From NCBI GenBank assembly GCA_020056225.1, contig JAGVIE010000012.1, forward strand, positions 1 to 64,000: a DNA stretch of 64,000 nucleotides. The letters run 5' to 3'. Below, piece by piece: positions 1 through 64,000 of this stretch. The translations under genes and the position numbers were made by a program. The notes beneath the pieces are model-generated. The model did no database searches and was not told the origin of the DNA. It worked only from the letters and a program-made list of their open reading frames with translations. The number at the start of each line of letters is the position of its first letter. Positions within the stretch are counted from its first letter, which is position 1. This DNA is from Bacteroidota bacterium. GTDB lineage: Bacteria > Bacteroidota > Ignavibacteria > UBA10030 > SZUA-254.

Positions 1-12
1 AGTCCGCGCCAC

Positions 13-138
13 GATGTGACGGACACGCTTATGAGCGAAGCGCATGTACTCACTTTCAAATTATTTCGATAGTTATTCATGGAACGTGTTCTTCATAAAC
101 TCGTTTGCACCTTGTGCTGAGCGAATGTCCGTCACATC
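13..138. repeat. 13-bp inverted repeat enclosing about 100 bp
   Basis: The 13 bases at 13-25 (GATGTGACGGACA) recur as an exact reverse complement at 126-138. The enclosed 100 bp hold no reading frame I can support. The arms are too far apart for a terminator. They may be the remnant of a small repeat element or two copies of a binding site. The rest of 1-241 shows nothing else I recognise except a weak promoter-like match (TTCAAC at 192-197, TATACT at 214-219). Confidence 0.35.
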
Positions 139-241
139 ATTTACCTAAATGCAAGCCCTCTTTGCTTCTCATTCTAATAATCCGTAGATTTTTCAACCCA
201 TAATCCTCAATCATATACTAATATTAACGGAGTATTTCGCT

Positions 242-1587
242 ATGAAGGTCTTACTCACAATTTTCTTTTTGGTGATCTGTATGAGTATTACAAGTAATGC
301 CCAGTCGATATAAAGTTCGAGCAGTATATGCTGGATAACGGTTTAACTGTCATCCTGCACGAAGATCACGCTGCACCGGTAACTGCCGTTGCAGTGATGT
401 ATCATGTCGGCTCGAAGAATGAAAAACCGAAGCGAACAGGATTCGCTCATCTGTTTGAACATATGATGTTCCAGGGATCGGAAAATGTCGGTAATCATGA
501 GCATTTTAGTTTGCTCCAAGAAGTTGGAGCCAATGTCAACGGTTTCACAACCTCGGATGGCACAACATATTTCGAAATTCTTCCAAGTAATTTTGTCGAG
601 TTGGGTTTATATCTTGAATCCGACAGGATGGGTTTCTTACTTCCTGCAATGACGCAGGTGAAATTAGATAATCAACGCGATGTGGTGAAGAATGAGCGGC
701 GGCAAAATTATGATAACAGGCCGTATGGAACAGCCGATGAAAAGATTGCAAAGGCAATCTATCCTCCAACTCATCCTTATAGCTGGCCCGTTATAGGTTA
801 TATGGAAGATCTTACCGCGGCGGCACTTGGAGACGTGCAGGATTTTTTCAGGACGTATTATGCGCCCAACAACGCATGTCTTGTAGTTGCCGGAGATTTT
901 AAGCCGGTTGAATTAAAACCACTTATAGAAAAATATTTTGCTTCAATTCCACGAGGAAAAGATTTCGAGCGTCCAAAAGTATTACCGGTCTCATTGGATA
1001 AACAAGAGCGTATGGCTTTTGAGGATAAAGTACAGCTACCGCGTTTGTTTCTTACTTGGCATAGTCCGGCGAACTACACGCGTGAAGATGCAGTGCTAAG
1101 TGTTCTGGATAATATTCTAAGCCGGGGCAAATCATCCAGATTGTACAAATCACTCGTCTATGAAAAACAAATAGCACAATCTGTGTCGGCGAGGCAAGGC
1201 GGATCGGAGATTGCAGGAACATTCGACATTCAGGTAACTGCAAAACCCGGGCATAACCTGACAGAAATGGAAGATGCAGTGAATGAGATCATTGCTGAGG
1301 TTTTGAAGAATGGAGTAACCCGGCAGGAAATAGAAAACGCACTGACATTGAGAGAAGTTCAGATGGTAAACGGCGCGGCAACAGTATTGGGCAAAGCTAA
1401 CACGCTCGCTGCTTATTATTCTTATACTGGTGATCCCAATAATATCAATAAAGAAATGGATTTGTATAAAGGAATCACACCTGATGAAGTTCTAACAGTT
1501 GCAAAAAAATATCTTATACAACCGAATATGGCGCTAAGCGTAGTGCCTCTCGGCAAACTTGAATTAGCAGCCAAGAAAGGGGAATAA
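242..1587 (+). pseudogene. M16 family zinc peptidase, active subunit, frameshifted at the signal peptide
   Basis: This is an insulinase/pitrilysin-type (M16B) metallopeptidase, probably periplasmic. The catalytic inverted zinc motif HLFEH is at residues 41-45 counted from the ATG at 328, followed by the conserved NERRQNYDNRPYG stretch that carries the third zinc ligand. The intact frame starts only at 328, without a signal peptide. An ATG at 242 with an upstream GGAG opens a signal peptide (MKVLLTIFFLVICMSITSNAQ) in another frame that stops at 311-313. One missing base near 305-310 would join it to DIKFEQYMLDNG, the usual M16 N-terminus. So either the gene is disrupted or the assembly has a one-base error; the rest is intact. 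It pairs with the next gene, four bases downstream, as the active half of an active/inactive M16 pair. Confidence 0.85.
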
Positions 1588-1591
1588 TTAA

Positions 1592-3037
1592 ATGAAAACC
1601 ACTATGAAATTTCTATTCCTCGGAATAATATTAACAACAATAATATCTTTTACGATGAACTCACAAGAGATCGACCGAACAAAACGCCCTGTTGGCAAAC
1701 CAGCTCCGAAGGTTGAACTGCCGGAAATTCAAAAAGCGACTTTAAAAAACGGTTTAAAAATTTGGCTTGTCGAACGTCATCAAATGCCAACGGTTGCCTT
1801 CAATCTGGTTATTCAAACTGGCTCGGATCACGATCAGATAAATCAACCCGGTGTCGCTTCGATGACATCCGATGTGATTGATGAAGGAACCAAAACCCGC
1901 GATGCGCTTCAAGTTTCAGATGCTCTTGAATCGATCGGAGCAAACTTAAACATTGGAGCGAACATGGATGGAACATTCATGACGTTAAATATATTGACTA
2001 AGTATCTTGAGAAGGGTATAGATATATTTTCAGATGTTTTAACGAATCCCACTTTTCCTCAAAAGGAATTTGATCGTCTGCAAAAAACACGATTGACATC
2101 TCTGATGCAGCAAAAGGATCAGGCAACGATGATTGCAAATAATGCATTCTCGTACATTCTCTATGGAGCAAACCATCCTTACGGAATTAATCCATCGGGG
2201 ACTGAGACATCAATAAAATCAATGACGACAGGCGATCTGGTAAAATTTTATCAGACATATTATCGCCCGAACAATGCAACTTTGATTGTTGTCGGTGATA
2301 TTAAGATGAAAGATATCAGTTCTCTTTTGGAGAAAAGTCTTGCTGAATGGAAACCTGCTGATGTTCCAGCATTCAACATACCAACTGCACCTTCAATCGA
2401 AAAGATGAAAGTATATCTTGTCGATAAGCCGGGTGCGGCACAATCGGAAATCAGAATCGGTTATCCCGCTCTTGCACGGAGTACACCTGATTATTTCCCA
2501 GTGACACTTATGAATAGGATGCTCGGTGGTCAATTTACAAGCCGGATCAACCTGAACATTCGTGAGAAGCGTGGATTCACTTACGGTGCACGCTCCGGGT
2601 TTAGCTTTCAGAAAGGTGCCGGACCGTTTACTGCTTCTGCAGGCGTTCACACAGATAAATCCGACAGTTCTGTACATGAATTTCTTTATGAAATCAATTT
2701 AATGCGCGAAAAAGGAATGACTGCAGATGAGCTTGAATTTGTTAAGAAGGGTATGGTTGGAAGTTTTGCACTGACATTTGAAACATCTGCTCAAATTGCG
2801 GGTCTCTTACAAAACATAATTCTATACGGTCTTCCAGAGAACTATTATAATACATTTCTGCAAAATACCGAACAAGTAACATTGCAGGATATCGATAGAG
2901 TATCGAAAAAATATCTCGATACTTCTAAGATGGCTATTGTCGTTGTTGGTGATCTTGGAAAAATTAAAGAGCCAATTTCCTTGCTGAATTTGGGCGATAT
3001 AGTAGTTTGTGATACAGACGGGAAACCGCTGCCATAA
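1592..3037 (+). CDS. M16 family peptidase-like protein, non-catalytic partner
   Basis: A 481-residue M16-like protein with a signal peptide (about residues 1-25, ending MNSQ). Where the active family has HxxEH this protein reads ASMTSDVIDEGT, so the zinc ligands are missing. The C-terminal half keeps the conserved NIREKRGFTYGARS segment, which in M16B pairs contributes the substrate-binding Arg/Tyr in the partner that lacks zinc. It begins four bases after the active subunit, so the two are almost certainly co-translated and form a heterodimer. The catalytic loss is seen directly; the heterodimer is inferred from the known family arrangement. Substrate unknown, probably periplasmic peptides. 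Confidence 0.9.
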   Translation: MKTTMKFLFLGIILTTIISFTMNSQEIDRTKRPVGKPAPKVELPEIQKATLKNGLKIWLVERHQMPTVAFNLVIQTGSDHDQINQPGVASMTSDVIDEGTKTRDALQVSDALESIGANLNIGANMDGTFMTLNILTKYLEKGIDIFSDVLTNPTFPQKEFDRLQKTRLTSLMQQKDQATMIANNAFSYILYGANHPYGINPSGTETSIKSMTTGDLVKFYQTYYRPNNATLIVVGDIKMKDISSLLEKSLAEWKPADVPAFNIPTAPSIEKMKVYLVDKPGAAQSEIRIGYPALARSTPDYFPVTLMNRMLGGQFTSRINLNIREKRGFTYGARSGFSFQKGAGPFTASAGVHTDKSDSSVHEFLYEINLMREKGMTADELEFVKKGMVGSFALTFETSAQIAGLLQNIILYGLPENYYNTFLQNTEQVTLQDIDRVSKKYLDTSKMAIVVVGDLGKIKEPISLLNLGDIVVCDTDGKPLP

Positions 3038-3110
3038 TTTTTTATTGATATTGCGAAAGGGGTTCGGTCCATGATACAGATTAGGACAGTGCCCCCCACA
3101 AGTTGAAATC

Positions 3111-3139
3111 TTGACAAAGGTCAAAAATTCTTTTATATT
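3111..3139 (+). promoter_or_regulatory. Sigma-70-type promoter with an overlapping palindrome
   Basis: TTGACA at 3111-3116 and TATATT at 3134-3139 are separated by exactly 17 bp, upstream of the HNH gene. The -35 box is also the left half of a perfect palindrome TTGAC-N4-GTCAA (3111-3124), which has the geometry of CRP/FNR-family sites. Inference: promoter with a possible regulator site over the -35 box. Confidence 0.55.
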
Positions 3140-3249
3140 TTTATTATTAAATAACTTACAAGAATACGGTATAAACAGACATCAGAAGGAGGTGTCGGGT
3201 CTTCAGTGCTCATTACGTAACCGGTCCGTCCGGAAAATTAAGCAGTAAG

Positions 3250-3741
3250 GTGCTCATCCTCAACCAAAATTATGAGCCGATGAGCGTATGCAATGTCAAA
3301 AAAGCAATTATTCTCCTTTATCTCGGTAAAGCTGAGCTTATAGAATCATACGACGGGAAAAAAGTTCGGGCAGTCTCGATGAGCATGCCTTTCCCGAGCA
3401 TCGTCCGCCTCGGTGTCTATATCCATGTTCCCTATAAAAAAATCATTCTTTCCCGAAAAAATATCCTTCGACGGGATGGACATAGATGTCAATACTGTGG
3501 ACGAAGCGATATATCACTGACAGTCGATCATATTATTCCGCGCGCGAAATCAGGTGAAGAGACATGGGAGAACCTGGTCACAGCGTGCGTCAAGTGCAAT
3601 AATCATAAAAGTAATCGAACGCCGGAAGAAGCTCACATGAAATTGCTTCGCAGACCGATAAAACCAAATCATGTCACTTTCATACGGCATTTTGTCGGCA
3701 ACATAGATGAAAGATGGAAGCCGTACCTATTCATGAATTAG
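3250..3741 (+). CDS. HNH endonuclease family protein
   Basis: The protein of about 163 residues has a C-terminal HNH nuclease domain: zinc cysteines CQYC (80-83) and CVKC (113-116), and the HNH core VDHIIPR (His94), Asn108 and NNHKSN (about 117-122). The N-terminal 60 residues (LILNQNYEPMSVCNVKKAI) are the conserved region of a chromosomal HNH family widespread in Chlorobi, cyanobacteria and Bacteroidota, whose role is not established. The start is uncertain. GTG 3250 is the only usual start codon in frame, yet the strong AAGGAGG (3186-3192) lies about 58 bases upstream. The frame stays open back to 3175, so a non-standard upstream start or a short leader is possible. No cognate methylase is nearby, so I do not call it a restriction enzyme. 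Confidence 0.85.
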   Translation: MLILNQNYEPMSVCNVKKAIILLYLGKAELIESYDGKKVRAVSMSMPFPSIVRLGVYIHVPYKKIILSRKNILRRDGHRCQYCGRSDISLTVDHIIPRAKSGEETWENLVTACVKCNNHKSNRTPEEAHMKLLRRPIKPNHVTFIRHFVGNIDERWKPYLFMN

Positions 3742-3774
3742 TCAACCATTCTTATTATATAGGAACATAACCTA

Positions 3775-4764
3775 TTGCCAGGTAAAAAAAGAATTTTAAG
3801 TGGAATGCGCCCGACGGGGAAACTCCATCTGGGACATCTTGTCGGTGCTTTGGAAAATTGGGTAAATCTCCAGTCGGAGTATGAAAATTATCATCTCATC
3901 GCCGACTATCATGCACTAACCACGAATCTCGACAGCTCGAATATCTATGCGAACTCATTCGATATGCTGATAGATTGGTTGGCGGCAGGTATCGATCCGA
4001 AATCAAGCCCGATGTTTCGGCAGTCACAGGTCAAAGAACATGCAGAACTTCAGTTGATCTTCTCGATGCTTGTTACGACTGCACGTCTTGAACGAAATCC
4101 TACATTAAAAGAACAGGTTCGGGATCTGGAGATGGAAAATATTTCCATTGGGCATTTAGGCTATCCTGTTTTGCAGGCTGCCGATATTTTATTGTACAAA
4201 GGAGAAGTTGTCCCGGTCGGTGAGGATCAACTACCTCATATAGAAATTACACGAGAGATTGCCCGCAAATTTAACGCACAGTATTCACCGTCTCAACCGG
4301 TCTTTCCCGAACCGGAAGGAAAAATAACCCGGTTTGCCAGGCTTCCCGGACTCGATGGAAAACGCATGAGTAAATCTATCGGGAATACCATATTACTTTC
4401 GGATTCTCCCGATGTTGTTCAGAAGAAAATGCGAACCGCCGTAACCGATCCGCAAAAAGTTCGTAAAGGAGACCCTGGACGTCCTGAAATCTGTTTAGTC
4501 TATACATATCATCAGAAGTTCAATCCTGACGAAACTCAAGCCATAGAGCAAGACTGCCGTAGCGGTAAACTCGGTTGCGTGGATTGTAAAATGAAAGTGA
4601 TGCAGAAGGTGTGTGATTACCTGTCTCCCTTCAGAGACAGGCGGCAGTATTACGAATCGCACTCGGAAGAAGTTAAGGATATTCTACGTGATGGTGAAAT
4701 TCGTGCGAAAGAAATTGCACACAATACGATGACCGAAGTTCATGAAGCAATGAAATTAGGATAG
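3775..4764 (+). CDS. trpS: Tryptophanyl-tRNA synthetase
   Basis: A class I aminoacyl-tRNA synthetase charging tRNA-Trp in the cytoplasm. The HIGH signature is HLGH (residues 18-21, after SGMRPTGK) and the KMSKS loop is GKRMSKS near residue 195. At 329 residues it matches the usual bacterial TrpRS. The start is TTG at 3775, with AGGAA about ten bases upstream and the conserved RILSGMRPTG following at once; no better ATG exists. It follows the HNH gene by 33 bases. Confidence 0.95.
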   Translation: MPGKKRILSGMRPTGKLHLGHLVGALENWVNLQSEYENYHLIADYHALTTNLDSSNIYANSFDMLIDWLAAGIDPKSSPMFRQSQVKEHAELQLIFSMLVTTARLERNPTLKEQVRDLEMENISIGHLGYPVLQAADILLYKGEVVPVGEDQLPHIEITREIARKFNAQYSPSQPVFPEPEGKITRFARLPGLDGKRMSKSIGNTILLSDSPDVVQKKMRTAVTDPQKVRKGDPGRPEICLVYTYHQKFNPDETQAIEQDCRSGKLGCVDCKMKVMQKVCDYLSPFRDRRQYYESHSEEVKDILRDGEIRAKEIAHNTMTEVHEAMKLG

Positions 4765-4793
4765 CAATTAAAATCTTATCCTATAGAGATAAA

Positions 4794-6650
4794 ATGATGA
4801 GCGCTTTGAGCCGGGCAGTTTGTATTTTTGGGATACTATTGTTTTTAGGGAACAAAGCACATTCGCAGGAGTACTGGGGGCGATTAACCGGATTCCCGGG
4901 TTCTTATGTTCACGCGCTTGCAATCGATTCAAGCGGAAGAATCTTTGCAGGTAGTCTTACCGGCGGCATGTACCGCTCTACCGATGACGGCGTGAGTTGG
5001 TCTCAAATAAATTCCGGCTTGACCTACAAAAAAATTCATTCCATAGCGATAAACTCTACAGGAATTATTTTTGCCGGAAGTGATAGCGGTGGAATTTACA
5101 GGTCTTCAGATGGCGGAAATAATTGGTCGTCCGTCGGGTTATTCGGTAAAACAGTATATTCAATCGCGGTAAAATCAGTCAGTGAAATTTTTGCCGGTTT
5201 TGGAAATCCTAATATAGGCGGAGGCGGTGTATATAAATCTACAAACAGCGGTCTGAGTTGGGATCCAGTCGGCAGTGCTTTGATTAATTCTGTCGTGAAT
5301 GCATTAACTATAAACCGCAATGAGAATATTTTCGCCGGTACAAACGGGAACGGCGTTTATCGTACAACGGATAATGGCATAAACTGGATTCAGCTTGATT
5401 TGGTGGGTAAATCTATCGTTTCACTCGCTTCGAAATCAGATAGTATGGTTTTTGCCGGAACATATCTGGAAGGCATATTCATATCATCGAACAGCGGCGC
5501 CAACTGGTTCAGTTATGGTCAGTCATTCAATAGCTGCAGAAGTTTAGCGCTGAATTCTATAGGTCATCTCATTGCCGGAACAGACCGTGAGGGCGTTTTC
5601 CGGTCAACAAGTGATGCCGCTTGTTGGTCGAGGGTTAGTTTATTGAATGAATATATTAGAGGAATAATTATCAACAGTGGAGGATACATATTCGCAGGAA
5701 CCGATAACGGTGTGTATCGTACATTAAAATCGAGCACGCCGAAGATCGCTATTGGTATTTGCACTTTGAATCTTGGAACGCTGGTCTACCCCGTAGATAC
5801 CATCTTGACAGATTCTTTTATAGTCCGGAATATTTCCAATTACCCGATCACGATTTCCGCCAATATCCTCACTGATACTTCATATCTGATTAATCCGAAT
5901 GCCGTATCCATCAATAGTAATGACAGCATAAAGTTGAAAGTTACGTTCGCTCCGAAAACAGCCGGTGTACATCAGGCGAAAGTTTCCATATCTACCGACT
6001 CCACAATATTTCCAGAGGAAGTATCGCTCAGTGCCAATGCACTGATGGGAACCATCCGTTTTAGTTCGAGACTAATAGACTACCGGTCGGTGAATATCGG
6101 CGCCGCACGTGACACAACATATACCTTCATGAATACCGGTAATGGCAGGCTCATCATCAAAGACATTATTTCGACTAATCCGTCATTCATCATAGTTTCA
6201 AGAATTACTGATACACTCGCACCCTTGGCAATTGGACGAGACACTATCCGGTTCATACCAATAATTGAAGGTTCGGTTTCAGGTTATATTTTTGTCTATA
6301 GTAATGCGCCAACTTCACCAGATACTATCGCTATTAAGGGCATTGGTACAGAGCCAACTTCGGTTGAAGATGAATCGAATCTTCCAACCCGGTATGCACT
6401 CGCGCAGAATTATCCCAATCCTTTCAATCCATCTACACATATTCGATTCCGGATACCTGTCAATAATTGGGTATCTCTAAAAGTTTTTAACATCTTCGGT
6501 CAGGAAATAGCAACGTTGGTGAACCAAAGCCTAACCGCGGGGGAACATTCGGTAGAGTGGGAAGCTATAGGTTTTCCCAGCGGGATTTATTTCTGCCGTT
6601 TGCAGTCAGGATCATTTATTGGGACTAAGAAAATAACGCTTCTTCGATAG
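4794..6650 (+). CDS. Secreted T9SS cargo protein with BNR-like propeller and Ig-like domains
   Basis: 618 residues. A signal peptide (1-25, ending KAHSQ) precedes about seven BNR/photosystem-stability-like repeats (about 30-310; recurring IFAG, GVYRSTDNG and W motifs) that should form a beta-propeller. Then come two beta-sandwich domains of the HYDIN/choice-of-anchor type (about 315-525; FxVxN and VTFAP motifs). The C-terminal 85 residues are a T9SS sorting domain (NYPNPFNPST, LKVFNIFGQEIATL, SGIYFCRL), so the protein is probably exported through the Por system and anchored at the surface or released. No catalytic residues are recognisable. It belongs to the same secreted class as the genes at 22862 and 25079. 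Confidence 0.85.
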   Translation: MMSALSRAVCIFGILLFLGNKAHSQEYWGRLTGFPGSYVHALAIDSSGRIFAGSLTGGMYRSTDDGVSWSQINSGLTYKKIHSIAINSTGIIFAGSDSGGIYRSSDGGNNWSSVGLFGKTVYSIAVKSVSEIFAGFGNPNIGGGGVYKSTNSGLSWDPVGSALINSVVNALTINRNENIFAGTNGNGVYRTTDNGINWIQLDLVGKSIVSLASKSDSMVFAGTYLEGIFISSNSGANWFSYGQSFNSCRSLALNSIGHLIAGTDREGVFRSTSDAACWSRVSLLNEYIRGIIINSGGYIFAGTDNGVYRTLKSSTPKIAIGICTLNLGTLVYPVDTILTDSFIVRNISNYPITISANILTDTSYLINPNAVSINSNDSIKLKVTFAPKTAGVHQAKVSISTDSTIFPEEVSLSANALMGTIRFSSRLIDYRSVNIGAARDTTYTFMNTGNGRLIIKDIISTNPSFIIVSRITDTLAPLAIGRDTIRFIPIIEGSVSGYIFVYSNAPTSPDTIAIKGIGTEPTSVEDESNLPTRYALAQNYPNPFNPSTHIRFRIPVNNWVSLKVFNIFGQEIATLVNQSLTAGEHSVEWEAIGFPSGIYFCRLQSGSFIGTKKITLLR

Positions 6651-6736
6651 GGAGTTTTATATCAAAAATATTTTTTCCATATTGGTTATCATGAATCAAA
6701 TTGTCTTCAGGATACATTCTTAAATATTGATTAAAA

Positions 6737-7465
6737 GTGGCGTACAGAATCAAATTGCAAACTTTCGAAGGACCGCTTGACCTTTTACTCTTCTTTATTA
6801 AGAGGGATGAGCTTGATATTTATGATATCCCCATTGCGAAGATAGCAAAGGAGTTTTTGGAATATATACAGGTTTTACAGGAACTCGACCTTGAAATAGC
6901 GGGGGATTTCATCGTAACGGCGTCGGAGCTGATGCAGATAAAAGTGAGAATGTTGCTCCCCAAAGCTCCCGGCGAGGAGGAGGAAGAAGACCCTCGCGCC
7001 GATCTCGTCAGGCGACTGCTTGAGTATAAGCGATTTAAAGAAGCGAGCACCGTTCTATCTTCTCTGGAAGATGAATCGAGCAAATTGTTTTATCGGCAGG
7101 GATTTCATTCCGATTCGAGGACGGTATCGCTGGAGGATCAGGAAGTCAGCCTAAAAAATATTACGATGTTCAATTTGATCTCGGCTTTCAAAAAAGTGCT
7201 GGATAGTGTGCCGAAGAAGATCTATCACGATATAGAGTTGATGAATGTCTCGATCGATGAGCAAATGAGTTACATCGCGGATGTATTCCGCACGAAGGAA
7301 GAGATAACATTTTTTGAACTCGTTTCGCACATGTCTGAAAAAATTCGTATTATTGTAACAATAATTGCCATGTTGGAGATGGTCAAAAATAAGATAATAG
7401 CTATCAGACCGGCAGAGCACGATGATGATTTCATTCTTTTTAAGTTGAGGACAACAGCGGTATAA
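6737..7465 (+). CDS. scpA: Segregation and condensation protein A
   Basis: The kleisin subunit that bridges the SMC heads with ScpB in chromosome condensation. The N-terminal FEGPLDLLLFFIKRDELDIY is the family hallmark, followed by the acidic linker EEEEEDP (about 82-88) and the C-terminal winged-helix region. 242 residues is normal. The start is GTG at 6737, right before the conserved AYRIKLQTFEGPLDL. The stop overlaps the scpB ATG by one base, so the two are translationally coupled. Confidence 0.95.
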   Translation: MAYRIKLQTFEGPLDLLLFFIKRDELDIYDIPIAKIAKEFLEYIQVLQELDLEIAGDFIVTASELMQIKVRMLLPKAPGEEEEEDPRADLVRRLLEYKRFKEASTVLSSLEDESSKLFYRQGFHSDSRTVSLEDQEVSLKNITMFNLISAFKKVLDSVPKKIYHDIELMNVSIDEQMSYIADVFRTKEEITFFELVSHMSEKIRIIVTIIAMLEMVKNKIIAIRPAEHDDDFILFKLRTTAV

Positions 7466-8208
7466 TGGAAAATGTTTCGGAAAATAAGCGGCAAATTATA
7501 GAAGCCTTAATCTTCGGGTCTGATGAGCCGTTGACGCCCCGGCAGATAATCGATATCCTCTGGCATTCAGATAATTCAGGTCCCCGTCTTAGAGTGAAGG
7601 AGGATGACGTTCTCGGATTTATTCGTGATTTGAATGCCGAGTATGTGCAGGCGGGCCGTTCGTACCGTATAATTCAGGTTGCGGGTGGATACCAGTATGC
7701 TACGATGCCTGAGTTCGCTGAATGGCTGGGGCGAATGGTGAAAGAAAAAGCCAGGCGCAAACTGACTCAAGCAACGATTGAAACCCTTTCCGTCATCGCA
7801 TACAAGCAACCTGTTACGAAACCCGAAATTGAATCTATCCGCGGTGTAAATGCAGATTATGCAATTCATAAATTATTGGAGCGTGGTCTTATCACTATCG
7901 TCGGACGCGCCGCCTCAGCCGGTCGTCCGCTATTGTACGGGACAACGCAAGATTTCCTAAAACATTTCGGCATCAATGATCTCTCCGAACTTCCTAAACC
8001 CAGGGAAATAGAAGAAATTATGGCGGATCAGGGCATGGATATGGAACGCGAACTCCTAAAACGGATGGGGAAAACAGATGAAGAAATAGCTGAACAGTTA
8101 GGAACAATAGCCGTCAGTGAGAATGGTCAGCTTCATGAATTACCCCCAAAGGATGATAATCAAAACAATGAAACTACTGATTCGGATTTGAGTGGGCAAA
8201 CTGAGTAG
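7465..8208 (+). CDS. scpB: Segregation and condensation protein B
   Basis: ScpB forms a dimer of winged-helix pairs that binds ScpA in the SMC-ScpAB condensin. Signatures: IIEALIFGSDEPLTPRQI at the N-terminus, QATIETLSVIAYKQPVTKPE and IRGV in the middle, and the RGLITIVGRA-GRPLLYGTT segment. The C-terminal 40 residues are acidic and probably disordered. The start overlaps the scpA stop by one base, and the rluB-like gene follows 85 bases later; scpA-scpB-rluB is a common bacterial order. Confidence 0.95.
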   Translation: MENVSENKRQIIEALIFGSDEPLTPRQIIDILWHSDNSGPRLRVKEDDVLGFIRDLNAEYVQAGRSYRIIQVAGGYQYATMPEFAEWLGRMVKEKARRKLTQATIETLSVIAYKQPVTKPEIESIRGVNADYAIHKLLERGLITIVGRAASAGRPLLYGTTQDFLKHFGINDLSELPKPREIEEIMADQGMDMERELLKRMGKTDEEIAEQLGTIAVSENGQLHELPPKDDNQNNETTDSDLSGQTE

Positions 8209-8293
8209 GGCGCTCTTTTTATTTTGTGCGGGTATATCTCGCCATGCATATCTATAATAATAAAACAAAAACGGTCTGTACTGTAGGAAGTGT

Positions 8294-9067
8294 ATGATGA
8301 TCAAAAAACAGAAATCGGAAAAATCATTAATCCGCATAAATAAATATTTAGCTAATGCCGGTGTTGCATCGCGCCGGAAAGTAGATGAAATGGTTCAGGA
8401 AGGAAAAGTGCGGATTAATGGTAAAGTTATTACAAGTCTCGGCACTAAAATAGATCCGGGAACGGACAAAGTATTTGTAGATGGGAGACAAATCGTAATA
8501 CTTGATGAACCCGTATACATCGTGTTAAACAAACCAAAAGATGCGATTACCACTGCGAGCGATGAACGCGGACGATCGACAGTAATGGATTACATCCGTA
8601 TCAAACATCGCGTATATCCTGTAGGTCGGCTCGACAGGAATACAACCGGAGTTCTTCTGCTTACAAACGACGGTGAGTTCGCGAACCGTTTGATGCATCC
8701 GAAATTTGAAGTTAAGAAAGCCTATAAAGTCACTCTCGACAAAGCGCTCACACGCGAGGATGCGGATAAATTATCTCATGGTGTTCGTCTATCGGAGGGC
8801 ATGACAAAATCCGCTAAAATACATTTTCTACCGGGCGAAAAAAATAAAGTTGTAGGTATTATTATTCACGAAGGGCGCAACCGACAGGTCCACAGAATGT
8901 TTGAAGCGTTCGGGTACGAGGTATATAAACTTGATCGGGTGGGTTACGCGGATATTACATATGAAGGACTTCCGCGCGGACGATGGAGGTATTTGACAAA
9001 GACTGAAGTTCGAAAATTATATGAAATTGCCGGGATGGATAAAACGGCAGCTACTATCCAGTATTAA
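8294..9067 (+). CDS. rluB: 23S rRNA pseudouridine synthase, RluB type
   Basis: Isomerises uridine to pseudouridine in rRNA. An N-terminal S4 RNA-binding domain (IRINKYLANAGVASRRKVDE, about 14-60) precedes the RsuA/RluB catalytic domain with the signature GRLDRNTTGVLLLTND, whose Asp near residue 113 is the nucleophile. The HEGRNRQVHRMFEAFGYEV motif further supports the RluB/RluE/RluF group. The target (RluB modifies U2605 in E. coli) is inferred from subfamily similarity. ATG codons at 8294 and 8297 are both possible. Confidence 0.9.
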   Translation: MMIKKQKSEKSLIRINKYLANAGVASRRKVDEMVQEGKVRINGKVITSLGTKIDPGTDKVFVDGRQIVILDEPVYIVLNKPKDAITTASDERGRSTVMDYIRIKHRVYPVGRLDRNTTGVLLLTNDGEFANRLMHPKFEVKKAYKVTLDKALTREDADKLSHGVRLSEGMTKSAKIHFLPGEKNKVVGIIIHEGRNRQVHRMFEAFGYEVYKLDRVGYADITYEGLPRGRWRYLTKTEVRKLYEIAGMDKTAATIQY

Positions 9068-9092
9068 TTGAATCCGATTTATATTTTTTACT

Positions 9093-9176
9093 GAATCTCA
9101 CCATCTCCTCGGCACATTCTTTACTGTGCGAACAGTATCACGGGCAATCAACAATTCTTCGTTTGTCGGGATTACG
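9093..9176. repeat. Direct repeat of the ackA 3' end, left copy
   Basis: 84 bp match 17765-17848 in the same orientation without gaps and with two differences. Both differences are synonymous when read as acetate kinase on the minus strand. Outside these 84 bp the flanks do not match. The two copies bracket the kinase/regulator/surface-protein block. The rest of 9068-9350 holds no gene I can support; it ends in the A/T-rich leader of the kinase gene, with a TTGACA at 9243-9248 but no convincing -10 box at 17 bp. Confidence 0.9.
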
Positions 9177-9190
9177 CTCACACTAACCAT
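9098..9190 (-). pseudogene. Acetate kinase C-terminal fragment
   Basis: On the minus strand this encodes MVSVSVIPTNEELLIARDTV and on to the ackA stop, the last 25 residues being identical to the intact acetate kinase at 17770-19017. Upstream (higher coordinates) the frame meets a stop within a few codons, so no full gene is present. The differences from ackA are AGA/AGG and CGC/CGT, both silent. The fragment therefore probably came from a working ackA allele, either the native 3' end displaced by an insertion or a tail brought in from a relative. Confidence 0.85.
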
Positions 9191-9350
9191 TCTTGATTTT
9201 CAATTTAATAAATGATATATTTTTCCGATAACACTTGGATTTTTGACACAATCATATAGTTATTCTTTTGGGATATGATAGAATATCGGTAGGTTCCTTT
9301 TACTATTCATTAGAAAGATTTTCTATCTCAATATATCAATCATTCCAAAA

Positions 9351-12329
9351 ATGATAGATATTAAAAACAATAAATCGGGATCATTAGCATCGTTTATCTT
9401 GCTCGTGTTTGCTTTTGCTTCTTTGAAAGCCGAACAGGTTGATTATATATTTCCTTTTACTCGATATACAAGTACCGAGGGATTGTTATCCAATGCCATA
9501 ACGTGTATATATCAGGATTCTAAAAGTTATTTATGGATCGGAACGGCTGAGGGGGTGAGCGTGTTTGATGGGAGTAATTTCCATAATTATACACCTACCG
9601 AGGGACTTGCATTTAACTTTGTTAACGCTTTCCATGAAAGTAAGAGATTCCCCGGAGTGATTTGGATAGCTACCAATGGTGGTGGTATCAGCAGATTTGA
9701 AAATGGAGGGATGACAACTATTCGTGTAGGACAATATGATGCCTCGAACTGTGTAGATCATTTAATGGAAGATCGTGATGGGATTTTATGGTGCTCTACG
9801 AAGCGAGGTATATTTAAAATCAACAACAATATTGTTGAACCCTTCTTTCCCGATACTTTCATAAAAGAGGTTTACCAAATCATCGAAACTCAAAATAATA
9901 TTTTGTGGATTGCCGGTGATGATGGTCTATATAAATATTCCCGACTTGAAAATAAACTAAAATATTATCCTAACAAACCTTATGGATTTTCTAAGCCGTT
10001 TTGTATTGATCGCGGTGGTGATCTGTGGATGGCTACAAAAGGCAGTTGTATTATTCAGATTCGAAATGAGGAGATAATTAAAGAATACAAAATTAAGTTT
10101 TCAAGGCCTCAATTTCTTATTGATGATGAGAGAGGTAATTTCTGGTTGGGAACATACGATGGATTATTGAAGATCCCACAAAACAACATCGATGATCGAG
10201 CTATCACGATATTAAAAAAGGAAAATGGGTTACCAGACGATAACATCAAATGTGGATTATTGGATCAAGAGAAAAATTTATGGATTGGTACACTCGCGAA
10301 TGGAATTGGATTACTACATGATGAAGTTATAAAGATTCCGTTGCAACCCATAGACGGTGAATCATATTCTCACGCAGTAATTGACAACCAAAAGCACATC
10401 TGGATTACCTCAAATATGGATTTATGGGAGGTATGGCTTGATGAACATGGCATTTGGCAAAAATATTCCCACCATATTAAAGGTCCAAACATTAAGAAAA
10501 GTATTTTGTTGGGAGACATTGATTCCAAAGGCAGGTTATGGATTTGTGTTCGACCAAGGGAGCTTCGGTGCTTTCAAATTCTCCAACGCAAGAATTCTGA
10601 GTCAAGACTCAAATTGGTACGATCGTATAAACCTGATTTAAAGTTTTCGGATGGCAATATTTTATGGGTTATGGTTGATAACGATGATCATGTATGGTGC
10701 AGTTTGAGCAGACATAGTGTCGTCTATCGCTTTAATTTTAACGCAGCCGATCCAATAGAAAAACATTATGATTTATCGAGTATGTTTCCTTACCGACAAG
10801 ATGTATTCAGGATATTTTCACTGAGGAACAAGAATGTTATCTTTGGGACATATTCCGGGGGCTATATCGTTTTAACCAGCAAATCGCCCGATTCGTTGAA
10901 AGTTGTTTCAACTACGGATGGACTGTCAGATAATAGCATCAGAGCAATTTATGAGGACCGGGATGGAAATATGTGGATAGGTACGCGTTATGGTGGTGCA
11001 ATGGTTTTGGAACAGGAAAAATTTCGTAAATTCTCAGTGAGTGATGGACTTCCAAGTAATGGGGTTTGGGACATCTTACAAGATAGTTCGGGTACAATGT
11101 GGTTTGCAACCGCGATGGGTTTAGGGCGGATGAAGGATAATAAAAGCGGAAAAATATTTGTGCAAAGCACTCTATCTGGATTTTCTACTCTTTGCGTCGG
11201 GCAGTATGACAATCACAGAATCTGGGCTGTGTTACCCGATGGTATAATAATCTATGATCATCGAAATCTCAAAAAAAATACACCGCCTCCTATTTATATA
11301 AACGGTTTAAAAGTAAATGGTGTAGATTTCATACGAAGTGAACAGCGTGAGTTCAGTTACCATCAGAACAATTTGATAATTGACTTTGTTGGTATAAGCT
11401 ATCAGGATTTGGGTTCTGTTCAATATAAATATAAGCTTGAGCCGATAGACAAAGATTGGAATATATTATCAAAGAAAAGCTCAATATATTTTGCTGATCT
11501 TAATTCAGGCCAATATACTTTCAGAGTTAAAGCCATTGCCGAGGATGATATCGAGAGCATTGATCCCGCGGAGTTATCTTTCATCATATTATCGCCATTT
11601 TGGTATAGATGGTGGTTTATTCTTATAGTCGTTGCGATGATAATTTCAATACCGCTTTTATTGATGAAATGGCGTTATGAGAAACTGCTCGCAATTGAAA
11701 AAATTCGCACACGTATCTCTTCCGATTTACACGATGATATCGGCGCCAACCTGACAAGGATAGCAATCTCGAGTGATATTGCTCGTAGGGAGTTGAAAAA
11801 GCAAATCGACTTGGTTCCGAATCAGCCAAGTTCTGTTAAGGTAATGTCATTGCTTGAGGATATTACACAAAACTCTCGAGAGTTAATTGATGCGATGAGC
11901 GATGTAGTATGGTCAATCGATCCGCGAAATGAATCAATAGATAACTTAACTCTACGGATGAAGAATCACTTATCACGGCTCTTGGCTCCTCAGGAAATCA
12001 GGTATATATTTCAAGTCCCGCAAGAGCTTTTATCATTACGAATACCACTCGATTTCAGAAGAAATGTTTATTTGATATTCAAAGAAGCGATAAACAACAT
12101 TGTTAAGCACGCAGAAGCAACATCAATAGAGGTTATTATGGAATTAAAAGATGATTTATTTAAAATGATAATTCATGATAATGGAAGCGGATTTAATCCG
12201 GGTGGCGTAAAAAGTGGAAATGGTTTAAGGAATATGCAGCAACGGGCGATTGCAATCGGAGGCAATTTTACATTAAATTCAACGCTCGAAGCAGGGACAA
12301 CGATAACCTTGCAAGTAAAATTACCCTAA
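9351..12329 (+). CDS. Periplasmic-propeller sensor histidine kinase (LytS/NarX-type core)
   Basis: 992 residues. A signal peptide or N-terminal membrane segment (about 10-28) precedes about 14 two-component-regulator-propeller repeats (WIGT, GLSDN, YEDRDGNMWIGT motifs; about 35-640). A Y_Y_Y domain follows (about 665-745), then one transmembrane helix (about 750-773) and a cytoplasmic HisKA_3 dimerisation domain with SSDLHDDIGANLTR (phospho-acceptor His794). The ATPase domain has the N box FKEAINNIVKHA and G boxes DNGSGF and GNGLRNMQQRA. Unlike hybrid HTCS sensors it has no receiver or AraC domain on the same chain. Its partner is probably the NarL-type regulator 223 bases downstream. The ligand is unknown; such propellers often sense polysaccharide fragments. 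Identity is certain, ligand is not. Confidence 0.92.
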   Translation: MIDIKNNKSGSLASFILLVFAFASLKAEQVDYIFPFTRYTSTEGLLSNAITCIYQDSKSYLWIGTAEGVSVFDGSNFHNYTPTEGLAFNFVNAFHESKRFPGVIWIATNGGGISRFENGGMTTIRVGQYDASNCVDHLMEDRDGILWCSTKRGIFKINNNIVEPFFPDTFIKEVYQIIETQNNILWIAGDDGLYKYSRLENKLKYYPNKPYGFSKPFCIDRGGDLWMATKGSCIIQIRNEEIIKEYKIKFSRPQFLIDDERGNFWLGTYDGLLKIPQNNIDDRAITILKKENGLPDDNIKCGLLDQEKNLWIGTLANGIGLLHDEVIKIPLQPIDGESYSHAVIDNQKHIWITSNMDLWEVWLDEHGIWQKYSHHIKGPNIKKSILLGDIDSKGRLWICVRPRELRCFQILQRKNSESRLKLVRSYKPDLKFSDGNILWVMVDNDDHVWCSLSRHSVVYRFNFNAADPIEKHYDLSSMFPYRQDVFRIFSLRNKNVIFGTYSGGYIVLTSKSPDSLKVVSTTDGLSDNSIRAIYEDRDGNMWIGTRYGGAMVLEQEKFRKFSVSDGLPSNGVWDILQDSSGTMWFATAMGLGRMKDNKSGKIFVQSTLSGFSTLCVGQYDNHRIWAVLPDGIIIYDHRNLKKNTPPPIYINGLKVNGVDFIRSEQREFSYHQNNLIIDFVGISYQDLGSVQYKYKLEPIDKDWNILSKKSSIYFADLNSGQYTFRVKAIAEDDIESIDPAELSFIILSPFWYRWWFILIVVAMIISIPLLLMKWRYEKLLAIEKIRTRISSDLHDDIGANLTRIAISSDIARRELKKQIDLVPNQPSSVKVMSLLEDITQNSRELIDAMSDVVWSIDPRNESIDNLTLRMKNHLSRLLAPQEIRYIFQVPQELLSLRIPLDFRRNVYLIFKEAINNIVKHAEATSIEVIMELKDDLFKMIIHDNGSGFNPGGVKSGNGLRNMQQRAIAIGGNFTLNSTLEAGTTITLQVKLP

Positions 12330-12421
12330 ATGGGGTATTGTGTATATGAAAAGTTTTTATTAATAACAGATGTTGTGTAATATAATTGAAAATAGATGAT
12401 TGCAGTGTAACAGCAAATTAT

Positions 12422-12485
12422 GAACTCATCCCCCATTTCCCCCTTCTCTTTGGAAAGAGAAGGGGGATTCAAGGGAGTTGAGTTC
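12422..12485. repeat. Nested palindromic repeat between kinase and regulator genes
   Basis: A 12-bp perfect stem (CCCCCTTCTCTT at 12439-12450, AAGAGAAGGGGG at 12455-12466) with a 4-base loop lies inside an outer 7-bp inverted repeat (GAACTCA 12422-12428, TGAGTTC 12479-12485). Its minus strand reads CCCC..hairpin..GGGG-AAATGGGGGATGAG, the same layout as the palindromes around the DUF559 gene at 51894-52504. There is no T-run after the stem, so it looks more like a repeat-family member than a simple terminator. It occupies the kinase-regulator gap (12330-12552). Confidence 0.7.
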
Positions 12486-12552
12486 GATTATACGATAATA
12501 CAACATTAATTAATATCTTGAATTGAAAAATATTATATCTTCATAACAACCA

Positions 12553-13203
12553 ATGGCAAACACTCTCACTGAAATTAATCCGATCAATGTTGTAATTGTA
12601 GATGATGATGATAAATTAAGAGAAGCATTCATTGAGAATATTCATTGTGATGGTGAACTTAATTGCGTCGGTTCATTCGGCAGCTGTGAAGAATTGCTGA
12701 AAGTTCTTGATGATATCCTTCCCGATGTTATATTAATGGATATTGGACTTCCGGGTATGTCCGGCATAGAAGGCACAAAAAAGATAAAATCGATATATCC
12801 TTCGGTGGAAATAATAATGCTCACGATATACAACGATGAAGAGAAAATATTCCAATCCGTTTGTGCTGGTGCATCGGGATACATATTGAAAAGTGCGAGC
12901 CAGGAAGAAATAAGAAGGGCTATTAAAGAAATCCGAAACGGTGCGCCGATGAGCGCCTCTGTTGCGCGGCGAATCTTGGATTACGTTCGGCAAAGTAAAG
13001 CATCACCCATTGAAAGCTTCAAACTTACTGCAAGGGAAATGGAAATTCTAAACTTATTAGTCGATGGATTTGACCGTAAGACAATTGCAGAAAAATTATT
13101 TATCAGCAAATTAACAGTACACTCACACCTTAAAAGAATTTACGAGAAGCTCCACGTCCACTCTAAAGCACAAGCCGTTTCTGCGGTTTTGAAAAGAAGG
13201 TAG
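12553..13203 (+). CDS. Response regulator, NarL/FixJ family
   Basis: 216 residues. The receiver domain (about 11-125) has the acidic pair DDDD near residues 16-19, the phospho-acceptor in DVILMDIGLPG (Asp63) and the switch Lys in GYILKSAS. The C-terminal LuxR-type helix-turn-helix (about 150-212) reads LTAREMEILNLLVDGFDRKTIAEKL..LTVHSHLKRIYEKL. It should be phosphorylated by the kinase upstream and act as a DNA-binding activator. Its closest downstream gene is the 1301-residue surface protein, a plausible target. The order kinase, regulator, surface protein on one strand supports that, but no binding site can be proven from sequence alone. Confidence 0.92.
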   Translation: MANTLTEINPINVVIVDDDDKLREAFIENIHCDGELNCVGSFGSCEELLKVLDDILPDVILMDIGLPGMSGIEGTKKIKSIYPSVEIIMLTIYNDEEKIFQSVCAGASGYILKSASQEEIRRAIKEIRNGAPMSASVARRILDYVRQSKASPIESFKLTAREMEILNLLVDGFDRKTIAEKLFISKLTVHSHLKRIYEKLHVHSKAQAVSAVLKRR

Positions 13204-13576
13204 TTTCAAAGGGTAATCTCAACCACAGATCAGTCTGAGTATCTGATGATATTCAAGGCTCCTTTTCCTATCTATACTTTCACACAAGAATAAAACCAAT
13301 TTCAAAAAACTAAAAAAATACCCTGTGTAGGGGATTGACTAACACGGTTATAATAATATATTAGTAAGTAAAAATACTGTTGCCGATGAAGTGATCAGAT
13401 TTCCTTTGTGTGAATAGATTAGTGAATAGAGTACGGTAGCTACTTCCTTTAAATAAACCTTAACTGAAATTATACCGAAATTATATAGAGTAATATCAAT
13501 CGAGTAAACGTGTACTTAATATTTTTTTAAATAACTATTTTAAATATAATTTATTTCATAAAAGGAGGTTATTTTT
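13204..13576 (+). promoter_or_regulatory. 373-bp upstream region of the surface protein, with promoter and palindrome
   Basis: No gene is present. TTGACT at 13335-13340 and TATATT at 13357-13362 (16-bp spacing) form a promoter-like pair. Just upstream is a small palindrome CCCT-GTGT-AGGG (13321-13332) in operator position. The transcript would carry a leader of about 205 nt, very A/T-rich, ending in an excellent ribosome-binding site AAAGGAGG just before the ATG at 13577. Binding by the neighbouring NarL-type regulator is a guess. Confidence 0.5.
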
Positions 13577-16500
13577 ATGAAAAACATTTTATACATTGCT
13601 TTGATCTTTTTAAGCGTGAGCGCTTGGGCGACCCAAGTCACCTTAAAAGTTGTGGATCAATCGGGGAGCGAAATTGCTCTCTCAACAATCACCGTGACCG
13701 GATATGGGACATTCAATACCGGGTCATCTGTTGACCTACCTGAAGGAAACTATACTGGTGGGGTTCAACCTGGATTTATGAATGTTAAAACTGGGTATCA
13801 AGGTGATCTGGGAAGGTCAGTTTCGTTCAGTGTTGGAACCTCCACTGATAGTATTTCATTTGAATGGATCACGAGCACATTTTCCATCAATATAGTCGAT
13901 CAATGGAGTGTTCCTATTCCGTTGTCCATGGTAGATGTTTATGGCGTTGATGTATGGGCAGGAGATGATATTACATTACCGATTACCGATGACTCAGTAT
14001 ATCTAAACATGTACGGTGCATTTAAAAATGGGTATGGTGCTGGCCTCAAGCCTGGTCGTAATGGTCATGCTGGACATGGTGAACTTGGTCGGGGCGAAGC
14101 CTTAGAAGTGATGGAATCTCAACCGGATATAACATTTGAGTGGATCACCAGCACATTTAAGTTTGATGTCGTGGATCAATGGGGTGTTACGATTCCCAAT
14201 TCAAAGGTCGGGCTTTGGGGAGGTGGATTTGAAATGAATGTAGGAGAAATGGTCACGTTACCGATTACCGATTCATCTGTTTACCCGAACATGGCCGGGA
14301 TGTGGAGCGATGGATACGATATCAGTGTGGGTCCAGGCTTAAATGGTTCTCCGGGTTACAACTACGTGATGAGGACAGAAATCGTGGAGATCATCGAATC
14401 ACAGTCGGACATAACGTTCGAGTGGATTACCAGCACGTTTACAATCGATGTCGTCGATCAGAATGGTATCCCTATCCAAGGTTCCAAATTTATGTTGGCA
14501 GATCCCTATGTGGAAGGGGATAAATATGTAACGCTTCCAATCACTGACGAGTCGGTTTATCCAACCATGTACTGCAGATACAAAGATGGCTATCCATTTA
14601 ATATATTTCCTGGACTCAATGGTTCCGCAGGTGGACCCCCTCTCTACAGAGGTGAAACAATCGACGTTGTGCAGGCTCAGCCTGATCTCAATTTTGAATG
14701 GTTACAAAAAGAATGTGCAGTATCGGTTGTAAATGGTAATGAACAAGTGATTCAGGGATCATTTATTACACTACCAGGGAATACAAACGCTAACAATGGT
14801 GAGACTATACATTTGCCAATAACAGATGAGAGTAGATATCCAACCCTAGCTGGTGCTTGGAAAGATGGATATTCGATTGGTTTATCACCGGGTGGTATTT
14901 CAGTTGGGACAGCTATCTTTGAGGTAACTGGAGCACTGGAATTTAGCCCATCATTCGTCACACTTGGTGGTAACCAATATGGCTTGAGGTGCGTATCGCC
15001 TCCAGTGTCTGTTACTTTAAGACTTGTTGACCAGAATGGTATGGACATCCCAGGATCTATTTTGAGAATCGGTAATTATGATCCGTTGGCCAGTGATTGG
15101 ATAAGGACAGGCACAACCATTTCAATTGAACCGGGCACCTATCCTATTGTCCTGGCTCCAGGATTGGGAGGGGTGAGTTATCATTTTGGCCTACGCCGTG
15201 TGGCGCAAGTCGTAATTACACCGGCGACCACCGATTTGGCAATTGAATGGATAACCCGCACGGTAACTACTTACGTACTGGATCAAAACGGTAATGCGAG
15301 CGGATATTCTTCATGGTATGAGTTTTATGCCCCCAATCTGTCGGGGCAAAGTGTAGGATTGCCGATTACTGATGAGTCAGTGTATCCGAATATGCAGGGT
15401 AATTGGATCAATGGACTCGGACTAACTATTGGTCCGACAGCAAATGGAGGTATCGTTTATTGGGGTCAACTCTATAGGCCTCTCTATAAATCTGGAGTGA
15501 TCTTCGAGATATTGCCGGGTATGGATACTTCTCTTTATTATGAATGGAAGACAGTACAAACCACCATACTAATAAAAGATCAATATGGTGATATTATCCC
15601 GGCTTCTCAGTTTCTTACAGAGGGTTATGCTTGGATACCCTCAGGGCAAACTGTGAGGTTGCCAATAACTGATGAATCGGTATACCCTGACATAGCTGGA
15701 GCATACAAAGATGGTCTGGGCATGACGATCGTTCCGGGCGTCAATGGTAATGGATTACATTACTATGCCCTTTGCAGAGGAGAATTAGTCGAAATCTATG
15801 AGGGCATGCCTCCACCCAGTTTCGAGTGGATCACCGTGCGCACCACCGTATTTGTTAAAGACCAATTTGGTAATGTAGTACCAGGTTCAGGATTTGCTGG
15901 ATACCCCGTGGGGGGCGGCTCCTCCGGAGATAGCGTTACTCTTCCCATTACAGATGAATCTGTCTATCCGAACATGGTAGGCTGGTGGGTCACAGGATTC
16001 TCCTTTTCAATCTACCCAGCAATCAATGGAGATCCGATCTATTGGTACACAGATCTGTCTCGACCTGAAACACTGGAAGTTTTCACAGGAATGGAACCAG
16101 GGCAATTCACGTGGGATTACCTGTCGTGTAATATATCACTAGTTGATTCTAACGGACAGGATATTCCATCGTCCTCAATCATCGTGATCCCCCAATATGG
16201 GTATCAGTTTTCTAGCGGAGACTTGGTTACTCTTCCTGTGACCGATGTGAATGTGTATCCCGCTTTGCGCGGAAAATATAAGGATGGACTACCCTATCAT
16301 CTTTTCCCTGGAGGATCATACGTCGGGGTTGATACTTTCAAAATCACCGGCTCCCTTGAATTCGATCCACCATTCGTGACGCTCGGGGGGAACAAGTACG
16401 GTTTGCGGTGCATTTCTCCCGGTGGTTCAGTTACAGGCAAAGTTATCGCGGATTGCCCTGCGGCGAACACAGGGCTCCAGGGTGTGAGAGTGGATGCGTT

Positions 16501-17482
16501 TGCATTAGGAACGGGAGATTTGGTTGCTTCCACACTTACAGATGCTAATGGAAATTATGTCATTGAAGAGTTACCGAGCGGTGGTTATACTATCACTGTC
16601 TTAACTCCGCTTGGTTATACTGCTTCATCAGATGAGATTGTGGTAAATGTAATCGGAGGATCATCGGTTGTTGCAGATTTCAATCTCAGCTGTATCCAAA
16701 TCGTTGCAAATCCAAGAACCATCGGATTCTGGAAGCATCAGGTTGGTGTCGCTACTGGTGGAAAGGGAACGGCTCAGGTGAGTTCATCAGACCTCTGTGT
16801 ATTTCTTGATTTAATCGAAGTCCACTTCAACAGCAACCTCATCAATCAAGTAATTGTTTATCAGCCGCCATCGTCAGGAGTTTGCAACGATAAACTGCAG
16901 GTTGCAAAAGTTTTATTGAACCTGAAGGGAAGTTCAGCAATGAAAGATCGGGCTAAGCAACAATTGATGGCATTATTACTGAACATTGCAGCAGGATACA
17001 TCAGCCAAACTGAAGTTATCAGCGCTGACGGTGCGTCAGTATCCCAAGCAATCACTTACTGTGACAATGTGATTGATGATCCATCGGGTGAGTACGAAAC
17101 TGCAAAAACAGTGGCAGACCTGATCAACAACAATAAACAAGTCATAGCCGGTGTGATTCCGTTGAGTACTCCGGATATTTTGTATAAGCCAAGTCTTGGT
17201 GGAACGGGGAAAGTCCCAGAGGAATACTCACTAGGTCAGAACTATCCTAATCCGTTCAACCCCAGCACGTTGATCGAGTATGCACTACCCACAGATGCTT
17301 ACGTGACACTAAAAGTGTACGATGTGCTTGGTCGGGAAGTAGTGATACTGGTTCAGGGCTACCAAACTGCTGGTTATAGGACGGTGGTCTTGAACGGTGA
17401 AAAGATGCCGAGTGGATTGTATGTCTATCGGCTGACTGCCGGGACATTTAATGAGGTGAGAAGAATGTTACTGATGAAGTAG
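13577..17482 (+). CDS. Giant repetitive T9SS surface protein
   Basis: 1301 residues with a signal peptide (1-19, ending SAWA). Residues 20-948 are ten beta-rich modules of about 80-100 residues, most with VVDQxGxxIPxS, LPITDESVYPNM, a Trp/Tyr-K-DGY block, PGxNG, an R-x-E segment and FEWI. Modules 5 and 10 share FVTLGGNxYGLRCxSP, while modules 1 and 6 both lack ITDESVYP. The array is therefore a five-module superblock present twice. Then come an SdrB/SpaA-like fold (about 950-1040), a segment opening NPRTIGFWKHQ (about 1044-1195) and a T9SS sorting domain (about 1214-1301; NYPNPFNPST). No catalytic site is visible; an adhesin or surface-layer role is inferred. The ribosome-binding site is strong, suggesting high expression. 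Confidence 0.85.
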   Translation: MKNILYIALIFLSVSAWATQVTLKVVDQSGSEIALSTITVTGYGTFNTGSSVDLPEGNYTGGVQPGFMNVKTGYQGDLGRSVSFSVGTSTDSISFEWITSTFSINIVDQWSVPIPLSMVDVYGVDVWAGDDITLPITDDSVYLNMYGAFKNGYGAGLKPGRNGHAGHGELGRGEALEVMESQPDITFEWITSTFKFDVVDQWGVTIPNSKVGLWGGGFEMNVGEMVTLPITDSSVYPNMAGMWSDGYDISVGPGLNGSPGYNYVMRTEIVEIIESQSDITFEWITSTFTIDVVDQNGIPIQGSKFMLADPYVEGDKYVTLPITDESVYPTMYCRYKDGYPFNIFPGLNGSAGGPPLYRGETIDVVQAQPDLNFEWLQKECAVSVVNGNEQVIQGSFITLPGNTNANNGETIHLPITDESRYPTLAGAWKDGYSIGLSPGGISVGTAIFEVTGALEFSPSFVTLGGNQYGLRCVSPPVSVTLRLVDQNGMDIPGSILRIGNYDPLASDWIRTGTTISIEPGTYPIVLAPGLGGVSYHFGLRRVAQVVITPATTDLAIEWITRTVTTYVLDQNGNASGYSSWYEFYAPNLSGQSVGLPITDESVYPNMQGNWINGLGLTIGPTANGGIVYWGQLYRPLYKSGVIFEILPGMDTSLYYEWKTVQTTILIKDQYGDIIPASQFLTEGYAWIPSGQTVRLPITDESVYPDIAGAYKDGLGMTIVPGVNGNGLHYYALCRGELVEIYEGMPPPSFEWITVRTTVFVKDQFGNVVPGSGFAGYPVGGGSSGDSVTLPITDESVYPNMVGWWVTGFSFSIYPAINGDPIYWYTDLSRPETLEVFTGMEPGQFTWDYLSCNISLVDSNGQDIPSSSIIVIPQYGYQFSSGDLVTLPVTDVNVYPALRGKYKDGLPYHLFPGGSYVGVDTFKITGSLEFDPPFVTLGGNKYGLRCISPGGSVTGKVIADCPAANTGLQGVRVDAFALGTGDLVASTLTDANGNYVIEELPSGGYTITVLTPLGYTASSDEIVVNVIGGSSVVADFNLSCIQIVANPRTIGFWKHQVGVATGGKGTAQVSSSDLCVFLDLIEVHFNSNLINQVIVYQPPSSGVCNDKLQVAKVLLNLKGSSAMKDRAKQQLMALLLNIAAGYISQTEVISADGASVSQAITYCDNVIDDPSGEYETAKTVADLINNNKQVIAGVIPLSTPDILYKPSLGGTGKVPEEYSLGQNYPNPFNPSTLIEYALPTDAYVTLKVYDVLGREVVILVQGYQTAGYRTVVLNGEKMPSGLYVYRLTAGTFNEVRRMLLMK
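13634..15001 (+). repeat. Surface-protein superblock 1 (modules 1-5)
   Basis: Coding repeat covering residues 20-475. It opens with a module lacking the ITDESVYP motif and closes with the LRCVSP end, exactly as superblock 2 does. Duplication of a whole five-module unit followed by divergence is the simplest explanation. Confidence 0.75.
15002..16420 (+). repeat. Surface-protein superblock 2 (modules 6-10)
   Basis: Coding repeat covering residues 476-948, matching superblock 1 in module order. Module 6 resembles module 1 (no ITDESVYP; an EPGTYP-type segment) and module 10 resembles module 5 (FVTLGGNKYGLRCISP). Confidence 0.75.
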
Positions 17483-17538
17483 AATCAAATGTTCTAATAG
17501 TAAATAATTCCGCAATATTGATTGGTTAATTTAGAAAG

Positions 17539-17575
17539 AACGGAGTCGGTATTAATGCCGACTCCGTTTAATTTT
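17539..17575 (+). terminator. Rho-independent terminator after the surface protein
   Basis: AACGGAGTCGGTATT (17539-17553) pairs with AATGCCGACTCCGTT (17554-17568) with a single G-T pair, followed by a T-rich run. It lies between the surface-protein stop and the convergent ackA gene. Confidence 0.8.
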
Positions 17576-17670
17576 CAACCGTAATCTTTTCATCAAAATT
17601 TAAACAACTGTTGGCGGGAGAATACAATAAATCAGTAATCCTCAAATCCTAAGTCTTACCGTCAAAGGTC

Positions 17671-17769
17671 GTGAGTGGACTTGTCCGTCAGCTTTATGGC
17701 GGAACTCACTCCCAACGGGAAATGATGTACAAAATCATAAATCCCCAATCCAAAATCCGCAATCGAATC
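17671..17769. repeat. Hairpin repeat and AAATCC-type repeat beside the ackA 3' end
   Basis: GTGAGT (17671-17676) pairs with ACTCAC (17704-17709) around a core CAGCTTTATGGC that recurs in the palindrome array at 51919-51931. Next, 17731-17769 is a run of AAATCC-like units ending exactly where the ackA direct repeat begins (17765). Similar AAATCC-type units occur on the opposite strand at 55440-55480. No gene is present in 17483-17769. Confidence 0.55.
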
Positions 17770-17848
17770 TCACCATCTTCTCGGCACATTCTTTACTGTG
17801 CGAACAGTATCGCGGGCAATCAACAATTCTTCGTTTGTCGGGATTACG
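17765..17848. repeat. Direct repeat of the ackA 3' end, right copy
   Basis: This is the 3' end of the intact acetate kinase gene plus five bases beyond its stop. It matches 9093-9176 with two silent differences, and homology stops abruptly at both edges. It marks the right border of the 8.6-kb block 9177-17764. Confidence 0.9.
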
Positions 17849-19017
17849 AATGCCTTCAGCCTTGAATCACCAGTGCTGATTTCACCTTCTTTGCCGCTCG
17901 TAATCTTTGAATTCAGTTTCTTATCGATTGTCAATCCCATACAATCTAATCCTTTACAAATACGTTCCCTGATGATCGGACTGTTTTCACCGATACCGCC
18001 AGTGAAGATTATCGCTTCTGCACCGCTCATTTCAGCTATGTAGGCGCCGATGTACTTCTTCGCACGATTGCAAAAAATATCGATTGCGAGTTTCGCGCGT
18101 CTGTCATCTTTCTCTTGCTCTTCTGCGAGGAGCTCGCGCATATCGTTAGTCAAACCTGAGATACCGAGTAAACCTGACTGTTTGTTGAACATGGTATCGA
18201 TTTCTCGAACACTCATTCCTTCCTTATTGCGAATGAATTCGATGATTGAAGGATCCATATCGCCGCCGCGGGTTCCCATAACCAAACCTTCAAGCGGAGT
18301 GAAACCCATGGATGTATCCAATGACTCACCATTTTTAATAGCACAAGCCGAACAGCCGTTACCGAGATGAAGTGTAATAATATTCACCTGTTCACGATTA
18401 ATACCAACGAGCTGACGATAACGATATGCAAGATACCGATGTGAAGTGCCGTGAAAGCCGTAACGCCGGATGCGATGCCTGCGATAGAGTTGATAAGGGA
18501 TCGCATAAAGGTATGATGTCTCCGGCATTGTTGAATGAAATGATGTATCAAACACTGCAACCTGCGGAACGCCGGGGCCTAAAAGCTCGCGAGCTGCCAT
18601 TATACCTTTCAGATTTGCAGGGTTATGTAACGGTGCAAGTTCTATGCTGTCTTCGATCTGTTCAATTATTTCATCAGTGATGAGAGCCGACATTGTGAAT
18701 TTCTCGCCGCCATGAACTACTCGATGACCTACTGCATGAATATCGGCAAGTGAGTTAATATTTGTGATTTTCGATTCGGGTGAGATAATCCATCTTAGAA
18801 TATAATCGATGGCAGATTTGTGATCGTGCAGTGGCTCGGCAATTTTAACTTTGGGTTGACCTTCTGCATGAAGCGTAATCAACGCCTGACCGATTACCCT
18901 CTCGATGACTCCGCCGGCTAAACGTTTATCGGCGTTTTTTTCGATGGTATCAATATCCGTTTCAATAAGCTGGAATTTTACAGATGAAGAGCCGCAATTT
19001 AAAACTAGTATGTTCAT
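17770..19017 (-). CDS. ackA: Acetate kinase
   Basis: Converts acetate plus ATP to acetyl phosphate and back; with phosphotransacetylase it makes ATP from acetyl-CoA. ASKHA-fold signatures: MNILVLNCGSSSVKFQ at the start, the HRVVHGG motif, FDTSFHSTMP, GFHGTSH, the nucleotide-binding IITLHLGNGCS, FTGGIGENS and the C-terminal VIPTNEELLIARDT. 415 residues is full length. No pta gene is in the window. Its last 26 codons are duplicated at 9098-9176, and a genomic block begins immediately beyond its 3' end. Confidence 0.97.
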   Translation of the reverse strand: MNILVLNCGSSSVKFQLIETDIDTIEKNADKRLAGGVIERVIGQALITLHAEGQPKVKIAEPLHDHKSAIDYILRWIISPESKITNINSLADIHAVGHRVVHGGEKFTMSALITDEIIEQIEDSIELAPLHNPANLKGIMAARELLGPGVPQVAVFDTSFHSTMPETSYLYAIPYQLYRRHRIRRYGFHGTSHRYLAYRYRQLVGINREQVNIITLHLGNGCSACAIKNGESLDTSMGFTPLEGLVMGTRGGDMDPSIIEFIRNKEGMSVREIDTMFNKQSGLLGISGLTNDMRELLAEEQEKDDRRAKLAIDIFCNRAKKYIGAYIAEMSGAEAIIFTGGIGENSPIIRERICKGLDCMGLTIDKKLNSKITSGKEGEISTGDSRLKAFVIPTNEELLIARDTVRTVKNVPRRW

Positions 19018-19115
19018 AATCGAATAGTAAGATAGTGGAGTATAAGAGTTGTTAATCTGAAATAAATGCTAATTTTCTCGTGCATAAGATACAAAAATTT
19101 TTGAAAGAATGCGAT

Positions 19116-19143
19116 TTGAATATACTGATAGAGTTTGTATATT
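19116..19143 (+). promoter_or_regulatory. Possible promoter for the PspC-domain gene
   Basis: TTGAAT (19116-19121) and TATATT (19138-19143) are 16 bp apart, 26 bp before the ATG at 19170. This supports the short start for that gene, because the longer upstream frame would begin before the promoter. Confidence 0.4.
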
Positions 19144-19169
19144 ATTGTCACAAATCTTACAGGTTAATC

Positions 19170-19388
19170 ATGACGAAACTATATCGTTCGACAGTTAATA
19201 AAAAAATTGCAGGTGTTTGCGGCGGCATCGGAGAGATGATGGATGCCGATCCGACTATCGTCCGGCTGGTTGTTGTAATTCTTGCACTAGTGACAGGATT
19301 TTTCCCACTTTTCATCGGGTATCTAATTGCATGGTGGATCGTTCCTGAAGCCACACAAAACCATTCCGATTCACGGAGAGCGACGTAA
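19170..19388 (+). CDS. PspC-domain small membrane protein
   Basis: 72 residues. An N-terminal PspC signature LYRSTVNKKIAGVCGGIGEM is followed by DPTIVRLVVVILALVTGFFP and a second hydrophobic stretch ending in IAWWIVPE, giving one or two membrane segments. PspC domains take part in envelope-stress responses, but stand-alone copies like this are of unknown function. The frame opens at 19080, but I start at ATG 19170 because the family begins with LYRS/KLYRS and a promoter-like pair lies in between. Confidence 0.85.
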   Translation: MTKLYRSTVNKKIAGVCGGIGEMMDADPTIVRLVVVILALVTGFFPLFIGYLIAWWIVPEATQNHSDSRRAT

Positions 19389-19394
19389 CATCAC

Positions 19395-19535
19395 ATGATG
19401 TTCATCTTGAAGCTACTCACTTTCCCGATCTGGTTTCCATTTAAAATTCTTTGGTTCATTTCAAAGATTCTGGCTTTCGTTTTTCTCGTCGTGATTATCG
19501 CTATTCTAATTTATATTCTAATTCAAGTTCTCTGA
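19395..19535 (+). CDS. Small hydrophobic membrane protein
   Basis: 46 residues (MMFILKLLTFPIWFPFKILW then one long hydrophobic helix, ending ILIQVL). It begins six bases after the PspC stop, so the two are probably one operon. I recognise no family; a basic aromatic amphipathic start followed by a single transmembrane helix is all that can be said. It may be a partner of PspC. Confidence 0.55.
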   Translation: MMFILKLLTFPIWFPFKILWFISKILAFVFLVVIIAILIYILIQVL

Positions 19536-19579
19536 TAGCAGTTTTCAATCTATCTAAAAATAATATTTAGGAGATCTAA

Positions 19580-21022
19580 ATGAAACTCAAAAAAGATTCT
19601 ATACACACTTACTCTTTACTAATCTTCTTACTGCTTAGTTGCACACAACTTGCTTTCTCTCAATCTTTCGAAGAGTATTTTGTAGATAATACCATGCGCA
19701 TCGATTATTATCACACCGGCACGAAGGGTTCGGAAACTATAAGTCTCGATAAAGTATACGAGGAGGGAAGCTGGTCCGGCAGTACAGCGAATCTTATCGA
19801 CATATTGAATATGGGGGAATACCTCGTAAGAGTATATGATATGTCGTCGACAACATTGATTTTCTCGCGCGGTTATTCATCGATGTTCCAGGAATGGCAA
19901 ACAACAGATGAAGCGCTTGCCGGGATATACAGAACATTCCATGAGACTGTAAGAATTCCATTTCCGAAGAGCAAAGTGCAGATCGTAATCTGCAAGCGCG
20001 GCAAGAGGATGGAATTCCACGAGATATTTTCAACCATTATCGATCCCAACGATCCGACTCAAATAAACCGCGAGAAGAAACCGATGAGTTTTAAGATTAC
20101 ACCAGTAATGGAGAACGGAAAGCCACACGACAAAGTTGATATCGTGATTATTGGTGACGGATACAGAAAAGAAGACATGGAAAAATTCAGGAAGGATGCT
20201 AAGCATTTCAATGATGTAATGTTCTCAACCAGTCCCTTCAAAGAACGGAAGAGTGATTTCAATGTAAGAATGATTGAAGTTGTATCGCAGGATTCAGGTA
20301 TTGATAAGCCGGACAAAAATATTTGGAAGAATACTGCACTGGGGACAATGTACAATACGTTTGGTTCTGCCCGTTACGTTCTAACAGATGAGAATAAAGC
20401 ACTACGTGATATTTGCGGCTATGCCCCTTATGATTTTATAACGATTCTTGTTAATGACAATCGATACGGCGGCGGCGGCATTTACAATCTTTATACAACC
20501 ACATACACTCGCGGCGATGCAATTGGACAAGATTGGCAGATGGATTATGTGTACGTGCATGAATTCGGACATAGCTTCGGTGGACTTGGAGATGAGTATT
20601 ATAATTCACAGGTCTCATACAACGACATGTATCAGAAAGGTGTTGAACCGTGGGAACCGAATCTGACAGCATTGACAGAAAAAAATAATGTGAAATGGAA
20701 AAATTTAATTGAAGAAGGCACGCCTGTACCGACACCGTGGGAAAAATCTCAGTACGATAGTCTCGGTCGGTTGCGCACTAAACTCGATCGTCTTGCCCCT
20801 GATTATTACGAGAAGCGAAAACCATTATACGATGCCGAACAAAATATTTTGAAGACAACAAAATATGCGGGTAAAGTCGGCGCTTTTGAGGGGGCAGGAT
20901 ATTCTTCCGAAGGTATTTATAGACCCTCAATAGATTGCAGGATGTTCTCACTGAGTTTGATTGGTTTCGATCCCGTCTGCACAGCTGCGATACATAGAGT
21001 GATTGATTTTTATTCGAAATAA
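19580..21022 (+). CDS. M64 family (IgA peptidase-like) secreted metallopeptidase
   Basis: 480 residues with a signal peptide (about 1-28, ending LAFSQ). An N-terminal beta domain (about 30-170) precedes the M64 catalytic domain, whose zinc motif HEFGHSFGGLGDEY (327-340) provides two His ligands, the catalytic Glu and the metzincin-like third ligand. VDIVIIGDGYRKEDMEKF (about 190) is also typical. M64 takes its name from a Clostridium IgA protease, but most members are uncharacterised secreted peptidases. AGGAG lies about eight bases before the ATG. The M14 peptidase follows two bases after the stop, so the two are co-transcribed. Confidence 0.92.
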   Translation: MKLKKDSIHTYSLLIFLLLSCTQLAFSQSFEEYFVDNTMRIDYYHTGTKGSETISLDKVYEEGSWSGSTANLIDILNMGEYLVRVYDMSSTTLIFSRGYSSMFQEWQTTDEALAGIYRTFHETVRIPFPKSKVQIVICKRGKRMEFHEIFSTIIDPNDPTQINREKKPMSFKITPVMENGKPHDKVDIVIIGDGYRKEDMEKFRKDAKHFNDVMFSTSPFKERKSDFNVRMIEVVSQDSGIDKPDKNIWKNTALGTMYNTFGSARYVLTDENKALRDICGYAPYDFITILVNDNRYGGGGIYNLYTTTYTRGDAIGQDWQMDYVYVHEFGHSFGGLGDEYYNSQVSYNDMYQKGVEPWEPNLTALTEKNNVKWKNLIEEGTPVPTPWEKSQYDSLGRLRTKLDRLAPDYYEKRKPLYDAEQNILKTTKYAGKVGAFEGAGYSSEGIYRPSIDCRMFSLSLIGFDPVCTAAIHRVIDFYSK

Positions 21023-21024
21023 TC

Positions 21025-22803
21025 ATGAAAATATTTTTCAGTTTCATCACAGCGCTATTTATTCTATCCGTTGCTCAATCGCAATCGATTCCGGATAATT
21101 GGCTCACATATTATGAGCAGAGCGGATTCAAGAAAACGCCCCGGTATGATGAAACAATGCAGTTTTGCCGTAGATTGGAGAAAGCATCGCCTTGGATAAA
21201 GGTATCTACTTTTGGTAAAAGTCCCGAGGGTAGAGATTTAATTCTTGTTGTTGCTTCTAAGGATGGAGCTTTCGACCCGAAGAAAGCTCGTAAAACAGAT
21301 AAAGCAATTCTACTTGTCCAAAATGGAATTCATTCAGGCGAGATCGACGGCAAGGATGCATGCCTGATGTTGTTACGCGATATTGCAATCACTAAAACAA
21401 AATCATCTCTTCTTGATCACGCCATTCTTCTTGTTATCCCAATCTATAATGTTGACGGACACGAACGATTCGGATTGTACAACCGCATCAACCAAAACGG
21501 TCCGGAAGAAATGGGATGGCGGGTCACAGGACAAAATCTCAACCTCAATCGCGATTACATGAAAGCCGATGCACCCGAAACCCAGGCATGGCTTCAAATG
21601 TTCAACCGATGGTTGCCGGAGATGTTTCTCGATGCCCATGTTACCGATGGAGCAGACTATCAACACATTGTAACGGTCGGGATTGAGAAGCATCAAAATA
21701 TTTCGGATCCGATCCGGTCATGGGTGCTGGAGAAATTCGTTCCGATGATTTCATCGTTAAAAACTAACGGCATACCTGTTGCCCCATACATCTCTCTCCG
21801 TGATCACGAGGATCCGCTGAAAGGAAACCAGAGCGGTGTTGCGCCACCAAGACTATCGACTCCTTATGTTGCAATACAAAATCGACCGGCACTGCTCATC
21901 GAAACGCACATGATGAAAGATTATAAATCGCGCGTGGAAGGAACGTATCAAACAATCACGGCTGTATTGGAATTGGTGAACAGAGAATACAAATCACTTC
22001 GTAATGCAGTATTACAAACGGATGAGCGGACGATAAAGAATATCGAAAATCCATTTCCCATTCGGTTTGAGACAACGGAAAACCCAAGCGGAACATTTCA
22101 TTACATGGGATTCAAGCAAAAGAACGAACATAGTGATATCTCAGGCAGCACACGCATTATCTATACGAATGAACCGTTTGAAGCAGATATCCCGATGTAT
22201 GATAGCGTGATAATTTCAAAATCCATTCAGTTGCCTGCGGCATATCTTATTCCTCCCCAGTGGCAGGAAGTAATAAAAAGATTGAAACTGCATGGAGTAA
22301 AAATCGAGCGGCTCAAAGAACCGGTTACAATGGAGGCCGAAATGTATCGCTTCTCGAACGCCAATTGGCAGCAAACTCCGTACGAGGGAAGACATTCCGT
22401 CACCTACACGGTTGATAAAATAAAAATGGAAAGAACTTTCCCGTCAGGGACTGCTCTGGTTCGGCTGAATCAGAGGACTGCGCGCGTAGCGATCAATGCA
22501 CTCGAGCCGGAAGCGCCCGATGCTTTCGCGGCGTGGGGATTTTTCGATGCAGTTTTCGAGCAGAAAGAGTACACTGAAGATTATGTCATGGAGCCGCTTG
22601 CCGCAGAGATGCTGTTGAAAGATTCATCGCTCAAACTTGAATTCGAATCCAGACTGAAAGCAGATACGGCTTTCGCGAAGAATCCGTTCGCGCGGTTGAA
22701 TTTCTTCTATCAACATTCACCGTACTGGGATCAGAATGTCAATCTTTATCCGGTAGCCAGAGTGGTGAAGGATATTAAATTTGTTACGGAAAAGGAAGAA
22801 TGA
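21025..22803 (+). CDS. M14 family zinc carboxypeptidase, secreted
   Basis: 592 residues with a signal peptide (about 1-19, ending AQSQ). The zinc site is HSGE (His103, Glu106) with a third ligand in LDAHVTDG (His205). The substrate-binding segment GQNLNLNRDYMKADAPE and a Glu in ALLIETHMMKD complete an M14 active site, so it looks active. The C-terminal 250 residues are an extra beta-rich region common in Bacteroidota M14 proteins of this size. It should trim C-terminal residues from extracellular peptides and probably works with the M64 enzyme encoded just upstream. Confidence 0.9.
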   Translation: MKIFFSFITALFILSVAQSQSIPDNWLTYYEQSGFKKTPRYDETMQFCRRLEKASPWIKVSTFGKSPEGRDLILVVASKDGAFDPKKARKTDKAILLVQNGIHSGEIDGKDACLMLLRDIAITKTKSSLLDHAILLVIPIYNVDGHERFGLYNRINQNGPEEMGWRVTGQNLNLNRDYMKADAPETQAWLQMFNRWLPEMFLDAHVTDGADYQHIVTVGIEKHQNISDPIRSWVLEKFVPMISSLKTNGIPVAPYISLRDHEDPLKGNQSGVAPPRLSTPYVAIQNRPALLIETHMMKDYKSRVEGTYQTITAVLELVNREYKSLRNAVLQTDERTIKNIENPFPIRFETTENPSGTFHYMGFKQKNEHSDISGSTRIIYTNEPFEADIPMYDSVIISKSIQLPAAYLIPPQWQEVIKRLKLHGVKIERLKEPVTMEAEMYRFSNANWQQTPYEGRHSVTYTVDKIKMERTFPSGTALVRLNQRTARVAINALEPEAPDAFAAWGFFDAVFEQKEYTEDYVMEPLAAEMLLKDSSLKLEFESRLKADTAFAKNPFARLNFFYQHSPYWDQNVNLYPVARVVKDIKFVTEKEE

Positions 22804-22861
22804 TTTAAACTTACTTCCCTATTTGTTGTTTTCTCCATAGATATTATTTTAGGATTTATCG

Positions 22862-24961
22862 ATGAGAATTATTAAAACTTTATTTTTAATTGCTGTACTT
22901 CCGTTCGTCAGTTTATCACAAGACATCCAGTGGAAGAAACTCACTGGACTGCCTCCATGCTTTTTGCTACGTGAAGGTGCAAATGGTAAACTATTCGCAA
23001 TGGGTGATTCTTATGTGTACAGCTCGACTAACGACGGATTGAGTTGGGATAAGACATCTATCCCTCTGTCATATATGCGCGAGTTAGCCTCGCACAATCA
23101 GATATCCATCGCAGGAGTCAATGTGAATGCGAATTTTAATAATCAGGCATATCTGACAACCGATAACGGCGTTTCATGGAATCGCATCTATGCCGCCCAC
23201 GATGGTTATGGTAATTATATGATTTCTGACTCAGACATAATTTATGGATTTGTGGAAATACCCGATCAGGGATATAAACTTGTTAAGTACTCGAGTCAGA
23301 AGTGGGACACTCTCGGAACGATGATCCCGCGGGTTGCTACTTATTTTCAGTGGTCCGCAATCGATCATTCCAACACCATTATTGTCGAAGGCGGAATTGG
23401 TTATGGCGGGATCCTGATCTCAAAAGATTATGGCGCGACATGGCAGACTGCATTTGCTTCACAAAGTGTCAGCGCTGGGTGTGTAAGCCCAGGAAATACT
23501 ATCATTGTAGGAATTAGTCAAACTGCTTCTGAAAATCTCGATGGGGGAGTGTACACATCAACCGACCATGGAAGTTCCTGGGTGGATATTGGTTTGAAAG
23601 ATAAAAGAATTAATTCAGCTACAGCAGATAGTGCGGGTAATATTTATGTCGCAACGAGCGTTGGCATTTATGGTTATCGGTCGGCAACAAAGATGTGGGA
23701 ATATCTCGGTCCTTCGGAAACTGAGCTGGTTGATATACTCGCGGCGCGGTCCGGCTCTGTTTTCTCTGTGTCGTTTAATTACGGATATCCAAGTGACCAG
23801 GAAGTTTTATATCGCTCAGTTGATAAAGGCGGATTTTGGTCGCCTTCAAGCGCAGAAGCATTTGCGATCTTTTCGCTTATAACTTCGCCCTCAGGGAATA
23901 TCCTTGCAGGTACATTAGGCGATCGAATTATTATGTCAATGAATGGAGGTGCATCGTGGGTACAATTGCCGCCCGGAAGTATTGCCGGTTACATTTACTC
24001 TTTTGCGCTTGATGGCTCCACGATCTATGCCGCTACCGATGAAGGATTGTTTTCTTCGACTGATGATGGGGTAAGCTGGAAAAACCTGACAGACCGTGCA
24101 TTTAGCGGCTCGGCTTATTCCGTTGCAATTCAAAGCGATGGCAGGATCATAATCGGAACTAATTTTGGAATTTACATCTCAACTGATAATGGAAATAGTT
24201 GGACACCATCGGGGTTGAATACATCTAAAGTACTATTCCTCGCCAACAACAAGTCAGACATCGTTTATGCCTCAACCGATAATAGTGGTATGCTTTCTTC
24301 TACCGATAATGGTAATACGTGGCATTCACTCGGACTGATGAGAGATGATATCCAGACAATCGTAGTGAATGATGTCGGTGACGTTTTCGTCGGTGTTTAT
24401 GGCGGTGTCTTAAGATCGACAAATAATGGTGCGAGCTGGACTCAGTCTATATTTACCAATACTTATGTTTACACTATCGGTTTCAACGGTTTGCAGGATG
24501 TGTATGCTGGGACTTATAATGGCTTGTTCAGAATGCGCTATGGGCAAACCTGGACGAAGATTGGTTTTAACGGTCAAACGGTTTTAGCGCTTGCATTCGA
24601 TAACAGTCATAATCTACTCGCCGGATTATATCAGGGTGGTATTTATATGAGTACACAACCTGTAACAACTGTAGAGTTGCTTTCAGGTGAATTACCGGCA
24701 TTAACCCGGCTCGAGCAGAATTATCCCAATCCGTTTAACCCGACTACGAATTTTAAATTACAAATTGCAAGTCTTGAATTTGTTTCATTGAAAGTCTACG
24801 ATATTCTTGGAAGAGAAGTCGCAACGTTGTTGGAGGAAATTAAACAACCGGGTTTATATGAGGTTATCTGGGATGCGAGCGGTTTTGCAAGCGGTGTGTA
24901 TTATTATAAGTTAAGCGCAGGGAATTTCAGCGAGATGAAGAAAATGGTTCTTGTTAGATAA
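22862..24961 (+). CDS. Secreted T9SS cargo protein with BNR-like propeller repeats
   Basis: 699 residues: signal peptide (1-19), then about 11 BNR/sialidase-like repeats (about 25-605; STDNGxSW and IxVG motifs), then a T9SS sorting domain (about 612-699; NYPNPFNPTT, LKVYDILGREVATL, SGVYYYKL). The sialidase catalytic arginine triad cannot be assigned, so this is a propeller of unknown ligand and not a called sialidase. Its 3' end is nearly identical in DNA to that of the gene at 25079. AGGA lies near the start codon. Confidence 0.85.
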   Translation: MRIIKTLFLIAVLPFVSLSQDIQWKKLTGLPPCFLLREGANGKLFAMGDSYVYSSTNDGLSWDKTSIPLSYMRELASHNQISIAGVNVNANFNNQAYLTTDNGVSWNRIYAAHDGYGNYMISDSDIIYGFVEIPDQGYKLVKYSSQKWDTLGTMIPRVATYFQWSAIDHSNTIIVEGGIGYGGILISKDYGATWQTAFASQSVSAGCVSPGNTIIVGISQTASENLDGGVYTSTDHGSSWVDIGLKDKRINSATADSAGNIYVATSVGIYGYRSATKMWEYLGPSETELVDILAARSGSVFSVSFNYGYPSDQEVLYRSVDKGGFWSPSSAEAFAIFSLITSPSGNILAGTLGDRIIMSMNGGASWVQLPPGSIAGYIYSFALDGSTIYAATDEGLFSSTDDGVSWKNLTDRAFSGSAYSVAIQSDGRIIIGTNFGIYISTDNGNSWTPSGLNTSKVLFLANNKSDIVYASTDNSGMLSSTDNGNTWHSLGLMRDDIQTIVVNDVGDVFVGVYGGVLRSTNNGASWTQSIFTNTYVYTIGFNGLQDVYAGTYNGLFRMRYGQTWTKIGFNGQTVLALAFDNSHNLLAGLYQGGIYMSTQPVTTVELLSGELPALTRLEQNYPNPFNPTTNFKLQIASLEFVSLKVYDILGREVATLLEEIKQPGLYEVIWDASGFASGVYYYKLSAGNFSEMKKMVLVR

Positions 24962-25078
24962 GGACATTTTGTCCTCGAACAAGGTATAATTTTTATCCGG
25001 TAATATGATTTTTCAGGGTACTTAAGTTTTATCATAATCATTATGTTTAGATTAATATAGTACATTCAGGAGGAGAGA

Positions 25079-27241
25079 ATGAAAACTTTAGTTTTCTTGA
25101 TTCTAATCTTTGTTACTTGCTTGGATGCACAGCATCGTGTACTTGTTTCACCAGATGGTGAAATCATCTCCCTCAATAAAAATGAATCTGCTCTTGAAAT
25201 CGCTAATAGGAATATCAATCTCAGATCGATCAACGTTGACTGTTCAAATTATGGAACATTCGGTTATCCTACCGATATCGATCCATTTAATGGAAATGGA
25301 GGATATCTATTGTCTCACAAGCAAGTGTGGTCTATGAGATTCGAATCTCCCGGTACCGGAATTATGGACCACCTCTATTTCATTGTATGTCCGTCCTGGG
25401 ACGGACAATATCACGAAATCCCAATTACTGTGCGCATATTCAAATCGAGAATTTATCCAAACCAAGAGCATATGCCTATTAGCAATACTAATTATCTTCC
25501 TTGGGGTTATTACCGTAACACCAACGACCCCGATCAGGGCATTACTCCGTATTGGGACGAAGCTACAGACACAACATGGATAAGTACCAACAAAGATTCA
25601 ACGTGGTATCCACTTGGAGAAGAACTATGGGGAATGGGAGGTTACCCGATGATAATAAATGTAGATCTGTCTTCTCATATAATTGATCTCAATCTTGGTG
25701 GCTTACTTGGAGAAAATCCTTACCTGGAAGCCGATGAATCGTTTGTGGTCTGCATACGGAATGAACTCGACCATTTACACGATCAGACATTATCTCTCGG
25801 AGAATCAATTTATTCTGATCATGCTAAACCGTGGCGGACTTGGAAATTCTGTGAGCATGAATTACCTTGGAGACCTGAGGGCTGGGTTGGCATGGATGGA
25901 TCATTAAGTATATGGTACAGTATGATGCTTAATTACCCTGTGCCAAGAATGATACCTGCAACAGAGTGGATTACGAGCGGCAAATATGAAGGAGAGCAGA
26001 TCAAACTTAATCTTATGAAATTTTGTAAACCTGAATATATAGATAGCGCTGATATCGCCAGCGTCTGGGTTGACTATAGATTCAACGGAGGCTTATTGGA
26101 TTCAGTACAAGCGAACATGGTTGGTGATACGATGTTTTGTGCAACAATCTTAGGGCAGAAAGCCGGGACAAAAGTCGATCTATCGTGTCGGCTCGTTGAT
26201 TTTACTGGAAGAACAAAAAGTTCTGTGTTGTACAGTTTTCGGATTTTCGGTCTAACATTAAACGGTTATATCGCCGATACTACAGTCTCCTTCGATTGGA
26301 TAGATGCTTCTTCAACCGGAAACGAAATCATATACGAAAGATTTTTCCTGCGTCCGGATGCCGAAGTCACATCAATCTATCCGTTAATTGATGACGGCAC
26401 AGCAGGTCCGTTCGATCTTGGTTTCGACTTCAGCTTCTTCGGTTCGCCTGTGCGATATGCATGGGTTGGCGTTAATGGCGGAACGGCGCTTTCTTCGTCT
26501 TCAACAGATACACTTCACCTCAACAGTAATTCTTATTATGCTAATTGGCTGATCCCTGGTTCGCGAGATCAACCGAATGGTTTGCCGGCAAACTTCATTG
26601 CTCCGTTATGGCACGATTTCAAAATGCTCTCATGGTGGTGGGCGTGCGATAGCGGGCACATCTATTACAAACACGAACCGAACCGCTTTATTATTGAATG
26701 GAAAAACATAACACCCGTTGCCAACGATACCGATTGCACAAGCGACTTCGAATTGATTCTCGATAATAACGACACATCCATTACATTCCTATATAAAAGT
26801 ATCGGTATGCATGGATTGGAAGGACAGTCACTTATTGGATTCGAAGAAGATACTTCGAGTTGGTTCCTTTATAACCAATATGGTGATCCGCTAAACTATC
26901 AACCCAGTAATGGCGAAGCGATTAAGTTCAAAAAAATGTTTACAGATGGAATTGTTAATGGACCAAAAGAACTTCCTAGAACATTTGGATTAAATCAAAA
27001 CTATCCCAATCCTTTCAATCCATCGACGACGATCAATTATCAATTACCGATTGGCAATTATGTTACACTCAAAGTATATAACATATACGGTCAGCAAGTT
27101 GCAACGCTGGCAGACGGCTATCAAACAGCAGGATACAAATCTGTTCAATTCAATGCGAATAATCTGGCAAGCGGTGTGTATTATTATAAGTTAAGAGTTG
27201 GGGATTTCAACGAGATGAAGAAAATGGTACTTGTTAGATGA
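25079..27241 (+). CDS. Secreted T9SS cargo protein with a nidogen-like domain
   Basis: 720 residues. Signal peptide (1-17, ending LDAQ); an N-terminal region of about 270 residues I do not recognise, rich in W, P and D; a short beta domain (about 300-390). A nidogen-like/choice-of-anchor domain (about 440-610) has GFDFSFFGSPV, VGVNGGTALSS, FIAPLWHDF and LIGFEEDTSSW. A T9SS sorting domain (about 634-720; NYPNPFNPST) ends the protein. The ribosome-binding site AGGAGG lies a few bases before the ATG. Function unknown; extracellular or surface-attached. Confidence 0.82.
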   Translation: MKTLVFLILIFVTCLDAQHRVLVSPDGEIISLNKNESALEIANRNINLRSINVDCSNYGTFGYPTDIDPFNGNGGYLLSHKQVWSMRFESPGTGIMDHLYFIVCPSWDGQYHEIPITVRIFKSRIYPNQEHMPISNTNYLPWGYYRNTNDPDQGITPYWDEATDTTWISTNKDSTWYPLGEELWGMGGYPMIINVDLSSHIIDLNLGGLLGENPYLEADESFVVCIRNELDHLHDQTLSLGESIYSDHAKPWRTWKFCEHELPWRPEGWVGMDGSLSIWYSMMLNYPVPRMIPATEWITSGKYEGEQIKLNLMKFCKPEYIDSADIASVWVDYRFNGGLLDSVQANMVGDTMFCATILGQKAGTKVDLSCRLVDFTGRTKSSVLYSFRIFGLTLNGYIADTTVSFDWIDASSTGNEIIYERFFLRPDAEVTSIYPLIDDGTAGPFDLGFDFSFFGSPVRYAWVGVNGGTALSSSSTDTLHLNSNSYYANWLIPGSRDQPNGLPANFIAPLWHDFKMLSWWWACDSGHIYYKHEPNRFIIEWKNITPVANDTDCTSDFELILDNNDTSITFLYKSIGMHGLEGQSLIGFEEDTSSWFLYNQYGDPLNYQPSNGEAIKFKKMFTDGIVNGPKELPRTFGLNQNYPNPFNPSTTINYQLPIGNYVTLKVYNIYGQQVATLADGYQTAGYKSVQFNANNLASGVYYYKLRVGDFNEMKKMVLVR

Positions 27242-27262
27242 GTTTTATTACTCACAAATTTC

Positions 27263-27291
27263 TTGATTTTTAACCCCATTTTTGCTATCAT
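27263..27291 (+). promoter_or_regulatory. Promoter of lysS
   Basis: TTGATT (27263-27268), 17 bp, TATCAT (27286-27291), 35 bp before the lysS ATG. Confidence 0.5.
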
Positions 27292-27326
27292 TTGATACCA
27301 AACATATTCCACCCATTTAACATACT

Positions 27327-28859
27327 ATGGATAATAACCCTCAGTCTGCACCTGAAAAGACTCATCTGGAAGAACTAAATGAGTTGATGATACGAAGAAG
27401 ACAAGAACTTGATGAACTCGTCAAGCACGGCATCAATCCGTATCCATACCTTTTCTCTCAAACGAATTATTCCGGAGAGATTCTCAGTAGTTTTAAAGAT
27501 GATGGACAGCAGGTCAACGTTTCAATTGCCGGCAGGATAATGTCAATCCGTAGGATGGGCAAGGCATCGTTTTGTCACGTTCAGGATTCACAGGGTAAGA
27601 TTCAGGTCTATCTAAAAAAAGACGATGTCGGCGAGATGTATGATATTTTCAAATTGCTCGATATCGGCGATATAGTTGGTGTGGAAGGATTTGTTTTCAG
27701 GACGAAGATGGGAGAGATATCAATTCATGCCCGTAAGTTCGAAGTCCTTTCTAAATCTCTTAGACCTTTGCCTATTGTAAAAGAAAAGGTTGATGAAAAA
27801 GGGAACAAAATCGTTTACGATCCATTCTCGGATAAAGAGCTTCGATACCGTCAGCGCTACGTCGATTTAGTAGTCAACCCCGGAGTTAAAGAAGTCTTCA
27901 TCAAACGCGCGAAGATACTGAGGATCATCCGGAAATATTTTGACGAGCGGGGTTACATCGAAGTTGAAACACCAATTCTCCAGCCGATCTATGGCGGCGC
28001 ATTCGCTCGGCCCTTCATCACTCATCATAATGCGCTTGATGTCGATCTCTACCTTAGAATTGCCGATGAGTTGTATCTGAAGCGCCTAATCGTAGGCGGG
28101 TTCGACGGCGTGTACGAGTTTGCTAAAGATTTTCGTAATGAAGGAATGGATCGCTCGCATAATCCGGAATTCACAATGCTCGAGCTGTACGTCGCCTATA
28201 AAGACTATGTATGGATGATGAATCTCGTCGAGGAGATGGTCTCTACGATAGCAAAAGAAGTTGTTGGTGCAACCAAGTTCAAAGTAGGCGATAATGAAAT
28301 AGATTTTACATCTCCATGGAAACGTATCTCAATGTTCGATGCGATCATGGAATATACAGGCAAGCAATTAAAAGGAAAATCGGAACAAGAACTTCGAATG
28401 ATTGCAAAAGAACTCAAGATCGAGATCGAGCCTGGAGCAGACAGTGCGGCGGTCATCGATGAAATATTCGGTGAGTTTGTAGAACCGAAACTGATACAGC
28501 CGACTTTCATAACGGATTATCCGGTTGAGATGTCGCCGCTGGCAAAAAAACACCGCAGTGAGCAGGGCTTCGTCGAAAGGTTTGAAGTGATCGTAAACGG
28601 ACATGAGTTATGCAATGCCTTTAGTGAGCTGAACGATCCGCTCGATCAGCGTCAGCGTTTCGAGGAGCAGATGAAATTGCGCGTGCGTGGAAACGAAGAG
28701 GCGCAAGTTCAGGATGAAGATTATCTTCGCGCACTGGAATATGGAATGCCTCCGACTGCCGGTCTCGGTATCGGTATCGACCGCTTAACAATGCTGCTCA
28801 CGAATCAAGATTCAATCCGCGATGTTATATTTTTTCCCCAAATGAAACCCGAACACTGA
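27327..28859 (+). CDS. lysS: Lysyl-tRNA synthetase, class II
   Basis: Charges tRNA-Lys. An N-terminal OB-fold anticodon-binding domain (about 60-150; [20 protein letters not shown]) precedes the class II catalytic core. Motif 2 is [18 protein letters not shown], motif 3 is [13 protein letters not shown], and the segment [20 protein letters not shown] is typical of LysRS. At 510 residues it is full length. No Shine-Dalgarno is obvious before the ATG. The TonB-dependent receptor gene begins two bases after its stop. Confidence 0.97.
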
Positions 28860-28861
28860 TT

Positions 28862-31384
28862 ATGCGATTTTGGTTATTGTCTTTTGTTCTAACATTTTTT
28901 ATTTCCGTTTTATCTTTCGCGGGCATAGACGGAATACTGGAGGGAAGGGTTCTCAGTAAAGAGACAAAAGAACCTCTCATCGGCGTATCAATTTCGATTC
29001 TCGGTACCACGCAGGGGACTGCAACAGATATTGATGGAAATTTTCATATTAACAATTTAGAAGCCGGAACTTACGATCTGAGAATTTCCAATATAGGCTA
29101 CCAGCCAATGGTCTATAAGGCTGTTGTTGTAAGGATAGGATTGCGGACACGATTATCTGTCGAGTTGGTGCCGACTGCTGTTGAGCTTGCGGAAGTTGAA
29201 GTTACCGCCGAAAGACCTCTCATCGAGAAAGATAATACCGGTACCAGTTATTCTATCGGTTCATCGCAGGTCGATAGACTGCCTGTAAGGAGCGTTCAGG
29301 ATATCATAACGTTATTTCCGAGCGTTACCGCCGAAGGGAATATTCGTGGAGGGAAATCGACCGAGGTTGTTTTTCTTGTAGATGGTTTGCCGATGCAGGA
29401 TGTCATTGGCGGGGGAGTCGGGACAACATTACCGAAAAGTTCTATCACTGAGTTTTCAATTCAATCCGGCGGATTTGAGGCGGAATATGGCAATGCCCTA
29501 TCCGGAGTCGTGAATATTATTACGCGCCGTGGATCGAACAGACATTCATTGGTGGCACGGGTTGAAAAAGATAACTGGCTTGCCGGCGGCTGGGATGTAC
29601 AGCATAACAAATCCACAGAGACAGAGTTTACTCTCGCCGGACCTATAATGAAAGATAATCTGCATTATTTTACAGCGAATACATTTCAGATGAACGATAC
29701 GAGATGGTGGCAGGATTTTGATAAATTTTTTAAGTCACCTGTGTACAAAGATATAAGCGGGATTAGTAAAATCGATTACAGTTTAACACCGAGAATTCAT
29801 CTAACAGCGCAGAATGTTTACTCGCTCAGGACCTGGAGAGATTATGAATTCAGTTGGCGGTTCAATCTTAACGGGTTGCCCCCGAGAAGCAGATCATCGT
29901 ACCGTACCACCGCAACGATATCTCATACGTTAACGAACAGCCTGCATTATTCTTTATCTGCAAGTCATTATTATTTGCGCTCGACAATCGGAAAAGATAA
30001 ATCTTCACTCGATCTGACACCGTACGAATACGATATCTTCCTACAGTATGTCGTAAAAGGTAATAGGTCGTGGTGGTCGGACACAAAACAAAACATTTAC
30101 ACTGGCAAACTCGATGTTGTATATCAGCCAAATGCAAACAACGTTTTTAAAGCAGGGATTGAGTTCAACCAATACGATATCTTTTCCGATGTAGTGAAGT
30201 ACGAACCGCAGAAAACTTATTTCGGAAAAATTATGCCGGATGAACCGCTGCTCAATTACAGTTCCGCATATCACTATTTCCCCCGCAGCGGCAGCGCATA
30301 TCTTCAGGAAAAATTAGAGGTAGAGAAAGACGGCGCTGTTGTTAATATTGGTTTCCGCTGGGATTTCCTCGATCCGAGCAGTGAGAGACCCGTAGTTGAA
30401 TATGTGAAACCTGATACTGGCTCTGATACATATCAGTCCAAGGTAACGCACTTCGCCAAAGCTTCTTTAAAACAGCAGGTCAGTCCTCGCATGGGTTTAT
30501 CGTTTCCCCTCATGTGGGATATGTTGTTGGTGATGAACTATGGACATTATTTTCAATTCCCGCTGTTCGATTACCTTTACTCGGGAATAAATCCCCAGCA
30601 ATTAAGAAACGGAGTAAATGTTCTTGTCGGTAATCCCGATCTGAAGCCGGAACGTACTCATGCATGGGAGATTGGTGTGAAGTATGGTATCGATGAAAAG
30701 ACTCTTCTAAGTGTAATTTATTTTAAAAAAGAATTTATCGACCAGATCGATTCTAAAACATTTCTTCCATCAAAGGCTCGTGCAGCAGGCGATTACGGGT
30801 ATGCCGAGTACATCAATAATGCCTTTGCTACTGCGGAAGGATTAGAGTTCGTACTCTCAAGACACCGGGATGAACATTTGTCCGGTTCTATATCATATTC
30901 TCTGATGAGAACGGAAGGCGTGAGCGATTATGTCAATCAGGGTCTAAATCTGTCTCAATGGGGATTCCCGGTTTTAAATGAACCGTACCCGTTAAGCTGG
31001 GATCAGCTTCACACGTTAAAAGTCGCCGCCGACGCGAAACTGCCGTGGGATATTATCTGTAATGTTATCTGGACTTATAATTCCGGACGACCTTATACAT
31101 ATTTCCCAACAAAAGACGGCTTTACTGCTGAAGATACTACACGTGCATTCCTGCCTAACAATGCGCGCCTTCCGAGTAACAGCGTAGTAAACATGAAATT
31201 TTCGAAAAAATTTTCTTTTGGGGATTTTTCATCATTACAAATCTATGGTGATGTGAGAAATCTATTTAACGATAAAAACGCAAAATGGGCAGATGCCAAT
31301 GGCCGAATAGGAGGCCAGCTTAACGATCCATCCGCTTATTATGATCCTCGTAGATTTTCAATTGGGGTACGATATGAAAGATAA
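28862..31384 (+). CDS. TonB-dependent outer-membrane receptor
   Basis: 840 residues. Signal peptide (about 1-20), then a carboxypeptidase-regulatory-like beta-sandwich (about 25-110; GRVLSKETKEPLIGVSISIL, TDIDGNFHI), a plug domain (about 115-225; LPVRSVQDIITLFPSV, VFLVDGLPMQDV, GNALSGVVNIITR) and a C-terminal 22-strand barrel ending in Arg. The regulatory N-domain is typical of Bacteroidota receptors. No SusD follows; a short lipoprotein gene overlaps its 3' end by 11 bases and may be a partner. The substrate cannot be told from sequence. Confidence 0.92.
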   Translation: MRFWLLSFVLTFFISVLSFAGIDGILEGRVLSKETKEPLIGVSISILGTTQGTATDIDGNFHINNLEAGTYDLRISNIGYQPMVYKAVVVRIGLRTRLSVELVPTAVELAEVEVTAERPLIEKDNTGTSYSIGSSQVDRLPVRSVQDIITLFPSVTAEGNIRGGKSTEVVFLVDGLPMQDVIGGGVGTTLPKSSITEFSIQSGGFEAEYGNALSGVVNIITRRGSNRHSLVARVEKDNWLAGGWDVQHNKSTETEFTLAGPIMKDNLHYFTANTFQMNDTRWWQDFDKFFKSPVYKDISGISKIDYSLTPRIHLTAQNVYSLRTWRDYEFSWRFNLNGLPPRSRSSYRTTATISHTLTNSLHYSLSASHYYLRSTIGKDKSSLDLTPYEYDIFLQYVVKGNRSWWSDTKQNIYTGKLDVVYQPNANNVFKAGIEFNQYDIFSDVVKYEPQKTYFGKIMPDEPLLNYSSAYHYFPRSGSAYLQEKLEVEKDGAVVNIGFRWDFLDPSSERPVVEYVKPDTGSDTYQSKVTHFAKASLKQQVSPRMGLSFPLMWDMLLVMNYGHYFQFPLFDYLYSGINPQQLRNGVNVLVGNPDLKPERTHAWEIGVKYGIDEKTLLSVIYFKKEFIDQIDSKTFLPSKARAAGDYGYAEYINNAFATAEGLEFVLSRHRDEHLSGSISYSLMRTEGVSDYVNQGLNLSQWGFPVLNEPYPLSWDQLHTLKVAADAKLPWDIICNVIWTYNSGRPYTYFPTKDGFTAEDTTRAFLPNNARLPSNSVVNMKFSKKFSFGDFSSLQIYGDVRNLFNDKNAKWADANGRIGGQLNDPSAYYDPRRFSIGVRYER

Positions 31385-32012
31385 CATACAATACAGATTG
31401 CTGTTCTATGCGATGATTGTTTTAATATGGTCGCTTATCTCGATATCGTGTAAGGAATCGCTCCCAACATACTTAGAACCACAGCATGTTGTCGATATCA
31501 AAGTCTCTACCATCGAACAATATAACGATCATCAAGCGCCCCCGGGCAGACAGAAGGTGCATTTTATAATATTAGGTGAAAATATTTTCGATGAAGTGTT
31601 CTGGGATAGCGTCAATATCAAAGGTTCGGTAAGGATTTGGTGGAAACGCAAACCGGTACGGTATCGAACAATATACCTGACCGAAAAGAACTTGACAGAT
31701 CGCTCACTCATCCACAATGGCAGGATGATGCTATTACCGGGTCAGACATTTTCCATGGATGTCTACTGGGATATACGAAGCGATAACGGTGTTTATCTTC
31801 CACGGGAGATGGATTTTGCCCGCGCAAGATCACGCCAATGTGATAACAATGTTTATTGTGGAACGCCGGAAGATTTTGTAATCGAAGTCTCTTTAAACAT
31901 TTATAACAGGTTGGGTTATCTCGTAGCACCACCAAGGGAATTTACATTTTATCCCCGCGTCTGCCGATGTGCCAGCTACCCGCCCTGTGGATCCGGCGGT
32001 GGTGAATGTTAA
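31374..32012 (+). CDS. Putative lipoprotein, partner of the TonB receptor
   Basis: 212 residues from ATG 31374, which overlaps the receptor stop by 11 bases; the frame opens at 31341 but the conserved-looking signal begins at MKDNIQYRLLFY. A hydrophobic segment ends in SLISISCKES, consistent with a lipoprotein cysteine near residue 27. The body is beta-rich, and the C-terminus has a Cys-rich tail (VCRCASYPPCGSGGGEC) that could bind metal or form disulfides. I recognise no family. Tight coupling to the receptor suggests a surface or periplasmic ligand-binding accessory protein. Confidence 0.7.
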   Translation: MKDNIQYRLLFYAMIVLIWSLISISCKESLPTYLEPQHVVDIKVSTIEQYNDHQAPPGRQKVHFIILGENIFDEVFWDSVNIKGSVRIWWKRKPVRYRTIYLTEKNLTDRSLIHNGRMMLLPGQTFSMDVYWDIRSDNGVYLPREMDFARARSRQCDNNVYCGTPEDFVIEVSLNIYNRLGYLVAPPREFTFYPRVCRCASYPPCGSGGGEC

Positions 32013-32118
32013 TTTGCAACAGTGATATGATTTCCACAATCATGTATATGAGAATTTGTGTCGATATCGCATCATACTTTTACGCTATTCGAATACATAT
32101 ACTATAAACGAGGGGGAG

Positions 32119-32970
32119 ATGAGAAGGTTAATATTTTTATGGCTATGCTTCATTGTACTCACGAAGTGCAATGCCTACCAGAAGGATACTTTAACTAACT
32201 CTTCACAATCTGAGGTTCATCCTGAAAGATTAGCTATAGTTTTATCCGGATCAGCGTTGATATTAACGGCTGCTCATATTCAGAATTATAATTCATGGTG
32301 GAAGGGTGAACGAAGCCGATTTCATTTTAGCGATGGTGGCATACGCACACTTAGTGCAGATAAAGCCGGACATTTCTATTTTACATATGTTTCTAGTGAT
32401 CTCCTTAACCGTTCATTCTATTGGGCTGGTGTAGAACGAAGTAAATCGTTACTCTATGCAGCCGCAATTAGTCTTTCATTCCAACTTTATGTCGAGACAG
32501 AAGATGGTTTCACGAAAGCTCTTGGGTTCAGTGGAGGGGATGCACTTGCCGATATTGCAGGCGCTTTATATCCGACACTCCAATATTATGTCCCTTGGTT
32601 TGAAGATGTTCGATTCAAGTGGAGCTGTTATCCATCGGCAAGATTCAGAGCGGGAAGTTATCAAACAATCATCGATGATTATGAGAGCATGTACTTCTGG
32701 CTTAGCTTGGGTAGGAAAGTTTTTCCTTCTTTTACGGAATCAATCTTGCCCTCATTCCTGTGTATCGCAGTAGGATATGGAGTCACTGGTCTTGATCGTT
32801 CGGATGGCGGTAATCGAGAACTCTTCATAGGATTGGATTATGATTTCACCCGTTTGCCGGGCAGAGGTTCATTTCTAACAGCAGTCAAACAAATAATGAA
32901 CTATATTCATTTCCCTGCACCGACGATTCGAGTAACTCCACGCGTAATTCTGTATGGTTTTCATTTTTGA
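32119..32970 (+). CDS. DUF2279 family protein, YfiM-like
   Basis: 283 residues from ATG 32119, where an N-terminal signal MRRLIFLWLCFIVLTKCNA starts. The frame extends upstream to 32056 without a good signal. AGGGGG lies directly before the ATG, closer than usual. DUF2279 features: ADKAGHFYFTYVSSDLLNR, a Ser/Tyr-rich helical segment and DGFTKALGFSGGDALADIAG, which includes conserved Asp and His residues. The family is predicted to be outer-membrane-associated and its function is unknown. It precedes the glycosyltransferase almost without a gap. Confidence 0.8.
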   Translation: MRRLIFLWLCFIVLTKCNAYQKDTLTNSSQSEVHPERLAIVLSGSALILTAAHIQNYNSWWKGERSRFHFSDGGIRTLSADKAGHFYFTYVSSDLLNRSFYWAGVERSKSLLYAAAISLSFQLYVETEDGFTKALGFSGGDALADIAGALYPTLQYYVPWFEDVRFKWSCYPSARFRAGSYQTIIDDYESMYFWLSLGRKVFPSFTESILPSFLCIAVGYGVTGLDRSDGGNRELFIGLDYDFTRLPGRGSFLTAVKQIMNYIHFPAPTIRVTPRVILYGFHF

Positions 32971-32984
32971 ATGAAAGGAATCAA

Positions 32985-33725
32985 TTGCCAAAAAATTATC
33001 CGCAGATCAGCATCATCATTCCTACACTCCAAGAAGAAAAAACGCTAAGGGATACATTACGTCAGTTCACATCATCGCTTCGCAGGCAATTCAACTTGGA
33101 AATTATTGTCAGTGATGGCGGAAGCACCGATGAGACGGTAAAAATTAGTAATGAATATGCCGATAAAGTTATTTTACATACAGATAAGGCAAAACAGAAT
33201 ATTTCAATGGGACGAAACCAGGGTGCATGGGTGGCTCAAGGTGATGTTCTGATCTTTCTCAATGCAGATGTCATTATAGAAGACCCCGAAAAATTTTTCA
33301 AACTGATGATAAACGCAATTACCGGTGATAATATTGTGGCGGCGACATGTAACGTCAATATCTATCCTAAGCAAGAACGGATCAGCGATTGGATGTTTCA
33401 TAATTTTTTCAATGGATATTTTTGGTTATTGAATCTCTTAGGAATGGGTATGGGCAGGGGGGAATGTCATGTTATCAAAAAAGAAATCTTTAAAAAAGTA
33501 AACGGATATAATGAAACAATGGCTGCCGGTGAGGATTATGAATTATTCTTGAGATTACATCGATTGGGAAAAATAAAATTCGTTCGGCAATTGACTGTCT
33601 TCGAATCGCCCCGTCGATTCAGGAAATACGGCTACTTGTGGATCAGTATCCTGTGGTTTGTAAACGCGTTCAGTGTCTTTCTTTTCGATCGCTCAATGGT
33701 TGACGAGTGGAAGCCTGTCAGATAA
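32985..33725 (+). CDS. Family 2 glycosyltransferase
   Basis: GT-A fold enzyme of about 246 residues. The N-terminus ISIIIPTLQEEKTLRDTL, the nucleotide-binding VSDGGSTDET, the metal-binding DxD-like LNADVI and the C-terminal GEDYELFLRLHRLG are all family 2 hallmarks. A hydrophobic stretch near the C-terminus (LWISILWFVNAFSVFLF) probably anchors it to the inner membrane. I prefer TTG 32985 because AAAGGA lies five bases upstream; TTG 32967, overlapping the previous stop, is the alternative. Donor and acceptor are unknown. Confidence 0.88.
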   Translation: MPKNYPQISIIIPTLQEEKTLRDTLRQFTSSLRRQFNLEIIVSDGGSTDETVKISNEYADKVILHTDKAKQNISMGRNQGAWVAQGDVLIFLNADVIIEDPEKFFKLMINAITGDNIVAATCNVNIYPKQERISDWMFHNFFNGYFWLLNLLGMGMGRGECHVIKKEIFKKVNGYNETMAAGEDYELFLRLHRLGKIKFVRQLTVFESPRRFRKYGYLWISILWFVNAFSVFLFDRSMVDEWKPVR

Positions 33726-33744
33726 TCTCCAAAAATAGCAATAT

Positions 33745-33773
33745 TTGACTTTCATACGGATTTTGGATATAAT
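33745..33773 (+). promoter_or_regulatory. Promoter of ctpA
   Basis: TTGACT (33745-33750), 17 bp, TATAAT (33768-33773), 39 bp before the ATG. Confidence 0.65.
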
Positions 33774-33812
33774 TTTATCAGTAGCAACAATTTTTTGAAT
33801 TAGGATTAATAG

Positions 33813-35444
33813 ATGAAAAAAAGCTTTTCTCTTCCAACAGTAAGTATTTTGTTCTTTGTAGCGCTTCTTCTCGGGATGCAGATAAACAATCTGATATCCG
33901 GAGATAACATATTTGAACAGTTGAATAAATTTAAAGATGTTCTCAGCCTTGCAGAAAAATATTATGTAGATGATGTCGATACACCCAAAATGGTTGAATC
34001 GGCTATTAACGGAATGTTGTCTAATCTCGACCCGCATTCTATTTATATTCCCGTCTCTCAATTACCCAGAGTCAACGAAGATTTCCAGGGAAGCTTCGAA
34101 GGAATTGGCGTTGAATATGCGGTTATTAACGATACTCTAATTGTGGTTACTCCTATTACAGGTGGTCCCAGTGAAATGCTCGGAATACTTGCAGGCGATA
34201 AAATTATTAAGATAAATGATTCCTCAGCAGTAGGGATCAAACAAGAAGATGTTCCGAAGAAATTACGAGGACCCAAAGGCACTCATGTTAAGGTTGCTAT
34301 CCATAGATCCGGTGAAAAGAATTTGATTGACTTCGATATCACGCGGGATAAAATTCCTCTCTATAGTGTCGATGTATCATACATGATTGACCAAGAGGTC
34401 GGTTATATAAGTGTCAATCGGTTCTCGGCTACTACTTACAATGAATTTGTTGACGGGATAACCAAACTTCAAAGTAAGGGATTGAAGAAGCTTATAATTG
34501 ATCTACGGAATAACGGTGGTGGTTTGATGGATCAGGCTGTTAAGATGGTTGATGAGTTATTACCGTATGCAGGTAAAAAAATTGTATACACAAAGGCGCG
34601 CAGACCGGAATTTACCGAGGAATACATAAGCAAGGGACAAGGTAAATTTGCAAGTATTCCGATAATTATCCTGGTCAACGCGGGTTCGGCTTCTGCCAGC
34701 GAGATCGTTTCAGGCGCAATTCAGGATTGGGATCGCGGCTTGATAGTTGGAGAGACTACATTTGGCAAAGGATTGGTCCAGCGGCAGTTCGAATTACCGG
34801 ATAAGTCGGCTTTCAGATTAACAATTGCCAGATACTATACACCTTCGGGCAGATTGATTCAGAGACCATACGGAAAGGATTTGGAGGCATACCGCAAAGA
34901 GGCATTCGATCGTAAAGAAGAAGAAGGAGACAATGTTGAACATAACATTGAAAACAACAAGATCCAAGCAGAGGAAAAAGATTCAACGAAACCTGTTTTT
35001 CAAACAGCATCCGGAAGAAACGTGTACGGCGGCGGCGGTATAACACCCGATTATATTGTGAAGGCGGAACGCGCTTCGACTCTGTTTATACAAATTCTCG
35101 GTAAAGGCGTCTTCCGTGAATATGCACTCGGCTATATCGATAGGTTCGGGAAACAAATCCAAAATGATTATGGAAAAGATCTGAAAAAATATTTAGCCGA
35201 CTTTACAACTTCAGATACGATGCTGAGCGACTTTGAAACTCTGGCAAAGAAAAAAGGTGTAGTGATCGATAGTGTGCAATATGAGAAAGACAAGACCGAC
35301 TTTAGAACACGAATCAAAGCTGAGATTGCGCGTATAGACTGGGGCAACGAAGGTTGGTTCTCGGTGTATAGTTCGGACGATCACCAACTCCAGAAGGCTC
35401 TCGGTTTGTTTCCGGAAGCCGCTAAGATTGCCGGCCTTAACTGA
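33813..35444 (+). CDS. ctpA: C-terminal processing peptidase, S41 family
   Basis: A periplasmic serine protease that removes C-terminal tails. One N-terminal membrane or signal segment (about 7-25) precedes the conserved MLSNLDPHSIYIP, a PDZ domain (about 85-170; GSFEGIGVEYAV, GDKIIKIN) and the S41 protease domain. That domain has GGGLMDQAV, the catalytic serine in NAGSASASEIVSG (about 290-300) and the catalytic lysine in GETTFGKGLVQ (about 320). A charged C-terminal extension of about 150 residues follows. It has its own promoter and is followed 29 bases later by a DUF3108 gene. Confidence 0.93.
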   Translation: MKKSFSLPTVSILFFVALLLGMQINNLISGDNIFEQLNKFKDVLSLAEKYYVDDVDTPKMVESAINGMLSNLDPHSIYIPVSQLPRVNEDFQGSFEGIGVEYAVINDTLIVVTPITGGPSEMLGILAGDKIIKINDSSAVGIKQEDVPKKLRGPKGTHVKVAIHRSGEKNLIDFDITRDKIPLYSVDVSYMIDQEVGYISVNRFSATTYNEFVDGITKLQSKGLKKLIIDLRNNGGGLMDQAVKMVDELLPYAGKKIVYTKARRPEFTEEYISKGQGKFASIPIIILVNAGSASASEIVSGAIQDWDRGLIVGETTFGKGLVQRQFELPDKSAFRLTIARYYTPSGRLIQRPYGKDLEAYRKEAFDRKEEEGDNVEHNIENNKIQAEEKDSTKPVFQTASGRNVYGGGGITPDYIVKAERASTLFIQILGKGVFREYALGYIDRFGKQIQNDYGKDLKKYLADFTTSDTMLSDFETLAKKKGVVIDSVQYEKDKTDFRTRIKAEIARIDWGNEGWFSVYSSDDHQLQKALGLFPEAAKIAGLN

Positions 35445-35473
35445 TATTATACTGAAAAAGCAGGAGTTAATAT

Positions 35474-36319
35474 TTGACTGTCAAAGAATTGATTTTGAAA
35501 ATGCTGAGCAAATCGGTTTTTCTCATTTTTATCTGCATCATCGTCAGTTGGGATGTCTCGGCATATAATACGAAAAAAAATCCAGCCTCAGGAGCGGCAG
35601 ATTCTGTTCTTCAAATAGGCGAAGAGTTAACCTACAACGTAAGCTTCCTTGGTATTGATTTAGGGCAGGTGAAAGTAAAAAATCTTGAAACGACTACCAA
35701 AGATAATCGTACCACCTACAAGACAATCGCTTATATAGATTCATACAAAGGCGTTCCGCTGGTCGATCTTCATGCTGTTTACGAAAGCATTTTTGATCCT
35801 GCTATTTATTCAACCTGGTTTCATGCGCGAGATAAACAAGATACACAATGGATATCGTATATTTATAATTTCGATTATTCAAGGCAGTATGTTTATGTTG
35901 AAGAAGGCAGATGGAAAAGCGGAAAGATCGACAGACGCGATACGCTCCGGCTCGATACGCTCACTCAGGATGGCCTGTCCTTATTTTTCTTTGCTCGTAA
36001 ACATGTTGCTGACCGAAATCCGGTGAATGTCCCCGTCATCGTTAACGAGAAAAAAGGAAATGCCTATATTAACTTTACCGGTGAAAGGACAAAAGAAAAA
36101 ATTGACGCGGTCGATTATCCGATCGATGTGATATATTTCGAAGGTCAGGCAAATTTTATCGGAGTCTTCGGATTGACTGGCGGCTTTGAGGGATGGTTTA
36201 GCAACGACAGCGCCCATATCCCGATTTTAGCTAAGATGAAAGTGCTAATCGGCAGCATTCATATTGAATTGGTCAGCTGGAAGCGCGAAGGATGGTCACC
36301 GCCTAGGTACCCGAATTAA
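35474..36319 (+). CDS. DUF3108 domain protein, periplasmic
   Basis: 281 residues starting at TTG 35474, chosen because AGGAG lies seven bases upstream. A hydrophobic signal segment (about 12-28) precedes the DUF3108 domain: IGEELTYNVSFLGIDLGQVKV, TYKTIAYIDSYKGVPLVDLH, RDTLRLDTLTQDGLSLFFFAR. The family is predicted to form an all-beta, possibly lipid- or glycan-binding envelope protein; no function is proven. Proximity to ctpA suggests an envelope role. Confidence 0.82.
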   Translation: MTVKELILKMLSKSVFLIFICIIVSWDVSAYNTKKNPASGAADSVLQIGEELTYNVSFLGIDLGQVKVKNLETTTKDNRTTYKTIAYIDSYKGVPLVDLHAVYESIFDPAIYSTWFHARDKQDTQWISYIYNFDYSRQYVYVEEGRWKSGKIDRRDTLRLDTLTQDGLSLFFFARKHVADRNPVNVPVIVNEKKGNAYINFTGERTKEKIDAVDYPIDVIYFEGQANFIGVFGLTGGFEGWFSNDSAHIPILAKMKVLIGSIHIELVSWKREGWSPPRYPN

Positions 36320-36362
36320 TATGAACGATTATCCGGGTAATCTGAATTATCATAATCGAAAT

Positions 36363-36391
36363 TTGACATTATAGAATAAAATCTATATAAT
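36363..36391 (+). promoter_or_regulatory. Promoter of the MBL-fold hydrolase gene
   Basis: TTGACA (36363-36368), exactly 17 bp, TATAAT (36386-36391): a perfect consensus match. The expected leader is about 60 nt. Confidence 0.75.
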
Positions 36392-36459
36392 CATGCAATG
36401 AAATTGATTCATGTAAGGATTTTCGAAACAGTAAGTATCATACAATGTGAGCAGATAAT

Positions 36460-37356
36460 ATGAGATTGAAATTTTGGGGAACACGAGGCTCAATCTCTAC
36501 TCCCGGAAAAGATACTGTCCGGTACGGTGGTAATACACCTTGTATCGAGTTACGTCTTCTTAACGAAGATCTGATTATCCTCGATGCTGGTACCGGAATC
36601 AGAAATCTCGGCGAGACCTTGATTGAGAACGGAGAATCGATCAATTCCTATATACTTATTTCTCATCCGCATTGGGATCATATCCAGGGATTCCCATTTT
36701 TCAAACCAGCATTCATTTCAGGTAACGAGTTGACCATAGTCGGCGGTGAATCGGAAAAGGTTTCGTTGAAAAAAATGATTTCCGACCAGATGAACAAAGT
36801 ATATTTTCCGATTCAATTGAATGAATTGAAAGCAAAAATAAATTTTAAACGTGTTGGAGAAGAAGAATTTTCAGTAATGGGTGCGACTGTCAAGACGATG
36901 TACGTCAATCATCCTTCTTTCGCAATTGGATACCGGATCACACAGGGCGGGAAATCATTGGTTTATATCAGCGACAATGAACCGTTCGATAGACGGGTTG
37001 TTCAGGAAATGCGGAATATCGAAAAGGTGGTGATAGACCGATACTCACATTCTAAATCGGACCCGAATCAGTGTGTATTTGATTTTGTACGCAATGCCGA
37101 TGTTCTCATTCATGATTCAACCTATACACCGGAAGAATATGTCGATCGTGTAGGTTGGGGGCATTCTCATTATCTGTTTACACTAAAAGTTGCGGCAGAG
37201 GGAAAAGTTAAGCGGCTGGTTCTCTTCCATCACGATCCTGCCCATAACGATGCCAAGGTTGATGATATTTTAAAAACATGCCGCAAGGAAATACGAAATC
37301 GACAATATAAATTCGATTGTGTAGCGGCGGCGGAAGGGATGGAACTTGAAATATAA
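36460..37356 (+). CDS. Metallo-beta-lactamase-fold phosphodiesterase-like hydrolase
   Basis: 298 residues. FWGTRGSISTPG at the start and the metal motif SHPHWDHIQGFPFF (HxHxDH) place it in the MBL superfamily close to cyclic-nucleotide/phosphoribosyl phosphodiesterases. Later ligands are in MYVNHPS, YISDNEP and LFHHDPAH, and TYTPEEYVDRVGWGHS is characteristic of a subgroup often found next to regulatory domains. Substrate not determinable. It is transcribed from a strong promoter of its own and lies just before cspA. Confidence 0.85.
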   Translation: MRLKFWGTRGSISTPGKDTVRYGGNTPCIELRLLNEDLIILDAGTGIRNLGETLIENGESINSYILISHPHWDHIQGFPFFKPAFISGNELTIVGGESEKVSLKKMISDQMNKVYFPIQLNELKAKINFKRVGEEEFSVMGATVKTMYVNHPSFAIGYRITQGGKSLVYISDNEPFDRRVVQEMRNIEKVVIDRYSHSKSDPNQCVFDFVRNADVLIHDSTYTPEEYVDRVGWGHSHYLFTLKVAAEGKVKRLVLFHHDPAHNDAKVDDILKTCRKEIRNRQYKFDCVAAAEGMELEI

Positions 37357-37368
37357 TAGAGTCGGTAC

Positions 37369-37397
37369 TTGACATTGATACAAAGCAGGTATTATAT
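37369..37397 (+). promoter_or_regulatory. Promoter of the cold-shock gene
   Basis: TTGACA (37369-37374), 17 bp, TTATAT (37392-37397). It overlaps the end of the region just after the MBL stop and gives a leader of about 43 nt with AGGAG before the ATG. Confidence 0.6.
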
Positions 37398-37446
37398 TGC
37401 ACAAGAAAATCAACAATATTCAATATTCTAGGAGCAAGTACACCTT

Positions 37447-37656
37447 ATGGCAACCGGTAAAGTGAAGTGGTTCGATGGTAAAAAGGGATTTGGATTTATA
37501 GTCCCTGACGAGGGTAACGGCGATATTTTTGTTCATTACTCGGCTATCAAAACGGATAATGAGTTCAAGTTGTTAAAAGAAGGTATGTCTGTGCAATACG
37601 ACGCTACAGAAGGGAAAAAAGGTTTGCAGGCTATCAATGTTGTGGTGTTGCCATAA
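37447..37656 (+). CDS. Cold-shock protein, CspA family
   Basis: 69 residues forming one OB-fold: TGKVKWFDGKKGFGFIVPD contains RNP1 (KGFGFI) and NGDIFVHYSAI contains RNP2 (DIFVHY). It binds single-stranded RNA or DNA and melts mRNA structure. It is monocistronic, between its own promoter and a hairpin terminator at 37683. Whether it is cold-induced cannot be read from the short leader. Confidence 0.95.
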   Translation: MATGKVKWFDGKKGFGFIVPDEGNGDIFVHYSAIKTDNEFKLLKEGMSVQYDATEGKKGLQAINVVVLP

Positions 37657-37682
37657 CAACTCAAATACATATTATTAAGTCA

Positions 37683-37728
37683 CCCCGAGGATAAGGCGCC
37701 GCCATATAAGCCAACAATCGGGGTTTTT
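37683..37728 (+). terminator. Terminator of the cold-shock gene
   Basis: CCCCGA (37683-37688) pairs with TCGGGG (37718-37723), followed by TTTTT. The loop contains further GGC/GCC pairing. Confidence 0.75.
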
Positions 37729-37762
37729 ATTTGCGCATGTTATATAAAGGATACTGAATCGG

Positions 37763-38227
37763 ATGGCATTTATTTTTAAAGAAGGCGACATAAAAAAATT
37801 AACCAAAACGCTTGGCGTTCGCGCTAAACACAAGGGAAATAATTATAGATTTGAGCTTGAGGGACGTGGAACAGGCCGAAAGCTCACGTTAGAAATTTAT
37901 CCGAACATTCTAATAGGCAAACGTCGTGGAAATCTTGTCTCAGTCTATACTTCTAACTCGCATCTTCAATTGCATTTCTGTTCCGGTTTCGTAATTAGCG
38001 GGATGTTGAATGAAGTAACATTCATCGGCGAAAACAATGATAAGCTTTCAGGTCTAATTATTGAAAAAGAAGGCGGCTGTTCGCTATATGCGAATGTTGA
38101 TAGAGAAATTCTCTCCGGCGATTTCACGCGCTTAGGTCCTGAAGTTATGCTTTCAGGCATAGCACTATCGCTGACCGAAACGCTTTTACCAGAAAAAAAA
38201 CCGCTATCGAAACGTAAACGTTCATGA
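37763..38227 (+). CDS. Hypothetical protein upstream of ybeY
   Basis: 154 residues, soluble, mixed alpha/beta, with a basic C-terminus (KKPLSKRKRS). No signal peptide, membrane segment or motif I can assign. It overlaps ybeY by four bases (ATGA), so it is co-translated with an rRNA-maturation factor. Together with the basic tail this makes a role in RNA metabolism conceivable, but that is a guess. The start at ATG 37763 is the first in frame, with AAAGGA about ten bases upstream. Confidence 0.7.
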   Translation: MAFIFKEGDIKKLTKTLGVRAKHKGNNYRFELEGRGTGRKLTLEIYPNILIGKRRGNLVSVYTSNSHLQLHFCSGFVISGMLNEVTFIGENNDKLSGLIIEKEGGCSLYANVDREILSGDFTRLGPEVMLSGIALSLTETLLPEKKPLSKRKRS

Positions 38228-38643
38228 TTCATATTCAAATCATCAATGCTCACCCAAAACATAGAATCAGACATACAGGAACTATCAGAACTGCCCGTGC
38301 TGTTGTCAAGAATGAGCACCGCGGTTCAGCGGATATTCATATTGTTTTTATCAACGATAAACAGATGATTTCTTTGAACGGAAGATTTCTTCACCATTGG
38401 TTTACGACGGATGTTGTAAGTTTTCCGCTTGGTGAGAAGAAAAATGTCATCGAAGGTGAAATTTACATTAACCTCGATCAAGCGAATCGTCAGGCGCGTG
38501 AATACGAGGTTTCTTTTCGGGAAGAGTATCTCCGTCTCGTAATTCACGGTGTACTTCATCTTGTTGGCTATGACGACAAGAATCGAAATGAAAGACGATG
38601 CATGTCAGAAAAAGAAAATATCTATTTATCTTACATAAAGTAA
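38224..38643 (+). CDS. ybeY: Endoribonuclease YbeY (rRNA maturation factor)
   Basis: A zinc-dependent endoribonuclease of the UPF0054 family acting in 16S rRNA 3'-end maturation and ribosome quality control. The motif VIHGVLHLVGYDDKN carries two His ligands in HGVLH. The third position of the usual H-x3-H-x5-H is Asp (GYDDK), a variant I recall from other Bacteroidota and Chlorobi. 139 residues is normal. It is translationally coupled to the upstream hypothetical gene. Confidence 0.92.
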   Translation: MIHIQIINAHPKHRIRHTGTIRTARAVVKNEHRGSADIHIVFINDKQMISLNGRFLHHWFTTDVVSFPLGEKKNVIEGEIYINLDQANRQAREYEVSFREEYLRLVIHGVLHLVGYDDKNRNERRCMSEKENIYLSYIK

Positions 38644-38683
38644 CAACCGTTTATTATTCAAATAGAAAATCATAAATATACTA

Positions 38684-41011
38684 ATGGAAAAATCATTACT
38701 AATAGTTGAATCTCCCGCTAAAGCTAAAACAATCAACAAATATCTTGGAAAAGAATTTACAGTTCACGCATCAGTTGGTCATATAAAGAATTTACCAAAA
38801 AGCTCTCTTGGCGTAGATATTGAATCTGGATATACGCCGACCTTTGAAATCATCAGCGGTAAGGAAGAAGTAGTTCAAAAATTACACGATGCGGCAATGA
38901 AATCTAATAAAGTATACATCGCAACCGATCCTGACCGCGAAGGGGAAGCCATAGCCGCAGATATCGCTGAGGAAATTAGCGAAAAGAATAACTTAATATA
39001 TCGAGTGCTTTTCCACGAGATCACAGAGCGTGGAATCAATGAGGCGATGAAAAAACCGGAGAAGATCAACGAGCATCTTGTTTCGAGCCAGCGCGCACGC
39101 CGCGTGATGGATCGGATTGTAGGGTATATGGTAAGTCCTTTTGTGTGGAAGACAATGTATTATGGTCTTTCTGCCGGCAGGGTACAATCGGTAGCGTTGA
39201 GATTGATTTGCGAACGCGAAGAGGAAATTGGAAAATTCTCCCCTACCGAGTATTGGTCGATCATAGGCGAATTCAAGACACACACCAGCGATCCATTTTA
39301 TGCTAAATTGTTCAAGATCGGCGGAAAGGAACTTATTGTTCCGTCGAAAGATACTCTCACGGAAATTCATCATAAAGGAATCGATGGTAGATATACCTAC
39401 ATAGCATCGGAACAGGATGCAAAAAAATATGTTGATGAAATTCCAAAACAATCCTTCTCTATCGCAAGTGTGCAGAAGCGGGAAACAAAGCGTAACCCGT
39501 TGCCGCCATTTATCACGAGCACGTTACAGCAAGAAGCTTCTCGTAAATTGCGTCTGTCGGCTTCGCGGACAATGAAACTGGCACAGAAACTTTACGAAGG
39601 GATTGAACTTGGACCCGAAGGTTCGGTAGGTCTCATCACTTATATGAGAACTGATTCCACACGATTGAGCGACGATGCGGTGGCTGAAGTACGTGAGTAT
39701 ATATATAATAATTATGGAAAGGATTACCTGCCAAAGCATCCTGTCGTTTACAAGAAGAAGAAAACGTCGCAGGATGCGCACGAGGCAATTCGTCCGACAT
39801 CGAGTAAATATTCTCCATCGGCGATAAAAAAATATCTCGATAAAGATCTCTTCCGTTTGTATGAATTAATCTGGAACCGATTTGTCGCTTGCCAGATGGA
39901 AGCGGCAATTCTTGAAACGACCACGGTAATTCTCACAGGTGGCGAATTTCAATTCAAGGCGACATCATCGATTTATAAGTTTCGCGGATTCTTACAAATC
40001 TATGACGATTCGCTCAATGGCGATGGTGAACCGCTTAATGATGAGGATAGTGAAGTCAAGGATGAAAAACTACCTTCGAGTTTAGCTGAAGGTCAATCTG
40101 CATCATTGCTCAGCATTGTTCCACATCGGCATGAAACCTCACCGCCCCCGCGCTTTACCGAGAGCAGTTTAGTGAAAATGCTTGAAACTCTCGGCATAGG
40201 CAGACCGAGCACTTACGCATTAATTGTAAGCACAATTAGCGATAGGAAATATGTTGAACAGCGTGAACGAAAATTGTATGCTCTTCCGCTTGGTATGGAA
40301 GTTAACAATCTGCTCACAGTTCACTTCCCGCATATTTTCAACGTCCGTTTCACCGCAAAAATGGAAGAAGAATTGGATACAATCGCCTCTGGAAAAAATA
40401 CATATAAAAGAGTTCTTGATGATTTTTATATACCCTTCCGAGATTCTCTTGAGAAAGCTTCCAAGAAATCTACGTCCATAAAAAAATCGTTGCAGAAAAT
40501 AACCGACGAGCCGTGCGAGGTATGCGGTAAGCCCATGATAATAAAATGGGGGCGGAACGGTAAATTTATGGCATGCAGCGGTTATCCGGGTTGTAAAACC
40601 ACAAAACCACTGCCGGAAGATCGCGAGAAAACCCAGCACCTGGTAGGTATCAAATGTGAACTTTGCGGCGGCGATATGCTCGTGCGCTCAAGTCGGTTTG
40701 GGACTTTTCTCGGATGTTCAAATTATCCGAAGTGCAGTAACACGAAACCGATTTCAATGGGAATTAAATGTCCGAAGTGCAAAGATGGCGACATCATTGA
40801 AAGAAAGACAAAAAGGAAACGCACATTTTACGGATGCTCACAATACCCTAAATGCGATTTTGCCTCATGGGATAAACCTTCGGATCAACCATGCGAAACT
40901 TGCGGAGCGCCATTTATGGTTATAAAATATTCTGAAAAACGCGGAGAATATTTAAAATGTCCATCCTGCAAAAGCGAAGTAAAGAAAATAAGTGCCGCAG
41001 AGGCGGTTTGA
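38684..41011 (+). CDS. topA: DNA topoisomerase I, type IA
   Basis: Relaxes negatively supercoiled DNA. A TOPRIM domain (1-125; LLIVESPAKAKTINKYLG, TDPDREGEAIA) is followed by the cleavage domains with the active tyrosine in LITYMRTDSTR (Tyr320). The C-terminus has four zinc-ribbon repeats (about 605-770; CEVCGKPM, CELCGGDM, CPKCKDGD, CETCGAPF). 775 residues is usual. The stop shares one base with the start of the recombinase gene. Confidence 0.97.
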   Translation: MEKSLLIVESPAKAKTINKYLGKEFTVHASVGHIKNLPKSSLGVDIESGYTPTFEIISGKEEVVQKLHDAAMKSNKVYIATDPDREGEAIAADIAEEISEKNNLIYRVLFHEITERGINEAMKKPEKINEHLVSSQRARRVMDRIVGYMVSPFVWKTMYYGLSAGRVQSVALRLICEREEEIGKFSPTEYWSIIGEFKTHTSDPFYAKLFKIGGKELIVPSKDTLTEIHHKGIDGRYTYIASEQDAKKYVDEIPKQSFSIASVQKRETKRNPLPPFITSTLQQEASRKLRLSASRTMKLAQKLYEGIELGPEGSVGLITYMRTDSTRLSDDAVAEVREYIYNNYGKDYLPKHPVVYKKKKTSQDAHEAIRPTSSKYSPSAIKKYLDKDLFRLYELIWNRFVACQMEAAILETTTVILTGGEFQFKATSSIYKFRGFLQIYDDSLNGDGEPLNDEDSEVKDEKLPSSLAEGQSASLLSIVPHRHETSPPPRFTESSLVKMLETLGIGRPSTYALIVSTISDRKYVEQRERKLYALPLGMEVNNLLTVHFPHIFNVRFTAKMEEELDTIASGKNTYKRVLDDFYIPFRDSLEKASKKSTSIKKSLQKITDEPCEVCGKPMIIKWGRNGKFMACSGYPGCKTTKPLPEDREKTQHLVGIKCELCGGDMLVRSSRFGTFLGCSNYPKCSNTKPISMGIKCPKCKDGDIIERKTKRKRTFYGCSQYPKCDFASWDKPSDQPCETCGAPFMVIKYSEKRGEYLKCPSCKSEVKKISAAEAV

Positions 41012-41928
41012 TGAGATTACCCATGCTTAAAACCATTAAATCTTTTCTGGAATATCTGCGAGGTGAACGGAATTTATCTCCGAACACAATAGCCGCATAT
41101 AATGATGATCTCAATCAGTTTAATGAATTCCTCGTAAAACATTTCTCCGCTTCTTCTGTTAATATCGCTGATGTCGATCAGGTAACGATCAGATTATTTT
41201 TAGGTGAATTACTTGAGCAGGGGAAAAGCAAAAGGAGCGTCGCGCGCAAACTTGCCGCTGTTCGTTCCTATATGAAATATTTAGTCAAGCATCGCGTGAT
41301 CAAGTATAATCCAGGCATCAATATCGTAACGCCAAAACTGTCCAAAAAACTTCCCGTATTTCTCGACGAGTCATCAGTAGATAGAATGATGGAGCTTCCG
41401 GATTGTTCAACGGTTCGCGGACAAAGGGATCGAGCAATCCTGGAATTGTTGTATGGAACGGGAATCAGATTAAATGAACTTATTCAACTTGATATTACAG
41501 ACATTGATTTTAATAACGATACAGTTAAAGTATTAGGTAAAGGGAGGAAGCACCGTATCGTACCTCTCGGAAGAAAAGCAAAAGAAGCAATAAGAGGATA
41601 TCTGACGGCGCGCGCGAGAGAACAACCCGGTGCTGTACTGATCGAAGCCGGTCCGTCAGCTTTTCTATCTGCGAGAGGTAAACGGATGTATCCCAAAGGT
41701 GTTTACCTGATTGTCAATAAATATATCGGAGCTGTTTCTGAGTTGGAGAAAAAAAGCCCTCATGTTTTACGCCATACTTTCGCAACTCACATGTTGAATC
41801 GCGGCGCAGACCTTCGGGCTGTAAAAGAGTTATTAGGGCATGAAAGCTTATCGACCACACAATTATATACGCATGTAACTGTAAGCCGGTTAAAGCGTAT
41901 ATACGATCAAGCGCATCCAAAAGCATAG
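41011..41928 (+). CDS. xerC: Tyrosine recombinase, XerC/XerD type
   Basis: 305 residues from ATG 41011 (TGATG overlap with the topA stop); the frame opens at 40957 but MRLPMLKTIKSFLEYLRGER matches the family start. The N-terminal SAM-like core-binding domain (about 5-95) reads NLSPNTIAAYNDDLNQF. The catalytic domain has Arg in YGTGIRLNELIQL, Lys in VLGKGRKHR, HVLRHTFATHM (His, Arg), LGHESLSTTQLYTH and the nucleophilic Tyr in QLYTHV. It should resolve chromosome dimers at dif. XerC is preferred over XerD by neighbourhood only. No dif site was identified. Confidence 0.9.
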   Translation: MRLPMLKTIKSFLEYLRGERNLSPNTIAAYNDDLNQFNEFLVKHFSASSVNIADVDQVTIRLFLGELLEQGKSKRSVARKLAAVRSYMKYLVKHRVIKYNPGINIVTPKLSKKLPVFLDESSVDRMMELPDCSTVRGQRDRAILELLYGTGIRLNELIQLDITDIDFNNDTVKVLGKGRKHRIVPLGRKAKEAIRGYLTARAREQPGAVLIEAGPSAFLSARGKRMYPKGVYLIVNKYIGAVSELEKKSPHVLRHTFATHMLNRGADLRAVKELLGHESLSTTQLYTHVTVSRLKRIYDQAHPKA

Positions 41929-41950
41929 TATTAAACGAAAGGAGATACTT

Positions 41951-42304
41951 ATGGATATACATTTTACCGCACGAAAATTTAAAGCGCACGATACCGTTAA
42001 AAGTCACGCTATCGAATCGATAAAACGGCTCGATAAATTTTATGACGGTATTGTTCGTGGCGATGTTATCTTAAGTTATGAACGAACGACGAATAGTTTA
42101 AAAACAGCGGAAATAAATCTCCACGTCCACGGTACAACATTGATTGCAAAAGAAAAATCGGAAGATTACCGAAAATCTATCGATCTGGCAATCGCGAAGA
42201 TTGAACGTCAGTTGGAGAAGTACAAGACTAAGATTCAAACAAAAAATAAAATCACGTTGCGTAAAGTTAAAGAAGAAAAAACTGTAACCGGAGAAGAAGA
42301 ATGA
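41951..42304 (+). CDS. hpf: Ribosome hibernation promoting factor, short form
   Basis: 117 residues, HPF/YfiA family: DIHFTARKFKAHDTVKSHA at the start, KLDKFYDGIV-like and DLAIAKIERQLEKYKTKI near the end. It binds the 30S decoding centre in stationary phase; the short form lacks the long-HPF dimerisation domain. A basic tail (KNKITLRKVKEEK) follows. AAAGGAG lies before the ATG. It overlaps hprK by four bases. Confidence 0.92.
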   Translation: MDIHFTARKFKAHDTVKSHAIESIKRLDKFYDGIVRGDVILSYERTTNSLKTAEINLHVHGTTLIAKEKSEDYRKSIDLAIAKIERQLEKYKTKIQTKNKITLRKVKEEKTVTGEEE

Positions 42305-43314
42305 AATCCGCACCGGCTAAGAGCAACACGAAGGAGAGAATTACTGTCGGCTTCCTATTCGACACTAATAAAGAGCGGTTAAAACTCACATCGCTTACGG
42401 GTGACATAGGATTTACGCGAGAGATAAAAGATAAAAATATTCACAGACCCGGATTGGCGCTAGCGGGATACCTTCAACTCTTTCGGTTCGATCGGGTTCA
42501 GGTTTGCGGTAACACTGAGATGCATTATCTTGCTACATTGAATCCGGAACAGAGAAAGGCAGCCGTCAAAAAAATATGTGAGCTGACCGTGCCATGCATT
42601 ATAGTGACAAACAATAATGAAGTGGACAAACCATTTTTAGATGTCGCGAAGGAACACCAGATACCGATATTTCAAACACCGTTCGAGACAACGAAACTTG
42701 TTTATATCCTAAGTGATTTCCTTGACGATCAGTTCTCGCCGCAGACAGTAGTCCATGGCTCGTTTGTTGACGTTTATGGAATGGGTTTATTGATAACAGG
42801 TCGTTCCGGAATTGGTAAAAGTGAAATAGCTCTTGATCTCGTCGAACGCGGACACCGTTTAGTCGCCGATGACGTAGTCATGATAACCCGGAAGGGTGAA
42901 GGCATACTAATGGGCGCGGGGACCGATTTAGTAAGACATTTCATGGAAATAAGAGGATTAGGTTTGATTGATGTCAGAAGCATGTTCGGAATACGCGCTA
43001 TTCGTTTTCAAAAAAGAGTCGAGATTGTCGTCGAATTGATGGATTGGGAACAGGACGGGGAATATACAAGAACAGGTCTTGACGACGAAAACATCAATAT
43101 TTTAGATGTTCAAATAACCAGAGTGAAATTACCTATATTCCCGGGCAAAAATGTTACTGTAATCTGTGAAGTTATAGCTCTTAATTACCTGTTGAAACAT
43201 TACGGGTACGACCCGGCAAAAGAATTCTCAAAACGCTTAGAATCAGTAATTTTAGAGAAAAGTAAGCAGATTGGAGAACGAGCAATCGATTATTTTGAGC
43301 ATGATTTTGAGTAA
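42301..43314 (+). CDS. hprK: HPr kinase/phosphorylase
   Basis: 337 residues. The N-terminal DRTGG-like domain precedes the kinase domain with Walker A in LLITGRSGIGKSEIALDLVE (about 160-180), the catalytic Asp region RLVADDVV and the signature MEIRGLGLIDVRSMFG. It phosphorylates and dephosphorylates Ser46 of HPr. No HPr or PTS gene is in the window; in organisms without sugar PTS its role may be regulatory only. Position after hpf, with an ATGA overlap, shows co-translation. Confidence 0.95.
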   Translation: MKSAPAKSNTKERITVGFLFDTNKERLKLTSLTGDIGFTREIKDKNIHRPGLALAGYLQLFRFDRVQVCGNTEMHYLATLNPEQRKAAVKKICELTVPCIIVTNNNEVDKPFLDVAKEHQIPIFQTPFETTKLVYILSDFLDDQFSPQTVVHGSFVDVYGMGLLITGRSGIGKSEIALDLVERGHRLVADDVVMITRKGEGILMGAGTDLVRHFMEIRGLGLIDVRSMFGIRAIRFQKRVEIVVELMDWEQDGEYTRTGLDDENINILDVQITRVKLPIFPGKNVTVICEVIALNYLLKHYGYDPAKEFSKRLESVILEKSKQIGERAIDYFEHDFE

Positions 43315-43342
43315 CAAAAATCACACGTTAAAAAAATTTATC

Positions 43343-43371
43343 TTGACAAACACATATTTTTTTTTTACTTT
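43343..43371 (+). promoter_or_regulatory. Promoter of the M23 peptidase gene
   Basis: TTGACA (43343-43348), 17 bp of A/T-rich DNA including a T-run, TACTTT (43366-43371). The predicted start of transcription would lie only a few bases before ATG 43381. Confidence 0.5.
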
Positions 43372-43380
43372 TGAGCCAAT

Positions 43381-44340
43381 ATGTTTGGAAAGCTTAAAAA
43401 TAAGACCTTCTATTATACTGATAACTTCTTGCAAATGCGCAGGATACGATGGGTACGCCTAAAGCTTACGGGCTTAACGCTTGGTACCGTGGTCCTTTGC
43501 ATAGGTATTTTGTTAACGGTGAACTCTCTCTATAATAATTTTTTAGGATTAGGGAACAGCCGATTACAGAAACTTACAGAAGAAAATAAAGTACTGCAAA
43601 ACCAGTTATCATCGATGATCGATCAGTTGGAACAGATTGAAGGGTCAGTTAATAAAATTTCTGATCAGGGTAATCAGTTGCGATTGTTGATCGATTTACC
43701 GAAAGTGGATGAAGAAACCCAATCGGGTGGAACTGGTGGAACGATATTAGAAACGGATTTAAGCATTACTTCGGATAGTTCCGCTCATCTTTTAACGACA
43801 GCAAAAAATTTGTTGCGCGCGCTCTCTGGAGAAATAAAAGTTCAGGAACAGAGTTACGAACAAATTGTGAATCGAACCGAATATAACAAGGGTTACTTCG
43901 CATCGCTTCCAGCCATAAAACCGATGAACGGTTTCTATTCGACAAAAGAATTCGGGCTGAGGCTTCACCCTGTTCTTGGAATAAAGAAAATTCATGAAGG
44001 ATTGGATATTGTAAATGATGTCGGCACGCCTGTGAACGCAACAGGAGACGGCATTGTTCAATTAGCCGGACACACCGGGGGTGGATTCGGTTATGCAATC
44101 GTTATCAATCATGGATATGGTTATCAAACTGTTTATGCGCACCTCTCGAAAATTATTGTGCGCGAGGGTCAACGCGTGAAGCGTGGCGATCCGATTGCAA
44201 AGAGTGGTAAATCGGGGCTTGTGAGCGGACCTCATCTGCATTACGAGGTCAGGCACAACGGAATCAGCCAGAACCCAATGGATTTCTTCTTCGATGATCT
44301 TAGCATCGGGGAATATCGTAAACAAATCGCATCACGATAA
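43381..44340 (+). CDS. Membrane-anchored M23 peptidase (LytM domain)
   Basis: 319 residues. A cytoplasmic N-terminus (about 1-24) and one membrane helix (about 30-50; LTLGTVVLCIGILLTV) precede a coiled coil (about 58-110; KLTEENKVLQNQLSSMIDQL). The C-terminal M23 domain has the zinc ligands HPVLG..HEGLD (about 198-210) and HLHYE (about 285), so it appears catalytically intact. It should cleave peptidoglycan cross-links or activate amidases. If the promoter call is right the message is almost leaderless; the inner ATG 43435 is a possible alternative start. Confidence 0.9.
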   Translation: MFGKLKNKTFYYTDNFLQMRRIRWVRLKLTGLTLGTVVLCIGILLTVNSLYNNFLGLGNSRLQKLTEENKVLQNQLSSMIDQLEQIEGSVNKISDQGNQLRLLIDLPKVDEETQSGGTGGTILETDLSITSDSSAHLLTTAKNLLRALSGEIKVQEQSYEQIVNRTEYNKGYFASLPAIKPMNGFYSTKEFGLRLHPVLGIKKIHEGLDIVNDVGTPVNATGDGIVQLAGHTGGGFGYAIVINHGYGYQTVYAHLSKIIVREGQRVKRGDPIAKSGKSGLVSGPHLHYEVRHNGISQNPMDFFFDDLSIGEYRKQIASR

Positions 44341-44392
44341 GATTCCAGAACCACTGAAGATGTGAAAAGATTAAAGCTCAGGAGTATATAAA

Positions 44393-44617
44393 ATGATCTG
44401 GACAATGGAACTTGCTTCTTATCTCGATGAGGCGCCTTGGCCCGCAACGAAGGAAGAACTAATTGATTATGCCCTTCGCACAGGGGCGCCTAATGAGGTT
44501 CTTGAGAATCTACAGGAGTTAGATGATTCCGAAGAACCGTATGAAAACATGGAAGAAATCTGGCCCGACTATCCGACCGAAAGCGATTATTTTTTCGAAG
44601 ATGAAAACGAGTATTAA
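44393..44617 (+). CDS. DUF2795 domain small acidic protein
   Basis: 74 residues: MELASYLDEAPWPATKEELI and DYALRTGAPNEVLENLQELDD match DUF2795, a small helical domain of unknown function common in several phyla. The C-terminal 30 residues are strongly acidic. CAGGAG precedes the ATG. It is followed by a terminator, so it ends the transcription unit. Confidence 0.85.
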   Translation: MIWTMELASYLDEAPWPATKEELIDYALRTGAPNEVLENLQELDDSEEPYENMEEIWPDYPTESDYFFEDENEY

Positions 44618-44660
44618 TTGCTCTTGATTCGTACGGTACCGGTTACAGATACAAAATTTC

Positions 44661-44698
44661 AACCCATCCAGCAACCTGATCGGTGGATGGGTTTTTTA
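44661..44698 (+). terminator. Terminator after the DUF2795 gene
   Basis: AACCCATCCA (44661-44670) pairs perfectly with TGGATGGGTT (44684-44693), followed by TTTTT. Confidence 0.9.
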
Positions 44699-44732
44699 TT
44701 ATAAGCTCGTTAATGCCTTATAGTGATATCGA

Positions 44733-46856
44733 ATGCTGCGTCCTTATATATTCTCATCTCTTTATCGTGCCATCTTAATATTTATTATTTTTTATGGAAC
44801 GATTGCTAACCTTGCCGCCCAGGAGGAGTTGCCCTCCATAGAAAAGCAATTTCAAATCAATAGGATTCAATTCAATGGTAACCGAGCAATAGATAGCGAC
44901 GCTCTTATCGAAGTAATACTCACGAAGGAGACCCCGGGCGCGGTTTCACAATTCTTTTACCGCACCCTCGGTGATAAAATAGGCTCGAAGCCGGAATATT
45001 TTGATGCGGCAATTTTCACTGAAGACCAACTCCGACTTATAGAATATTATAGGAGTAATGGTTTTTTCAATCCATCGATTACAACGAATTATATAATAGA
45101 TTCTTCAGACAACCGCATCGATTTGTTTTTTAACATCGAGGAAAAAAGGAGATCGTACATCGACAGCATCCTGTATGTCGGTATTGATACGCTTCCCTCT
45201 GATTTAAGCTCTAAGGTTTTACTCAATCCGATTATTGCCAAGGGAGCGCCTTATCTGAGTTCGAACGCTTCGTCTGAAATTGCACGCGTGCTTGATTTTC
45301 TCTGGAACAACGGTTATCCGGCTGCTAAGTACGAAAGTGAAAAATCGGGCGCGTTCAAATTTACATCGACGGATAATTTTTACATTAAATTTGTTTTTAT
45401 TCCCGGGAAAAGATATCAGTTCGGCGATATTTCCGTTCATATCGATCCGCCAAGGAAAGATGTAACGGACGAATTGTCCGTACGTCAGCTTGATTTTAAG
45501 CCGGGCGAGATATTCAGTCGTGAAAAAGTTATTTCCAGCGAAGGAAGTCTTAATCGTCTCGGACTTTTCGAATCTGCCCGGATAGATCATCCGGCTATTT
45601 CAGAAACAACGAGTGCGAATATCATCCCGATAGATATTTACGTTCGACCCTTAAACCGGAATGAACTGTCTCCCGAGCTGCTTGTCTCCGATGAAGGAGG
45701 GTTTTTCAACCTGGGCGCCGGCGTCGGATACACTAATCGTAATTTCTTCGGTGATGCGAGAATATTTACCGCACACACCAGAATCAGAACGCAGGATATA
45801 CACCGATGGAACTTCGGTAATGTATTTCATGGGAAAGGACTGCGTGATATTTCGGTGAAAGGGACTATTGAGTTACAATTTCATATCCTCCAGCCGTATT
45901 TCTTCACAAGGACTTTGAGCGGTAGCTGGACTTCCACCATAAGAGCAGAAAAACAAGAGCTAATCATTCTATCGATCCTCAGGAATAATATCGGTCTGAG
46001 CAAACAGTTCGCAACCTATACCTACGGATTTTTCGATTGGACGTTAGAAAGGGTCAGTCCGGAAATTATTCAGGATACGTTGAAGGCTCAATCAATACTT
46101 AGTACGCTTCGGCAGGAAGATCAGCGGCAATTCAATTCGATTCTTACATTTACTTTACAGCGTGATAAAACAAACGATGCTTTCTCTCCCTCGGCGGGTT
46201 TTTTTAACAGCGTCTCACTTGAAGAGTCAGGTATACTTCCGAAAATATTACCGGGCATACGCTCCGGTCTTCCGTTCACACAGTATTATAAAGCCACGCT
46301 TCTCGGAAGATGGTATCAGGATTTAACCCGCCGCCGTTTCAATATTCTCGCATGGAAATTGAAATCGGGATACCAGAATAAATATGGCGAGAGTAAATAC
46401 AGCTCGGTTCAGATTCCATTGAACCGCAGGTACTTTGCAGGCGGGAGCGGCAGTGTTCGAGGTTGGAGAGCAAGAGAACTTGGCGCGATGCCCGCAGAGT
46501 TGATACAATTCGGCGGAAATTTTATTTTTGAGGGAAGCGTCGAGATGCGGATAAATCACTTCCAGGGTTTCGGCAAGTTATGGTTCCTTCGTTTGGAAAA
46601 TCTTCGCGGCGTTTACTTCCTCGATTTTGGAAATACTTGGAGTGATATAGTCGATTTCAAGCCAAAGCAAATTGCAGTTGCCGCGGGTATCGGGCTTCGC
46701 TATGAGACATTTTTCGGACCGTTCCGCATCGATTATGGATTCCGAGTTTATGATCCTGCGGCAGAGGCTGGTAAGCAAACCGTTTTTCAAAAAATATTTT
46801 TCCGGGAGACTTTAAAAAATGCGGTGTTTAATTTCGGTATCGGTCATGCATTTTAA
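44733..46856 (+). CDS. Outer-membrane assembly factor, BamA/TamA (Omp85) family
   Basis: 707 residues. Signal peptide (about 1-30, ending LAAQ), then POTRA domains (about 38-320; FQINRIQFNGNRAIDSDAL, YYRSNGFFNPSI, LSVRQLDFKPGEIFSREKV) and a 16-strand barrel (about 330-707) with the conserved loop motif RRYFAGGSGSVRGWRARELG (the VRGF/Y motif) and a C-terminal aromatic residue (GHAF). It inserts barrel proteins into the outer membrane. There are fewer POTRA domains than in E. coli BamA, so BamA and TamA cannot be separated from sequence alone. Confidence 0.88.
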   Translation: MLRPYIFSSLYRAILIFIIFYGTIANLAAQEELPSIEKQFQINRIQFNGNRAIDSDALIEVILTKETPGAVSQFFYRTLGDKIGSKPEYFDAAIFTEDQLRLIEYYRSNGFFNPSITTNYIIDSSDNRIDLFFNIEEKRRSYIDSILYVGIDTLPSDLSSKVLLNPIIAKGAPYLSSNASSEIARVLDFLWNNGYPAAKYESEKSGAFKFTSTDNFYIKFVFIPGKRYQFGDISVHIDPPRKDVTDELSVRQLDFKPGEIFSREKVISSEGSLNRLGLFESARIDHPAISETTSANIIPIDIYVRPLNRNELSPELLVSDEGGFFNLGAGVGYTNRNFFGDARIFTAHTRIRTQDIHRWNFGNVFHGKGLRDISVKGTIELQFHILQPYFFTRTLSGSWTSTIRAEKQELIILSILRNNIGLSKQFATYTYGFFDWTLERVSPEIIQDTLKAQSILSTLRQEDQRQFNSILTFTLQRDKTNDAFSPSAGFFNSVSLEESGILPKILPGIRSGLPFTQYYKATLLGRWYQDLTRRRFNILAWKLKSGYQNKYGESKYSSVQIPLNRRYFAGGSGSVRGWRARELGAMPAELIQFGGNFIFEGSVEMRINHFQGFGKLWFLRLENLRGVYFLDFGNTWSDIVDFKPKQIAVAAGIGLRYETFFGPFRIDYGFRVYDPAAEAGKQTVFQKIFFRETLKNAVFNFGIGHAF

Positions 46857-46868
46857 TTTTCAATTCTC

Positions 46869-48011
46869 ATGAGCTGGACTTCGATAGTCAATCAATCCAG
46901 GGTGAAAGATCTTTTAGCCGCTACTCTCAAACGGGAGCGTTTGGCACACGCTTATCTGTTCTCCGGTCAGGCGGGTTCAGGTAAATATGCAACCGCTATC
47001 GAGTTGGCAAAGGTCGTGAATTGTGAACATTCTGAATCGGAAGCATGCGGTAAATGTTCCGACTGCTCGAAGTTTGATTCGTTGCAGCACCCCAATGTAA
47101 AGTTGATATTCCAGTTGCCGGTTGGTAAGAGTGAAAAAGCCGGTGAGGATCCCTTAGCTAAATTATCCGACGACGAAATTTCAATTATTCGTGAACAGAT
47201 CGATCTGAAAGCCCGGAATCCGTATCACCCGATTTCAATTCCCAAGGCGAACATAATCAAAGTAAACAGCATACGCGAAATTCGCAGGGAATCTTCCCTG
47301 ACTGCTTTCGGAAAAGGTAAGAAAGTTTTTATTATCATCGACGCCGAAACGATGAATGATGAATCGGCGAATGCTATACTGAAAACTCTTGAAGAACCTC
47401 ACGAAGACACACTGCTTATACTTACAACTTCCAACCCGGATGCGCTTCTGCCTACATTAGTTTCCCGTTGTCAGCACATACGGTTCGATTCGCTATCCGA
47501 CGATATTATCATTGAAGCGCTACAGGAGCGTAATAGAATTCCTCCGGCGCAGGCGAAAACGATCGCGCGTCTTGTAAACGGTAATTATTCACGCGCATTG
47601 CAGTATATCGATGCTTCTTTTCATGAACGGCAGGAGTATGCGGTAGAGTTACTTCGTTCCATGCTTTTTAAATCGCGCAGAGATTTAATGAGTAATATCG
47701 AAAATATAATGTCTGAATATCAGAAACCGGATGTCCGCGATATGTTTCGCCTGATGGAACAATGGCTTCACGATGCCATGATGCTGCAGCAAGGTATCGG
47801 TTCGGACACTGACAGCAGTGATTCTGAATCTCTCAAAAAGTTTATCTCTGTTTATCCGGACTGGGATTATCCATTGGCGTGTGAATCGCTTGAAAGGGCA
47901 GTTTCACTTCTCGATAAAAATGTTTATATTCCGCTTATTGTGTTGGATCTTTCGGCTCGGCTAAAAAAACATCTTGGAGCTTCTTCTCCGATCCGCACTC
48001 GTGTGAAATAA
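46869..48011 (+). CDS. holB: DNA polymerase III delta-prime subunit
   Basis: 380-residue clamp-loader subunit. The AAA+ N-domain has Walker A in LFSGQAGSGKYATAIELAK (about 30-48), four zinc cysteines (CEHSESEACGKCSDC, about 56-70) and the sensor region VSRCQHIRF, followed by a C-terminal clamp-loader domain. It is somewhat longer than HolB because of an insertion around 85-130. It lies between bamA and metG, a usual housekeeping site. Confidence 0.9.
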   Translation: MSWTSIVNQSRVKDLLAATLKRERLAHAYLFSGQAGSGKYATAIELAKVVNCEHSESEACGKCSDCSKFDSLQHPNVKLIFQLPVGKSEKAGEDPLAKLSDDEISIIREQIDLKARNPYHPISIPKANIIKVNSIREIRRESSLTAFGKGKKVFIIIDAETMNDESANAILKTLEEPHEDTLLILTTSNPDALLPTLVSRCQHIRFDSLSDDIIIEALQERNRIPPAQAKTIARLVNGNYSRALQYIDASFHERQEYAVELLRSMLFKSRRDLMSNIENIMSEYQKPDVRDMFRLMEQWLHDAMMLQQGIGSDTDSSDSESLKKFISVYPDWDYPLACESLERAVSLLDKNVYIPLIVLDLSARLKKHLGASSPIRTRVK

Positions 48012-48046
48012 TCTTACGTAAGATTTTATTCTAAGAAAGGAAAAGA

Positions 48047-50113
48047 GTGAAGAAAGAATTTAAGCGTATTCTTGTTACCGCCGCATTGCCGTATGCAAAT
48101 GGTAAATTGCATTTAGGGCATCTTGCAGGAGCATATCTGCCTGCGGATATCTATACCCGTTATCAGCGTTCTATGAAATGCGATGTCGTATTCCTTTGTG
48201 GATCGGATGAACATGGAGTACCGATAACAATCACCGCTGATCAGGAAAAGACGACACCACAGGCTGTTGTCGATAGGTATCATGCTCTCAATAAATCTGC
48301 ATTCGAGAAATTCGGGATGGGTTTTGACAATTATTCCCGTACCTCACTACCGCTTCACCATGAAACCGCGAAAGAATTTTTTCTTAAATTGCACGAAGCC
48401 AAAATCCTTAAAGAAAAAAAAGAAAAACAGATGTATGATGAAAAAGCCGGAATGTTTCTGCCCGATCGGTATGTGGAAGGAATCTGCCCGGTTTGCAGTA
48501 ACCCGGAAGCCAGAGGCGATCAGTGCGAAAAGTGCGGTACGTTTTTAAATCCGGTTGAATTAAAGAATCCGAGAAGCAAAATAACCGGAGAGACTCCGTC
48601 AGTCCGCGAAACAACACACTTATATTTTCCTCTCGGCGATTACCAGAAGAAATTAGAATCATACATCACGGAAGCTGATAAGCGCGATACATGGAAAGAG
48701 AACGTTCTTCAGTATTGCCGCAGTTGGTTCAAGGAAGGATTGCAGGATCGGGCTGTAACACGTGATCTTCAATGGGGCGTGAGAGTACCGCTCAAGGGCT
48801 TCGAGAGTAAAGTTCTTTACGTTTGGTTCGATGCGGTGCTCGGTTACATCTCATCGACGAAAGAATGGGCGGCAAGAATCGGATCGCCCGATAAATGGAA
48901 AGAATACTGGCTCGATTCAGCTACGAAATATGTCGCGTTCATCGGCAAGGATAACGTGGTGTTCCATTGTATCGTTTTTCCATCGATGCTGATGGCGTGG
49001 AACGAAAACAGTCAGGAGAAATATATCCTTCCTGAAAATGTTCCCGCAAATGAATTCCTGAATTTTGAAGGACAGAAATTTTCGAAAAGCCGCGGCTGGG
49101 GAATCGATGTGGATGAATTCCTCGAAGAATTTCCTGCCGACGCGCTTCGTTATACATTGACTATGAATCTGCCGGAATCCCGCGATGCGGATTTTTACTG
49201 GAAAGATTTTCAGGCGCGGAATAACAATGAGCTTGCGGATATACTCGGCAACTTCATCAATCGCACGCTCACATTCGCACATAAGAATTTTAAGGGGGAA
49301 ATTCCCGACCGTGGTTCTCTTAATCCGCTTGACGAAGAGCTTCTCGGTTATTTCAAATCTGTACCAAAAACTGCCGGCGATTTGTTCGAACGCTATCGCT
49401 TCCGCGATGGAACGCTCGAGATAATGAACTTCGCGCGTTTTGCTAACAAGTATTTCAACGACAGCGAGCCGTGGAAAACCTTGAAAGGGGATACGACCCG
49501 TTGCGCAACGACTATCAATCTCTGTCTGCAGGTTGCCCGCTCGCTTGCTGTTCTATTACAGCCGGTTCTTCCATTCGCTTCTGAAAAAATTTGGAAGATG
49601 CTGAACCTTCACGATACCTCCGCTGAAGCCGGATGGTCAAGCGCAGGGGAACTTGGTATTCCTGCCGGGCATATACTTGGTCAGCCCGAAATTCTATTTA
49701 CGAAGATTGAAGATGAGGTAATCCAGAAAAAAATTCAACAACTGCCCAGCCGGCTTCCTGCCCCAGTTGAAAAATCACCGCCCAAACCTATTATCACTAT
49801 CGATGATTTCAAGAAGATCGAGCTGCGCGTTGCAAAGGTTCTCCAGGCGGAGAGGGTTCCAAAATCGGATAAATTAATCAGATTAGAAATATCAATCGGA
49901 AGCGAACAACGGCAGATAGTTGCCGGTATTGCGCAACATTATAAACCTGAGGATTTAATAGGGAAAAAGATTATAGTAGTGGCAAATTTAGCCCCGGCTA
50001 AACTGATGGGGCACGAATCGAAAGGTATGCTTCTGGCTGCTTCGGATGGCAGCGGGAAGCTGTTCATCGTCACTCCAGAGAACGATATCGAGGAAGGCAG
50101 TCTTGTAAAATAA
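48047..50113 (+). CDS. metG: Methionyl-tRNA synthetase with C-terminal tRNA-binding domain
   Basis: 688 residues, class I. The HIGH motif is KLHLGHLAG (about 20-27). Zinc-knuckle cysteines lie in CPVCSN..CEKCG (about 145-170), the KMSKS loop is KFSKSRG (about 343-349), and the C-terminal EMAP/Trbp111-like OB-fold (about 585-688; DDFKKIELRVAKVLQAE) promotes dimerisation and tRNA binding. It starts at GTG 48047 with AAAGGA six bases upstream. Confidence 0.96.
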   Translation: MKKEFKRILVTAALPYANGKLHLGHLAGAYLPADIYTRYQRSMKCDVVFLCGSDEHGVPITITADQEKTTPQAVVDRYHALNKSAFEKFGMGFDNYSRTSLPLHHETAKEFFLKLHEAKILKEKKEKQMYDEKAGMFLPDRYVEGICPVCSNPEARGDQCEKCGTFLNPVELKNPRSKITGETPSVRETTHLYFPLGDYQKKLESYITEADKRDTWKENVLQYCRSWFKEGLQDRAVTRDLQWGVRVPLKGFESKVLYVWFDAVLGYISSTKEWAARIGSPDKWKEYWLDSATKYVAFIGKDNVVFHCIVFPSMLMAWNENSQEKYILPENVPANEFLNFEGQKFSKSRGWGIDVDEFLEEFPADALRYTLTMNLPESRDADFYWKDFQARNNNELADILGNFINRTLTFAHKNFKGEIPDRGSLNPLDEELLGYFKSVPKTAGDLFERYRFRDGTLEIMNFARFANKYFNDSEPWKTLKGDTTRCATTINLCLQVARSLAVLLQPVLPFASEKIWKMLNLHDTSAEAGWSSAGELGIPAGHILGQPEILFTKIEDEVIQKKIQQLPSRLPAPVEKSPPKPIITIDDFKKIELRVAKVLQAERVPKSDKLIRLEISIGSEQRQIVAGIAQHYKPEDLIGKKIIVVANLAPAKLMGHESKGMLLAASDGSGKLFIVTPENDIEEGSLVK

Positions 50114-50145
50114 TTGAGAAAATTGAGGAAAGTTTGCGCTATCTA

Positions 50146-50174
50146 TTGACTCTAATAAAAGAATTTTGTAATAT
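50146..50174 (+). promoter_or_regulatory. Promoter of the serine-protease lipoprotein gene
   Basis: TTGACT (50146-50151), 17 bp, TAATAT (50169-50174), giving a leader of about 130 nt that ends in AAAGGAGGG before the ATG. Confidence 0.65.
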
Positions 50175-50308
50175 TCTCGCTGTTGGTATTTAGCAACTCA
50201 ATGCACGCCAAAGACAATACATGGTCTCTGATCATAATAAATACATTAGGAAATATTTTGTTATCCCTAAATCACTAACACAATCACCAAATACAAAGGA
50301 GGGATTTT

Positions 50309-51439
50309 ATGAGAAATCCTTTTCTTAAGTCATCTTGGTTTTTTGTTGCTGTATTTACAATCGCTATCTCTCTCTTCTTATCTGCATGCTCGACTGAGAA
50401 GACGGATGTTGCAAATATGGGAACACCAACACAAGCACCAACCTTCGCAAAATTAAGTGCGAGCGATCCTGAAGTTCAGGCTGTCATGGAAGTGCAGAAC
50501 AAACACACTGCAAAACTTATGGCAGATAAGAATGTTGTCGGTACGGCAACTGGTTTAACTGCCGACGGCAAAATAGCAGTCCTGGTTTTCCTGGAAAAAG
50601 GTGATGCAACTCCTAAAGGAGTAAAAGCTATATCATCCATTCCAGCCGATCTCGATGGTGTGCCGGTTGTTGTAGAAGTAACAGGCGCGTTTAAAGCAAT
50701 GAAGACTACGGCTGTAAGTCATAAGGCAAAGCAGACTCCCCCGATTCAACTTGGAACATCGGGCGGATGGCGTTATGATTTGGCGAACGGATATTGCTGC
50801 GGTGGTACGCTCGGATCTTTGATTCAAAAAGGCGGCACGCAGTACGTTCTCAGTAACTACCACGTTCTGTGGGGCGATATAGTTGCAGGCGGTAACAGCA
50901 GAGTAGCAACAGCCGGTGATCCCGTTATTCAACCGGGCTTAATCGATGTAGGATGTAATGCCGCGAACGCACAGAATGTTGCAAATCTTTCCGGTGCCGG
51001 TAGTTTACCGAGCGCCAATGTCGATGCAGGTTATGCACAGGTTATTTCAGGCATGGTTCGCACCGATGGCGCTATTCTTGAAGTTGGAACGATCTCCGCA
51101 ACAACAGTAGCCGCATACGTTGGTCAGCCGGTGAAGAAGAGCGGACGAACAAGCGGTTTAACCCGCACCACAGTTTCCGGGCTTAATGGGACAGTCAGCA
51201 TTCAGTATGAAACTGAATGTGCCGGTACTGCTGCCTTCGTAAAAACATTTACAGGCCAGGTTATTTTGAAGGGCGGCAAGTTCATCCAATCCGGTGACTC
51301 CGGTTCGTTGATGGTTGAAGATATTACGACGAATCCTCACGCAGTAGGTTTGTGTTTTGCAGGAAGCGCAACCAATGGAATCGCGAACCCGATCAATGCA
51401 GTATTAAGCTGGGCTGGCGCGACCATGGTAGGTCAATAG
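50309..51439 (+). CDS. Lipoprotein trypsin-fold serine protease with N-terminal prodomain
   Basis: 376 residues. A lipoprotein signal ends in LFLSAC (Cys27). An N-terminal alpha/beta domain (about 45-145; KNVVGTATGLTADGKIAVLV, ADLDGVPVVVEVTGAFKAMK) is followed by a chymotrypsin-fold domain with His185 (LSNYHVLWG), Asp239 (ANVDAGYAQ) and Ser331 (QSGDSGSLM), a complete triad. It resembles Nal1-like peptidases. The N-domain recurs alone in the next gene and as a remnant at 52524. Promoter, strong ribosome-binding site and terminator make it a self-contained unit. Lipidated, so membrane-attached and facing the periplasm or the outside. Confidence 0.85.
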   Translation: MRNPFLKSSWFFVAVFTIAISLFLSACSTEKTDVANMGTPTQAPTFAKLSASDPEVQAVMEVQNKHTAKLMADKNVVGTATGLTADGKIAVLVFLEKGDATPKGVKAISSIPADLDGVPVVVEVTGAFKAMKTTAVSHKAKQTPPIQLGTSGGWRYDLANGYCCGGTLGSLIQKGGTQYVLSNYHVLWGDIVAGGNSRVATAGDPVIQPGLIDVGCNAANAQNVANLSGAGSLPSANVDAGYAQVISGMVRTDGAILEVGTISATTVAAYVGQPVKKSGRTSGLTRTTVSGLNGTVSIQYETECAGTAAFVKTFTGQVILKGGKFIQSGDSGSLMVEDITTNPHAVGLCFAGSATNGIANPINAVLSWAGATMVGQ

Positions 51440-51478
51440 CCTAAGCAAACATCAATTATCGGGAGTGATTGAAGAGAT

Positions 51479-51520
51479 AAGCGCCCCTTTCAGAGGAAAA
51501 AATGAAACGGGCGCTTTTTT
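51479..51520 (+). terminator. Terminator of the serine-protease gene
   Basis: AAGCGCCCCTTTCA (51479-51492) pairs with TGAAACGGGCGCTT (51503-51516) with one mismatch, followed by TTTT. Confidence 0.9.
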
Positions 51521-51546
51521 ATTTGTGTTGAAAGACGAGGTGACTA

Positions 51547-51870
51547 TTGAAATATTTTTTTACGATAGTATTATGTTTGTCTCTCGGGTTATTGATTTTA
51601 AGATGCAGCTCCGGTGAAAGGCACAATGGTGAAGGTAAGACGACAATGAAAGTCCGCGATATAAATGCAGTTAAAGACGACCACACTAATGAATTGATGT
51701 CGATCCATGGCGTTGTTGGCGTATACATTGGTGCCTATGATGACGGCACGAAGTGTATAGGTGTAATGGTTGATACGCTGACACCTGAGATAGAAAAGAA
51801 AATTCCCAAAACGCTTGAGGGACATCCCGTGAGAGTTGAAGAGACGGGAGTGATAAAGCCGATGAAGTAA
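51547..51870 (+). CDS. Stand-alone protease N-domain lipoprotein
   Basis: 107 residues starting at TTG 51547, with GAGG upstream. A hydrophobic signal (MKYFFTIVLCLSLGLLILRC) ends in Cys20, though Arg at the -1 position is unusual for a lipobox. The rest (about 40-107; HTNELMSIHGVVGVYIGAYD, LEGHPVRVEETGVIKPMK) is homologous to residues about 55-135 of the serine protease upstream, without a protease domain. It may be a free inhibitor or chaperone of the protease, like a detached propeptide; that is inference. Confidence 0.75.
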   Translation: MKYFFTIVLCLSLGLLILRCSSGERHNGEGKTTMKVRDINAVKDDHTNELMSIHGVVGVYIGAYDDGTKCIGVMVDTLTPEIEKKIPKTLEGHPVRVEETGVIKPMK

Positions 51871-51893
51871 TTTATAACGAAGGCGGGAAACGT

Positions 51894-51982
51894 AAAGTCC
51901 CCTCTTGAGACTTGGTCGCCAGCTTTATGGCAAAGTGGATTTTCCGCTGTAGGCGGATGCGCCTCTGGCGCAAGGGGTGTGT
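51894..51982. repeat. Palindromic repeat array upstream of the DUF559 gene (copy A)
   Basis: It begins AAAGTCCCCTCTTGAGA and ends AAGGGGTGTGT, the same ends as the compact palindrome at 52470-52504. About 60 bp are inserted between, holding three further hairpins: GCCA/TGGC around AGCTTTA (51918-51931), TCCGC/GCGGA (51943-51956) and TGCGCC/GGCGCA (51958-51972). The first shares CAGCTTTATGGC with 17671-17709. It is a composite of nested palindromes. Confidence 0.7.
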
Positions 51983-52003
51983 CTTCAATAACACGATTAT
52001 TAA

Positions 52004-52411
52004 ATGAAACGGAAAATAATTCCATACGATCACAACTTGAAACAACTTGCACGTAATCTACGCAACAACAGTACACTCGCTGAAGTGTTGCTATGGCGGG
52101 AATTGAAAGGCAAACAAATTCGCGGATATGATTTTCACCGCCAGAAACCTATTGATAAATTTATTGTTGATTTCTATTGCTGCGATCTTTCGTTGGCAAT
52201 CGAAATAGATGGTGTAAGTCATGATGAAAAAATTGTACAGGATGAGAACCGGCAGCAAAAGTTAGAATCTCTTGGCGTGAGATTTTTGCGATTTACAGAT
52301 AGAGAAGTAAAAACAAATTTACAAGGTGTAGTTATGTCAATTGAAGATTGGATTGATGCTCATGTACCCACCCCTAACCCCTCCAAGGAGGGGATTAAAA
52401 GTCGAAAATAA
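52004..52411 (+). CDS. DUF559 nuclease-like protein (PD-(D/E)XK fold)
   Basis: 135 residues. KQLARNLRNNSTLAEVLLWR, FHRQKPIDKFIVDFYC, LAIEIDGVSHDEK and LGVRFLRFTDREVKTNL are DUF559, related to Vsr-type PD-(D/E)XK endonucleases: Asp in IVDFYC, the E-x-D of AIEIDG and His/Arg further on. Its biological role is not established. The last 14 residues (PTPNPSKEGIKSRK) are encoded by a palindromic repeat (copy C), and another palindrome array lies just upstream in opposite orientation. It interrupts a cluster of protease-domain paralogues, so it was probably inserted there. Confidence 0.88.
   Translation: MKRKIIPYDHNLKQLARNLRNNSTLAEVLLWRELKGKQIRGYDFHRQKPIDKFIVDFYCCDLSLAIEIDGVSHDEKIVQDENRQQKLESLGVRFLRFTDREVKTNLQGVVMSIEDWIDAHVPTPNPSKEGIKSRK
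52367..52403. repeat. Palindromic repeat inside the DUF559 3' coding end (copy C)
   Basis: CCCACCCCTAA is followed by the hairpin CCCCTCC-AA-GGAGGGG (52378-52393) and ATTAAAAGTC. Read on the minus strand it has the same plan as copies A and B (GACTTT..CCCCTCC..GGAGGGG..TTAGGGGTGGG). Copies A and C therefore flank the gene as inverted repeats, with their GGGGTG ends towards the gene. Confidence 0.8.
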
Positions 52412-52421
52412 AAAGTCCCAT

Positions 52422-52450
52422 CTCGATACTTGTTCTGAGCGAAGTTCGAG
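52422..52450. repeat. Short imperfect hairpin repeat
   Basis: CTCGATACTT (52422-52431) pairs imperfectly with AAGTTCGAG (52442-52450) around GTTCTGAGCG, between palindrome copies C and B. Confidence 0.55.
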
Positions 52451-52469
52451 GAGAGGATCAAGAGAATTG

Positions 52470-52504
52470 AAAGTCCCCTCTTGAGAGGGGATTTAGGGGT
52501 GTGT
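52470..52504. repeat. Compact palindromic repeat (copy B)
   Basis: AAAGTCCCCTCTTGAGAGGGG followed by ATTTAGGGGTGTG. The stem CCCCTCT/AGAGGGG has a two-base loop. It lies 59 bp after the DUF559 stop and has the same orientation as copy A. Confidence 0.8.
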
Positions 52505-52523
52505 TGATGAAGAAGCATTTGCA

Positions 52524-52589
52524 ATGAAACGACTGAATAGATACCCCGTGAGAGTTGAAGAAACGGGAGTGATAAAACCAATGAAATGA
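52524..52589 (+). pseudogene. Orphan tail of a protease-N-domain paralogue
   Basis: The last 15 codons including the stop (PVRVEETGVIKPMK) match the 3' end of the gene at 51547. Over 45 bases there are five differences and all are silent, including TAA/TGA. Only 21 codons can be read from the ATG at 52524. The body of the gene is gone, replaced by the DUF559/palindrome material. Silent-only change shows the copy was under selection as a real gene before it was truncated. Confidence 0.8.
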
Positions 52590-52671
52590 GATATGACGGT
52601 AACGGTAAAGAAAAAAACTCTGTATATGTTTTACAACAGTAGTTATGTGCAATAACTATGAATGAATAGCC

Positions 52672-54111
52672 ATGCAAGAAAACTCATCTAGGGATCAAAA
52701 AACAAAGAGTGACATTCTAGAAGCTGATTCCGCATATCGACCTATTGCTTCATTCAGTTCATGGAGTCAATTGAATCTTGATTTAGTGAGATGGGAAAGA
52801 TATGCAACGCTGATCGAACAGCGTAAGAATGTCAACAAAAGAACTCTCAATCGGGCAAGGGATATTGTCAAACGAGTCGCAGCTATTGAGACTGGGGCAA
52901 TTGAAGGATTGTACCAAGTTGATCGTGGATTCACCTTCACAGTTGCAACTGAGGCTGCAATGTGGCAAGCTGCTGTTCAAGCAAAAGGCACAACAGCAAC
53001 ATCTTTAATCGAATCTCAGTTGTACGCTTATGATTTCGTTTTGGATTTCGCCACACAGAATGTTCCGATAGTTGAGGCTTGGATTCGTCAATTACATCAA
53101 GAGATCTGCCGTGGACAGAATGAATACATCGTGCATACTGCCGTCGGCACACAGAATCACAAACTACCTTTGGGTGAGTATAAGCATCACCCCAATCATG
53201 TCCGGACTCCAGATGGTAACGTACACTCATACGCCCCAGTTGAAATGACCCCCGGTGAGATGGGAAGGTTTTGTGAAGAGTTGCACTCGATACTCTTTAC
53301 CTCAGCCCATCCGATTCTCCAAGCAGGGTATTCTCATTACTGCCTGACGGCCATTCATCCCTTCGCTGACGGAAATGGAAGAGTTGCAAGAGCATTAGCC
53401 TCAGTTTTTACATATCGCTCTCAATCGGTTCCCTTGCTTATACTTGCAGAGCATAGGAAGGAATACTTTGAAGCACTCTCAAAGGCTGATCAAGGTGATT
53501 ATCAATCATTCGTCGATTTTGTTCGGGAACGAATTCTGAATGCAATGCAACTCGTTGATGAAAGTTTGCGAGCAGCGAAAGCTCCCTCAATGACGGATTC
53601 TTTGGCAACCCTCAGGAAACTTTATGTAACAAAGGGTGGTTACACCCATGCGGAAGTAGACAGGGCTGCAAACATATTACTAGGTCTCCTACATGAAGAA
53701 TTCGGGCGCTTAAGTCAAGAGTATAATGTGCCTAACCAATTTCAAATCTCGGTCGGCAATGCACACAACACAGGCAATCAAACGTTTAATGATTCTTATC
53801 GGTTCCCGCTGTCTGGTGTGCCTACACAATTTACTGTGACTTTTCTTGCTGATCAGCCTGCGCAAGCACGCATCGACTATTCACTATTTCTCCAAGTCCC
53901 GATTGATTGCGGAGTACACGATGATATCATTTATTATAATCCTCAAACATCAGAAATTTTTGGGGTGAGATTAAATGAACTTCTACCGGCACCAACTCCA
54001 TCTACGAGAATGAGGATCAAGATGTGGGTCGAAAGTATTGTGGGTGAAGCGGTGGCGAGACTTGCTAAGTTAGCTGAAGAAGAATTGAAGAGGCGGGGTT
54101 ATCGGAAATAG
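52672..54111 (+). CDS. Fic domain protein, class II with N-terminal inhibitory motif
   Basis: 479 residues. The Fic core HPFADGNGRVARAL starts at His229 and has every catalytic residue for AMP transfer. The N-terminal inhibitory motif [S/T]xxxE[G/N] is present as TGAIEG (74-79), so it can self-inhibit, typical of class II Fic enzymes without a separate antitoxin. The C-terminal 180 residues (about 300-479) are an extra region I do not recognise. It should AMPylate a protein target; the target is unknown. It lies in the accessory stretch next to the DUF559 element and has no partner gene. Confidence 0.9.
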   Translation: MQENSSRDQKTKSDILEADSAYRPIASFSSWSQLNLDLVRWERYATLIEQRKNVNKRTLNRARDIVKRVAAIETGAIEGLYQVDRGFTFTVATEAAMWQAAVQAKGTTATSLIESQLYAYDFVLDFATQNVPIVEAWIRQLHQEICRGQNEYIVHTAVGTQNHKLPLGEYKHHPNHVRTPDGNVHSYAPVEMTPGEMGRFCEELHSILFTSAHPILQAGYSHYCLTAIHPFADGNGRVARALASVFTYRSQSVPLLILAEHRKEYFEALSKADQGDYQSFVDFVRERILNAMQLVDESLRAAKAPSMTDSLATLRKLYVTKGGYTHAEVDRAANILLGLLHEEFGRLSQEYNVPNQFQISVGNAHNTGNQTFNDSYRFPLSGVPTQFTVTFLADQPAQARIDYSLFLQVPIDCGVHDDIIYYNPQTSEIFGVRLNELLPAPTPSTRMRIKMWVESIVGEAVARLAKLAEEELKRRGYRK

Positions 54112-54214
54112 CAGTATTAAATGAAATGGAGCTTCGTCATCTAGTGTAACCCGTATTATCCCACGAATATGCTCAACATGACAAAAAGAATAATTCCAAA
54201 GTCTCTACAATTAA

Positions 54215-55117
54215 ATGAACCAACAGATCAAATCGATAATCAAACGAATCATTCCACCGAGAGTTGTTTACAAACTTCGGTCAGCACTCGTACAACCTAA
54301 TCTTGTGAAAGCCAGGAGAATCTTCGAGCAAGCTGAAGTAAAGCCGGATTGGCTTGGAGCAGAGATGTTGGAAACACTTCAGCGAAAAAATCCGTTTCCA
54401 CCGGAGTATGGCTATGATCCTCAAAGTCTCGAGCGAAGGGGGAAGGAAAGGGTGCGGGAGATTCTTAGATTAATCAATAATAAAAACCTCACAAACTTTC
54501 TTGAGCTTGGCTGTTGGGATGGAATGGTAAGTTGTATTTTGCATCGTCATGGGAAAATAACAACCGCTATAGATAACAGGTCGGAAGGATTTGATGAGAG
54601 GGCAATTCGAGAAGGCGTGAAGCTTTTAAAAATGGATGCGGCACATTTGGAGTTTAAGGATGAGAGCTTCGATTTTGTATTCTCGTATGATTCGTTTGAA
54701 CATTTCACTCAACCCGATTTGGTATTACAGGAAGTAATCCGTGTGGCGAAGAAAGGTGGATACATTTATCTGGTGTTTGGACCGCTGTATATGTCGCCTA
54801 AAGGTTTACATGCTTATCGCTCGGTAACAGTGCCTTATTGCCAATTTCTTTTCCGGAAGGAAGTCCTCAGAAATTTTACTCACATGAAGGGTTTGGAGCC
54901 AATCGATTTTGATCAGCTCAACGGCTGGTCGTTAGATAACTATCGCGAGCTTTGGAATCGCTTTTCTCACTCCTTAAAGAAGGTGAAGTACTACGAGCAG
55001 ATTGATCCATCGGGTTTGGATTTGATTATGAAGTATCCGTCATGCTTCAAGAACAAAACACCGGGCTTCGATAACCTGATTGTATCATCTATTGAAGTAT
55101 TGTTTGAGAAGATATGA
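54215..55117 (+). CDS. Class I SAM-dependent methyltransferase
   Basis: 300 residues. The SAM-binding core (about 90-200) has motif I FLELGCWDGMVSC, motif II TTAIDNRSE and DESFDFVFSYDSFEHF, followed by KKGGYIYLVFGPLY: a Methyltransf_11-type fold. The N-terminal 85 residues are helical and basic. No substrate motif is seen; such genes in accessory regions often act on glycans or lipids. It stands alone between Fic and a repeat-rich gap. Confidence 0.85.
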   Translation: MNQQIKSIIKRIIPPRVVYKLRSALVQPNLVKARRIFEQAEVKPDWLGAEMLETLQRKNPFPPEYGYDPQSLERRGKERVREILRLINNKNLTNFLELGCWDGMVSCILHRHGKITTAIDNRSEGFDERAIREGVKLLKMDAAHLEFKDESFDFVFSYDSFEHFTQPDLVLQEVIRVAKKGGYIYLVFGPLYMSPKGLHAYRSVTVPYCQFLFRKEVLRNFTHMKGLEPIDFDQLNGWSLDNYRELWNRFSHSLKKVKYYEQIDPSGLDLIMKYPSCFKNKTPGFDNLIVSSIEVLFEKI

Positions 55118-55530
55118 TGAGATAATAGCTGATGTTACGCACGGTCATGATTCATTGCGAAAAATCCTAAGCACGAATACCTGCCTGCCGGGGGCTGTCT
55201 AATAAGTCCGAGAGAGTGTCACATTGAGCTTGTCGAAATGTGAAATTGAGCGGCATTGAGCCTTCGACAAGCTCAGGCAGACAGTAATTGATTCTTTTTA
55301 GACAGCCCCTTTGGCAGACGGGTCAAAATACTAAACAAATCTATAATACGAATTCTCAAAATTCTGGAAATCGGTTCTTTTATAACAGTTTTAGATTTTT
55401 GGAAATTCGAATTTGTCCCGCTTTTCGGGATGGCGCCAAAGGCGCTCATTTAGGATTTCGGATTTAGAGCTTCGAATTTTTACCCCTGAATATTACTTTT
55501 TGTAACATGAATTAATAATACTGCTCATTA
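55118..55530. repeat. 413-bp gene-free gap with a nested palindromic element
   Basis: No gene. The outer arms GGGGCTGTCTAA (55191-55202) and TTAGACAGCCCC (55298-55309) are perfect 12-bp inverted repeats. Inside, TGAGCTTGTCGAA (55225-55237) pairs with TTCGACAAGCTCA (55263-55275), and CACATT/AATGTG forms a smaller stem. Short CTGCC/GGCAG repeats lie outside the arms. Further right are hairpins TCCCG/CGGGA and GCGCC/GGCGC (about 55415-55450), then AAATCC-type units on the minus strand. It looks like a small non-coding repeat element and debris. Confidence 0.7.
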
Positions 55531-57066
55531 CTATTTCATCCCAATCTGTTCAAAGTAACTGTGGAGACTTTTCCTTGAAGCGAGGTTAATCGCTTCAGAG
55601 TAAACATCGATAGGATTTAAATCGTCGGTGAGGATTTTGGCATTCTTCATATCGGGGACAAACCGGTTATCCCATGCGTGAACTTTTTGATAACCCGGAC
55701 CATAACGCCAGTCGGGATTAAAGTCTTCGTTTCTCTCAAGTTCCCGCCACGGTTCTAACTTTCTATCGGACGCTAGAATGACTATGTTTCCAAACTGGTT
55801 GGGCGGCTCCTCAATTGGCAGAGCCACAATATTCATAAATCTTTGTTTGAGTGTTACGGCAAGCGTTGATACGATTTTATCGTGCCAGCCGATACTCTCT
55901 ACATTGACGGCAACGATTCCATTGTCTGCAAGATGATTTTTAATCAAACCGAAAACTTCTTCCGTTACGAGATGAAAAGGAATCGAACTGCTGCCGAATG
56001 CATCTAGAAGAATGACATCGTATTTATTATCCGTTGTCAATAAATATTGCCGGGCATCCATCTCGATTACATTCCCTTCGGATTTGTCGAGTCCGAAGTA
56101 CCGGTATGCCATACTCACGACAACGGGGTCGATTTCTACGGCATCAACCTTCCAGCCGTCCTGGTGGTATTGTTTGATGAGAGAGCCGCCGCCCAAACCG
56201 AGCAGAAGCATTTTGCCCGGCTGTACAAAAAAATACTTCGGTAAATCCATCACACCGCAATAATGCGTGTAGGAATTCCATGTAGCTGTGTCAGCCATAG
56301 TGTGTATGCCGCCGTCGATCAGGAGATAACGTTCATTTTCGCGGTTGAGCACGCGGATTTCTCCGTAAGGACTTTGTTCTATTGCCAGCAATCCGGTTGA
56401 CGGATCTGGGTATTCGACAGGAGCTTTCCATCCGATGAATATGGATGTGATTACAAAAATTATTATTGCCGAAACCGATGCCGCCGATTTTTTATTCAGA
56501 AGAAAACCCAAAACGGCTGTCAGCATTACCATCAGTCCGACTAAAATCGTTAATAGCGTTACACCGATATTCGGTATAAGAATGAATCCGATCAGCAGAG
56601 CTGAAAGAACGCTTGCAAGTGTAGAAATTGCGTAAAGGTTACCTGCTGTCCTTCCCACCTGACCGAGGTCGGCAGTTTTTAATTTAATTGCGTACGGACT
56701 AATCATGCCGAGAAGCATTAGCGGCGGGAAGAATAGAATAGTTGCCGCGGTAAGAAGAGCGAATCTCAAGCCGAGCGGTTCCGTCAATGTAAGAAACGGA
56801 TTCTTGATCCACGGTATGAGGACGATCCAGATTCCTGCGATCAGCATCAATGTGCAGAGTCTGGAGTATGCCGGACTCTTATCAGCCATCCTTCCGCCGA
56901 ACATATAGCCGACGCTCAATGCTGCAAGTGTAACAGTGATCAGTGCCGACCAGAGAAAAATGCTGACACCGTAGAACGGACCGAGTATGCGGGTTCCGAG
57001 AATTTCAAGCGCCAGGACTGCCGCGCCTCCAACAAATACAACGAGATACAAAAATAGTTTATTCAT
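55531..57066 (-). CDS. Membrane-anchored spermidine synthase-like protein
   Basis: 511 residues from ATG at 57066 (the frame opens at 57123, but MNKLFLYLVVFVGGAAVLAL is the natural start). The N-terminal half (about 1-210) has about seven membrane helices with ALEILGTRILGPFYG, typical of fused spermidine-synthase-like membrane proteins. The C-terminal half is a Rossmann fold with LLLGLGGGSLIKQYHQDG, VDAVEIDPVVVSMA and the aminopropyltransferase-like VILLDAFGSSSIPFHL. True polyamine activity is not certain for this architecture. Confidence 0.85.
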   Translation of the reverse strand: MNKLFLYLVVFVGGAAVLALEILGTRILGPFYGVSIFLWSALITVTLAALSVGYMFGGRMADKSPAYSRLCTLMLIAGIWIVLIPWIKNPFLTLTEPLGLRFALLTAATILFFPPLMLLGMISPYAIKLKTADLGQVGRTAGNLYAISTLASVLSALLIGFILIPNIGVTLLTILVGLMVMLTAVLGFLLNKKSAASVSAIIIFVITSIFIGWKAPVEYPDPSTGLLAIEQSPYGEIRVLNRENERYLLIDGGIHTMADTATWNSYTHYCGVMDLPKYFFVQPGKMLLLGLGGGSLIKQYHQDGWKVDAVEIDPVVVSMAYRYFGLDKSEGNVIEMDARQYLLTTDNKYDVILLDAFGSSSIPFHLVTEEVFGLIKNHLADNGIVAVNVESIGWHDKIVSTLAVTLKQRFMNIVALPIEEPPNQFGNIVILASDRKLEPWRELERNEDFNPDWRYGPGYQKVHAWDNRFVPDMKNAKILTDDLNPIDVYSEAINLASRKSLHSYFEQIGMK

Positions 57067-57152
57067 GCGGAATACTTTCTTTTGTGTCGGATAATCGATT
57101 GAGCGAATTGGTACAATATACAAATTCTAAAGAAAAGTTCAAGAATATTTGT

Positions 57153-57181
57153 TTGCATTTATATCGTACCTTTTCTATCTT
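57153..57181 (+). promoter_or_regulatory. Promoter of the TatD-radical SAM gene
   Basis: TTGCAT (57153-57158), 17 bp, TATCTT (57176-57181), 38 bp before the ATG at 57220. Confidence 0.45.
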
Positions 57182-57219
57182 AGGTTTGTCATTACATTAT
57201 TAATTTTACATCTGATCAA

Positions 57220-58638
57220 ATGTTTATAGATTCTCACGCGCATTTATTCTTTAAAGATTACCAGAACGATCTAGCTGAAGTCATAAAACGGGCGCAAGAT
57301 GCCGGTGTTGATTATATCGTCTGTCCGGGAACGGATCTGCCGACAAGCAAACAATCTGTTGAGCTTGCCGATAAATATGATATGATCTATGCCTGCGTTG
57401 GTATTCATCCGCACGATGCATCGAAAGCTGATGCGAAAGCGCTAGAAGAAATCGAGGATCTTAGTCGGCATCCAAAAGTTGTTGCCATTGGCGAGATAGG
57501 ATTGGATTATCATTACAATTATTCATCGCCTGAAAGACAACGCGAAATCTTTTCATCCCAAATCGATATCGCGCAACGACGGAATCTCCCGGTCGTGGTT
57601 CATAGCCGTGAAGCCGAGGAAGATACGATTCGGATAATCGAAGGAAAATTGAATAACGGTAAATCGTGGAGAAATAATTTGGTTCACGAATACGATCGTT
57701 ATCCGCCGCCGAAAGGTGTCTTCCATTGTTTCCCCGGTGACTCGAAGCTTGCATGGAAGCTGATTGATATGGGATTTTATGTATCGCTGACCGGTCCGGT
57801 TACGTATGGGAGTAAACCTAACAAACCGAATTCGATGGAAGAAGTTGCCGCGAAAGTTTCAGCAGAACATATCTTGCTTGAGACTGACAGTCCGTATCTT
57901 TCTCCGGCGCCGCATCGCGGAAAACGTAACGAACCTTCATACGTGAAATTGATCGCACAAAAGATTGCAGAATTGCAGGGGCTTTCAGTGGAAGATATCG
58001 GTAAGGCGAGCAGTTTTGGTGTCCATAAATTATTCGGCATCGGTAAATATCCCGAGTCGGCAATCGCTTACCGGATACGCAATTCACTTTACCTGAACAT
58101 CACTATCCGTTGTAATGCCGATTGTGTCTTTTGCGACAGGAAGGGTGAGGCGATAGTTAAAGGCAATAACTTAAGAATAACAAAAGAACCTAATGTCGAT
58201 GAAATTATCCGGACAATTGGAAATCCAAAATGGTATGAAGAAATTGTCTTCTGCGGATTCGGTGAACCAACTATCCGTCTCGACGTACTTAAGGATGTTG
58301 CAGCTTGGGTAAAAGACCAAGGTGGAAAAGTTCGTCTGAATACCGATGGACATGGTAACATCATCAATCATCGGAACATAGTTCCTGAATTAGTGGGATT
58401 GGTTGATTCGATTTCGATCAGCTTAAATTCGATGGATGTTGAACAGTACGGCAGGTTGATGCGCGTCGATGGCAGGATATTCTTCCCGGCAATGGTCGAG
58501 TTCGCGAAAGAGTGTGTAAGGAATAAGTTCGATGTTACTATGACTATGGTTGATCTTGATGAAGTGGATGAGGCGAAAGCTCGCGCTTTTGTCGATAAAG
58601 AAATCGGAGCTAAATTCAAAAACAGACCGTATTTTTAG
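57220..58638 (+). CDS. TatD-type deoxyribonuclease fused to a radical SAM domain
   Basis: 472 residues. Residues 1-265 are a TatD metallo-nuclease: HxH metal site in MFIDSHAHLF (His6, His8), GIHPHD, IGEIGLDYHY, VVHSREAEEDT and LETDSPYLSP. Residues about 285-472 are a radical SAM domain with the [4Fe-4S] motif CNADCVFC (Cys298, Cys302, Cys305) and GFGEPTIR. This matches the TatD-linked radical SAM family, here on one chain. The reaction of the radical SAM half is unknown. There is no stop or frame change between the domains, so it is a real fusion. Confidence 0.9.
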   Translation: MFIDSHAHLFFKDYQNDLAEVIKRAQDAGVDYIVCPGTDLPTSKQSVELADKYDMIYACVGIHPHDASKADAKALEEIEDLSRHPKVVAIGEIGLDYHYNYSSPERQREIFSSQIDIAQRRNLPVVVHSREAEEDTIRIIEGKLNNGKSWRNNLVHEYDRYPPPKGVFHCFPGDSKLAWKLIDMGFYVSLTGPVTYGSKPNKPNSMEEVAAKVSAEHILLETDSPYLSPAPHRGKRNEPSYVKLIAQKIAELQGLSVEDIGKASSFGVHKLFGIGKYPESAIAYRIRNSLYLNITIRCNADCVFCDRKGEAIVKGNNLRITKEPNVDEIIRTIGNPKWYEEIVFCGFGEPTIRLDVLKDVAAWVKDQGGKVRLNTDGHGNIINHRNIVPELVGLVDSISISLNSMDVEQYGRLMRVDGRIFFPAMVEFAKECVRNKFDVTMTMVDLDEVDEAKARAFVDKEIGAKFKNRPYF

Positions 58639-58645
58639 AGGTGAT

Positions 58646-60757
58646 ATGAAATTATCGTTTCTGATGTTGATTATTTTAACTGCGCCTATTATACTTTCTG
58701 CTCAGATGGTCGAAGAGTATGATCTTGGACTGCGTCAGGATAAGATGGATATAATCTTACGGATGCAGGATACAAGAACTATTTATGACGGGAAACTGAT
58801 AAGTTTATTAACCGATGCCGATCCTGTAATCCGGTCGCGCGCAGTAATGGCGTTCGGGAGTATTCAGGATACATCTGTTCTTAATTTATTAGTCGATCGT
58901 TTCGCGAACGACAAAGATCAGCAAGTCAGGTTTATGGCTGCATTTGCAATCGGACAAACTGCCGGATTACTGTACAAAAAAAGCAGGGAGACACTCGAGC
59001 ATGATCTTATCTGGAATCGGTTGGATTTATCGGATGAAGGCGGTAAACAAGGATTCAATCCAAAAGAACGGTTACTTGAAGAGATTGGCAAATTCGGCAC
59101 GGAGGAAGCTCTGACCGATATAATTACACGGTTCGGAAATATTTATCCGCCTCTGTATATGCGCGGACTTACCATGAGCATTGCACGATTCGCGGTACGA
59201 AATATTACTACAAGGGAATCGATCCAATATCTCTTGAAATCCATCAAACCAATTGATGTCGCACGCTGGCTCACTGTGTACGCACTACAACGAATCGGGA
59301 ACCAACCGGAAGTACGAACCAACCTCGAAGAGATCGTCCTACTTTATAAACACCGCGATCCACTTGTGCGGATGAATCTTGCGGCATTACTTGGGAAAGT
59401 TAAAGACGAGAAAATATGCATCGAGCCGTTGCAGAAGCTTGCCGACTTTGACGGTGATTGGCGTGTTAGAGTGAATGCACTGCGTGCCTTAAGCAATTAT
59501 GACTTGAACGGTAAGGATGAAATTGTTCGCACATTCAAACGTTCATTCCTTGCGGGCAATACAAATATAGCCGTGACTGCCTTATCGACTTTTGGAAATA
59601 CCGGTTTGAAGAAAGATGATGCGAGCAAGACGTCGAAAGAAACATTCGCGTTGCTTGAGAAAATTGCAGTCAATAGAGATAACGAATACGAATGGCAGCT
59701 TCAGGCTGAAGCAGTAACTTCACTTGCTAAGTTAGAAGGAAAAGATGCTCTTACTTTAATTAATTCTGCAAATTATTCTCAGCCTCTTCTTCAAGCACAG
59801 TTGCTTACTGCTCTCGGTTCGACAGGTTCACCGGAAGTAGATCATACTTTACTCGGCTACATTGATAGCGATAAGCCGCTCCTTTACCGTGCGGCGCTTG
59901 AAGGATTAAGCGAATTGAGCAAGAAGAATCCCGACGATTCGATAATTGTTGAGACTACCTATAACACAAGTATAAACGCTCTCAAGATTAATGATGTTGC
60001 TGTTGTAGCAACTGCCGCTGGAATATTAGGTGATTCTATCTTTATAAGAAAAACTTCAGTCAGTCCTCTACTCGAAACGCTTTCTCGCTTGCGCGTTCCG
60101 GATGATGTTGAATCAATTCAGGAGATCCTCTCGACATTAGGCAAGCTTAAAGATGATAAAGCTATCGAAGGTATCAGAAGTCAGATGGAGCAAAGGGATC
60201 GTTCGGTTGTTTATGCCGCCGCTTCCGCATTGAAGTCGATTACCGGAAAAGATTATTCATCAGACATTCCAAAATACTTCGAGCCGATATTTACCGACTT
60301 CGATTTTAAATACTTGAATTCGCTGTCTGATACGTTTAGAGTAAAAATGGAAACAATACGCGGTGATGTTGTTATGGAATTATATAATAACTATGCGCCT
60401 TTCACAGTGATGAGTTTTATTAAACTTGCGACACAGAGAGGATTTTACCGCGGACTTCCGTTTCATCGCATAGTGCCGAATTTTGTCATTCAGGGAGGCG
60501 ATCCCCGCGGCGATGGATGGGGTGGTCCGGGTTATTCAATCAGGTCTGAGTTTTCACCTCTTACGTATGAAACTGGAATGCTCGGGATTGCAAGTTCCGG
60601 CAAAGATACGGAAGGATCTCAATTCTTTATTACACAATCACCTCAACCGCATTTAGACGGAAGATACACGATTTTCGGAAAAGTTATCTCAGGTATGGAT
60701 GTGGTCAATAAGATTCAGTTGGATGACCACATATTTGATATTAAGTTGGCCCAATAA
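58646..60757 (+). CDS. HEAT-repeat protein fused to a cyclophilin-type prolyl isomerase
   Basis: 703 residues from ATG 58646, where a signal peptide begins (MKLSFLMLIILTAPIILSAQ) after GAGGTG; the frame opens upstream at 58550 without a signal. Residues about 35-555 are HEAT repeats (VIRSRAVMAFGSIQDTSVL and similar). Residues about 565-703 are a cyclophilin PPIase: GFYRGLPFHRIVPNFVIQGG, GTEGSQFF-like DTEGSQFFITQSPQPHLDG, FGKVISGMDVV. The catalytic Arg and the Phe/Gln/His positions are kept. Exported, so probably a periplasmic folding factor with a scaffold arm. Confidence 0.9.
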   Translation: MKLSFLMLIILTAPIILSAQMVEEYDLGLRQDKMDIILRMQDTRTIYDGKLISLLTDADPVIRSRAVMAFGSIQDTSVLNLLVDRFANDKDQQVRFMAAFAIGQTAGLLYKKSRETLEHDLIWNRLDLSDEGGKQGFNPKERLLEEIGKFGTEEALTDIITRFGNIYPPLYMRGLTMSIARFAVRNITTRESIQYLLKSIKPIDVARWLTVYALQRIGNQPEVRTNLEEIVLLYKHRDPLVRMNLAALLGKVKDEKICIEPLQKLADFDGDWRVRVNALRALSNYDLNGKDEIVRTFKRSFLAGNTNIAVTALSTFGNTGLKKDDASKTSKETFALLEKIAVNRDNEYEWQLQAEAVTSLAKLEGKDALTLINSANYSQPLLQAQLLTALGSTGSPEVDHTLLGYIDSDKPLLYRAALEGLSELSKKNPDDSIIVETTYNTSINALKINDVAVVATAAGILGDSIFIRKTSVSPLLETLSRLRVPDDVESIQEILSTLGKLKDDKAIEGIRSQMEQRDRSVVYAAASALKSITGKDYSSDIPKYFEPIFTDFDFKYLNSLSDTFRVKMETIRGDVVMELYNNYAPFTVMSFIKLATQRGFYRGLPFHRIVPNFVIQGGDPRGDGWGGPGYSIRSEFSPLTYETGMLGIASSGKDTEGSQFFITQSPQPHLDGRYTIFGKVISGMDVVNKIQLDDHIFDIKLAQ

Positions 60758-60761
60758 TTAA

Positions 60762-61667
60762 TTATTTTTGCTTCTCTTTGTATTCGTCGTACGTTTTTTG
60801 ATGTGCAGGATCAATCTTTGATAGCCGGTCGAAAACGAATGGATCGGAGCTTCCCGTGAAAATCTCTGCAATTTCAAGATATTTTGTGTCGAAAAATGTT
60901 CGGATCATCAAACTTGGTTGGTTGATTTTCTCTCGAAGTTTTCTTATTTTGTCCAGAGCGGAAAGCATTCTTTTGTACGATCTTGTTTGATCGCTGAAAA
61001 GAGAATCAAGCCCCCGCTTATGATAAGTGTGAACCGCCTTCCTAACATCCTGGAACTTTGGATTAATAAGTTCATCGACGAGTTGTGCGCGTGAAAACGT
61101 TCCCTGACCGGAAGGTTCCCATCCTTTCGTCTCAGTGGTCGCGCCGCGTGCCAGATTGACTGTCTCCATTGCCCTTTGAAAATAAGGAGTGCCGCCGTAT
61201 TGCTTATAAGTGTCGGCATTATATCCCAGGATAAGATAAAGATAATAATCGATAAAACTTAAGAGTGGGTCGAACTGCGAACTGCTGTGTATCAATGCCT
61301 GGTTGCGGATATAATCGAATTCCCATTTATCATCAAGCATTCTCAGCACAGCAGTATTACGGCTGGAATGAAATATAGGACGCTGGCTGCCGACAAAAGC
61401 CTGCGCGACGTAATGGTGCTCACCGACGGAACTATGAATAGATATCGTGAATGAGCATTTAATTTTTTCGTTTGCACTTTCGTCATTCGACCATCGATAT
61501 GAATTAATATACTGCTTCAACTGCTGGACGAAGTCGGATAGATTATCCTGTGCCTCGGTGGTTGACAAAGATTCAAGATTAAGGTTGATATCGCATTCGA
61601 TTTCCTGCGCGAATGAAACAGAAATTAATAAAAGAGTACAGACGATTGATGCAAAAATGTGTCTCAT
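60762..61667 (-). CDS. DUF4835 family protein
   Basis: 301 residues from ATG at 61667, chosen because GGAGA precedes it; the frame opens at 61679. Signal peptide (1-20, ending SFAQ). DUF4835 is found in Bacteroidota; features here include INLNLESLSTTEAQ-like (QEIECDINLNLESL), SLLSFIDYYLYLILGYNADTY (positions about 135-155) and LNPKFQDVRKA-like segments. The function is unknown; it is presumed periplasmic. It is convergent with the cyclophilin gene, four bases apart. Confidence 0.8.
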   Translation of the reverse strand: MRHIFASIVCTLLLISVSFAQEIECDINLNLESLSTTEAQDNLSDFVQQLKQYINSYRWSNDESANEKIKCSFTISIHSSVGEHHYVAQAFVGSQRPIFHSSRNTAVLRMLDDKWEFDYIRNQALIHSSSQFDPLLSFIDYYLYLILGYNADTYKQYGGTPYFQRAMETVNLARGATTETKGWEPSGQGTFSRAQLVDELINPKFQDVRKAVHTYHKRGLDSLFSDQTRSYKRMLSALDKIRKLREKINQPSLMIRTFFDTKYLEIAEIFTGSSDPFVFDRLSKIDPAHQKTYDEYKEKQK

Positions 61668-61760
61668 ATAAGTCTCCAATGTTATCTGAAATATAGATAA
61701 TCTAATTCAATTGGGCAAGTCGATCATAATAATCTAAAAAACATAGCTAAAGGAGGTACT

Positions 61761-62561
61761 ATGGGGAAATTTCTATTTGTGATGTTCCTGTTCGTTCAAA
61801 CATCATTTTGTGGATTTGAGCGAACGGAAATCGGTGCAAGGGCGATGGCATTCGGGAATAGCTACGCCGGGTTAGGGGATGATGTCTGGGCAATTTATCA
61901 TAACGCCGGAGGTATCGCACGTCTTAATAGATGGCAGGCATCTGTATTCTACTCACCACAGCCGTACGGACTCAGCGAACTTTCACTTGCTGCGGCAGCC
62001 GTAGTTATACCTGCGAAGTTCGGTAATTTTGGATTCTCTGTGCGGAAGTACGGATTCGAATTGTATCGTGAAATCTCAGGGACATTAACCTACGCGAACA
62101 CAATTTCCGGGGTCAACCTCGGTTTGAATATTAATTATCATTCCGTCGTTATCAAATCCTACGGATCGGCGGTAGCCGTGGGTCTGGATTTCGGTGTGCT
62201 CGTTCCTGTGATTGATCGTCTGAGCTGGGGTATCTTTATAAAAAACTTTAACTCCCCGACCATTGGAAGATCAAAAGAAAAACTGCCGCAAACTTTCTCA
62301 ACCGGCGTGGCATACCTACCGCTGGAAAGCTTAACGTTGCTTCTCGATTTTCAGAAAGATATTTCCTTTGATCCAACGGCTCGGTTCGGTTTCGAATATC
62401 GTATCATCAATGCCGTTGCGCTTAGGGGCGGAGCTGCCGATGAACCTTCACAGTTTGCAGGCGGTATAGGTCTTACTTATTCTATCTTCCAGTTTGATTA
62501 TGCTTTTTCAACCCATCAGGAATTGGGCTGGACGCATTCGTTCTCTTTAACGATTCGATAG
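61761..62561 (+). CDS. PorV/PorQ-like outer-membrane barrel
   Basis: 266 residues with a signal peptide (about 1-17). The N-terminal EIGARAMAFGNSYAGLGDDV and YHNAGGIARL are typical of the PorV/PorQ/UPF0164 group, whose members act with the T9SS shuttle or attachment complex. The rest alternates polar and hydrophobic residues as a beta-barrel of about 14 strands and ends in LTIR. AAAGGAGG lies before the ATG. It fits the T9SS cargo proteins in this window, though no core Por genes are here. Confidence 0.78.
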   Translation: MGKFLFVMFLFVQTSFCGFERTEIGARAMAFGNSYAGLGDDVWAIYHNAGGIARLNRWQASVFYSPQPYGLSELSLAAAAVVIPAKFGNFGFSVRKYGFELYREISGTLTYANTISGVNLGLNINYHSVVIKSYGSAVAVGLDFGVLVPVIDRLSWGIFIKNFNSPTIGRSKEKLPQTFSTGVAYLPLESLTLLLDFQKDISFDPTARFGFEYRIINAVALRGGAADEPSQFAGGIGLTYSIFQFDYAFSTHQELGWTHSFSLTIR

Positions 62562-62570
62562 GAGAATATT

Positions 62571-64000
62571 ATGATTCGATATTATATTTTGATCATATGT
62601 CTCTTACTTGTATTACGCAGTATGGTGGTTGCACAAACCGATTCGATTGCAGTTGCCGATTCGGTTATCAGCGAGCGAAAACTCGAAGACATTATCTCTC
62701 AAGTCAATGATCCTGAGGATTCGCCTTTGATCGAATTCTATGAATCCACCACAAGGAGGGAAATTGCAACACTTCAGGTTCGATCAAGATATATCGAAAG
62801 ACTTCAGAAGTCCGACGGATTCCAAAACAGAACGTACATCGGCTCGTCATTGAAATCATACCAACGAATAAAATTCTCGCATGGTAAGCATTATGCGGGA
62901 GGTATTCTGTTCGAGAAAGATGCCGGCGAGACACGATTCAACGATTTTACATCCGGCAATCTTATGATCTCAGATGTAGGTCCAGTCAGGAAATTGATCG
63001 CCGGAGATTATTTCGTCGAAGCCGGACAAGGGCTTGCGCTTTGGCGAAGTTACGATATTGCCAAAGGGGCAGATGTTATTTTGCCTGTCAGAAGAAAAGC
63101 TGCGGGCTTGAATCCATATCTATCATCAGGGGAAAGCGGATTCTTCAGAGGAGTCGCGGCAGAATTTAAGTTAGGTCGCTTTTCTCAAGCTATCTTCTAT
63201 TCCAACACAACGCGCGGCGGCTCGTTGGATTTATCAGGCAATTTAACAAGCTTTTATGATATCGGTTATTTCCGGACTGATGGCGAGATCCAGAAAAGAA
63301 ACGCGATAGCGGAGAAATTGTACGGTACACATTGTGTGTATCGTTTCTCTCAATCCAATTCAGCCGGTGCGACATTTTACACTACCCGCTATTCTAAAAA
63401 AATCCTTCTCGATGACGGAAAGAAATTTTCCGGAGACCGTTTCTCGGTTGCCTCGTTCGATTATAATTATACATGGCAGAAACTATCGTTGTTTGGAGAA
63501 ATTGCCGGAGGTAATGAAGTGATCGCCGGGAATACCGGTATAGTCATAATGCCCTCTGATGAAATAGGGATAATTGTATCGGGGCGGTACTATCCGTATC
63601 GTTACATGAATATTCATGGATTGGGTTTCGGCGAGCAAACTTCAAATGAACAAGGTTTTTATGTAGGAACTCGTCTGAAGGTTACGGATCGGATTTTGGT
63701 TTCATCCTATTACGACCAGTATCAAAGTATCGGCAAAGCATCTTTGCCGTTTCCTTCGGTTGGATATGATTTCCTGAGCCAGATCGAATTCTCTCCTTCA
63801 TCGGTTCTCGATATAACATTAAAGTATCAGCGGAAGGGTGGTGATGTTGCTATGCCGACAATCGATGAGAGTAGTTTCAGTAATGATATAATCACTCAGC
63901 AACGTAAGCAGAAAATCCGATTGAGCCTTGATTATAAAGTCTCTTCAAGAATTTCCCTGCGGGGACGTTTTGAACAAATCTATCTTGATATTAATTCTAT
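62571..64000 (+). CDS. Outer-membrane beta-barrel-like protein, cut by the window end
   Basis: The frame is open from ATG 62571 (with GGAG upstream) to the last base, 476 codons so far. Signal peptide (about 1-23, ending VVAQ), then a short helical region with KLEDIISQVNDPEDSPLIEF, then a long beta-rich region (RIKFSHGKHYAGGILFEKDA, LIAGDYFVEAGQGLALWRSY, RGVAAEFKLG) resembling barrel proteins that in Bacteroidota carry helix-hairpin-helix starts. It follows the PorV/PorQ-like gene by nine bases, so they are one operon. I cannot name the family with certainty. Confidence 0.75.
   Translation, partial: MIRYYILIICLLLVLRSMVVAQTDSIAVADSVISERKLEDIISQVNDPEDSPLIEFYESTTRREIATLQVRSRYIERLQKSDGFQNRTYIGSSLKSYQRIKFSHGKHYAGGILFEKDAGETRFNDFTSGNLMISDVGPVRKLIAGDYFVEAGQGLALWRSYDIAKGADVILPVRRKAAGLNPYLSSGESGFFRGVAAEFKLGRFSQAIFYSNTTRGGSLDLSGNLTSFYDIGYFRTDGEIQKRNAIAEKLYGTHCVYRFSQSNSAGATFYTTRYSKKILLDDGKKFSGDRFSVASFDYNYTWQKLSLFGEIAGGNEVIAGNTGIVIMPSDEIGIIVSGRYYPYRYMNIHGLGFGEQTSNEQGFYVGTRLKVTDRILVSSYYDQYQSIGKASLPFPSVGYDFLSQIEFSPSSVLDITLKYQRKGGDVAMPTIDESSFSNDIITQQRKQKIRLSLDYKVSSRISLRGRFEQIYLDINS

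Follow-up and report, generated by a model that had tools for sequence, protein, structure and literature searches.

A DUF559 gene enclosed by palindromic repeats

The window (the whole stretch of 64,000 nucleotides that was analyzed) carries a small DUF559 nuclease gene enclosed by palindromic repeats (Table 1). The whole mobile unit occupies positions 51894-52504 on the forward strand and reads A-> DUF559 gene <-C ->B; the minimal unit is A-gene-C (51894-52402), and homologous DUF559 units span ~0.45-0.6 kb. A sequence-only reading of this DNA had claimed a DUF559-type gene among palindromes, a copy A with its GGGGTG end pointing to the gene, an inverted copy C followed by copy B, and a distant relative at 12422. 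All of these features were located, the distant relative as a repeat of a different type.

Table 1. Features of the DUF559 unit and related repeats in the window.
Feature	Position	Strand	Details
DUF559 (PF04480) EDxHD/Vsr-type nuclease gene	52004-52411	+	135 aa; Pfam PF04480 E=1.1e-30
Copy A, triplex repeat whose loops are enlarged, directed at the gene	51894-51982	+	From alignment to homologous unit
Copy C, inward triplex repeat across the gene's 3' codons	52366-52402	-	CCCCTCC-tt-GGAGGGG-tta-GGGGTGG
Copy B, outward triplex repeat	52470-52504	+	AAAGTCCCCTCTTGAGAGGGGATTTAGGGGTGTGT
Left copy of flanking duplication, 3' end of upstream gene	51821-51890	+	Family D8; ORF 51547-51870
Right copy of duplicated gene 3' end, past the unit	52540-52609	+	79% identical to 51821-51890
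Solitary triplex repeat of another type	12425-12482		CCCCTTCTC..GAGAAGGGG..GGGGATGAG

Intact copies of the repeat consist of a pyrimidine arm (Y), a purine arm (R) and then a third purine stretch (R') that mirrors R; since R' mirrors R after the stem, the repeats are potential intrastrand-triplex motifs (Y-R-R'). The sequence-only reading had noticed neither this third stretch nor the flanking duplication of a gene 3' end. Copies C and B fit the Y-loop-R-loop-R' triplex pattern with 0 mismatches, copy B having the architecture TCCCCTCT-tg-AGAGGGGA-ttt-AGGGGTGT. Copy A is degenerate: its Y arm lies at 51899-51905 and its R' (AGGGGTGT) at ~51973-51980, with GGGGTG facing the gene, and compared to the homologous unit of genome G583 its loops are ~54-58 nt larger and its R arm is mutated. 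The same enlarged-loop form is present at locus L010 (2096-2175). The solitary repeat at the other end of Table 1 is triplex-capable on either strand, and its type flanks DUF559 in G124 (L096), another genome of the class. The stem pattern has 6 matches in the window vs. 0.27 expected from shuffles.

Directly 3' of the unit is a gene for a Fic-domain protein (52672-54111) similar to ‘mobile mystery protein B’. An imperfect 47-nt inverted repeat with GGGGCTGTC ends and 25 nt between its arms (55191-55309) is possibly a separate MITE-like element, and two 84-nt direct repeats, 98% identical, lie 8.7 kb apart (9093-9176 and 17765-17848).

The DUF559 protein

By profile and fold, the window protein belongs to the DUF559 / EDxHD-Vsr nuclease family, and a DUF559 gene had already been assigned to the EDxHD homing endonuclease family (PMC9403480). 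Its AlphaFold2 model (pLDDT 83.7) matches NGO0050 (3hrl, TM 0.89) and the catalytic domain of the homing endonuclease I-Bth0305I (3r3p, TM 0.80), with a weaker match to Vsr (1cw0, 1vsr); sequence profiles likewise recovered 3hrl (E=7e-36) and 3r3p (E=1.6e-6). Across 31 diverse sequences, E27, D56, E67, H73 and R83 are invariant and D80 is nearly so. Besides PF04480, the profile search of the window protein gave only a weak match to REase_MTES_1575.

Triplex character of the repeats

BoxC/PIT repeats, known from E. coli since the 1990s, were shown to form triplexes and were reportedly also treated by Hoyne in 2000. BoxC, PIT and TM are names for GC-rich intrastrand-triplex repeats, for which Holder 2015 (PMC4666352) reports no cognate protein, mobility or function and whose instability it attributes to the triplex itself. 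Judged by their architecture, the window repeats belong to this BoxC/PIT/TM class, their sequence type differing from TM_ECO. The third stretch co-varies with the hairpin arm (a match of ≥87% in 62% of own-locus vs. 20% of cross-locus pairings), and R' fits better as a mirror than as a direct repeat in 159 cases and worse in 39 (p = 2e-18).

Association of DUF559 genes with triplex repeats

Of 60 solitary DUF559 genes in the window's own phylum, 45 have a triplex motif no more than 300 nt away, and motif density is 1.87 per ~1-kb gene-centered region vs. 0.044 per kb in the outer parts of the same loci (42x). With YcjD, the DUF559 protein of E. coli, alone as the query, we recovered relatives from Enterobacteriaceae, Alphaproteobacteria, Xanthomonads, Gastranaerophilales, Marinimicrobia, Taylorbacteria and others; 66 of these 72 solitary genes from several phyla have a motif at the same distance, at densities of 2.24 per ~1-kb gene-centered region vs. 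0.012 per kb farther out (190x). Loci that were negative by the strict finder nonetheless have palindromes on both sides, with longer loops.

The repeat arms are C-rich, and G/C-rich low complexity combined with a loose motif definition might be thought to create a spurious association. We consider this scarcely credible: 132 DUF559 regions contain 267 triplex motifs, whereas first-order Markov shuffling predicts 0.6, more distant parts of these loci are 42-190x poorer, and reversed-pattern controls gave 0. Shuffles, distance controls and reversed-pattern controls thus rule out a chance or low-complexity origin. The association alone fits both a nuclease that mobilizes the repeat and a gene that rides in a repeat moved otherwise.

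Repeat type and gene type

PF04480 is matched five times in the window's own genome (G000, 3.5 Mb), and each of the four matches examined has its own repeats (as sampled by genome searches). One of them, L009 (contig C34), has the repeat type of the window, and its protein is 87-89% identical to the window copy. The repeat at L007 is TTTTCCCCT-cgagg-AGGGGAAAA-tac-AAAAGGGGT, while that at L006, CCCTCTCCC-gcgtgc-GGGAGAGGG-attata-GGGTGAGGG, is of the E. coli BoxC type. In the single genome G078, two genes at 89% identity have one common repeat type, and two others (35-45% identical to these) have another.

Across 49 own-phylum loci, protein identity is correlated with repeat-arm similarity (Mantel rho 0.16, p = 0.001; different-genome pairs only, rho 0.15, p = 0.001), a correlation that is weak and driven by protein pairs of >60% identity, for which arm similarity is 0.83 vs. 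0.67 at 30-40%. The sequence-only reading had proposed to test whether repeat sequence follows the type of DUF559 gene; the Mantel result agrees with this, as do the DUF559 genes of another type among genomes around Enterobacter, which lack BoxC and have other repeats. A pattern for one non-BoxC repeat type, resting on 2 repeats in one genome and too narrow for G430's own repeats, had matches in a single genome (G473) among 246 genomes around Enterobacter, which indicates only that G473's repeat type is absent elsewhere in that sample.

Repeat number and gene presence

The 246 genomes of this sample belong to the family of G300, which holds the Enterobacter hormaechei locus L117, and the repeat was counted by the TM_ECO pattern. 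At least 4 BoxC copies are present in 25/29 genomes with DUF559 (median 33, max 197) vs. 8/217 without it (median 0; Fisher p = 2.6e-23, a test that overstates the number of independent events because the sampled genomes are related). When only genomes of ≥3.5 Mb are considered, the numbers are 25/28 vs. 8/122 (p = 1.9e-18). The reversed TM_ECO pattern has 0 matches in all 246 genomes. The sequence-only reading had asked whether palindrome number follows the presence of the gene, and it does so here and, by medians, in E. coli (see below).

G543, which departs furthest from this pattern with 71 repeats and no gene, retains a 40-residue ycjD remnant (90% identity), and a ycjD remnant is also kept in G346, another gene-less exception. 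Repeats without a DUF559 gene also occur in G323 (21) and G539 (24). The 4 genomes with DUF559 and no BoxC all have lower-scoring DUF559 genes with different adjoining repeats (L187-L190). Nor does the correlation hold strictly within the family to which the window belongs, where G256 and G577 have 2-3 copies (G256, 2) and no DUF559.

ycjD and BoxC in E. coli

The gene ycjD is present in 3366/5426 E. coli genomes. In K-12, TMECO no. 9 (Holder 2015; 1351204-1351239) lies 168 bp from ycjD (1351407-1351760), the 3' end of which overlaps a degenerate inward type-B copy. In most sampled enterobacteria an inward type B lies on the ycjD stop codon and an outward type A comes next, an arrangement equal to the gene <-C ->B layout of the window. 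A combined ycjD+BoxC query matched a median of 21 places in 37 ycjD+ genomes vs. 6.5 in 22 ycjD- genomes (p = 8e-9), a comparison confounded by phylogroup; O157:H7 has ~15 matching places without ycjD. DUF559 (YcjD) is very likely the partner that BoxC repeats, so far orphans, have lacked in E. coli and many other bacteria. A search of open-access literature found no paper linking DUF559/YcjD to BoxC or triplex repeats.

In the fabI-sapF interval (L011 vs. L103), ycjD and BoxC are found where other E. coli hold eefRABCD, and the ycjD-less E. coli that were examined have eefRABCD at the ycjD site. Acquisition of the unit therefore goes together with the loss of an efflux operon of 7.5 kb. The replacement of eefRABCD by ycjD has been noted, with no mention of the repeats (PMC12817139).

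Moved units, in-frame insertions and empty sites

The units of the window, L009 and G583 (contig C181, another genus) align from first to last repeat, while their flanks are unrelated. Solitary copies and gene-less C+B pairs occur in G256, G576 and G577. Beyond the unit, both the window and L009 have a diverged duplicate of the upstream gene's 3' end (at L009 the gene is serS and the duplicate lies at ~1373-1430). This duplicate could record one-sided repair, or a replacement 3' end imported with the unit. Directly repeated flanks are found at 34/136 DUF559 loci vs. 5/439 control positions (p = 3e-18), and no target-site duplication was found at the DUF559 units.

Long DUF559 ORFs are in-frame repeat-gene-repeat insertions in PriA, IleS, IspE, LeuS, MetH, HsdR, HsdM and DNA methylases; their reading as ‘fused helicases’ is ruled out by in-frame insertions with repeats on both sides. 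No Hint/intein domain was detected in 10 proteins with an in-frame insertion (E≤1e-5), which argues against an intein in these. A group I intron was also rejected, as no Rfam family scored above the gathering threshold in window positions 51400-53000 and the insertions stay open reading frames. A DNA methylase gene at L013 (G106) contains several pairs of triplex repeats in frame, with the translation PSPHPSPSGRGG..LPAGEGGRRPGEG, and just one of the pairs carries DUF559; gene-less repeats thus insert in frame too, as Rickettsia palindromic elements (RPEs) do.

These insertions bear on the idea that DUF559 is a Vsr-like repair or defense nuclease that keeps instability in check by acting on DNA in triplex or hairpin form, with the adjoining repeats being regulatory. 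The Vsr-like fold and a weak PADLOC match to a type II methyl-directed REase (E=6e-5) fit such a role. It would leave unexplained the in-frame insertions in housekeeping genes, the transposition of the unit, its patchy presence and the C-terminal codons made of repeat, and we regard it as very improbable.

Empty sites, for which the sequence-only reading had suggested looking in close relatives, were found at two places. In G583 the upstream gene of the window locus is present without the unit. Within the genus of G053, the LeuS insert is also present in G551 (89% identical) and missing from G562 (88%), G558 and others; the filled gene of G053 and the empty gene of G562 differ by 471 bp (157 codons). 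No repeat is present at the LeuS empty sites of these congeners, which argues that repeats arrive with the gene.

The latter result counts against a view in which triplex repeats are moved or amplified by another enzyme or by replication/repair instability, DUF559 being a hitchhiking homing gene that favors repeats. Attribution of instability to the triplex itself (Holder 2015, PMC4666352), the existence of EDxHD homing endonucleases and the genomes that have repeats and no gene are all compatible with hitchhiking, but DUF559 types differ in repeat type and nearly all gene-less genomes lack the repeat, and we think hitchhiking unlikely.

The polymorphic LeuS site is compatible with free-standing homing, in which DUF559 would cut insert-less leuS, ileS and priA and the palindromes would merely insulate it (as terminators or linkers). 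The same region has been struck in LeuS of two genera and in PriA of three genomes, and the fold matches I-Bth0305I. That homing of this plain kind accounts for the units seems doubtful, however: many are intergenic at unrelated sites, there are up to 197 solitary repeats in one-gene genomes, and the repeats are translated through in frame within host proteins, where they therefore have no terminator role.

A probable mobile DUF559 element with triplex-palindrome ends

The unit and its gene-repeat association, type specificity, copy number, in-frame insertion and empty sites, as read from the genomes compared, are best explained by a widespread mobile family made up of a DUF559 gene and cognate triplex palindromes, in which the nuclease would cut the repeat and repair would copy the unit; we give this reading a probability of roughly 0.8. 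Many repeat types besides TM_ECO are shown to fall under the same gene-repeat scheme, and repeats that lack the gene, single or paired (BoxC/PIT in E. coli), would represent its non-autonomous form.

For the operation of this family we infer repeat recognition, cutting, repair-based copying and action in trans. The DUF559 nuclease would recognize its own palindrome, either as a hairpin/triplex when single-stranded or bound as a duplex, and would cut there or right alongside. The break would then be repaired in a homing-like way, at times ectopically or from one side, which would place a copy of the unit, or of a repeat pair without the gene, at another site; one-sided homologous repair would leave the diverged 3' end of the upstream gene past the unit. 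The nuclease may also act in trans on gene-less copies. A single-strand transposase-like route is possible and less likely, given the absence of HUH and DDE chemistry.

On balance, we favor the broader proposal that DUF559/YcjD nucleases mobilize a separate class of bacterial elements with triplex-palindrome ends, recognizing the triplex or hairpin in its folded state, spreading themselves and thousands of gene-less BoxC-type repeats and inserting unspliced and in frame into essential enzymes. No described class is known to join such ends to a DUF559-type nuclease; were the movement of the element plain homing, it would be better placed among free-standing homing endonucleases. BoxC/PIT repeats gain a candidate enzyme in ycjD, which adjoins one such repeat in K-12, and the question of BoxC becomes testable as a result. 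The proposal also points to a function for a DUF that is very common and would explain genome instability and the patchy abundance of triplex repeats. A unit bearing a nuclease is revealed in frame within aminoacyl-tRNA synthetases, PriA and MetH.

Comparison with known systems

RAYT (TnpA-REP) is a Y1 HUH enzyme of the IS200/IS605 superfamily (cf., in part, PMC6006769). REP/RAYT systems resemble the DUF559 unit in having a small nuclease gene between inverted copies of its own palindrome family, and solitary and paired copies genome-wide whose number follows the gene. They differ in the nuclease, Y1 HUH vs. the EDxHD/Vsr-type metal nuclease fold of DUF559, and in that DUF559 repeats are Y-R-R' triplex motifs and DUF559 units enter essential genes in frame. 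No Y1 HUH transposase was found in the window unit, in either the profile search or the Vsr-like fold. The proposal of a RAYT/REP-like mobile unit therefore holds for the way of working and fails for membership, as the nuclease superfamily differs; by analogy, the DUF559 element would join the RAYT/REP way of working to homing and would use a nuclease of different descent.

YcjD-type units have exactly TM_ECO as their repeats, and the inverted type A + type B pairs of BoxC/PIT/TM_ECO equal the gene-less form of the unit; the difference is that BoxC/PIT/TM_ECO were described without a cognate protein or mobile element, whereas DUF559 units have the gene attached. I-Bth0305I (PDB 3r3p) has the fold, part of the active-site pattern and the character of a mobile endonuclease gene in common with DUF559, but it is intron-tied and has extra DNA-binding regions, while DUF559 units encode a ~130-aa single-domain protein and have palindromic ends, a repeat family and no intron or intein. 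RPEs are also palindromic, lie in frame in housekeeping protein genes and stay unspliced; at ~150 bp, with just a short conserved peptide ORF (PMC10969869), they have no nuclease gene, unlike the DUF559 unit, which bears one.
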